33,258 nucleotides of DNA, from assembly GCA_021162935.1 (NCBI GenBank), contig JAGGXR010000007.1, forward strand, positions 1 through 33,258. Reading direction: 5' to 3'. The DNA comes from Deltaproteobacteria bacterium (GTDB taxonomy: Bacteria; Myxococcota_A; Polyangia; HGW-17; SLPX01). Made by a program: the position numbers and the translations under genes. Of the stretch, positions 1 to 33,258 are shown one piece after another; position 1 is the stretch's first letter, and every line of letters starts with the position of its first letter. The notes beneath the pieces are model-generated. The model was not told the DNA's origin. It did not search any database and saw nothing but the letters and a program-made list of their open reading frames with translations.

Positions 1-1053
1 CTCAGACGTGCCGGAGGTCACCTTCGACCACGCCGACCCGTTCCAGTGAAGGATGGTGCCCGCCAAACCGACGGCCCAGACGTCGTCCTTCGCCGCGCCC
101 CATACGCTCACGAGGAGCTGAGACGTGCCAGATGTCACCTTCGACCACGCCGACCCGTTCCAGTGAAGGATGGTGCCCGCCAAACCGACGGCCCAGACGT
201 CGTCCTTCGCCGCGCCCCATACGCCGAAGAGGTGCTCAGACGTGCCGGAGGTCACCTTCGACCACGCCGACCCGTTCCAGTGAAGGATGGTGCCCGCCTT
301 ACCGACGGTCCAGAGGTCGTCCTTCGCCGCGCCCCATACGCCGAAGAGGTGCTCAGACGTGCCGGAGGTCAGCTTCGACCACGCCGACCCGTTCCAGTGA
401 AGGATCGTACCATTATAGCCGACGGCCCAGACGTCGTCCTTCGCCGCGCCCCATACGCCCTCGAGGTGCTCAGACGTGCCGGAGGTCACCTTCGACCACG
501 CCGACCCGTTCCAGTGAAGGATGGTGCCCGCCTTACCGACGGCCCAGAGGTCGTCCTTCGCCGCGCCCCATACGCCGTAGAGGTCCTCAGACGTGCCGGA
601 GGTCACCTTCGACCACGCCGACCCGTTCCAGTGAAGGATGGTGCCCGCCAAACCGACGGCCCAGACGTCGTCCTTCGCCGCGCCCCATACGCCGGCCAGG
701 TCATTGCCCTGCGGCAGCGGGTTGCTCCAGCACCAGCGGTCCGCAGAGCAGATGGGCCGCGGGCCCGCCCCCGCGCCAGATCCGTTCCCCCGGGGGGCGC
801 CGGCGGTGGTCTGGCGCCCGTCCCGCTCTCGCGCCGTGCTGCCGGCGGTGGTCTGGCGCCCGTCCCGCTCTCGCGCTGTGCTGCCGCCGGTGGTCTGGCG
901 TCCGTCCCGATCTCGCGCCGTGCTGCCGGCGGACACGTGGACGGTGGGCCGCCGCACACACCCGCTGCCGAGCAGCGCTGCGGCCACCATCACCGCGGCC
1001 ACCATCACCGCTGCCCGTCGCAGGCCCCTGCTTTCTCGCCAAAGCTCTCTCAT
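1..1053 (-). CDS. VWG-repeat (beta-propeller-like) lipoprotein, 3' end beyond the window
   Basis: The reading frame is open from an ATG at 1053 to the left edge, 351 codons with no stop, so the C-terminus is missing. AGGAGG sits about 8 bases upstream of the ATG. Residues 1-32 form a basic, hydrophobic signal ending in LLGSGC, a lipobox-like site, so Cys32 is the likely lipidated residue. Residues 44-85 hold three copies of a 14-residue hydrophilic repeat (STARERDGRQTTAG type), a probable flexible linker. From about residue 121 the protein is a run of 39-residue repeats, VWGAAKDDVWAVG...GTILHWNGSAWS, six complete in the window. Such repeats are common in large surface lipoproteins of myxobacteria and relatives and are thought to form propeller blades. 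Specific function is unknown. Translation in the other frames over this region is repeat shadow. Confidence 0.88.
   Translation of the reverse strand, partial: MRELWRESRGLRRAAVMVAAVMVAAALLGSGCVRRPTVHVSAGSTARDRDGRQTTGGSTARERDGRQTTAGSTARERDGRQTTAGAPRGNGSGAGAGPRPICSADRWCWSNPLPQGNDLAGVWGAAKDDVWAVGLAGTILHWNGSAWSKVTSGTSEDLYGVWGAAKDDLWAVGKAGTILHWNGSAWSKVTSGTSEHLEGVWGAAKDDVWAVGYNGTILHWNGSAWSKLTSGTSEHLFGVWGAAKDDLWTVGKAGTILHWNGSAWSKVTSGTSEHLFGVWGAAKDDVWAVGLAGTILHWNGSAWSKVTSGTSQLLVSVWGAAKDDVWAVGLAGTILHWNGSAWSKVTSGTSE
7..708 (-). repeat. 117-bp tandem repeat, six copies in the window
   Basis: The same 117-base unit starts at 7, 124, 241, 358, 475 and 592, and a further copy is cut by the left edge. The copies differ at only a few bases; most changes fall at codons that alter the loop between the two tryptophan motifs (LAG, KAG, YNG) and the segment after GTSE. 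The unit is exactly 39 codons, so gain or loss of a copy keeps the lipoprotein frame open. Confidence 0.95.
799..924 (-). repeat. 42-bp tandem repeat, three copies
   Basis: Units at 799-840, 841-882 and 883-924 encode the 14-residue STARxRDGRQTTxG linker of the lipoprotein. They differ by only a few bases each. As with the 117-bp array, the unit length is a multiple of three. Confidence 0.9.
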
Positions 1054-1441
1054 GTCGGCTGCCTCCTGTTCACGCCCGCTGTTCCGCTCGTCGCCCGGGC
1101 CCACGCCACGGAAGCTACCGAAGCGGCCCGTCCGAGTCAATAATCACTATGGCGCTGTTCTCAAATTGTGGAGGGTAAAGGAAGGCCCGTGATGGAGTTG
1201 CCCCAGTCAAGGATCCTTCCGGGGTATGAAAACCAGCAAAAGTCAAACTCAAGACAATCTCTAGGCTCGTACGGAAGTTTTTCAGGGTGTCCCGCGTGAC
1301 GTTGGGGTCCACCGCACTAAGCTTTGGCCGTTTTCGTCCAAATAATGGTGTCCACCGTAAACTCCGTGCGGCAGATTTCCTGGCTCTGCAATAGTTTCAC
1401 ATTCGTCTGTCGCATGGCTCTGGTAGTCGAGGAATGCACTA
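1054..1441. other. Non-coding gap upstream of the VWG lipoprotein
   Basis: This stretch lies between the lipoprotein start and the stop codon of the broken DUF4276 gene, both on the minus strand. It contains the lipoprotein ribosome binding site (AGGAGG near 1062-1067). I see no credible gene, RNA or strong terminator. The minus frame of the 5' part of the broken gene stays open to 1282, but this translation does not look like a protein family. Confidence 0.6.
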
Positions 1442-1854
1442 TCACAGACAGGCCTCCACTCCGTGCCGAAAGTTTTGAAAGCTTGGCGAGCGATTTCGAC
1501 CGGGATCCATCTGTTTGGCGATTCTGTGGGCTGCCTCGATTTTCGGATAGCTGTTTCGGTAAATTCCGTTGCGCTTGAGGAAACGATGCAGGCGCTCCCA
1601 GGTTCCTCCTGGTATTTCAGATGTTTACAATTATCACTCTCCCGATCCACCAGCACGATGATCGTCAGATTTTCACCCTTGTCGATCCGTTTCCGGTAGG
1701 CTCGAAGGCGCTTGGGAAGCGCCTTCAATAGCTTGCCCTTGCTCCCCATGTTGATGGACTTCCAGTGCGCCCGTCCCTGTAGAATCCTCGGCATGACTTC
1801 ACGAAGCGCAGCTTCCATCGAAGCTTCTTCCACCAGTATCTCCAGTCGCGTCAT
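1442..1854 (-). pseudogene. DUF4276-type protein gene with internal deletion and frameshift
   Basis: The ATG at 1854 overlaps the stop codon of the upstream ATPase gene (ATGA), so the pair was translationally coupled. The first roughly 79 codons match the start of DUF4276 proteins: LEILVEE followed by SMEAALR, and a VLVDRESDNC strand with acidic residues. The original frame then turns to unrelated sequence. Two bases on, another frame resumes the family C-terminus, reading IPGGTWERLHRFLKRNG, then PKIEAAHRIAKQMDPGRNRS and a stop at 1442-1444. The junction lies near 1610-1620. The middle part of the family, roughly 80 residues in intact members, is missing. I read this as a deletion that destroyed the gene; an assembly error is the alternative. 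The uninterrupted frame continues to 1282, but its last part is out of frame with the family. Confidence 0.8.
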
Positions 1855-3056
1855 TCCACGACCTCCGGGGCAAAGGGATCACCCCCCTCGAAATGCCCTT
1901 CCATCCACAGTTCCCCCAACGATGCGCCTTCCTGAAGGAATTCCTTGATGCCGGGCATGTCGGCGACTCGCTTTGCCTGGGTGTAGCCATTATTCGCCCG
2001 GTATAGCACACGCACCTGTTCAGGTTTGAGTCGATCGATAATAAATGGCGAATGGGTGGTGACGATGAGTTGGGTGCGCTCCGAGGCGAGATCGCACTCT
2101 TCTGCCAGCTCCGACAGCAGTTTGGGATGTAAGTAGTTTTCCGGTTCCTCAATACCGATGAGTTGTGGCGGATCGGGGTCGTATAGCAAGGTCAAGTAGG
2201 CCATCATCTTCAGAGTGCCATCTGAGGCGAAACGCGCCAAAATGGGTGATGAGAAGGGACCGTCTTTCACCTGCAAGAGCAAGCTGCCGTCGTCGAGTCG
2301 CTTGGAACTGACCTTTTCGATGCGTGGAATGCGACGGCGCAACGCATCAAAAATCTGTTTAAGACGCTCAGGGTATTGATCGCCAAGATATTGAATGACA
2401 TTGGGCAGGTTGTCGCCGGTGGCCGAGAGCCGCTCCTCCGCGCCGGCTTCTGGCCGTCCACGGGCCGCATCCGCCGACAGATACGACAGGTGCCAACTGG
2501 TAATGAAGTTGCGCAGTGCAATCACCCGGGGATTCTCGCCCAATTGACCAAGGGTGTTGACTGCCAGCACATCAGGCCCTGAAAGGGGTTTTTCGATCCG
2601 TTTGTCTTCTGCTTCCGGTTGTTCTCCGGTAATGACCTGGCCTTTTCCGAGACGATAATCGAGAAAACGGAAGGGCGTGCCGGGATGGGTACGCTTCCAA
2701 CGCAGAAACTCGTGCTTGACGACCGGGCCACGGGAGGTCTCATCGATTTCCAGGTGATAGGTGATCAATGGCGTCCCTGGCCGCTCCCGGTATTGAAGCT
2801 CGATGACGATCGGGCCATCAGAATCACGGCTGCGAAGCTCCTTGAAACGGCCGCGCCTATCCCAGGCTTTTTTTAAGCTCTCATTGAAGCATTCTGAAAG
2901 AAAGGCAAATACATCGAACACTGTCGATTTGCCACTGCCGTTGGGGCCCACCAGAACGGTAAGTGGTGTCAGTTTTTCTAACCGTACATCCCGCAATGCC
3001 CGATAATTCCTAATGTGAAGTGTTTTGACGCGCGGTGGCTCGATATGTTCGGTCAT
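1851..3056 (-). CDS. AAA ATPase of the OLD/RecF-like (AAA_15/AAA_21) group, defence-type
   Basis: A 401-residue SMC/ABC-like ATPase. Walker A is GPNGSGKST at residues 37-45, a signature-like segment lies near 277-290, Walker B is [13 protein letters not shown] at 299-311, and the switch histidine is in VTTHSP at 332-337. It has no TOPRIM nuclease domain of its own, unlike full-length OLD proteins. The start at 3056 is preferred over upstream codons because GAGGAG lies about 6 bases before it and the family fold ([16 protein letters not shown]) begins at residue 9. The next gene, DUF4276, overlaps its stop. ATPase plus DUF4276 pairs occur in defence islands and may act like split OLD systems (inference). 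With the partner broken, the ATPase may be an orphan. Confidence 0.85.
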
Positions 3057-3222
3057 CACAAACTCCTCACATTGGCAATGTCGGTCTGTTCCAGGAAAGG
3101 TGGAGAGGTTGGTCGAGGGTGACAATGTTTATGTGTAAGATGCGCTGGAGAAAGTTAGGAGACAAAGCGGAGTGACATGGATTTCCGGCAGAAAAATGAG
3201 GGAAATGGGGTGGTGATCCGCA

Positions 3223-3715
3223 TCAGGAATTGTTTTTTTGCAGTGGGGGCTGCTGCTGGAAGAGTTGGCAGTGGCTGATATCGGTCAAGGTCAGGGGCTT
3301 GTCCGTCAGGCCCGCGGCCATGGCGGGTGTGCGGTAGGTCTTGCCACCCCAGGCGTCGGTGACGGTCAGTCCACGGTTGACGCGGCAAAAGTTGTAATGG
3401 TGACCCGGACCATGTTGGCGCCTCATGCACGTCACACCTCTTGGAAAAACCATGGGTTGCCCGGACCTTTCGTGAGTTGAAGCAGCGGTCCGTTCCGTTG
3501 TCGCGCTCCACAAACGACGTGTTGATGGTGGTCGAGACGGGGGACGCTTCAAGCGCTGCGGCCAGTTGGTCCTGCGTGCCGTGGACGAGCGTACGTCGGA
3601 CGCTGACCACGTGGCCCCTCTTTCGTTTCTTGCACACCGTCGTATCGACCAGGTCGGACCGCGGCACCGTATGCGGCTTCGGCGGCCCGGCCGATGATCG
3701 GCATTCAGGCTGGGA
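3223..3715 (-). pseudogene. Decayed transposase, C-terminal fragment with frameshift
   Basis: Read on the minus strand, 3715 to about 3410 encodes GPPKPHTVPRSDL, then KKRKRGHVVSVRR, then TINTSFVERDNGTDR and SRKVRATHGFSK. This is the ERxNxTDR...RK..Y.FSK core of an IS1-like/integrase-core transposase group. The next segment (HHYNFCRVNRGLTV, then RTPAMAAGLTDKPLT) continues in a different frame and stops at 3223-3225, so there is at least one frameshift near 3400-3410. No start codon or N-terminal half is present. The fragment begins within a few bases of the stop of the membrane glycosyltransferase gene, so the original insertion may have changed the 3' end of that gene. I could not identify terminal inverted repeats. 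Confidence 0.75.
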
Positions 3716-3716
3716 G

Positions 3717-6700
3717 TCAGTGGGATTTGGTGGAACTGCAGCCGAACAGGGGGCGATTCATGACGCGGACGACGCCGAGATTGACCCGGTTGGAGTTGTC
3801 TTTCGGACCCTGGATGACCTTCATCCTCGTGTCGCCCCGGTAGAATCCCATCCACATTCGATAGACGCCGCCCGGCGTGGCGATGCGGCTCGTGTGGCTC
3901 GGAGGCACCACATAGGGATCGGTGACGTAGGTGCCTTTGGTCCAAAAGCGCGTGGTGAAGCGCTTTTCGAGCGGTTCATGGTCTCCGAAGAATCTTGGTC
4001 CCGGCCCATCGAAATGAATGAAGATCTTCCAGGCGCCGCGGATGTCGCTGGCGGCCTTGAAGTGGAAGGTCATGGGGAAGGTGTGTCCCTTGTAGAATAC
4101 GTTTGGCATCTCGACCCCGAGGAGGACGATGTCTCCGTTGGGCGAGCTGGAGCCTGGGTCTTTGAACACGGCGTTGATGCGACGGCCGATACGCGCAGGA
4201 GGCTGGTTCGAGATGAGCCGGCGGAGCGGGTTCTGATCCTTTTGGCCCTGGCCCAACTTGTTCGAGACGAGCATGAACCAGTGACTTCCCGCATCCAGGA
4301 CGTAGTAGGGGATTCCCGCCTTGCGTGTCTCCTGTTCGAGGTTGCCGGCGTAGGAGGTGCCCACGAGAGCGAAGACGCGGGTCGGCTCGGCCAGATACGC
4401 GATGAGCGGGGCGACCCGAGCCTGGCTCCACGGGTAGCGGCGGCTCAGCTCCTGCTCTGAAATCAGGTGGCCGGCATTGTAGAAGTCTGCGCTTCGACTT
4501 TCGGTTTTGTAGAGGGCAATGGGTTCGGGATGCGCCTTGTTGCGGCTTTTGTGATAGGTCGAAAAGACGGCTTTGGGCGAAAAATGCCGAGACAGCTCGG
4601 GGATATAGGCCCACGAGAGCCATGCGGCGAATGCCGCCGCCGCCGCCACGAGGACGACCACGGCCCACCAACGCTGGTCTTCTCGTTTGGTCTGTGGATT
4701 CGTTCGGTCCTTTGGATTCGTTGCGATCCGGTGCCAGATCCATCGCGGTCCGAGAAAAGCCGCCAGACCTGCAGAAAGAATCAGGTACCAGCCGATGCGG
4801 AAACCGAGGCTGACTGCCCAGATGGGCAGGACGGCCACGGCCACGATCGTCCAAAAGATTCGGCTGCCCATCGTGCCACGTCGGACCCTCTGTACGAGCG
4901 ACCTGACGGCCTTGGTTTCGCCCGTTGAGCCCAGTCCTTTGGCAGGACGGACGAAACGACCCTGCTCCAGCTTGCCCAGGAGCCACAGAGGATAGAAATA
5001 GAGCGCCCACAGCGCCAGGAGGACGATGGTTTTGACCCAGGCGACGATCGCGGTCGTCACAGCAACGGCAAAGGCGATTGGACCGCCCAGGATGGCCCTG
5101 GGGCCTTTGAGCCAGGACCATGTCGCCAGACGTTCGAAGTCCTGCTGCTCGGTGCGGCCTCCGAGCCAGTCGATGAGGCCTTCTGGTTCCTCGACGTTGT
5201 CGTCATCACCTCGGGAGACGAGCAACATCATGAGGAAGGCTCCGAAGAGAGCGCCAAACATGAGCAGGACGCCCCGGACGTGGATTTCTTCAGGGTGCAA
5301 GATTTGGTAGTTGACTTGGCTCTGCGCGAGGGCCTGGGGAAAGTCGATGAAGTCGCGGAGCACCATGAGCACGATGAACAGCACCACAGCGGCGGCGGCG
5401 ATTCGTCGCGGCTGACTGGCTGAACCGAGGCGGTGGAAGGCCAGCCCGCAGGCCAGGGCAATGGCAGGAAGTCCGACAAAGGCCTGGTCGGAGAATCGGA
5501 GATTCCAGTAAGTTCCCAGCAAGAAGGCGAGGGACGCCCAGGCGACCAGCCAGGTTCCTGCCAGGGCTCTCTGCAAGACCGGCAGCTCGGTTCGATCGGC
5601 CGGGAGATCCGTTTGTCGAATTTCCAGCCCAGGTTCCGTTCGCGCCTCGTCGATCGGTTCGCCTGTATCCGAGTCGCTCGATTTGTCGGCCTCGGATGCT
5701 GTGTGGGTACTTTCGGTTTGGGCATCGGCCGAACTATCCATGCGTCCCGTTCCTGCGTCCAGGGCCCATTGGCCCGTGCCCTTGGTCCATGCAAGGGCGG
5801 TCGCCATGGCGAGACCGATGGGAGCGAGCGCGATCCATGGGAAGGAGCCATGCACGAGATTCCTCAGGATGATGTCGAACACCGCGTGTTGAGACGGCGG
5901 CGTCTTGTTGCCGGCAAAGGTGCGGACCGCGAGAGCAGACTGGGGATGCACCCACAGGAACTTACTGAATCCGTCGCTGGACAGGGCATGGGCAGTGACC
6001 GCAGCCAGGACCACGACCGCCAGGGTCAGGATACCGGTCACGATCCATGTGGTCCGACGCTCCGTCCCTTTGGGCATGCCGCCCGTTACGACCCAGGCCG
6101 CCACGGAGGCTGCGGCGACGGTCAGTGGCATGATGAGGCCAGTGACCGGTCCTGCGCCGAGTTGACCGGCCACGAGACCTGCCAGGGCGAGCACCCAGCC
6201 GACGATTCGGAACCAGGCCTTGCGTCCGGGCCAGGTGGCCATGGCGAGGCCCATCACGGCCATCGTGGTGGCCAAAGTGGCCGGCATGATGGAGGTCACC
6301 TGTCTGGCGCCGAAGATGAATGCCGGCAGGGTCATGAAGACGAGCGCGGAGGTCGTGCCCACTTTCCAGCCAAAGGTCCAGGTGCCGGCCAGGAAAATCA
6401 GGATGAGCAAGACGAGGGCGGACAAGGCCATGGGGAGCCGAGCCGCCCAATCGTGCACGCCGAACACCTTGATGGATTGCCTGATGAGCCAGAGGCGAAG
6501 AGGCGGCGCTTCGACCTTCGGCGGGGGTTTCTTTGTGGCCTTGGCCTTTGTCTTGGCAGCAGGAGCCTTGTCCGTCGGCCTGTTGGTTGCCGTTTGGTCG
6601 TGCCCCTGGAGGTCCGCCCTGGCCTGGTCGGCGAGGGCGATTTCGGACAGCACAGTGCCCTTGGATTTTTGGCCCGTGGCCCCAGACTTTTCACGTTGAA

Positions 6701-6956
6701 CCATGACGGTCCACGATGATGGCGGATCCCACAGACCATAGGCGCCCAGGCCGGGGAGGGTCAAGATGGAGGCAGCCGCCACAATGAGACCCAAGGCCCA
6801 CAGCCAGGCAGGAACGATGCGGGCTCGGCGCTTCGATACTGTCTGGCTGCCGGTTTCGGAAGTTTCTTGTTTCGCCTTGGCCCGTGAGCCACTGGTTTTC
6901 GAGTCGGACTTGCCCAATCGGAGCCTCCTTGCTCCGGGCCACTTGCGCTCTGTCAC
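3717..6956 (-). CDS. Large GT39/ArnT-like membrane glycosyltransferase-family protein
   Basis: 1079 residues, GTG start at 6956 with no strong ribosome binding site visible. After a basic, Lys/Arg-rich cytoplasmic N-terminus (about 1-45) comes a first membrane helix and GLWDP, then a long hydrophilic insert rich in Lys, Ala and Pro, then PPLRLWLIRQSIKVFG and WAARLPMAL. These are the hallmarks of GT39-type polyprenyl-phosphate-sugar transferases. About 12 or more membrane helices follow, interrupted near 395-455 by an acidic Ser/Thr/Asp-rich loop. The C-terminal 300 residues look like a soluble periplasmic domain. Unlike typical members, the acidic residue expected just after WDP (WDPWE in many homologues) is absent (WDPPSSW), and the EKPPL motif reads EAPPL. 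It may therefore be a divergent or non-catalytic member. Donor and acceptor are unknown. Confidence 0.7.
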   Translation of the reverse strand: MTERKWPGARRLRLGKSDSKTSGSRAKAKQETSETGSQTVSKRRARIVPAWLWALGLIVAAASILTLPGLGAYGLWDPPSSWTVMVQREKSGATGQKSKGTVLSEIALADQARADLQGHDQTATNRPTDKAPAAKTKAKATKKPPPKVEAPPLRLWLIRQSIKVFGVHDWAARLPMALSALVLLILIFLAGTWTFGWKVGTTSALVFMTLPAFIFGARQVTSIMPATLATTMAVMGLAMATWPGRKAWFRIVGWVLALAGLVAGQLGAGPVTGLIMPLTVAAASVAAWVVTGGMPKGTERRTTWIVTGILTLAVVVLAAVTAHALSSDGFSKFLWVHPQSALAVRTFAGNKTPPSQHAVFDIILRNLVHGSFPWIALAPIGLAMATALAWTKGTGQWALDAGTGRMDSSADAQTESTHTASEADKSSDSDTGEPIDEARTEPGLEIRQTDLPADRTELPVLQRALAGTWLVAWASLAFLLGTYWNLRFSDQAFVGLPAIALACGLAFHRLGSASQPRRIAAAAVVLFIVLMVLRDFIDFPQALAQSQVNYQILHPEEIHVRGVLLMFGALFGAFLMMLLVSRGDDDNVEEPEGLIDWLGGRTEQQDFERLATWSWLKGPRAILGGPIAFAVAVTTAIVAWVKTIVLLALWALYFYPLWLLGKLEQGRFVRPAKGLGSTGETKAVRSLVQRVRRGTMGSRIFWTIVAVAVLPIWAVSLGFRIGWYLILSAGLAAFLGPRWIWHRIATNPKDRTNPQTKREDQRWWAVVVLVAAAAAFAAWLSWAYIPELSRHFSPKAVFSTYHKSRNKAHPEPIALYKTESRSADFYNAGHLISEQELSRRYPWSQARVAPLIAYLAEPTRVFALVGTSYAGNLEQETRKAGIPYYVLDAGSHWFMLVSNKLGQGQKDQNPLRRLISNQPPARIGRRINAVFKDPGSSSPNGDIVLLGVEMPNVFYKGHTFPMTFHFKAASDIRGAWKIFIHFDGPGPRFFGDHEPLEKRFTTRFWTKGTYVTDPYVVPPSHTSRIATPGGVYRMWMGFYRGDTRMKVIQGPKDNSNRVNLGVVRVMNRPLFGCSSTKSH

Positions 6957-7372
6957 GTCGATGGAGCCAGGCCCGTTTGAGTGTCCATATTTATCTCAGT
7001 GTCCTGGCCTGCGCAAGACACCCGTGCGACCATGGAGACCTGGATGGGATTCCCGACGACGAGGAGCCGAGGTCGGACGTGACAGACACCGTTCCCTATC
7101 ACAGGACCTTCGACGGAAACGACCTCTGCTCTTTGACCGTGGACCAGTCCTGGTGGAGACGATCCTCTGCTCGAGAACTGAGGGGACGAATCGTTATCGT
7201 TCGTTTTTGCATATTTGTCCTTGACAGGTCGTAGTCTGCCTTCATTCTATTAACAAGGTGGAAAACAACAGGTGGCAGGCCACGTGGCGCCTCGATGTTT
7301 TTTATCTCGATGGTTTTTGTACTAAAGACCGTGGCGCTTGAATTTGGATCATCCTATGTGGAGGAACCTGAC
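6957..7372. other. Divergent intergenic region
   Basis: This 416-base stretch separates the minus-strand membrane glycosyltransferase gene from the plus-strand Rrf2 gene and must hold promoters for both. The right half is distinctly more AT-rich than its surroundings. No credible gene is seen; a plus-strand open frame entering from 6766 is antisense to the glycosyltransferase and not convincing. Confidence 0.6.
7221..7251 (+). promoter_or_regulatory. Possible sigma70-type promoter of the Rrf2 gene
   Basis: A perfect TTGACA at 7221-7226 is followed after 18-19 bases by TTCTAT/TCTATT, a weak -10 match, in an AT-rich stretch about 120 bases before the Rrf2 start. The -10 element is poor, so this is tentative. 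Rrf2 proteins often regulate their own promoter; I did not find a clear IscR-type palindrome. Confidence 0.35.
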
Positions 7373-7801
7373 GTGTTGAAGTTATCGACCAAGGGGAGAT
7401 ATGGATTGCGAGCCATGGCGGAACTGGCAGGACGGTGCAACGGCGAGCCGGTCCTTCTCGACGACCTGTCGGAGGCACAGCACATTCCGAAAAAGTATCT
7501 CTACGCTTTGTTTGGTGCGCTCAAGAATGCGGGTCTGATTCGGAGCACGAGAGGTGCGGGCGGCGGCTACATGTTGACCAGGCCGGCTGGTCAGATCACG
7601 GTGCTCGACGTGGTGACGGCCCTCGAAGGGCCGTTGGATCTCGTCGAATGCGTGGGCCATCCCGAGCAGTGCGGTCAGCATGCGCATTGCCCCACCGCGG
7701 TTCTGTGGGCTGATTTGAGCAAGATGATTCAAGACTATCTTGGAGGGATGACGTTGCTGGACGTGATCCCGAAAGATGCAGATGATCGAGAGTCCGGCTG
7801 A
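7373..7801 (+). CDS. Rrf2/IscR-family transcriptional regulator
   Basis: 142 residues. The N-terminus LKLSTKGRYGLRAM and the later YLYALFGALKNAGLIRS and GAGGGYML form the winged helix-turn-helix typical of Rrf2. Three cysteines near residues 92-105 (C-x6-C-x5-C, ECVGHPEQCGQHAHC) match the iron-sulfur-ligand region of IscR-like members, which sense Fe-S status or redox. The GTG at 7373 is chosen because GGAGGA lies seven bases before it and the family starts here; an upstream in-frame ATG at 7295 would add 26 residues not seen in the family. It is followed on the same strand by LarE and BioB, both sulfur/Fe-S enzymes, so these are plausible targets (inference). Confidence 0.87.
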   Translation: MLKLSTKGRYGLRAMAELAGRCNGEPVLLDDLSEAQHIPKKYLYALFGALKNAGLIRSTRGAGGGYMLTRPAGQITVLDVVTALEGPLDLVECVGHPEQCGQHAHCPTAVLWADLSKMIQDYLGGMTLLDVIPKDADDRESG

Positions 7802-7932
7802 CGCGCGACGATGCCTTTTGGGTCCATGCACCGGAACATGCTCCTGTCGCTCGTTTTTGCCGGTATACAATCCTGTCGATGGGGCGCGCGAAGTCGAACC
7901 GCATGGCGTCGTGGCCCCAGGAGGAGCCGGTG

Positions 7933-8874
7933 ATGGCGACAGAACCGATGGCGAAATCGTTGAATGATGAGCACAGGGGCGAACCGGATGGCCTTGAGTC
8001 CACCATGGTTCGCGGTTCCGAAGGTACGGACCAAGGCGCAGTGGAAGGGACTCCGCTCGATCGGGCGCACCTCAAGGCCAAGTACGAGGGTTTGAAACAG
8101 ATTTTGGGTGGGATGGATGGGGCGGTCGTGGCCTTTTCGGGTGGGGTGGACAGCACCCTGCTGCTGGCGGTTGCGCACGAGGTGCTCGGAGATCGGGTTT
8201 TGGCCGTGACCGCGACATCCTGCATCTATCCGGCATCGACCAAGCGGCGCGCACAGGCGCTGGCCGACGAATTCGGGGTGCGACATGTTGTGATCGAATC
8301 GAATCAAATGGACGTGGCCGAATTCGTGCAGAACAGTCCCAGGCGTTGCTATCATTGCAAGGTATCGCTGTACCTGCAGTTCCTCGAGATCGCCGAGGCG
8401 GAAGGGCTCGGCGTGGTGCTCGATGGGTCGAATGTGGATGACGCGGCAGACTACAGACCCGGGCGTCAGGCCGGCATCAAGTTCGGGGTCCGGTCTCCCA
8501 TGGTCGAGGCCGGCCTCGGTAAGGCAGACATCCGTCAGTTGGCCCGCGCTCGCGGGTTGCCCAACTGGGACCTGCCAGCGGCTGCATGTCTGGCAAGTCG
8601 AATTCCGTATGGGGAGCAGATCACGAAGGAGCGACTTGCTCGCATCGACAAGGCCGAAGCCTTTCTCCATGGCCTGGGTTTCACCCAGGTTCGGGTCCGG
8701 GACCATGGGGCCATCGTTCGTATCGAAGTTTCCGTGGATGAGATGTCGAGGATCCTGGCCGGCGGTCTGTCCAGCCGGGTCGCTGAGAAGTTCCGCCAAC
8801 TTGGTTGGGCCTACGTCACCGTGGACATCGAGGGCTACCAGATGGGGACCATGAATCGAGTCTTGACCGGATAG
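7933..8874 (+). CDS. larE: LarE-family ATP-dependent sulfur transferase
   Basis: 313 residues, start at 7933 supported by AGGAGG eight bases upstream. An earlier in-frame ATG at 7879 exists but lacks this. The PP-loop ATP pyrophosphatase motif SGGVDS is at about 69-74. LarE adenylates and sulfurates pyridinium dicarboxylate mononucleotide when making the nickel-pincer cofactor of lactate racemase. The classical enzyme uses one sacrificial Cys. This one has three conserved-looking cysteines, CYHC at about 139/142 and Cys219 in PAAACLASR, the pattern of LarE proteins reported to carry a [4Fe-4S] cluster that binds an extra sulfide and can turn over. LarB and LarC are not in this window. It sits 58 bases before bioB. 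An alternative role in sulfur supply for another pathway is possible. Confidence 0.88.
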   Translation: MATEPMAKSLNDEHRGEPDGLESTMVRGSEGTDQGAVEGTPLDRAHLKAKYEGLKQILGGMDGAVVAFSGGVDSTLLLAVAHEVLGDRVLAVTATSCIYPASTKRRAQALADEFGVRHVVIESNQMDVAEFVQNSPRRCYHCKVSLYLQFLEIAEAEGLGVVLDGSNVDDAADYRPGRQAGIKFGVRSPMVEAGLGKADIRQLARARGLPNWDLPAAACLASRIPYGEQITKERLARIDKAEAFLHGLGFTQVRVRDHGAIVRIEVSVDEMSRILAGGLSSRVAEKFRQLGWAYVTVDIEGYQMGTMNRVLTG

Positions 8875-8932
8875 CACCTTCATCCTATCAATAGCGCCTT
8901 CGTCCTAATCAGTTGTTCGTAAGGAGCATCCG

Positions 8933-9901
8933 ATGACAGGTATTTCCAATCGTGAGGCCCTCGATCTCATGGGGGCCGAAGGCACGGAATTCTATGATTT
9001 GATGCATCGAGCCGGGCGGCTGCGCAGCGAGCATGATGACAGGGGAATTTCCCTCTGTGCCATCCTGAACGCCAAGAGCGGCCATTGCCCTCAGGATTGT
9101 GTCTTTTGTGCCCAGTCCTCCCACAATCAGGCAACGATCGAAACCTATCCGCTCATGTCCGCGGATCGGATGGTGGCTGCCGCCGATCGCGCAAGACGCG
9201 ACGGGGCGCGCCATTTCTCTATCGTGACGTCGGGCAAAGCGGTGACGGCCGAGTCCGAGGTAGCGGCCATCGCGGCGGCGATTCGGAGAATCAGCGACAT
9301 GGAATCGTTGTCGGCCTGTGCCTCGCTCGGCATCCTATCCGTCGAGGTGCTCACCCGACTGCGGGACGCAGGGCTGCATCGGTTTCATCACAATTTGGAG
9401 ACGGCCGAGAGTTTCTTTCCGAACATCTGCACGACGAGTGCCTATGCAGACCGGGTGCGTACCATCGAGGCAGCCAAGTCCATCGGCCTTTCGGTGTGCG
9501 CTGGCGGCCTGTTCGGCATGGGGGAAAGCCGCCAGCAGCGGGTGGAATTGTTGGCCACCCTTCGCGATCTCGAGGTGGATTCGGTGCCCATTAATTTTTT
9601 GAATCCGATTCCAGGGACGAAGTTGGAGCACATGGACGATCTTTCGCCCATGGAGGCACTTCGGATTATCGCCGTCGCCCGATTGATGATGCCGGACCGT
9701 GAGATTCGAATCGCGGGCGGCAGGATGAGAAACCTGCGGGATCTGCACTCGTGGATTTTCCTTGCCGGAGCCAATGGACTGATGATCGGCGACTATCTGA
9801 CGACCACCGGGCGTCGGGTGGACGACGATCTGACCTTGTTGGCCGACCAGGGCCTGTATCCCGTGGGCCGCAGTCCCGATGGACCGCAGGAACCGAACTG
9901 A
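8933..9901 (+). CDS. bioB: Biotin synthase (radical SAM)
   Basis: 322 residues; AAGGAG six bases before the ATG. BioB inserts sulfur into dethiobiotin using two 5'-deoxyadenosyl radicals. The radical-SAM motif CPQDCVFC gives Cys52, Cys56 and Cys59. Of the canonical [2Fe-2S] ligands of the E. coli enzyme (Cys97, Cys128, Cys188, Arg260), equivalents of the last three are seen at Cys129 (SACASLG), Cys189 (SVCAGG) and Arg264 (IAGGR). The first is replaced by Ser96 (HFSIVTSGK), and an additional cysteine appears at Cys166 (FFPNICTT). This pattern resembles the BioB group of many anaerobes, reported to use a different auxiliary cluster. No other biotin genes are present here. It is probably co-transcribed with larE. 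Confidence 0.95.
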   Translation: MTGISNREALDLMGAEGTEFYDLMHRAGRLRSEHDDRGISLCAILNAKSGHCPQDCVFCAQSSHNQATIETYPLMSADRMVAAADRARRDGARHFSIVTSGKAVTAESEVAAIAAAIRRISDMESLSACASLGILSVEVLTRLRDAGLHRFHHNLETAESFFPNICTTSAYADRVRTIEAAKSIGLSVCAGGLFGMGESRQQRVELLATLRDLEVDSVPINFLNPIPGTKLEHMDDLSPMEALRIIAVARLMMPDREIRIAGGRMRNLRDLHSWIFLAGANGLMIGDYLTTTGRRVDDDLTLLADQGLYPVGRSPDGPQEPN

Positions 9902-9939
9902 TTTCTGCTGCTGCCTGTCTTGATTCTCTTCATCTGCAT

Positions 9940-11427
9940 TCAGGATGGCTTGAGGAGGAAGCGGTTCTTGTGGGATCGGGTTTCTCCCACACTGCTGACC
10001 TGGATGGCGGGCCGGTCCACGACCGGGCAGTGATTCTCGCAGATGCCGCATCCAATGCAGCGCGACGGTTCGACCCGGGGCAGGAGGAGTTTGGAACCGT
10101 CGCTTCGTCTCCCCTCCACGGTGACGATGGCCTTTGGCGAGACGGGGCACACCTCTTCACAGACGAGGCAGGGCCGATCCATGCCCCAGGCCAGGCAGCG
10201 GCCCCGATCAATGAAGGCGGTACCGATCTTGACTGGTGGTTTGCCCGGCCGGCCCCGTCGATCGTCGAGGGTCAGTTGCCGGATGGCGCCCGTGGGGCAA
10301 TGTTCGCCGCAGAGGGTGCAGGTGGACTCGCAGAAACCGATGGTGGGAATGAGGACCGGAGTCCACAGCGCCTCGATGCCGCCCTGGCCTTGGGCTGGCT
10401 GGAGTCCACCCGTGGGGCAGACGTCCATGCATGCGGCGCACTTGACGCAACGACTCAGAAATTCGCGCTCGGAAAGGGAGCCAGGAGGCCGGATGAGGGC
10501 CGGGTCGGGCTTGCGAGTCGATCCGGTGCCGGATCGCAGCAAAGGGTAGGCAACGAGCCCGGCCCCTGTTGCGGTCAGGATTCGACGCCTGGTGAGATCC
10601 GGACTCTGGTCGGACTGGATCTTGAACGTGTTCGATCGACCGTAGGACAACGCGTGCTCGGGGCAGACTGTGACGCAATTGAAGCACAGGACGCATTCGC
10701 TCGGGCGGAAGGCGCCTTGGGGATTGGCGGCGCCGTGGCAGACCTGGTTGCAGAGTCCGCAATCCGTGCATTTGGCTGGGTCTCGGCGGATCTGGAACAG
10801 GGACCATCTGGCGGCCAACCCCAGCAGTGCGCCCAGTGGGCAGGCCGTGCGGCACCAGGCCCTCGGAACGAACCTCGTGGCCACGAGGATGGAAACGAGG
10901 AGCATGCCGGTCACGAAGGCGCCGGCGCCCAATCGCTGTGAGGCGCCCAGCGGCAGGCCGGTAGCCTGGAGCGATGGAACGACTAGCCCAGTCACGCTTC
11001 GAAGAAAAAGGGCCAACGGATCCAGGAGTCCGATTTGGACCGGGCCCAGGACGGCGAGCACGAGCAGGGCGGTCAGGATTCCGTACTTGAGGTGATAGAT
11101 GGCTCGGTATCGATTTTTCGCCTTCTTGATCGATGCTTTCCGGCTGGCCGGCAAGACCGCAGCCAGGTCCTGGCTCACGCCGAGAGGACAGACCCATGAG
11201 CAGAAGAAGCGTCCGAAGAACAGGGTCGCGATGAGCACGACGATGCCCATCCACAGACCGGCATAGAGCACGCCCGTGGCGAGCGACGTGGTGACTGCCA
11301 CCAGTGGATCGAGTTCCATGAGGAACCCGGCGGTGAAGCCGGAGTCATATCGTCCCGCCGCCATCAGGGACAAGACGATGAATCCGACGAGCAGTGTCCC
11401 GCCGATGATTTTTCGCAGAAGACTCAT
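9940..11427 (-). CDS. NapH/NapG-like membrane polyferredoxin fusion
   Basis: 495 residues from the ATG at 11427; a GTG 30 bases upstream is an alternative start. The N-terminal half has four to five membrane helices and the two paired motifs CSWVCPLG (about 76-83) and CRTACPLG (about 192-199), as in NapH/NosR/CcoG-type proteins. Two [4Fe-4S] motifs follow: CTDCGLCNQVC at 220-230 and CVLCFNCVTVC at 245-255. At 280-297 comes TRRRILTATGAGLVAYPLL, which looks like a twin-arginine signal or second anchor. After it lie four more cluster motifs (CVKCAACMDVC, CESTCTLCGEHC, CLVCEEVC, CIGCGICENHC), as in NapG/MauM. It is likely a quinol-oxidising electron conduit to a periplasmic reductase; no such reductase is nearby. 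It converges on bioB with a 38-base gap. Confidence 0.85.
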   Translation of the reverse strand: MSLLRKIIGGTLLVGFIVLSLMAAGRYDSGFTAGFLMELDPLVAVTTSLATGVLYAGLWMGIVVLIATLFFGRFFCSWVCPLGVSQDLAAVLPASRKASIKKAKNRYRAIYHLKYGILTALLVLAVLGPVQIGLLDPLALFLRSVTGLVVPSLQATGLPLGASQRLGAGAFVTGMLLVSILVATRFVPRAWCRTACPLGALLGLAARWSLFQIRRDPAKCTDCGLCNQVCHGAANPQGAFRPSECVLCFNCVTVCPEHALSYGRSNTFKIQSDQSPDLTRRRILTATGAGLVAYPLLRSGTGSTRKPDPALIRPPGSLSEREFLSRCVKCAACMDVCPTGGLQPAQGQGGIEALWTPVLIPTIGFCESTCTLCGEHCPTGAIRQLTLDDRRGRPGKPPVKIGTAFIDRGRCLAWGMDRPCLVCEEVCPVSPKAIVTVEGRRSDGSKLLLPRVEPSRCIGCGICENHCPVVDRPAIQVSSVGETRSHKNRFLLKPS

Positions 11428-11493
11428 ACAGGACTCACTCCCCGATGGCAGGTGCACTCCCCGAAGATCGGGAGCATTCCTCGATGACGGGTT

Positions 11494-11913
11494 TTACTCT
11501 CCGATGATTTTCACCAGGACCCGCTTGCGGCGTCGGCCATCGAATTCTCCGTAGAAGATCTGCTCCCAGGGGCCGAAGTCGAGCCGACCCTCGGTCACGG
11601 CCACCACCACCTCTCGGCCCATGACCTGTCGCTTTATGTGGGCATCGGCGTTGTCCTCGCCCGTTCGATTGTGTCGATACTTGCTCGTGGGCTCGTGGGG
11701 TGCCAGGCCTTCGAGCCATTCCTCGTAGTCGTGGTGCAGACCCGATTCGTCGTCGTTGATGAACACGCTCGCCGTGATGTGCATGGCGTTGACCAGGCAC
11801 AGGCCTTCTTTGATGCCGCTTTCGGTCAGGGCATCTGTGACCTTCGGCGTGATGTTGATGAACGCGCGCCTGGTGGGTACTTCGAACCAGAGTTCTTTTC
11901 GATGGGACTTCAT
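11494..11913 (-). CDS. YjbQ / UPF0047 family protein
   Basis: 139 residues, the usual length for the family. Signature segments are [30 protein letters not shown], and [15 protein letters not shown], with the C-terminal [18 protein letters not shown]. Family members form trimers and can show thiamine-phosphate synthase-like activity in vivo; the physiological role is unsettled. AAGGAG lies about 11 bases before the ATG. It lies 66 bases upstream of the polyferredoxin on the same strand, so the two may share a transcript. No link in function is obvious. Confidence 0.9.
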
Positions 11914-12002
11914 GGTTCACGCTGCTCCTTGTTTGTTTCGTGTTTCTTATCCATTTGTCTCGTGCATGGCACGAGGTCATATTGGATTCAGGTTGTTCCA
12001 GG

Positions 12003-12758
12003 CTACCTGAAGACGATGAGCAGGTCCAGCAACACGGCGCCCAAGCCGTGGAGGAACACGATGGGCCAGATCGATCGGGCCTCCAGGGCGAACAGTCCGG
12101 ACAGCAGGCCCGAGACAAGCGTAAAATACACCTCCGACGTGGGTTTGCCCGAGACCATGTGCATGAGCACGAAGGGGACCATCTGAAGGAAACAGGCCGC
12201 CATGCCGAATCGACGGAACAGGGCGAAGAGCAGGTATCCTCGAAACAAGAATTCCCACGAGAGCATGTAGACGATGCGGCTGGATTCCCAGATCCACAGC
12301 AGGGCGCCACCGGATCTGGCGGTCGCCAGACTCGGGTAGCGGGCAATGTAGACCGGATCTCGGCTCAGAAACAGCGCCACGATGACGATCTGGATCAGGA
12401 AGATGAGTGCTGTGATGGGCAGCCAGAACCGCCAGTCGCCCAGGCCGAATCCATAGTCGTCGAGAGGGCGGCGATGCACAGTCCAGATGACCAGGACCGG
12501 AAGGACGAATTGGAGGACGATGGCGATGATCTGATGCTGCACCACGGGATACGCCAGCATGTTCAGGCGAGCAGCGGCCAAGAGCCACCAGGACTGGAGG
12601 ACTCTCGGCGTCCTGGGCCCGGACAGCGCGTTTCTGGTCACGAGCACCAAGGTGACCACGAGCACGGCCAGGCTCGCCTCGCTTCGTCCCTCATCGAACA
12701 GGACCATCAGAGCCTTCCAGATTCGGCTCCAGGTGGCTGAGAACCAGGTTTTCGTCAC
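12003..12758 (-). CDS. CPBP-family intramembrane protease-like protein
   Basis: 251 residues with about seven membrane helices. The GTG start at 12758 has GGAGGA five bases upstream; the open frame continues upstream but only as an antisense shadow of tsaE. CPBP (Rce1/CAAX-like) motifs are present as WEFLFRG (Glu169, Arg173), FVLMHM with His200 followed by GKP..E, and FLHGL with His237. In the classical motif EExxxR, the first Glu is the catalytic base; here that position is Trp (WEFLFR). A WEF-type variant occurs in a bacterial subgroup and may alter or abolish proteolysis. These proteins often mature or protect against small peptides. Confidence 0.78.
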   Translation of the reverse strand: MTKTWFSATWSRIWKALMVLFDEGRSEASLAVLVVTLVLVTRNALSGPRTPRVLQSWWLLAAARLNMLAYPVVQHQIIAIVLQFVLPVLVIWTVHRRPLDDYGFGLGDWRFWLPITALIFLIQIVIVALFLSRDPVYIARYPSLATARSGGALLWIWESSRIVYMLSWEFLFRGYLLFALFRRFGMAACFLQMVPFVLMHMVSGKPTSEVYFTLVSGLLSGLFALEARSIWPIVFLHGLGAVLLDLLIVFR

Positions 12759-12935
12759 GTTTGTCCTCCGACCCTCGGATCTTCGGTTGTCGTCCCGTCG
12801 GCCCTCATCAACCTGCGGCCAGCTTGGACCGTGGTCGCAAGCTGCATGGTAGCGGCGGAGGCCGACCATTGCAACGGGAACCGATTTGATTCGATAGGAC
12901 TTGCCACGAGGGGGGGGGGCGTCATATTTGCCGCC

Positions 12936-13436
12936 ATGGAACGGGTGGTGATACTGAAGGACGAATATGCAACGGAGCAGGCTGGCCGGCTGCTGGGCGC
13001 CAGGGCGCGTCCCGGCGACGTGTTTGCCTTGACCGGCGATCTCGGGGCGGGAAAGACGCGCTTTGCGCAGGCGTTGTCCAGGGGGCTCGATGTGGATGAT
13101 GTCGAGCCCGTGTGCAGTCCCACGTTTGCCATCATCCACGTGCACTCTGGTCGGATCGAGTTCTATCACGTCGACCTCTATCGCCTGGATTCGGAGGACG
13201 ACTTGGTGGAAATCGGGCTCGAAGAGTACCTGTACGGCCAGGGGGTCTGTGCCGTGGAATGGTTCGATCGGTTCGTCGGTGTCTGGCCCGATTGCACGGT
13301 GGAGATTCGGCTGGATTTCGTGGCTGGGGAGTCGGATATCCGCCAGATGACCGTGCGGACGTCTCATGTGGGGACGGTGGCCAGGGTGGAGGCTTGGTTG
13401 GATCTCCTCGATGAGGGCGAAAAGACCCCTCGTTGA
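12936..13436 (+). CDS. tsaE: tRNA threonylcarbamoyladenosine biosynthesis ATPase TsaE
   Basis: 166 residues. Motifs are the Walker A GDLGAGKT, SPTF in switch I, and HVDLYRL with EIGLEEYL in the Walker B region, all typical of TsaE (YjeE). TsaE hydrolyses ATP to support TsaD/TsaB in making t6A37 on ANN-decoding tRNAs. The ATG at 12936 is chosen because the family begins with a short strand before the P-loop; a poly-G run ten or more bases upstream may serve as a weak ribosome binding site. The frame is open upstream to 12831 but that part is unlike TsaE. Its partners TsaB and TsaD are not in the window. It is divergent from the CPBP gene. Confidence 0.93.
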   Translation: MERVVILKDEYATEQAGRLLGARARPGDVFALTGDLGAGKTRFAQALSRGLDVDDVEPVCSPTFAIIHVHSGRIEFYHVDLYRLDSEDDLVEIGLEEYLYGQGVCAVEWFDRFVGVWPDCTVEIRLDFVAGESDIRQMTVRTSHVGTVARVEAWLDLLDEGEKTPR

Positions 13437-13478
13437 TGGCTCGTGGCTGGAGGAAGCAGTCGGACCGACCGTCTGGAT

Positions 13479-13916
13479 CTACTGACCGAATTCTTGTTTG
13501 AGCTTGTCGTCGAATGCGTCCGCGATCGTGGCCACGGTTTCGAGCATGTCCACGAATTCTTCGTAGTCCAGCCCTTCGAGTCCGCGCAGGGCACGCAGGT
13601 AGATTTGGTTGTTGCGTCGGTCGATGGCAAAGGCGGCGTCGCTCGTGGTCAGGAAGTTCAGTTCCAGGAGCTTCCGGTACAGGTCGAGTTGCCCCGATTC
13701 TGGGACGGGCATGATGGCGGACAGAAAGATGAGAATGCCCTTGTCTTCGAGCACGTTGATGCCCACCGTGGCGGTCCCCTTTTGGACAGCGGTGAAGCCG
13801 TCCGTGTCGAGGAGCTTGAACGAGATCTTTTCTGACTCGGCGAGGCCGGAATTCAGCTCGTCGTAGAATCGGCTCAGGTACTGGTTAATGATTGCTTTGT
13901 GGTCGTGTGCCGCCAT
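13479..13916 (-). CDS. CesT/YbjN-like small protein (type III chaperone fold)
   Basis: 145 residues from the ATG at 13916, which has AGGAT eight bases upstream; two upstream in-frame ATGs have worse sites. The sequence INQYLSRFYDEL, then FKLLDTDGFTAVQKG, LIFLSAIMPVPE and LYRKLLELNFLT.SDAAFAID, resembles the Tir-chaperone/CesT and YbjN fold used by type III secretion chaperones and unrelated small cytosolic proteins. No type III secretion genes are seen here, so a secretion role is not supported. It converges on tsaE with a 42-base gap. Confidence 0.7.
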   Translation of the reverse strand: MAAHDHKAIINQYLSRFYDELNSGLAESEKISFKLLDTDGFTAVQKGTATVGINVLEDKGILIFLSAIMPVPESGQLDLYRKLLELNFLTTSDAAFAIDRRNNQIYLRALRGLEGLDYEEFVDMLETVATIADAFDDKLKQEFGQ

Positions 13917-14188
13917 GGTTGCCATCCTGACTGGGTTCTTGCCCTTTGTGTTTTGAGTTCGAGCACTGTGAGTCGACGGATTCGAATCAATCAATCGAAA
14001 AAGGGTATGCGCTGTTGGGGGGTGCTGTCAACAGTGACGTGGAAGAGCCGATGTGATGTTCCGGGTAGGATGGGGACGGCTTCACCAGGGGGCGGTTTTC
14101 CGTTCAAGAAAAGCGACATGGGGAAGGGAGACTTGGATGCAAAAAACTTCCTGGTGAGTCAGGTGATTGGTGGATACAATCGGCGGCC

Positions 14189-15721
14189 ATGAGCCATCGG
14201 ACGACCGACATGATTTTTCTCGGGACGCAGAGGCGGTGCCGGATCCGTGCCACGACGCGTGGGGCTGCGGCCTTGGTCGCGTTCGTAGTGTTTGTGGTGC
14301 TTTGGGTGCTGCGATCGGGAGTGGCAGGTGCGGCGCCTCTTTCCTCGTCGAGGGTGGGCGGCCTGAACCTGTCGTCTCCCACGGCTCGGATGGTCACGGG
14401 GATCTATTGGAATCCGGCGGCGCTTGGTTTGCTCAAGGGAACCCATGTGTTCTTGGATGGGACCCTGCGCATGACCATGGACAAGATCAAACGCCGTTCC
14501 ATCGATCCGGCGAGCGGGCTGCCCGCGTCGGGATCTGGTTCCGAGTCCTTTCCCGAGGAGAAGCATCTGTTCCTGACCCCGGACTGTTTCGGTGGCGTCG
14601 TCACTGATTTGGGCAGCAGCACGGTGGTCATTGGGGTGGGCGTCTACACGCCTTTTGCGGAGATGGATCGGTTCGATGGAAAGTCGGTACCAGGAGCCGG
14701 GGCTTCGTTGCGGTATCATCGTGTGCGATCCGATTGGTTCAATTTGTTTGTGAGCCCCGTGGTGGCGGCGCGCTTGCATCGGCGATTCTTCATTGGAGTC
14801 GGGTTGAGCTACGTTCGGTCGGTGGTCAAGATGTCCTACTATCGGGACAGGACGCTTCGGGAGGTCTACAAGCCGACGGCATCAAGTTACGTGGTCGAAG
14901 ATCCGAGCCGCGGCGAACTCGTCGAGGTGAATGCCACGGACAACAGCTTTGCGTTCAAGGGCGGAATCCTGGTCAACCTGCCCGCGCACGTGCGTGTGGG
15001 TGTGACGTATCGGTCCATGGCAATGGGCATCGGACGGACGAACATCGAGGCAACGGGGTCGGCCAAGGTCACCCGTTGGGACGAGGGGCAGGGGTGGCAC
15101 AGCATCGAGGGCAGGGCGAAGCTGTTCTACAAGATTCCGGACAGCGTGTCCGTGGGGGTGTCGTGGCAGCCGCAAACGCGGTGGCGCCTGGATCTGACGA
15201 TGGAATGGCTCCATTTTTCGGAGCAGAAGGATCTGCACTTCAAGTTGAGTGGAAACGAATTTCGTTCGGCGAACATGGGAAACTGGGACGTCAATTTTCG
15301 TCGATATCGTGGCTTTCAGGATGTGTGGCGGGTTCAGGTGGCGGCTGCCTACAAGGTGCTCCATAACCTGACCCTGGGAGGTGCGTTCCTATATGAATCC
15401 ACTGCCGTGCCGACGGAGTGGGTCAATGCTGCGGCCGTGGACAATCACAAGGCTGACATCCTGGTGACCGTGGAGTGGTACCCACACAAGAGCGTGAGCC
15501 TCGATTTCGGGTACAGTCTTACGGTGATGCCACCTGTGGATGTGGGGTCTTCAGGATTCGATCCGAGTCTGGCCACTTCGTGTGTGGCCAATAAGGTGGA
15601 TATCGTGTGGGGCGATGATTGCAATGCAGTTTCCGCGGGTAAAGGCCTTCCTTCGGCTTCGGGGCGATACTGGCTCATGGTGCACAAGGTCGGCTTCTCG
15701 GTTTCGTACCACTACAGGTGA
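14189..15721 (+). CDS. OmpP1/FadL-like outer-membrane barrel protein
   Basis: 510 residues. A long, basic signal-like N-terminus (about 1-49) ends in AGAAPLSSS. The first strand region carries YWNPAALGLL, the NPA signature of FadL/TodX proteins. The rest is alternating beta-strand sequence (for example VVIGVGVYTPFAEMDR, FIGVGLSYVRS, VRVGVTYRSM, ADILVTVEWYP, VSLDFGYSL) and the final residues SVSYHYR fit an outer-membrane insertion end. FadL proteins move long-chain fatty acids or other hydrophobic compounds across the outer membrane. Downstream genes encode a TPR lipoprotein and a START-like protein, which fits lipid or hydrophobe handling (inference). The start is uncertain, with an alternative ATG at 14210. 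Confidence 0.8.
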   Translation: MSHRTTDMIFLGTQRRCRIRATTRGAAALVAFVVFVVLWVLRSGVAGAAPLSSSRVGGLNLSSPTARMVTGIYWNPAALGLLKGTHVFLDGTLRMTMDKIKRRSIDPASGLPASGSGSESFPEEKHLFLTPDCFGGVVTDLGSSTVVIGVGVYTPFAEMDRFDGKSVPGAGASLRYHRVRSDWFNLFVSPVVAARLHRRFFIGVGLSYVRSVVKMSYYRDRTLREVYKPTASSYVVEDPSRGELVEVNATDNSFAFKGGILVNLPAHVRVGVTYRSMAMGIGRTNIEATGSAKVTRWDEGQGWHSIEGRAKLFYKIPDSVSVGVSWQPQTRWRLDLTMEWLHFSEQKDLHFKLSGNEFRSANMGNWDVNFRRYRGFQDVWRVQVAAAYKVLHNLTLGGAFLYESTAVPTEWVNAAAVDNHKADILVTVEWYPHKSVSLDFGYSLTVMPPVDVGSSGFDPSLATSCVANKVDIVWGDDCNAVSAGKGLPSASGRYWLMVHKVGFSVSYHYR

Positions 15722-15885
15722 CGTGCCAGATGGGCGTGGCCCTGTTTCCCTGTGCGTTCACGGCTTCGGCAGCTCGTCGTCGTGGTGCGATGTGCGATTG
15801 TTTGTGGCGCTCTCGGCCGGTTCTTGATACATGGAACTCGTCAAGGTGCGATGTGCCGGGCAATGCTTCGAGAGGAGAGTAACGG

Positions 15886-18078
15886 ATGTTGATTCGACAT
15901 GGATTGTTGGTGGCGCTCGTTGGGGTCATGGCAGTGCCGGCTTGTTCCCATGGAACGGTTGGGCTCAAGACTCCTTCGGGGAGGACGTCGCGCCTGAGTC
16001 TTCCTCAGCAATCGGACTGGCGGGTCGGTCCCATCACGGACGCCGAATCGTACAACGATGCTTTGGAACTCTATCGGGCCGGAGTGTCGACCGTGCACAA
16101 CGATCGCGTTCGGACTCAACTCATCACGTATGCCGGTTCCAAGATTGGGCCGGAGTTGGCCGCCGGGGCCGGACAAAACGGCTTCGATCGGTTCGTGGAG
16201 ATGATTGACGTGCTGCGGAACGCCGATCCCACGGGAAAGGGCAACGTCGCTGCGACGTTTTTCCCTTCGTCGCGGGTGTTTCCCGCAGCGGTCAGATCCA
16301 TTTTGGTCAAGGCCGCCCGACAGGTGCTTGCCACGTTCCAGCCTCGGGGCGACCTCGAGAAGGTGTTCGTTGCTCGTGGGATTCTGGAGTACCTGGGCGA
16401 CCATCCTGCCAAACAGAGACGACGCATCCGAGCGCTCATCAACTGGATGGATCGTGCTCGTCGGGCTGGTGGGCAGGTTTCTGTGGCCCGGGTTCTCGGC
16501 CGCGTGATCGAGTGGATCCCCACGCCCTTCATGGTCGAATTGGATGCCTGGAATGTGGGACGATCCGTGGGCGCAGTCCTGGCTGCGGCCTCCGTTGCCC
16601 ATGCGGGAGCAGGAAGTCGTACTGTTTTGGGAGATGGAGTTGCGTTTGCCCTGGCCAGGCCGTACCTGCTGGCCGGAAATTGGGCCAAGGCCAAGGCTGC
16701 TTTGGCAGGGCTGCCTCCCCACAGAGGGCGGGACCCATTGCTTGCTTCGTTGATCGACCATGCCATGGCGAAGGGCGCGGTGCCTGCCGATTTCGTGACG
16801 CTATCCGACTACTACCGCGAAGAGGCGCCCACGGTCGCCGAGGTCGTGTGTCGAACGGCCGCCGGCCGGTTTCCTCGATCGGCTCAACCGTGGTTCTGCC
16901 TTGCGAAGTTGGCATTGCGCAGAGGTCAACCCCTCCGGGCGCTCGTGGACTGTGAGCGGGCGGTCCGAAGGCGGCCGTCCTGGCGTCGCGCCTGGGATCA
17001 ACTTGCTGGTCTCTACATGGACCGGATCCGTGTGCTCATCGAGCGGCAGGACATGAAGGGCGTGCATCGCACGGTGCGTCTGGCCCTCGACGTGGAGTCC
17101 AAGGCGAGAAAACGTTGGCCTGGCCATCCCCTGTCGGTGGGCATGTCCACCGTCTACTATGCAGCAGGAACCGCCCAGACTGCTGCAGGAGACATGATGG
17201 GAGCCCTTGGCAGTTTTGCTGCGGCCCTGCGGTACCGAAATTTCGTCCAGGCCCGGATGGAAATAGGAAATATCTTCTTTTGGAAGGAGAAGTACAAAAA
17301 AGCGATCGACGCCTACAAAGCTGCCATCCTGGCGGCTCCCAAGGGAGGCGAGGGCGTGTACTGGCTTGGAAAGGCCGCGGTGAATTTGGCTCGCAGTCTG
17401 AAAAGGTTGGGGCGCGTCGATCAGGCACGTCAGGTTCTGATTCGTGCAGGCGGCAATTTGCTTCGTCTGACCACGCTGGTGCGGAATCGCGATGTCAGGG
17501 CGAGCCTGCTCGTGACTGAAGCGTTCATTGTAGATGCATTGGGGCGACGGAAGCAGGCCATTCGTTTGCTGAAGGTCGCCGTGGATCAGGCGCGGAAGGT
17601 GGGCCCCATCTATTCGGAAGCTCTGACGTTTGCCGTGACCCGAGGCCTGACCGAGTTGACGCTGGACATCTACAATCGTGCCATGGCCAAAAAGAGCGTG
17701 TCCGAATACCATAAGGCATACGCGACGTTTTGGCTGCTCGAATTGGGAAAGCGCTGCGGGATCGAACCCATTCGCCTCGATGCCGCCATGACCCTGCTGC
17801 GAAAGCTGAAGGGACATAAGTGGTACCACCGGCTGGCCGCCTGGTTCCGTGGTGAAATGACCACCAAGGCTCTGTCCCGGTTCGCGGACGCACCGGGCAA
17901 GAAGGTGGAGTTTTTGTTCTATCAGTCCATGCGTGCATTGGACGCTGGGCACATCGAGCAAGCAAAAACACTCTGGCGGGAGATTAAGAAGACGGGGATG
18001 TACGTCTATTTCGAATACAGGATGGCCGACTGGTATCTGCGCCATGGTCCATCCTGTGGAGGAACCGCAGGAAAGTAG
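15886..18078 (+). CDS. TPR-repeat lipoprotein
   Basis: 730 residues; GGAG precedes the ATG by about ten bases. The N-terminus MLIRHGLLVALVGVMAVPAC is a lipoprotein signal with Cys20, so the mature protein should be membrane-anchored in the periplasm or on the surface. The body is helical and rich in TPR-like pairs, clearest near residues 455-520 (ARMEIGNIFFWKEKYKKAI, then GEGVYWLGKAAVNLARSL). Such proteins act as protein-binding scaffolds. No enzyme motif is visible. Spacing of 25 bases to the START-like gene implies one transcript. Confidence 0.75.
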   Translation: MLIRHGLLVALVGVMAVPACSHGTVGLKTPSGRTSRLSLPQQSDWRVGPITDAESYNDALELYRAGVSTVHNDRVRTQLITYAGSKIGPELAAGAGQNGFDRFVEMIDVLRNADPTGKGNVAATFFPSSRVFPAAVRSILVKAARQVLATFQPRGDLEKVFVARGILEYLGDHPAKQRRRIRALINWMDRARRAGGQVSVARVLGRVIEWIPTPFMVELDAWNVGRSVGAVLAAASVAHAGAGSRTVLGDGVAFALARPYLLAGNWAKAKAALAGLPPHRGRDPLLASLIDHAMAKGAVPADFVTLSDYYREEAPTVAEVVCRTAAGRFPRSAQPWFCLAKLALRRGQPLRALVDCERAVRRRPSWRRAWDQLAGLYMDRIRVLIERQDMKGVHRTVRLALDVESKARKRWPGHPLSVGMSTVYYAAGTAQTAAGDMMGALGSFAAALRYRNFVQARMEIGNIFFWKEKYKKAIDAYKAAILAAPKGGEGVYWLGKAAVNLARSLKRLGRVDQARQVLIRAGGNLLRLTTLVRNRDVRASLLVTEAFIVDALGRRKQAIRLLKVAVDQARKVGPIYSEALTFAVTRGLTELTLDIYNRAMAKKSVSEYHKAYATFWLLELGKRCGIEPIRLDAAMTLLRKLKGHKWYHRLAAWFRGEMTTKALSRFADAPGKKVEFLFYQSMRALDAGHIEQAKTLWREIKKTGMYVYFEYRMADWYLRHGPSCGGTAGK

Positions 18079-18103
18079 CACACACTGGAATCAGGTGAGA
18101 GAC

Positions 18104-18736
18104 ATGAGCAGGAAAGCTGTCACCGTGGCATTTGTCATCGCGTCGTTGGTGTCGATTCGGGTTTGGGCGGGGCCGCTGCCCTCCATCTCCCAGTCCGAGC
18201 GGGCGAGGTTGCGTCGCTGGAAGGTAGTGACGCGAGTGGACAAGAGCACCAAATTCTGGCGGCCAACCGCGTTCGTGTTGTTCGCCGTATCGCCCAAGCA
18301 GGTCATGTCAGTGGTCAAGAATATTTCTTCTTATGACGAGTACATGCCCAAGGTGGCCAAGAGCACCGTGGTTCGCCGGAAGGGCCGTACCAAGGCATGG
18401 GCGGTGATCGTGACGAATTTGCCCTGGCCCATGCGGGACGCCTGGGTGGCAGTCAAGTATGCATGGTCCTCCCTCGGACAGGGGGCGTATCGCCTCGATT
18501 GGATGCGGGAACGAGGGTCCATGCGTAAATATTGGGGTCGGCTCGACCTGTATCCGTGGGGGCGATACTGGACGCTCGCCGTCTGCACCATGCAGGCCGA
18601 GCCGGATGCCAACGTGCCCCTGTCCCTGCTCAACAAGAAGATCGTATGGGGCACCAAACAGCTTTTGCTGCATCTCCGTGCCAGGGTGGATGTGATGCAA
18701 CGCATGCACATCCTGCGATCCTGGTCCCCTGATTGA
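18104..18736 (+). CDS. Exported START/SRPBCC-domain protein
   Basis: 210 residues with AGGTGAG a few bases before the ATG. Residues 1-22 look like a Sec signal (AVTVAFVIASLVSIRVWAG). The mature part resembles START/polyketide-cyclase-like lipid-binding domains: VSPKQVMSVVKNISSYDEYMPKV, the conserved NLPWPMRDAW (START-type WP.R) and DLYPWGRYWTL. Such domains bind a hydrophobic ligand in a helix-grip pocket. Export to the periplasm and linkage to a FadL-like barrel and a TPR lipoprotein suggest a carrier for hydrophobic compounds across the envelope (inference). Confidence 0.75.
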   Translation: MSRKAVTVAFVIASLVSIRVWAGPLPSISQSERARLRRWKVVTRVDKSTKFWRPTAFVLFAVSPKQVMSVVKNISSYDEYMPKVAKSTVVRRKGRTKAWAVIVTNLPWPMRDAWVAVKYAWSSLGQGAYRLDWMRERGSMRKYWGRLDLYPWGRYWTLAVCTMQAEPDANVPLSLLNKKIVWGTKQLLLHLRARVDVMQRMHILRSWSPD

Positions 18737-18788
18737 CCGACAGGAACCGAGACAGCAGCGACGACGAGAAGATGAGTGTGTTTCCGTT

Positions 18789-19256
18789 TTACGTCAGATC
18801 CTTGATGTCGGCGAGCACCTGTTTGGCGTGGCCGCGGGCCTTGACGGATGGGTAGGCGAGCAGGACGGTTCCCTCTCGGTCCACCACGAGGGTGGAGCGG
18901 AGGATGCCCATGTAGGTCCGACCGCGGGATTGCTTCTTCCCCCATGCTCCTACGGCTTGGATGAAGGTGGTGTCCGGGTCGCTGAGCAGGGGCACTCGCA
19001 GTTTGTATTTCTCCACGAAGTTCGAATGGGAGCGGACCGAATCCTTCGAGACACCGAGCACGTTGAACCCTCTGCGTCTGAAGGTGGTCAGGTCGGCGCT
19101 GAACTCCATGGCTTCCGTGGTGCAACCAGATGTGTTGTCTTTCGGATAGAAGTACACGACCAGCCCGCGTCGTCCCACCAGATCGTCGAACGTCTGGTTC
19201 TTTCCTTTGTGATCCGGCAGATCAAAGTATGGCAGGTTCTGGCCTGGTTGGAGCAT
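18789..19256 (-). CDS. bcp: Bcp/PrxQ-type thiol peroxidase
   Basis: 155 residues from the ATG at 19256, which has AGGAGG five bases upstream; an upstream in-frame start at 19334 is less likely. It reduces hydrogen peroxide and alkyl hydroperoxides with thioredoxin-like donors. The peroxidatic Cys45 is in TSGCTTEA, preceded by VVYFYPKDN as in the family. At position 50, where many two-cysteine members have the resolving cysteine, there is Met, so this is a one-cysteine type. Arg at about 117 (LRSTLVVD) is the usual conserved arginine. Confidence 0.92.
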   Translation of the reverse strand: MLQPGQNLPYFDLPDHKGKNQTFDDLVGRRGLVVYFYPKDNTSGCTTEAMEFSADLTTFRRRGFNVLGVSKDSVRSHSNFVEKYKLRVPLLSDPDTTFIQAVGAWGKKQSRGRTYMGILRSTLVVDREGTVLLAYPSVKARGHAKQVLADIKDLT

Positions 19257-19384
19257 CGGATCCTCCTGCAGTGACTTCTTCGAAAGATGTATATCTTGTG
19301 CAACAAGGATGACCCAGTGGCCAGCGCTTTTCAAGACTTGTTTTTTTCACGTCTTTTCTCGCAGAGGGACCAGTGCCAGCCTGC

Positions 19385-19999
19385 TTAGGGATTTGGCGGA
19401 TGCGTCAAGGAATTCATTGAGGCCGCAGATGCCCGTTGTATCCAGCATTGCGAGGAATCGAGCAACCTGGGGCGGATTCGCTGGAGCAGGCCGGGACCGA
19501 TGCCGGGGACCAGGAGGAGGGATTCGTTCGTGGCAAAGTCGCCATGGTTTTTTCGAAACGTGACGATGCGCCGAGCCAGGCCGGGGCCAATACCGCGGAT
19601 GCTCATGAGGTCTATCTCGTTGGCTCGATTGAGGCAGATGGGAACGGCCAGATGGCGCAGCAGAGCCGAATCCATGCGTTCGACGACGAGATGGGGTCCA
19701 CGACAGGAGAGGCGGTCCCCTGGCAGAATCTCGTTGTTGGCGATATCCCGAAGGCAGGGCGCCAGTGCCGATCGGGCCTTTTCTGGCTTCCAGCAGACCA
19801 CCGGTCCAGCGGGTCCTTCCATTTGGACGGGGCACCCACATGTCAAAATCTTTGGAACCGGACTCTGTGCAGGGAAGGCGAAGCGTGCGGTTTGGATGGC
19901 GGCTAGGAGAACGATGGCGATGGAGGCCGCGCGGACGGGCCCCGGTTGCCATTCGGCGGCCGTGTTTGGTCCAGTGACTTTTGCGTTTTCCTTGCACAT
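19385..19999 (-). CDS. Membrane-anchored helix-hairpin-helix protein (ComEA-like)
   Basis: 204 residues. A single membrane helix lies near 23-44 (ASIAIVLLAAIQTARFAF). A middle domain of about 75 residues is unusually cysteine-rich (CGCP, VVCW, PCL, LSCRG, PICLN). The C-terminus has paired helix-hairpin-helix motifs, LNRANEIDLMSIRGIGPG and LLLVPGIGPGLLQRI, as in ComEA/helix-hairpin-helix DNA-binding proteins of competence. ComEA binds double-stranded DNA outside the membrane. The middle domain is not part of standard ComEA. No ComEC or pilus gene is near. The ribosome binding site is weak, so the start is approximate. Confidence 0.72.
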   Translation of the reverse strand: MCKENAKVTGPNTAAEWQPGPVRAASIAIVLLAAIQTARFAFPAQSPVPKILTCGCPVQMEGPAGPVVCWKPEKARSALAPCLRDIANNEILPGDRLSCRGPHLVVERMDSALLRHLAVPICLNRANEIDLMSIRGIGPGLARRIVTFRKNHGDFATNESLLLVPGIGPGLLQRIRPRLLDSSQCWIQRASAASMNSLTHPPNP

Positions 20000-20176
20000 G
20001 AGATACGTCTATGCACACTGCCAGGAGCGAAAGCCCGACGGCGGTTCGCCCGGTGTCGATGGTGATGGTTGATGGCCCGGAGCGCGGTACGTTCGGTTTG
20101 TATCGTGTTTTGTCCATGGCCGTGATTTCGATCGGTTATCGGCCGGTCGATCGTCGATGTTGCGCCTGGGGCGGCC

Positions 20177-23100
20177 ATGTCGTTCGTGGTTCGGACCGGC
20201 CGATCGACGAAACTTTTTCGAGTCGGTTTGGATCGTCCTGCCTCTGGCCGAGGTGCGACGGGTGCAGGTTTTGCGCGTTGTGTTGCGATGGGCGCAGTTT
20301 TTGCGTTGGATCATGCTTCGGATGCGCTTTTTGCGTGCAATGATGCGGTGGAGTTGGCTTTGAGGGAACGAAGGAATCAGGTACGGCGTCTCGTGGCGGG
20401 TGGCACCATGCTCGGTGTGGTCACGATGGCCTGGATGGCTGGATTGGAACTCTTTGCCTGTTGGGGATCTGGGGCCTGGCCATCGCCCGGTATGGGGGAC
20501 CGTCTCATCTATGGCAGCCTCCTTTTCTTGGTGGTGTTCGGGGCCGGTCCCCTGTTGGGCGTGACGGCAGGCCTGTTGGCGCTGGCGGTGGGCAATCTGT
20601 CGGAAGTGATGGCCAAGAAGCGGGTGGACGAGCCCAAGTATCGGGTGTGGATGTATAGCCTCTTGATGAGTCCCTTTGTGGCGATGGTGGCGAGTCGTGC
20701 GTTTCGCGGGCGGCGTGCCAGCCAGTTCGCCCACAAGGACCTGTTGGCGCTGGCCACGGGCCTTGGGCTGCTGCTCATCGCGTATGGCGCATTGCGGGCC
20801 CTGCAGTGGGCGAAAACGCGGATTCTGATTGGACAGTCCGGCAGATGGGAGACCTCTGGATACGCGCTTGGTTTGCTGGTTGTGTCGGCGCTCGCCCAAC
20901 GGGCCGACGAACTGGTGCTGCAGGGGCTCTACCCATTCGTCCATTGGGGATTGGCGGGCATCAGCATCCTTGCGGCCTTTCTTGGGTTCTACACGTGGTA
21001 CCTTCTTTTGAGAGGGAAGGGGCGGCGGTTTTGGGCTAGGATCACGGCTCCATCGACGGTAGTGACCGTTGCGGTGGCCATGACGATCCTTGGGGGGGCG
21101 GCGCTTGCCCACCTGGCTCGGCGACATCGTTTGCGGCCGTTCGCCTACCGACGCACGGTCCTGACGGCCAAGATTATGGCCTTGACGAATCGCGCGGGGT
21201 TTTTACCACACGCCGCGAGTCTGGATGAGGTGGATTCGGATGTCGTGGTCGTGCCCTCCGGGGTGGGACCGAGGATTCCGGACGCCGATGTGATTTTGGT
21301 GAGCATCGATGCGCTTCGGGCTGACATGTTGGGTCTCTACGGGAGCAAGCTTGGTCTGACGCCGAACATCGATCGCTTGTTCGGCAAAGCGGTTCGTTTC
21401 GAGCACGCCTACACGGCCATGCCACAGACCTCGTATGCCGTCACGAGCCTCATGACGGGAAGTTACGTGAGTTCACCGGACCGGGCGTCTGGACCGAAAC
21501 GGACGACCATTGCCGACGTGCTGCGGCGATTCGGATACAAGACGGCCGCTTTCTATCCGCCGGCCGTGTTTTTCATCGATCATCAGCGCTTCATATCGTA
21601 CGAACAGACCAGGTATGGATTCGAATACTTCGTGGTCCAGTATTTCAAGACCAAGTACGATGACGACGCAGCGGGCCGGATCGGGCGAGTGCTCGCGTTT
21701 CTCAAGGAATGGCAGGATGGGCTGAAGTCGGGCAAGGAGAAGGGGGGCCGACATTTCTTCATCTGGGTGCACCTCTTCGAGCCTCATCATCCCTATCAGA
21801 CGCGCGATGGGTTCGGCCCCAAACATCCCTCGTCGGACAAGGAGCGGTACGAGACCGAAGTGGCCTATGCAGACCGGCAGGTCGGACGGCTCTACCGTGC
21901 CGTGAAAAAGATACGTCCCAACACTTTGTTCGTCTTGACCGCGGATCACGGTGAGGCCTTTGGAGATCATGACACGTCCGCGCATGGCACCTCGCTGTAC
22001 GTGGAGCAGGCGAGGGTTCCCTTGCTCATGGATGCACAGGGACTCAAGCCCAAGGTCGTGCAGCAGCCGGTCAGTCTGACGGACGTGGCGCCCACCATCC
22101 TTTCCTTACTCAATCTCCCTGTTCCCGCGTCCATGGAGGGGGCTGACGTGACTTCTGCCATGGCGCCCGGTTTCAAGGTCGTGTTGCCGCCCGTCTTTTC
22201 GGAGTTGGTGTTGCCCCAGCGTCATCTAGAATCCGTGGTCATGGGCCACGAGCGACTCATCGTGGACCGCACTGCTGGGACCTATGAATTGTACCGTATC
22301 GATCGGGATGCATCGGAAACGAAACCGCAGGATTTGGATTCCGATCCCAAGAATAAGCGGGAGGCCGGTAAGCTGCTCGGATTCCTGCGCAAGTGGAACC
22401 AAGGGGGCATGGCGGCTGTTCGTCGTAAGGCATCGTCGGGTGTTCATCCTGCGGCTGCCAATCGAAGGTTCTTGCTTTCGGGCAGTCTGGAACAGCGCCG
22501 GAGGGCATCGGCTGTCCTCATGAGACGTCCGAATATGGTGCCCGAGGTTGCTCAGGTGCGTTCGTTCCTGGAGGGCGAATCGGACCAGGAGGTCCGCGAT
22601 CGGCTTACGATCGTGCTTGGCCTCAAAGGAGACAAGACACAGGCGAAGGTGCTCCGCCGACTGGCGGTTCGCCCCGATCTACCGCCAGAGATGCTCCTTG
22701 CGGCTGCGAATGCGTTGGCTCGACTCCACGACCGGGCGGCCGTGCGCCCTCTCGAATCGCTTTTTCCCTCCCTTCCCGACCTGGAGCAAAAAAGAGCGGT
22801 GCTCCGTACCCTGGGGCATCTCAAGGACCCACGGGCACTTGGACTCCTCGGGCGGATTCTGAATCGTCCAGGCCTCGCCATGCAGGCCGCTTTGGCCATC
22901 GGAGACCTTGGTGATCGCCAGGGAGTGGCCTTGCTGGTGGGGCGATTGTCCAAATCGGATTGTCAGGCCGTGCTGCGCAAGGCCATCGTGGAATCCCTGG
23001 GGCGACTCGGCGGCATCAAGGCGCGCTCGGCCATCTTATCCCTGATACGGCACGAGGCGGAACCACTCGTGGTGGCGGCGGGAATCGATGCCCTCGACCG

Positions 23101-23575
23101 CATCGGGGCCCTGGGCCTCGTGGGTTGGCCTTTTGTGGGACGGGCCAGATTGGCCCGACTGTTGGCCTGTGACGGGGCGGGTTGCAGGCTGACCAAGGAG
23201 GGCGCTTCGAATGGACCAGCTTCGAAAAGCGTTTCGTCGCATGGATCTGCATCGCCGGCTGGGGCGAAGTTGCCCTTTACCGGTCCAGGACTGCTCTGGA
23301 TCGTCACGTCGAACGGCAAGGCGGCACGGGCCATTTCTTGTCCTGGAATCAGGCGATTCGCTGGTGGACGGATCCTGGCATTGACCATCGAGACCGGCGC
23401 TTCTGGCTGGCCGAAGTTGTTGGTGTGGTCTGCCCCCGTCCCGGTCCGGGGGCTTCTGTACCAACGTCGCAAGACGGTTCATGGAGCCAAGGCGGGTCGC
23501 GGTCGGAAGGCGGGTCGCGGTCACGGGTCGGCTCGTGGTCACAAGATGGTTCATCGAGGAAAGAGACGTGGATAG
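20177..23575 (+). CDS. Membrane sulfatase-like (alkaline-phosphatase superfamily) protein with HEAT repeats
   Basis: 1132 residues. Membrane helices occupy about 72-315. The catalytic domain starts DVILVSIDALRADMLGLYG (Asp378 metal ligand), then QTSYAVTSLMTG with Thr418 at the nucleophile position, VHLFEPHHPY (about 531), TADHGEAFGDHD (Asp590, His591) and SAHGTSLYVEQARVPLL (His603). Residues about 790-1010 are short helical HEAT-like repeats. The last 40 residues are Gly/Arg/Lys-rich. Classical sulfatases need Cys or Ser turned into formylglycine in CxPSR; Thr there is found in phosphoglycerol or phosphoethanolamine transferases and a sulfatase-like subgroup, so I favour a phosphotransferase-like or lipid-modifying role. 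The start is uncertain; a TTG near 20359 with GGTGGAG upstream is an alternative. It is overlapped by the next gene. Confidence 0.75.
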   Translation: MSFVVRTGRSTKLFRVGLDRPASGRGATGAGFARCVAMGAVFALDHASDALFACNDAVELALRERRNQVRRLVAGGTMLGVVTMAWMAGLELFACWGSGAWPSPGMGDRLIYGSLLFLVVFGAGPLLGVTAGLLALAVGNLSEVMAKKRVDEPKYRVWMYSLLMSPFVAMVASRAFRGRRASQFAHKDLLALATGLGLLLIAYGALRALQWAKTRILIGQSGRWETSGYALGLLVVSALAQRADELVLQGLYPFVHWGLAGISILAAFLGFYTWYLLLRGKGRRFWARITAPSTVVTVAVAMTILGGAALAHLARRHRLRPFAYRRTVLTAKIMALTNRAGFLPHAASLDEVDSDVVVVPSGVGPRIPDADVILVSIDALRADMLGLYGSKLGLTPNIDRLFGKAVRFEHAYTAMPQTSYAVTSLMTGSYVSSPDRASGPKRTTIADVLRRFGYKTAAFYPPAVFFIDHQRFISYEQTRYGFEYFVVQYFKTKYDDDAAGRIGRVLAFLKEWQDGLKSGKEKGGRHFFIWVHLFEPHHPYQTRDGFGPKHPSSDKERYETEVAYADRQVGRLYRAVKKIRPNTLFVLTADHGEAFGDHDTSAHGTSLYVEQARVPLLMDAQGLKPKVVQQPVSLTDVAPTILSLLNLPVPASMEGADVTSAMAPGFKVVLPPVFSELVLPQRHLESVVMGHERLIVDRTAGTYELYRIDRDASETKPQDLDSDPKNKREAGKLLGFLRKWNQGGMAAVRRKASSGVHPAAANRRFLLSGSLEQRRRASAVLMRRPNMVPEVAQVRSFLEGESDQEVRDRLTIVLGLKGDKTQAKVLRRLAVRPDLPPEMLLAAANALARLHDRAAVRPLESLFPSLPDLEQKRAVLRTLGHLKDPRALGLLGRILNRPGLAMQAALAIGDLGDRQGVALLVGRLSKSDCQAVLRKAIVESLGRLGGIKARSAILSLIRHEAEPLVVAAGIDALDRIGALGLVGWPFVGRARLARLLACDGAGCRLTKEGASNGPASKSVSSHGSASPAGAKLPFTGPGLLWIVTSNGKAARAISCPGIRRFAGGRILALTIETGASGWPKLLVWSAPVPVRGLLYQRRKTVHGAKAGRGRKAGRGHGSARGHKMVHRGKRRG

Positions 23576-24650
23576 TCGAGACGACAGGCAGGACCACGGC
23601 AGTCAGGACGACGACGCGTTCGAATCGTCTTCTGGATTGGATGCTCCCGAAGGTCCGTCTGCCGGGGCGAATGACGAGGGAGATGGTCCATCCTTGTCAG
23701 CGGGTGGGGCGCATGCATCTGTTGAGGGCCCTGTCGGCCATGCTTCCGGGTTCGAATTCCCTCGTTCGGGCATTTCTCCCATCGTCATCGATCGGGCGAC
23801 CGGTTTGGTCTCCATGCCGTATCCGACTCTGTGGGTGTTTGCTGGTCTGCTCGCTCTTGCGGTCGTGGTCCAGATTCTTTTTGCCCTTTTTGTGGCTGGG
23901 CTGGGCTGGTCCAAGGATGCTCTTGGGCTCTCCATCATGGCGCTCCTGTCGAGCGCGGCCTGGCCGGCCGTGGCGGCGCTTGCGATTCGTTTCAAGAAGC
24001 GAGACATGCGTCGCAGCTTCGCCGTCGGTTGGCTGCGTGCCGACAACCCCTGGCTCGTGGTGGTGCTCGGCGTTCTGGCCGGGTTCCTGATGGTTCTGCC
24101 TGCCGCCTGGCTCGAACAGACCATCCGTCCTCACGTTCCCCATGCCTCCAACACCCTGCTCGACATTTTGGAAAGGGGACATCCTTCCTGGTTCGCCGTG
24201 TCCATCATGGCTCTGGCCGTGTCCGCCGGGGCCCCCCTCAGTGAAGAACTGTTCTTTCGTGGATTTGCCTTTTCAGGCATGAAGCGTCTGTATGGCTCGG
24301 GCATCGCGGCCTTTTCGGTCTCGTTCCTGTTTGCTGTGGTGCACCTGAGTTGGTCCGCCATGGCTCCCATTTTCTTGCTCTCTTTGGTGCTGTGTTATCT
24401 GGTGGGACGGGCCGATTCCATCTGGCCGTCCGTGGCTGCCCATATGACGTACAATGGTGTGCAGATGGCTGCCTGGATCGGAGTCTGGCTCAAGGGCACC
24501 AAGCCGCCGTCCCAGGATGAGCCCATGCCCATCGAGGCCGTGGTGCTCAGTATCTTGTTGCTCGGGGTCGTGCTCTTCGCCTATCGGTGGGCCACGAAGC
24601 CGTCCCGTTCGACCACTGCTCCTGGAACGATTGGTTCATCCATCTCATAA
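23568..24650 (+). CDS. CPBP-family intramembrane protease
   Basis: 360 residues from a GTG at 23568 that overlaps the stop of the sulfatase-like gene by eight bases, with a GAGGAAAGAG site just before it; the two are likely translationally coupled. Residues 1-80 are acidic, low-complexity and cytoplasmic (Asp/Gly/Ser-rich). About eight membrane helices follow. Motifs are complete: SEELFFRG (Glu226, Glu227, Arg231), AVVHLS (His259) and AAHMTYNG (His292, Asn296). CPBP (Rce1/CAAX-like) proteases cleave membrane-proximal substrates; bacterial members include bacteriocin-immunity and peptide-maturation proteins. Its tie to the sulfatase-like enzyme suggests an envelope role. Confidence 0.85.
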   Translation: MDSRDDRQDHGSQDDDAFESSSGLDAPEGPSAGANDEGDGPSLSAGGAHASVEGPVGHASGFEFPRSGISPIVIDRATGLVSMPYPTLWVFAGLLALAVVVQILFALFVAGLGWSKDALGLSIMALLSSAAWPAVAALAIRFKKRDMRRSFAVGWLRADNPWLVVVLGVLAGFLMVLPAAWLEQTIRPHVPHASNTLLDILERGHPSWFAVSIMALAVSAGAPLSEELFFRGFAFSGMKRLYGSGIAAFSVSFLFAVVHLSWSAMAPIFLLSLVLCYLVGRADSIWPSVAAHMTYNGVQMAAWIGVWLKGTKPPSQDEPMPIEAVVLSILLLGVVLFAYRWATKPSRSTTAPGTIGSSIS

Positions 24651-24670
24651 CGCCCTTTGGGTGTCCATCA

Positions 24671-24718
24671 CATCGCCCATCGCATCGTCCATCGCATCGC
24701 CCATCGCATCGCCCATCG
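24671..24718. repeat. 12-bp tandem repeat, four copies
   Basis: Units CATCGCCCATCG at 24671-24682, 24695-24706 and 24707-24718, with one CATCGTCCATCG variant at 24683-24694, just after the stop of the CPBP protease gene. It is likely replication slippage; no function is assigned. Confidence 0.85.
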
Positions 24719-24877
24719 CGTCGGCCGTGGCTCGTGAAGTCAGCCGCAGTTCGACGGATTCGTTGACGTCTTCCATTTTCGTTCGCTGTGCGGGTCAGGT
24801 GATCCCGACCAGGTTTGGCCCTGCTCACGTTTTGTTCCCGATTTCGGTCTTTTTTGGATCCGTCGTTCGAAAGACTC

Positions 24878-24919
24878 ACGGATATCGATCCGAAAACGCA
24901 CGATTTCTTCGATCGTGCG
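24878..24919. promoter_or_regulatory. Two adjacent inverted repeats upstream of the basic repeat-protein gene
   Basis: CGGAT-ATCG-ATCCG at 24878-24891 and CGCACGAT-TTCTTCG-ATCGTGCG at 24897-24919 form stems of 5 and 8 perfect base pairs. There is no following T-run, so a standard intrinsic terminator is unlikely. They may be operator sites, an RNA element or termination of the upstream CPBP transcript (inference). Confidence 0.45.
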
Positions 24920-25088
24920 CAATTGTGACGCTCACGTGTCAGCCGCCGTATGGCTCACATCCTTTGGAAATAGCGATGTTTTTGCCCTATTGATGAGGCA
25001 TGGGACTTTGTGGCCCATGGTTTGCATCGTTCCGAAGCCGTACGCCGGGAAGGTCTTCCGGCAACGTCTCTATCCAAGGAGGTGCAAC

Positions 25089-25943
25089 ATGAGGCGGAAG
25101 CACATCGTTTTGGCTGGTTTGTCGAGTCTGTTGCTGGTGTCGAGTGTGTCCTATGGACGGGAACTGCGCCCCATGGCACAAGAGTCCATCCGCGCCCGGT
25201 CACTGGTCAGCCCCGCTCGCTTCAAGAAAGTGGTGTCTGCGAGCGATTCGGTTTGGAAGCGCTCGGCCCGCGGCGCTCGCGCCACCCTGGCCGGACGTCA
25301 CACGAGTCGTCAGGTGATCATCCATTACGCGTCGAACGGCAAGCCCGGCAAGAAGTCACTGCTCAATATGGGCATGAAGACCGTCTTGTATGGCATGATG
25401 TCCGCTGGCAGGATGCACACGGAAGCAGGCGGCTCCCAAACGCGGATGCACGACCATGCGACCCAACACAAGGGGGTCACCAAGAGGCACGCGTCGAACG
25501 GCAAGCCTGGAAAGTTTGGGCAGCTCAACATGGGCATGAAGACCGTGTTGTACGGAATTCTCGGTGCGTCGAATCGGGTCCACAATGGTGGCGCGTCGAA
25601 TCGGGTCCATCACACGGGCAAGACGCTGCGTTCGGCCCGCGGCATGGTCATGTCGAACAGCAAGCCGAGCAACGTTGGCCTGCTCAACATGACGAAGCTG
25701 ATCAAGATGGGCGCCCTTGGCGCCTCGACCCCGAGGGTCGACACGGATGGCTTGAGCCAACGCATCCACAAGATGCCTCGCCTCAACGTGGGGCGCCCCA
25801 GGATGACCCGTCCCGACGTCGGCCGTCCGGAAATGCGGAACATGATCCCGCATCGGCATATTCCTCGCAACGTCAACCAGAATCGCGTGAACGCCCGCAG
25901 CATGGTGGGTGGCCGTTGCTTCGGGATGCATTGCGGGAACTGA
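25089..25943 (+). CDS. Secreted, highly basic repeat protein of unknown family
   Basis: 284 residues; AAGGAGGTG about six bases before the ATG is the strongest ribosome binding site seen in the window. Residues 1-23 are a Sec-type signal. The mature protein is very rich in Arg, Lys, His, Met, Asn and Gly and poor in acidic residues, so its charge is strongly positive. Three imperfect repeats of about 33 residues begin at 82, 136 and 189 with SN[GS]KP, then [LQ]LNM, a stretch with K/L and a G[A/I/M]LGAS or similar end, followed by an R[VM] segment. The tail has VGRPRM and VGRPEM and ends with GGRCFGMHCGN (CxxxxC). I recognise no family. Possibilities include an envelope- or nucleic-acid-binding protein, or a cationic antimicrobial; none is supported by motifs. 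Confidence 0.8.
   Translation: MRRKHIVLAGLSSLLLVSSVSYGRELRPMAQESIRARSLVSPARFKKVVSASDSVWKRSARGARATLAGRHTSRQVIIHYASNGKPGKKSLLNMGMKTVLYGMMSAGRMHTEAGGSQTRMHDHATQHKGVTKRHASNGKPGKFGQLNMGMKTVLYGILGASNRVHNGGASNRVHHTGKTLRSARGMVMSNSKPSNVGLLNMTKLIKMGALGASTPRVDTDGLSQRIHKMPRLNVGRPRMTRPDVGRPEMRNMIPHRHIPRNVNQNRVNARSMVGGRCFGMHCGN
25332..25751 (+). repeat. Three imperfect repeats within the secreted basic protein
   Basis: Repeat 1 spans about 25332-25430, repeat 2 25494-25592 and repeat 3 25653-25751. Repeats 1 and 2 share SNGKPGK, LNMGMKTVLYG; repeat 3 is more diverged, SNSKPSN, LLNM, GALGAS. DNA similarity is high between 1 and 2 but with many synonymous differences, so the duplication is not very recent. 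Confidence 0.85.
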
Positions 25944-25956
25944 TCCGCTGACGCGT

Positions 25957-25992
25957 CGACTCGGCGGGTCCCCTGGATTCTCGTCCGAGTCG
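25957..25992 (+). terminator. Terminator-like hairpin after the basic repeat-protein gene
   Basis: CGACTCGG and CCGAGTCG form an 8-bp stem with a 20-base loop, starting 14 bases after the stop at 25943. There is no T-run, so termination would not be classical. Confidence 0.3.
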
Positions 25993-26214
25993 GTGCGCTG
26001 CTGGATCCCTTGCAAGGTCCGTCATCTTTCCTTCGTCTCGCTTCGTCTCTCGTTTCGACTCTTGGAACGAGTCAACGGAAGTTCACCATCCATGCCACGT
26101 CCAGCACGCCCCCTTTGCGGCGGTCGTGGCACCTTGTCTGCCGATCGATGGAATTCCCGGCATTTTTGGTTATATGGAGAGGGATGCGGATTCGGCAAAG
26201 CCGATGACGTTCTA

Positions 26215-27234
26215 TCACCGATGGATCGTGACAGGTTTTCCGCCTTGCATCATGGAAGTTTGGGCGGCTTCGAGGATCTTCGTAACCTCCAGTCCGTTGT
26301 TGGCGTCGGTCAAGGGCCGCTGATTCGAAAGGCAACTGTCCACGAAGTGGTTCAGCTCGATTTTGAGGGGTTCGGTCATTTCGACGCGAGGGATGAGGAT
26401 GTCTCCCTGTCGGATCGATAGATACTCGCCGTAGCTCGAAAACTCAGGGGGGCGCTCAAATCCCTTGTCGAAGATGCGCAGCTTCTCCGACGGGTGTGTG
26501 TCGTCGAATTCGATCATTTTCTTGCTGCCCACCAAGGTCAGTTTACGGACCTTTCGTGGATCCAACCATGAGAGTTGAACCTGCGCCATGATTCCGCTGG
26601 GAAAGGTCAGGTTGACGAACACCACGTCTTCGATGCCTTCTTGAAGGTAGGCGCGTCCCCTGGCTGCCACCGTATCGGGTGTTTGTCCTGTCAGGTAGAG
26701 CATCACCGATAGGTCGTGGGGCCCGAAGGACCACAGGGCGTTTTCGTCTTGACGCAGACGGCCCAGGTTCACCCGTTGGGCGTACATGTAAAAAATGTCG
26801 CCGATCTGTCCCGAATCGATGAGTTCCTTGATGGCGCGGACCGCCGGATGGTAGCACAGCATGTGTCCCACCATAGCGATGCGACCCGTTTGATCCGCCA
26901 CACGCACCACTTCCTGAGCTTCGGCAGCGGAGAGGCCGAGCGGTTTTTCCACGTAGACGTGTTTGCCGGCATGGAGCACCTGCACTGCCTGTTTCGAGTG
27001 GAGCTTGGCGGGAGTCACGAGCGCTACGGCTTCCACGTCGGGATTTGCGAGCACTTCGTCCAGTTCCTTCGTGATCCTGACGCCGGGATACAGGTTTGCC
27101 ATCCTTTTGCGAATGGTCGGGTTCTGATCGCAGATCTCCACGAGTTCCACCGAAGGGAGCGAGGCAAAATTTCGGACCAGGTTTTTGCCCCAGTATCCGG
27201 TTCCCACGACGGCGATCTTCAAGGTCGATTCCAT
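26215..27234 (-). CDS. Gfo/Idh/MocA-family sugar oxidoreductase
   Basis: 339 residues, AGGAG about seven bases before the ATG at 27234. A Rossmann fold starts LKIAVVGTGYWGKN (GxGYWG); the catalytic region has HVYVEKPLGL (EKP with Lys as general acid/base), then MVGHMLCYHPA, and a C-terminal substrate-binding sheet. Close in style to WlbA/WbpB-like UDP-sugar 3-dehydrogenases, which make the keto-sugar before amination and acylation in polysaccharide pathways. Here no aminotransferase or acetyltransferase is next to it, but two glycosyltransferases are just to the right, so nucleotide-sugar work for a glycan is likely (inference). Confidence 0.87.
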   Translation of the reverse strand: MESTLKIAVVGTGYWGKNLVRNFASLPSVELVEICDQNPTIRKRMANLYPGVRITKELDEVLANPDVEAVALVTPAKLHSKQAVQVLHAGKHVYVEKPLGLSAAEAQEVVRVADQTGRIAMVGHMLCYHPAVRAIKELIDSGQIGDIFYMYAQRVNLGRLRQDENALWSFGPHDLSVMLYLTGQTPDTVAARGRAYLQEGIEDVVFVNLTFPSGIMAQVQLSWLDPRKVRKLTLVGSKKMIEFDDTHPSEKLRIFDKGFERPPEFSSYGEYLSIRQGDILIPRVEMTEPLKIELNHFVDSCLSNQRPLTDANNGLEVTKILEAAQTSMMQGGKPVTIHR

Positions 27235-27592
27235 GTTGTACTCCTGCGACGAGGGTCCCCTATTTTGAACAGCCTCCTAGGGCTTCCTGCATGTGCGGAG
27301 AATGTATACCTCGCCCCAGACTGTGTTTCCAGATCTTCTGACAATCGATCGAGTCATGACAGGAACAACTTTTTCTTTGCCCCCTATCTGTTTACCCCAT
27401 GACCCGACGACCCGACGATTGCGGGCAGCTTGACACGCTCGCTCCACGCAAATACCATCCTTTTCATCGAGTCATAGGCGCGCAGGAGATGTGCTGGCTT
27501 TGGGCGTGCCTTTCGTTCGATGGGCTGCATGGTTGCTCGTGACTTGAGTTGGATGAGCGTTCACTTCGTTTCGTCGATGTGTGAGGTGGTGC
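27235..27592. other. Divergent intergenic region, sugar dehydrogenase / glycosyltransferase
   Basis: A 358-base, relatively AT-rich gap between two divergent genes. It holds the ribosome binding site of the dehydrogenase on the minus strand and a fair plus-strand promoter candidate (27430-27458). No gene is apparent. Confidence 0.55.
27430..27458 (+). promoter_or_regulatory. Possible sigma70-type promoter of the first glycosyltransferase gene
   Basis: TTGACA at 27430-27435, then 17 bases, then TACCAT at 27453-27458 (four of six matches to the -10 consensus), about 130 bases upstream of the gene start. Confidence 0.42.
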
Positions 27593-28471
27593 ATGGATGC
27601 CTCCTGCAGGCTGGGGGTTGCAATAGCAGCGTTCAACAGCGCTGATGTGATTCGTGGCTGCCTTCAACCATTACGAGGACTTGATGCGGACGTGGTCCTG
27701 TTTGATGATGGCAGTTCGGACGGCACGGCAGAAATCGCGAGACAGGTTCGACCTGATATCGTTATCCTTCATGGCGACGGGAACCAGTGGTGGACCGGTG
27801 GCACGAATGCGGCGATCGAGGAGTGTTTGAAGCGAGGGGCGGACTACGTGCTTCTCCTGAACCCAGATGTTCGAATAGACAGGCGGGGCGTCGAACAACT
27901 TGTGGAGTACGCGCAGGGCACCGTGTTGACCGTCGTTGCAGCGATGGTCGTAGATGACCGCGATACGGATCGCATTGCCTGGGCGGGTTCACGATTTGGT
28001 AGAGTGGTGCCCGGCCTTCCTGTTTATGCGAGCAGGTTCGTTGCAAAGAGCGGCACGCTCGTATCGGATCTTCCCGAGACGCCGTACGAAGTTGACGATG
28101 CTCATGGAAGAGGGGTGCTCGTCCCTCGAACCGTGATAGAGGCGATCGGTTTACCCGATGCAACTCGTTTTCCACATTATGGTGCTGACATCGACTATTT
28201 TTTTCGTGCAAGAAAAGCAGGCGCAAAAATAGTTGTTTATCCTGGCGTGCGTGCACGATTATTGGTGGATCACACGGGCCTAAGAGCGCCCGATTCGAGA
28301 ACGGTCAAGGGTCGTGTTGTCAACATTTGGAATTACCTCTTTGCCAGGAAACATGGTGACGCTGTGCGGATGTGGTGGCGTCTCTACTGGGCACACCTCA
28401 AGCCTCACCAGGCGGTGGCGAGCTACGCTTTTGTCTTGGCTGTCAATGTTTTTCGCAAGATGACGCGGTAG
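27593..28471 (+). CDS. Family-2 glycosyltransferase
   Basis: 292 residues from the ATG at 27593, with GAGGTGG just upstream; a GTG at 27581 is an alternative. GT-A fold motifs are VAIAAFNSADVIRGCL, VVLFDDGSSDGTAEIA, then the acceptor region WWTGGTNAAIEE, the NPDV divalent-metal motif (YVLLLNPDVR) and YGADIDYFFRARKAG. These match the rhamnosyltransferase/mycolyl-type GT2 group. It transfers a sugar from a nucleotide donor; the sugar is not determinable. Base composition is lower in GC than neighbouring genes (about 43-47% in two 60-base lines near 28141-28260), hinting at horizontal origin. Confidence 0.88.
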   Translation: MDASCRLGVAIAAFNSADVIRGCLQPLRGLDADVVLFDDGSSDGTAEIARQVRPDIVILHGDGNQWWTGGTNAAIEECLKRGADYVLLLNPDVRIDRRGVEQLVEYAQGTVLTVVAAMVVDDRDTDRIAWAGSRFGRVVPGLPVYASRFVAKSGTLVSDLPETPYEVDDAHGRGVLVPRTVIEAIGLPDATRFPHYGADIDYFFRARKAGAKIVVYPGVRARLLVDHTGLRAPDSRTVKGRVVNIWNYLFARKHGDAVRMWWRLYWAHLKPHQAVASYAFVLAVNVFRKMTR

Positions 28472-28620
28472 GCTCTGATGGCTGTTGGTCCGATACGAGC
28501 GCGAGCCCTTGGCTTGGAGGTTCATGGAACTGATCGAACAGGTCCTACGAGAACAGGAAAGAGACGACTCGTCCGTGGGCCATGACGGTTCGGTCGAACC
28601 GACTGCGGTGGATGGATGAC

Positions 28621-29631
28621 ATGGTGCGTTGCAACGAAACACGTGTGCCGGTGCTCGATATCGTGGTGGTGAACTGGAACGCGGGCGAGTATCTGCGTCG
28701 CTGCATGGAATCGGTGGAACGGTCGTCTCGCGACGGGTTCGTTCTGGGGCATGTCTGCGTGGTGGACAATGCGTCGAGCGACGACTCCATGGCCCGAATC
28801 GAGTCCTTCGATCTGCCCATGCAGGTCGTGTGGAACGTGACGAATCGCGGTTTTGCGGCTGCATGTAATCAAGGAGCCGGCGGCAGTCAAGCGGACTATC
28901 TGCTGTTTCTGAATCCGGACGTGCAGCTTTTCGAGGACTCACTTTCCCGAGCGGTGGCCTTCATGGAAGAGTGCGGCAACCAGGACGTGGCCCTGTCCAG
29001 CGTCCAGTTGCTCGATGATTCCGGTCAGGTGGCGCGTTCCTGTGCGCGCTTCCCCACGACGGGACGTTTTTTTTCCGCCATGCTTGGCTTGGACAGAGTG
29101 TTTCCCAAGCTGTTCCCCGCTCATTTCATGGAGGAGTGGGATCATGGCGATACGCGGGACGTGGACCAGGTCATGGGCGCGTTCTACCTGGTTCGTCGCA
29201 ATGTTTTCGATCGGCTCGGCGGTTTTGATGAGCGATTCTTCGTGTATTTCGAAGATGTGGACTTCGCCTATCGGGTGGCCCGAGAGGGGTTGAAAACGCG
29301 GTTTTTCGCCGACGCGCGGGTCTATCACAAGGGTGGGGTCAGTTCCGAGCATGTCAAGGCGGCGCGCTTGTTCTATTCCTTGAGGAGTCGGATCCTGTAC
29401 GCATACAAGCATTTGGGATGGCATCGAGCCACGGGGGTGGCCCTGGGGACCTTCTTGGTCGAGCCGGCAACGAGGTTGGCCTGGGCGGCTCTGTCCGGCT
29501 CGTCGGACGACGTGGTGGAGACGCTCAAAGGGTACCTGATGCTTTTGGGGGATATATCGGTTCTGGTGGGGGCCGCGTCGCAAGGTGCCACTCAAGGCAA
29601 GGAATTCAAGCCGACAGACGGACGCGACTAG
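28621..29631 (+). CDS. Family-2 glycosyltransferase (rhamnosyltransferase-like)
   Basis: 336 residues from 28621, the start with the best, though weak, upstream GGATG; ATGs at 28582 and 28612 are in the same frame and would add up to 13 residues. Motifs: VLDIVVVNWNAGEYLRRCM, VVDNASSDDS, NRGFAAACNQGA, YLLFLNPDVQL and MGAFYLVRRNVFDRLGGFDE with YFEDVDFAYRV. This is the WbbL-like rhamnosyltransferase group that extends O-antigen or cell-surface polysaccharides. The C-terminus has no clear membrane helix. Confidence 0.88.
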   Translation: MVRCNETRVPVLDIVVVNWNAGEYLRRCMESVERSSRDGFVLGHVCVVDNASSDDSMARIESFDLPMQVVWNVTNRGFAAACNQGAGGSQADYLLFLNPDVQLFEDSLSRAVAFMEECGNQDVALSSVQLLDDSGQVARSCARFPTTGRFFSAMLGLDRVFPKLFPAHFMEEWDHGDTRDVDQVMGAFYLVRRNVFDRLGGFDERFFVYFEDVDFAYRVAREGLKTRFFADARVYHKGGVSSEHVKAARLFYSLRSRILYAYKHLGWHRATGVALGTFLVEPATRLAWAALSGSSDDVVETLKGYLMLLGDISVLVGAASQGATQGKEFKPTDGRD

Positions 29632-30136
29632 CCGAAATCGGGGGCTGTTCCCGGCGACCTGGAGCCATGGCTTGTGCCACAGCGATGCTCGACAAGTTTC
29701 TGAGACTGGGCACCAGCTTCCTATCAGAAATCTGATGGATTAGGGGCGTCGGACGGGTCTGTAGGTTGGACTCCCAATTCCGTGCGAAGGGGTCGAACAG
29801 GACCGAATGGAGGGCGACGTCCGGTTCGAAATGCTGGTGTCCGACGGGCGGCCGGGGCCCAACACGGCCCGGTAGGGCCGATGTGCGCTGCATTCGTGGT
29901 TCGCCGCTGGCGCCGATTCCTGCTGATCGTCCGGTTTCCTGGAATGGAACGAGAGGGGCAGTGGGAGTCGATTCATTCCGTATGGGCCCACGTGGCACGT
30001 GCCTTGCTTTCTCTTCGAGTCGTTACGCCATTCGCGTGGATCGATCGGGCGGTCATCCAGCGTTTCGCGATTGATCGTCTGATGACGTAAAAATGAAGAG
30101 AACACAGGGATCATCAACCAAAAAGGAGAGAAAACG
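29632..30136. other. Intergenic region before the beta-propeller lipoprotein
   Basis: A 505-base gap. The left part holds an ATCAGA-AA-TCTGAT palindrome at 29723-29736. The right end is AT-rich with AAGGAG before 30137. I see no convincing gene; open frames here are short, GC-biased and lack family resemblance. A promoter for the lipoprotein gene is expected near the AT-rich 30080-30135 stretch. Confidence 0.55.
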
Positions 30137-32983
30137 ATGAAGACGTTGCGTTGGATCTGGCTGGTGGGGCTGCTTGCATTGGTGGCTTCCTGTCAAGGAA
30201 CGGCCATGGTGGCCAGCACGCCCCAGTCTGGTGACACGGATTTTATTTCGGCTCCAGTGGGTGGAGGCAATACTAGGGGAGGTTACGACACGCAGGGAGG
30301 CGTCAACGATGCATCACCGTCTGCGGAGGCGCATCAGACTCAAGCGACTCGTGAGATCGAGGAGGCCGACCTGGTCAAGGTGGTGGGACAAACCCTGTAC
30401 GCACTCAATAGCTATCGCGGCCTGTATGTCATCAACATGGCCAATCCGGACCAACCCAGGATCACCGGACACATGGACATGTACGGCTACCCCGTGGAGA
30501 TGTACGTGCGTAACGGCAGGGCCTACGTCGTGCTCACCAACTTTTTTCGCATGTGGCTTAATGCTGACGGGGAACAGGAGCCGAACATCGGCTCCAGCGT
30601 GACCGTGGTGGACGTGTCCGATTCGTCGTCTCCAAGCCTGCTGTCGCGCTTTTTGCTGCCCGGATACGTCACCGACACGAGGATTGTGGGTGATGTGCTC
30701 TACGCGGTGGCAAATCGGTATTCGTGGTTCTGGTACTACGACAATCAGGATAACCGCGATCTGACCACGGTGATGTCCATCAACGTGGCCGATCCCCTCG
30801 CAATCCACAAGGTGGATGAATTCGCCTTCGACAAGTGTGACGGCTGGGACAATCATGTGCACGTCACCCAGAACGCCATCTACATTGCGTCCTCCTGCTG
30901 GGACTCGAACGGCACCGGGACCCAGGTCCGATACGTGGACATTTCGGATCCGCAGGGCCACATGGCCTTGGGCGCGCAGTTCCAGGTTCCTGGCTACGTG
31001 ATGGACCGTTGGGCCATGTCCGAGTATCAGGGCGTCTTCCGGGTCATCACGAGCGACAGCCGGTGGGGCAGTTCTCAGCCTCACCTCTTCACGTTCCAAG
31101 TGAACAGCTCGACGCAGATCGTTCCCCTCGCGTCGTTGTCCATGCAGCTTCCGGAGAACGAGAGCCTGCGCGCCGCTCGATTTGACGGGGACCGCGGCTA
31201 TCTGGTGACCTACGAGCAAATTGACCCGCTGTTTACGGTCGATTTGTCCGACCCCACGCACCCGGTTCAGGCCGGTATGCTCGAGATGCCCGGCTGGTTG
31301 GACCACATCGTGCCGAAGGGAGATCGTCTGGTGGCTCTTGGTCATGACGATTCCGACGGCACCATGCGTCTTTCCGTTTCGTTGTTCGACGTTTCGGATC
31401 TCACTCAACCGACTCTGCTCGCCAGGGTGACCTTCGGCGAAGGTTGGGGTTGGCTCACCGACGAGCGGGACAACTTTGAAAAAGTGTTCAAGGTGCTCGA
31501 CGACCTGCACATGATCTTGGTTCCCTTCATGGAGTGGGTGAACGACCCGAACGGCTGGGGCCGGTATGAAGGCGGCGTCCAGATCATCGACTTCACAAAC
31601 AACAGCCTGGCGCTTCGAGGCAAGGCGGGCCACGATGGATACATCCGGCGAGCCCTGGTCTTCGGCGGCCGACTGGTGACCCTGTCCGATCAGCGTCTGC
31701 AGGTCCTGGACATCACAGACCGTGACCATCCCATGATAACGGGGGACCTGTCCCTGTCGCGCAACGTGACCCAGTTGGTCAACATTGGCCAGTACTCGGT
31801 GCAACTCGTGGGTGACTGGTGGAGCGGCAAGACGTCGGTGGTGGTGATGCCCCTTTCGGATCCCGACCTGGGCGAGCCGGTCGCCGAACTGCGGTTCCCT
31901 GCTCCTTATGCGCGATTCTTCTCCAATGCCGGCTACCTGTTCGTGGTGTATCGCGACTCGGACACGAGTCGAGTCATGCTGCGGAGCGTGGACCTGACGG
32001 ATCCGACGCGGCCTCGGCTCGCTGGTGTTCTGGAACTGCCAGACAATTTTGATACCTATGGGTATTACTACGGCTGGTGGTGGTGGGGCTACTGCTATCC
32101 CATGGCCTATGATTCGGTGGTGCAGGTCGGCGGCTCCAAGCTCGTGTTCCATTCAGCCCATTGGTGGTGGTACTACGACGACCAGTCCGGTCAACAGCCC
32201 GATCAGTTGCTCGTGGTGGATCTGTCCAGCCCGGCGCAGCCTCGGATCGCCTCGACCATGGACCTGAACGGTATGGAGTGGGTTTCGGGGATGATGGCTC
32301 GTGGGAACACCCTCGTGTTCACGCATTACCAGACCATTGCCGTGCCTTGGGATGACCAGCGACAGTACGTGCGGTACTACATGGACAGGCTTGACCTGAC
32401 GGACCCGAATGCACCCGTGTTGGCCCGGTCGGTCAACGTGCCCGGCTTCGTGCTCGACTTCGACCCGAGCCGCAACGTCATCGTCACCGAGGACTTCCAG
32501 TGGTTGAGCGACGGTTCCTGGCAGAAGACCCTCAATTCCTTGTGGCTCAGAGGCTCGGTTGCCATTCTCGCCAGCAGGATTACCCTGCCCGAATATGCAT
32601 CGGTGCCGTTGATCGACGGCAGCAGGGCGGCCTTCGTCACGAACCAATATTGGTATAACGATGTGGCGCAGCAGGACCATTATGCATCGACCGTCCAGAC
32701 CTTGGACCTGTCGGATCCCAATGACATCCAGTTTGCCGGCGAGATGGACCTCGCCTACCCTTGGGCGAGTCTCTTCTTGCTGTCCGGTAACAGACTGGTC
32801 GTCGGAACCTGGTCCTATGTCGCTGGTTTGTTCGTCTACGACGTGTCCAATTTGAGCCAGCCCGTCTACCTGAATCAACTCAGGACCGACGGTTGGGTGA
32901 GCGACATGCTCCTCGAAGGCGGTTTGCTCTACGTGGCGACCGGCCCGTATGGTGTCCGCACCCTGAACGTGCAGGGTCGGTAG
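30137..32983 (+). CDS. Large lipoprotein with beta-propeller repeats (Beta_propel-like)
   Basis: 948 residues; AAGGAGAG a few bases before the ATG. Residues 1-19 are a signal with the lipobox LVASC, lipidated at Cys19. After a Ser/Gly/Gln-rich linker (about 20-70), EEADLVKVVGQTLYALNSYRGLYVIN begins the domain found in archaeal and bacterial secreted beta-propeller proteins. Blade-like repeats of the form D[LVI][ST]DP..P.L......PG recur, for example VVDLSSPAQPRIAS, LDLTDPNAPVLARSV, LDITDRDHPMITG. Aromatic patches (YGYYYGWWWWGYCYP at about 640) interrupt. Function is unknown; a surface or periplasmic binding protein is likely. It is a good deal longer than many single-domain family members. Confidence 0.85.
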   Translation: MKTLRWIWLVGLLALVASCQGTAMVASTPQSGDTDFISAPVGGGNTRGGYDTQGGVNDASPSAEAHQTQATREIEEADLVKVVGQTLYALNSYRGLYVINMANPDQPRITGHMDMYGYPVEMYVRNGRAYVVLTNFFRMWLNADGEQEPNIGSSVTVVDVSDSSSPSLLSRFLLPGYVTDTRIVGDVLYAVANRYSWFWYYDNQDNRDLTTVMSINVADPLAIHKVDEFAFDKCDGWDNHVHVTQNAIYIASSCWDSNGTGTQVRYVDISDPQGHMALGAQFQVPGYVMDRWAMSEYQGVFRVITSDSRWGSSQPHLFTFQVNSSTQIVPLASLSMQLPENESLRAARFDGDRGYLVTYEQIDPLFTVDLSDPTHPVQAGMLEMPGWLDHIVPKGDRLVALGHDDSDGTMRLSVSLFDVSDLTQPTLLARVTFGEGWGWLTDERDNFEKVFKVLDDLHMILVPFMEWVNDPNGWGRYEGGVQIIDFTNNSLALRGKAGHDGYIRRALVFGGRLVTLSDQRLQVLDITDRDHPMITGDLSLSRNVTQLVNIGQYSVQLVGDWWSGKTSVVVMPLSDPDLGEPVAELRFPAPYARFFSNAGYLFVVYRDSDTSRVMLRSVDLTDPTRPRLAGVLELPDNFDTYGYYYGWWWWGYCYPMAYDSVVQVGGSKLVFHSAHWWWYYDDQSGQQPDQLLVVDLSSPAQPRIASTMDLNGMEWVSGMMARGNTLVFTHYQTIAVPWDDQRQYVRYYMDRLDLTDPNAPVLARSVNVPGFVLDFDPSRNVIVTEDFQWLSDGSWQKTLNSLWLRGSVAILASRITLPEYASVPLIDGSRAAFVTNQYWYNDVAQQDHYASTVQTLDLSDPNDIQFAGEMDLAYPWASLFLLSGNRLVVGTWSYVAGLFVYDVSNLSQPVYLNQLRTDGWVSDMLLEGGLLYVATGPYGVRTLNVQGR

Positions 32984-33024
32984 TCAGTCACACCTCCTCA
33001 ATGACCCCAACTGCTTTGTTTTTA

Positions 33025-33052
33025 CCCTGACCGGCCTTCCGGCCGGCCAGGG
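33025..33052. terminator. Strong hairpin between convergent genes
   Basis: CCCTGACCGGCC-TTCC-GGCCGGCCAGGG forms a 12-bp stem with a single A-C mismatch and a four-base loop. It lies 42 bases past the stop of the lipoprotein gene and about 100 bases past the stop of the convergent gene on the right. The T-run lies on the 5' side, not after the stem, so this would be an unusual terminator. Confidence 0.45.
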
Positions 33053-33149
33053 CCGAGCCCCGCCAGGGCTGGCCTAGTAGCCTCGTCCGGGCTCAGTCCG
33101 GGCCAGGGTCGAGCGGCCCCCGCGCCTCGTCATGTTTGGGCTTGGTTGC

Positions 33150-33257
33150 TCACTCTACGTGAGCGAGGTGCAGGATGCGGTCCAGGCTTGCCTGCAGGGT
33201 CGGGTCCGATTGGACCAGCTCCGTCAGCCGTTTTTGGAGCTTTTCTTTCAGGTTTCC
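33150..33257 (-). CDS. C-terminal fragment of a minus-strand gene, cut by the right edge
   Basis: Read on the minus strand, 33257 to 33150 gives 35 codons (LKEKLQKRLTELVQSD, then LQASLDRILHLAHVE) and a TGA stop at 33150-33152. The heptad-like helix pattern and charge balance look like a real protein end. The start is outside the window, so the family cannot be named. Confidence 0.5.
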   Translation of the reverse strand, partial: GNLKEKLQKRLTELVQSDPTLQASLDRILHLAHVE

Positions 33258-33258
33258 C

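Follow-up and report, generated by a model that had tools for sequence, protein, structure and literature searches.

LarE is the PP-loop sulfurtransferase of nickel-pincer-nucleotide (NPN) synthesis. In the Thermotoga maritima enzyme, three cysteines in a CxxC-C arrangement (a CxxC pair plus a third Cys) hold a [4Fe-4S] cluster, which persulfide from the cysteine desulfurase IscS loads with an extra sulfide. The CxxC-C arrangement is found in most LarE homologs, and the P2CMN phosphate residues of L. plantarum LarE are Ser180, Arg212 and Arg214 (PMC9283937). A type II form of biotin synthase (BioB), whose auxiliary cluster is [4Fe-5S], was published by Lachowicz 2024 (doi 10.1021/jacs.3c05481; cited in PMC11099021 and PMC11138216). 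The original prediction for the locus described here had invoked published clusters with an extra sulfide in both enzymes, and this literature was traced, for LarE in PMC9283937 and for BioB through the two papers that cite Lachowicz 2024.

Here we analyze a 33,258-nucleotide stretch of a deltaproteobacterial genome (contig JAGGXR010000007.1, hereafter the window), in which an Rrf2 regulator, a three-cysteine LarE and a BioB whose first auxiliary-cluster Cys is replaced by Ser lie head to tail on the plus strand. Profile matches, coordinates and alignments confirmed the three genes, their order and their cysteine patterns, all of which had been proposed from the DNA alone. The prediction went further, suggesting that LarE may supply or reload sulfur for BioB, or that an Fe-S-sensing Rrf2 controls both. 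With a probability of roughly 0.68, we read the locus as an ordinary nickel-pincer LarE and an ordinary anaerobe-type BioB that share sulfur supply and control under an IscR-like Rrf2, and not as LarE feeding BioB.

The three-gene locus and its proteins

The genes are separated by 131 bp (Rrf2-LarE) and 58 bp (LarE-BioB). A promoter consensus scan returned no site ahead of rrf2; the candidate in Table 1 was not scored by that scan. TTGACA is present upstream of rrf2 in 8/8 LarE-linked loci listed, and a search for palindromes upstream of eight rrf2 genes revealed no shared operator.

Table 1. Positions of features in the window, and of genes and gene runs named in the text for its genome and for other loci
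Feature	Location	Strand	Basis or remark
Possible promoter ahead of rrf2	window 7221..7250	+	TTGACA, 18 nt, TTCTAT (weak second hexamer); read from sequence
rrf2, Rrf2-family regulator (IscR/CymR-like)	window 7373..7801	+	GTG start; 142 aa; Cys93/100/106 triad
larE, PP-loop sulfurtransferase of NPN synthesis	window 7933..8874 (ORF from 7879)	+	TIGR00268, motifs, closest solved structures are LarE
bioB, radical-SAM biotin synthase, probably type II by cysteine pattern	window 8933..9901	+	TIGR00433; aligned to 8VDW, 8VCW, 1R30
Convergent NapH/NapG-like polyferredoxin membrane protein	window 9940..11457	-	right-hand boundary, outside cluster
YjbQ/UPF0047 family gene	window 11494-11913	-	TIGR00149; downstream of polyferredoxin gene
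Large protein, sulfatase/alkaline-phosphatase-type domain	window 20177-23575	+	C-terminal HEAT repeats
AAA_21/AAA_15 ATPase	window 1851-3125	-	OLD/AbiEii-like group
LarB	G000:C129:24163-24789		window's own genome
LarC	G000:C129:24938-26263		directly after LarB
LarA homolog	G000:C1:23185-23781		moderate family match
XdhC-type maturation factor	L076:4844-5773		G001, between LarE and MnmA
Ten-gene Rrf2-to-BioB run	L072:2518-12375		G016:C272
NadA-LarE-BioB-MnmA run	L070:5433-10149; L073:3660-7466; L071:3-3146; L086:8925-13628		one Myxococcota genus and near relative
HydE-like radical-SAM gene	L164:10001-11595		Akkermansia MAG

The window LarE scored 313.6 bits against TIGR00268 (cut-off 150) and contains the motifs SGGVDS, CxxC (CYHC) and a third Cys (AACLASR); the solved structures nearest to it are LarE. 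Its start at ATG 7933 is favored by an AGGAGG-type ribosome site, although the open reading frame begins farther upstream. Alignment to L. plantarum LarE recovered the complete Ser/Arg/Arg set for P2CMN. Among 116 LarE rows examined, every one keeps the three cysteines and both P2CMN arginines, and 96 keep the Ser (Thr in 19, Ala in one). Taken with what PMC9283937 states for most homologs, this makes CxxC-C the usual form of LarE and nothing special to the window. The protein thus shares with T. maritima LarE the PP-loop SGGxDS, the CxxC plus third Cys, the substrate Ser and two Arg, and the company of LarB and LarC in the genome. It differs in that its gene adjoins rrf2 and bioB, away from larB-larC, and in having Ala where T. 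maritima has a dispensable fourth cysteine (Cys174).

The 322-residue BioB scored 388.6 bits against TIGR00433 (cut-off 225), with PF04055 and PF06968 (BATS) domains and a radical-SAM CxxxCxxC at Cys 52/56/59. Its auxiliary site comprises Ser96 (the position of E. coli Cys97), Cys129, an extra Cys166 (NICTT) and Cys189. In alignment, the same four residues occur in 8VDW (278 bits) and 8VCW (225 bits), the two closest solved biotin synthases, whereas E. coli 1R30 (182 bits) has Cys, Cys, Ile and Cys. The two structures appear to be the type II enzymes of Lachowicz 2024, and by its residues the window BioB probably has the published type II pattern: Ser at the first auxiliary Cys, and Cys in C-x-S-L/M-G, I-C-T-T and C-x-G-G. 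Apart from the position of its gene beside larE, we found no difference from type II enzymes that is relevant to mechanism. The genome has no second BioB that passes the family cut-off. No protein in it reached the curated BioA cut-off, and its biotin pathway may therefore be only partly present; another DAPA enzyme, dethiobiotin salvage or an incomplete genome may account for this. The best BioA match (contig C48), considered as a possible center of a biotin operon, proved to be an ornithine aminotransferase.

The regulator scored 127.5 bits against TIGR00738 (cut-off 73.3) and falls short of the equivalog cut-offs for both IscR (122.9 vs 207.55 bits) and CymR (106.6 vs 195 bits). Of its cysteines (22, 93, 100 and 106), the last three lie in the IscR cluster-ligand region, and this triad is kept in 8/8 LarE-adjoining Rrf2 proteins, which makes the Fe-S-type regulator of the original prediction plausible. 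With the IscR/CymR class it shares the Rrf2 domain, three cysteines at the IscR position and, in related loci, neighbors of cysteine and Fe-S metabolism; it departs from that class in lying far under both curated cut-offs and in its C-x6-C-x5-C spacing. Through its IscR-like triad, Rrf2 probably ties expression of the locus to cysteine or Fe-S status.

Gene neighborhoods in relatives

In other genomes LarE and BioB are joined in several ways. The order NadA-LarE-BioB-MnmA occurs in G025, G033, G016 (contig C626) and locus L086, and Rrf2-CysK-LarE-BioB in G019 (C7). A ten-gene run on contig C272 of G016 reads Rrf2-CysK-LarE-NifS-MnmA-ThiF/MoeB-CBS-methyltransferase-CGS-BioB, although this contig could be a contaminant, since G016 has a second LarE-BioB pair on C626. 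In G001, the other of only two genomes seen from the window's family, the order is Rrf2-LarE-XdhC-MnmA (L076), with BioB on a different contig. The deltaproteobacterial MAG locus L139 is the same DNA as G033, and this identity and the tree labels indicate that the phylum of the window is probably Myxococcota.

The NadA-LarE-BioB-MnmA run is conserved within a single Myxococcota genus, and a near relative has it too (Table 1). In the BioB of this run, typed in G025, G033 and G016 C626, a Cys stands two residues ahead of Ser96, position 129 is Ser, and Cys166 and Cys-Cys at 189-190 follow; the BioB of the ten-gene run has all four cysteines (CCCC). Two further candidates, a 'BioB' beside LarE in Akkermansia (L164) and in a proteobacterium (L125), are about 30% identical and HydE-like by motif and were not counted; in the Akkermansia MAG this gene directly follows LarE.

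The rarity of the pairing raises the question of whether its presence in the window is chance or historical gene order with no functional meaning. LarE and BioB lie within 10 kb of each other only in the window's genome and G016 among 86 phylum genomes with both in the matches listed, with G019 as a further case, and adjacency is absent in G001, the sole relative from the window's family. Yet two given genes among about 5000 adjoin by chance in roughly 1 in 2500 genomes, and the pairing occurs in three families with different arrangements; it is therefore rare but not chance. In the LarE tree, BioB-adjacent LarEs fall in several places (three label changes), and they may or may not descend from one old lineage. 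A coincidental origin is opposed by the recurrence of Rrf2 or CysK beside LarE over several phyla. In a context survey of 80 named LarE loci, a sample that leans towards cluster members because the query included them, LarE stands beside Rrf2, CysK or NifS in Lentisphaerota, Latescibacterota, Desulfuromonadaceae and Myxococcota. We consider an adjacency devoid of function unlikely.

Rrf2 might alternatively control only itself and larE, in response to NPN or sulfur need, with bioB expressed independently. Rrf2-LarE pairs without BioB do exist, in G001, L093 and L102, and with CysK in L133 and L141. This account is nonetheless improbable for the window, where a ribosome site lies in the 58 bp between larE and bioB and a sequence scan found no terminator-like or promoter-like site there. 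We infer that rrf2, larE and bioB share a transcript.

The locus can be set beside the Rrf2-led cysteine/sulfur clusters that encode CysK, NifS and MnmA. The regulator family is common to both, and LarE lies inside such clusters in several phyla, but the cluster in the window is reduced to rrf2, larE and bioB. The window cluster itself contains no desulfurase or cysteine synthase gene, so the case for a shared sulfur source comes from its relatives.

Nickel-pincer genes and biotin synthase types across genomes

The original prediction had noted that LarB and LarC are absent, which would leave LarE spare for another task. The absence is correct for the window and incorrect for the genome: LarB is directly followed by LarC on another contig, and a LarA homolog (118.9 bits) lies on a third (Table 1). 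No LarE other than that of the window passes the family cut-off in this genome. Across 284 phylum genomes, 193 have LarE and LarC together, 71 have neither and 20 have one of the two (phi 0.83, p about 5e-45), such that LarC accompanies LarE in 193/199 LarE-positive genomes. Of 39 closer relatives, only one departs from joint presence or absence of LarE and LarB (phi 0.95), and LarC is found in 8/9 further genomes whose LarE sits in a sulfur or BioB cluster. LarE and BioB, by comparison, are barely associated over the 284 genomes (phi 0.13, p 0.04). Combining the presence of LarB, LarC and LarA, the tracking of LarC by LarE and the retained substrate residues, LarE is best read as a nickel-pincer enzyme. 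Of the two findings that the original prediction named as refuting it, one, a lar set elsewhere in the genome, was made, and a LarE left spare for BioB is not supported. The other was not, since larE-bioB adjacency recurs in a few relatives, and it remains plausible that the two genes share control or a sulfur supply.

These data bear directly on whether LarE serves biotin synthesis as a dedicated sulfur donor, supplying or reloading the sulfide of the BioB auxiliary cluster. Such a role would fit the adjacency in the window, in the NadA-LarE-BioB-MnmA clusters and in G019 C7, and a [4Fe-5S] cluster has been reported or proposed for each of the enzyme classes (PMC9283937; PMC11138216, citing Lachowicz 2024). 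Typing of BioB at residues 96, 129, 166 and 189 of the window BioB covered the relatives and a further 100 phylum genomes. BioB with Cys166 is commoner in LarE-positive genomes (34/84 vs 6/44, p 0.002, for related rows uncorrected for kinship), and lifestyle may explain both Cys166 and LarE. The strict type II pattern, however, is not significantly associated with LarE (9/84 LarE-positive vs 2/44 LarE-negative genomes, p 0.33). Type II BioB does not adjoin LarE in G001, G002, G027, G035 and G019 (C40), and two genomes that carry it yielded no LarE. Conversely, 65 phylum genomes have LarE with no BioB found. Every checked genome with the pairing also has LarB or LarC, and LarE both tracks LarC, not BioB, and retains its NPN substrate residues. 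A dedicated donor is thus highly improbable, and the data, a weak correlation aside, lend the proposal that LarE supplies BioB no specific support. A narrower version, in which the extra sulfide on the LarE cluster is handed to the BioB auxiliary cluster in the window's lineage and a few others, making LarE a common sulfide loader of two cofactor pathways under one Rrf2, is likewise highly improbable.

The auxiliary site of phylum BioB proteins is itself diverse. We observed CCIC, CCVC, CCCC, SCVC, SCCC, GCCC, GDCC, SSCC, SDVC and GHVC patterns, several of which fit neither type I nor type II. BioB-family proteins of L060 (G018), L061 (G034) and L059 (G003) score over the cut-off with one of the four auxiliary-site cysteines left.

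Probable shared sulfur supply and control at the locus

Shared supply and control of two conventional enzymes best fits what we observe: the gene identities and motifs, the presence of LarA, LarB and LarC, the co-occurrence data and the recurrent Rrf2-sulfur context. If the chemistry of published homologs carries over, LarE would adenylylate the pyridinium biscarboxylate made by LarB and thiolate this precursor with the extra sulfide on the [4Fe-4S] cluster bound by its three cysteines, after which LarC would insert nickel for the LarA homolog. BioB would separately convert dethiobiotin to biotin using an auxiliary [4Fe-5S]-type cluster of its own. Placement of both enzymes in one locus would reflect a common need for cysteine-desulfurase sulfur and for oxygen-labile Fe-S clusters, and Rrf2 would probably report the Fe-S or cysteine state to that locus.

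Both enzymes are of known kinds, and while the content of the locus is mostly ordinary, its context is mildly notable. Searches of a partial library found no description of the LarE-BioB pairing and no paper joining LarE, Rrf2 and a gene cluster; papers combining LarE, biotin synthase and sulfur have, by their titles and abstracts, no bearing on the pairing. A conserved helper gene for reloading the sulfide of type II biotin synthase would be valuable, and our genome survey indicates that LarE is no general helper but follows the nickel-pincer pathway. LarE does recur in Rrf2-led clusters alongside genes for cysteine synthase, cysteine desulfurase and MnmA, a placement that points to where nickel-pincer synthesis obtains its physiological sulfur and to how it is controlled.
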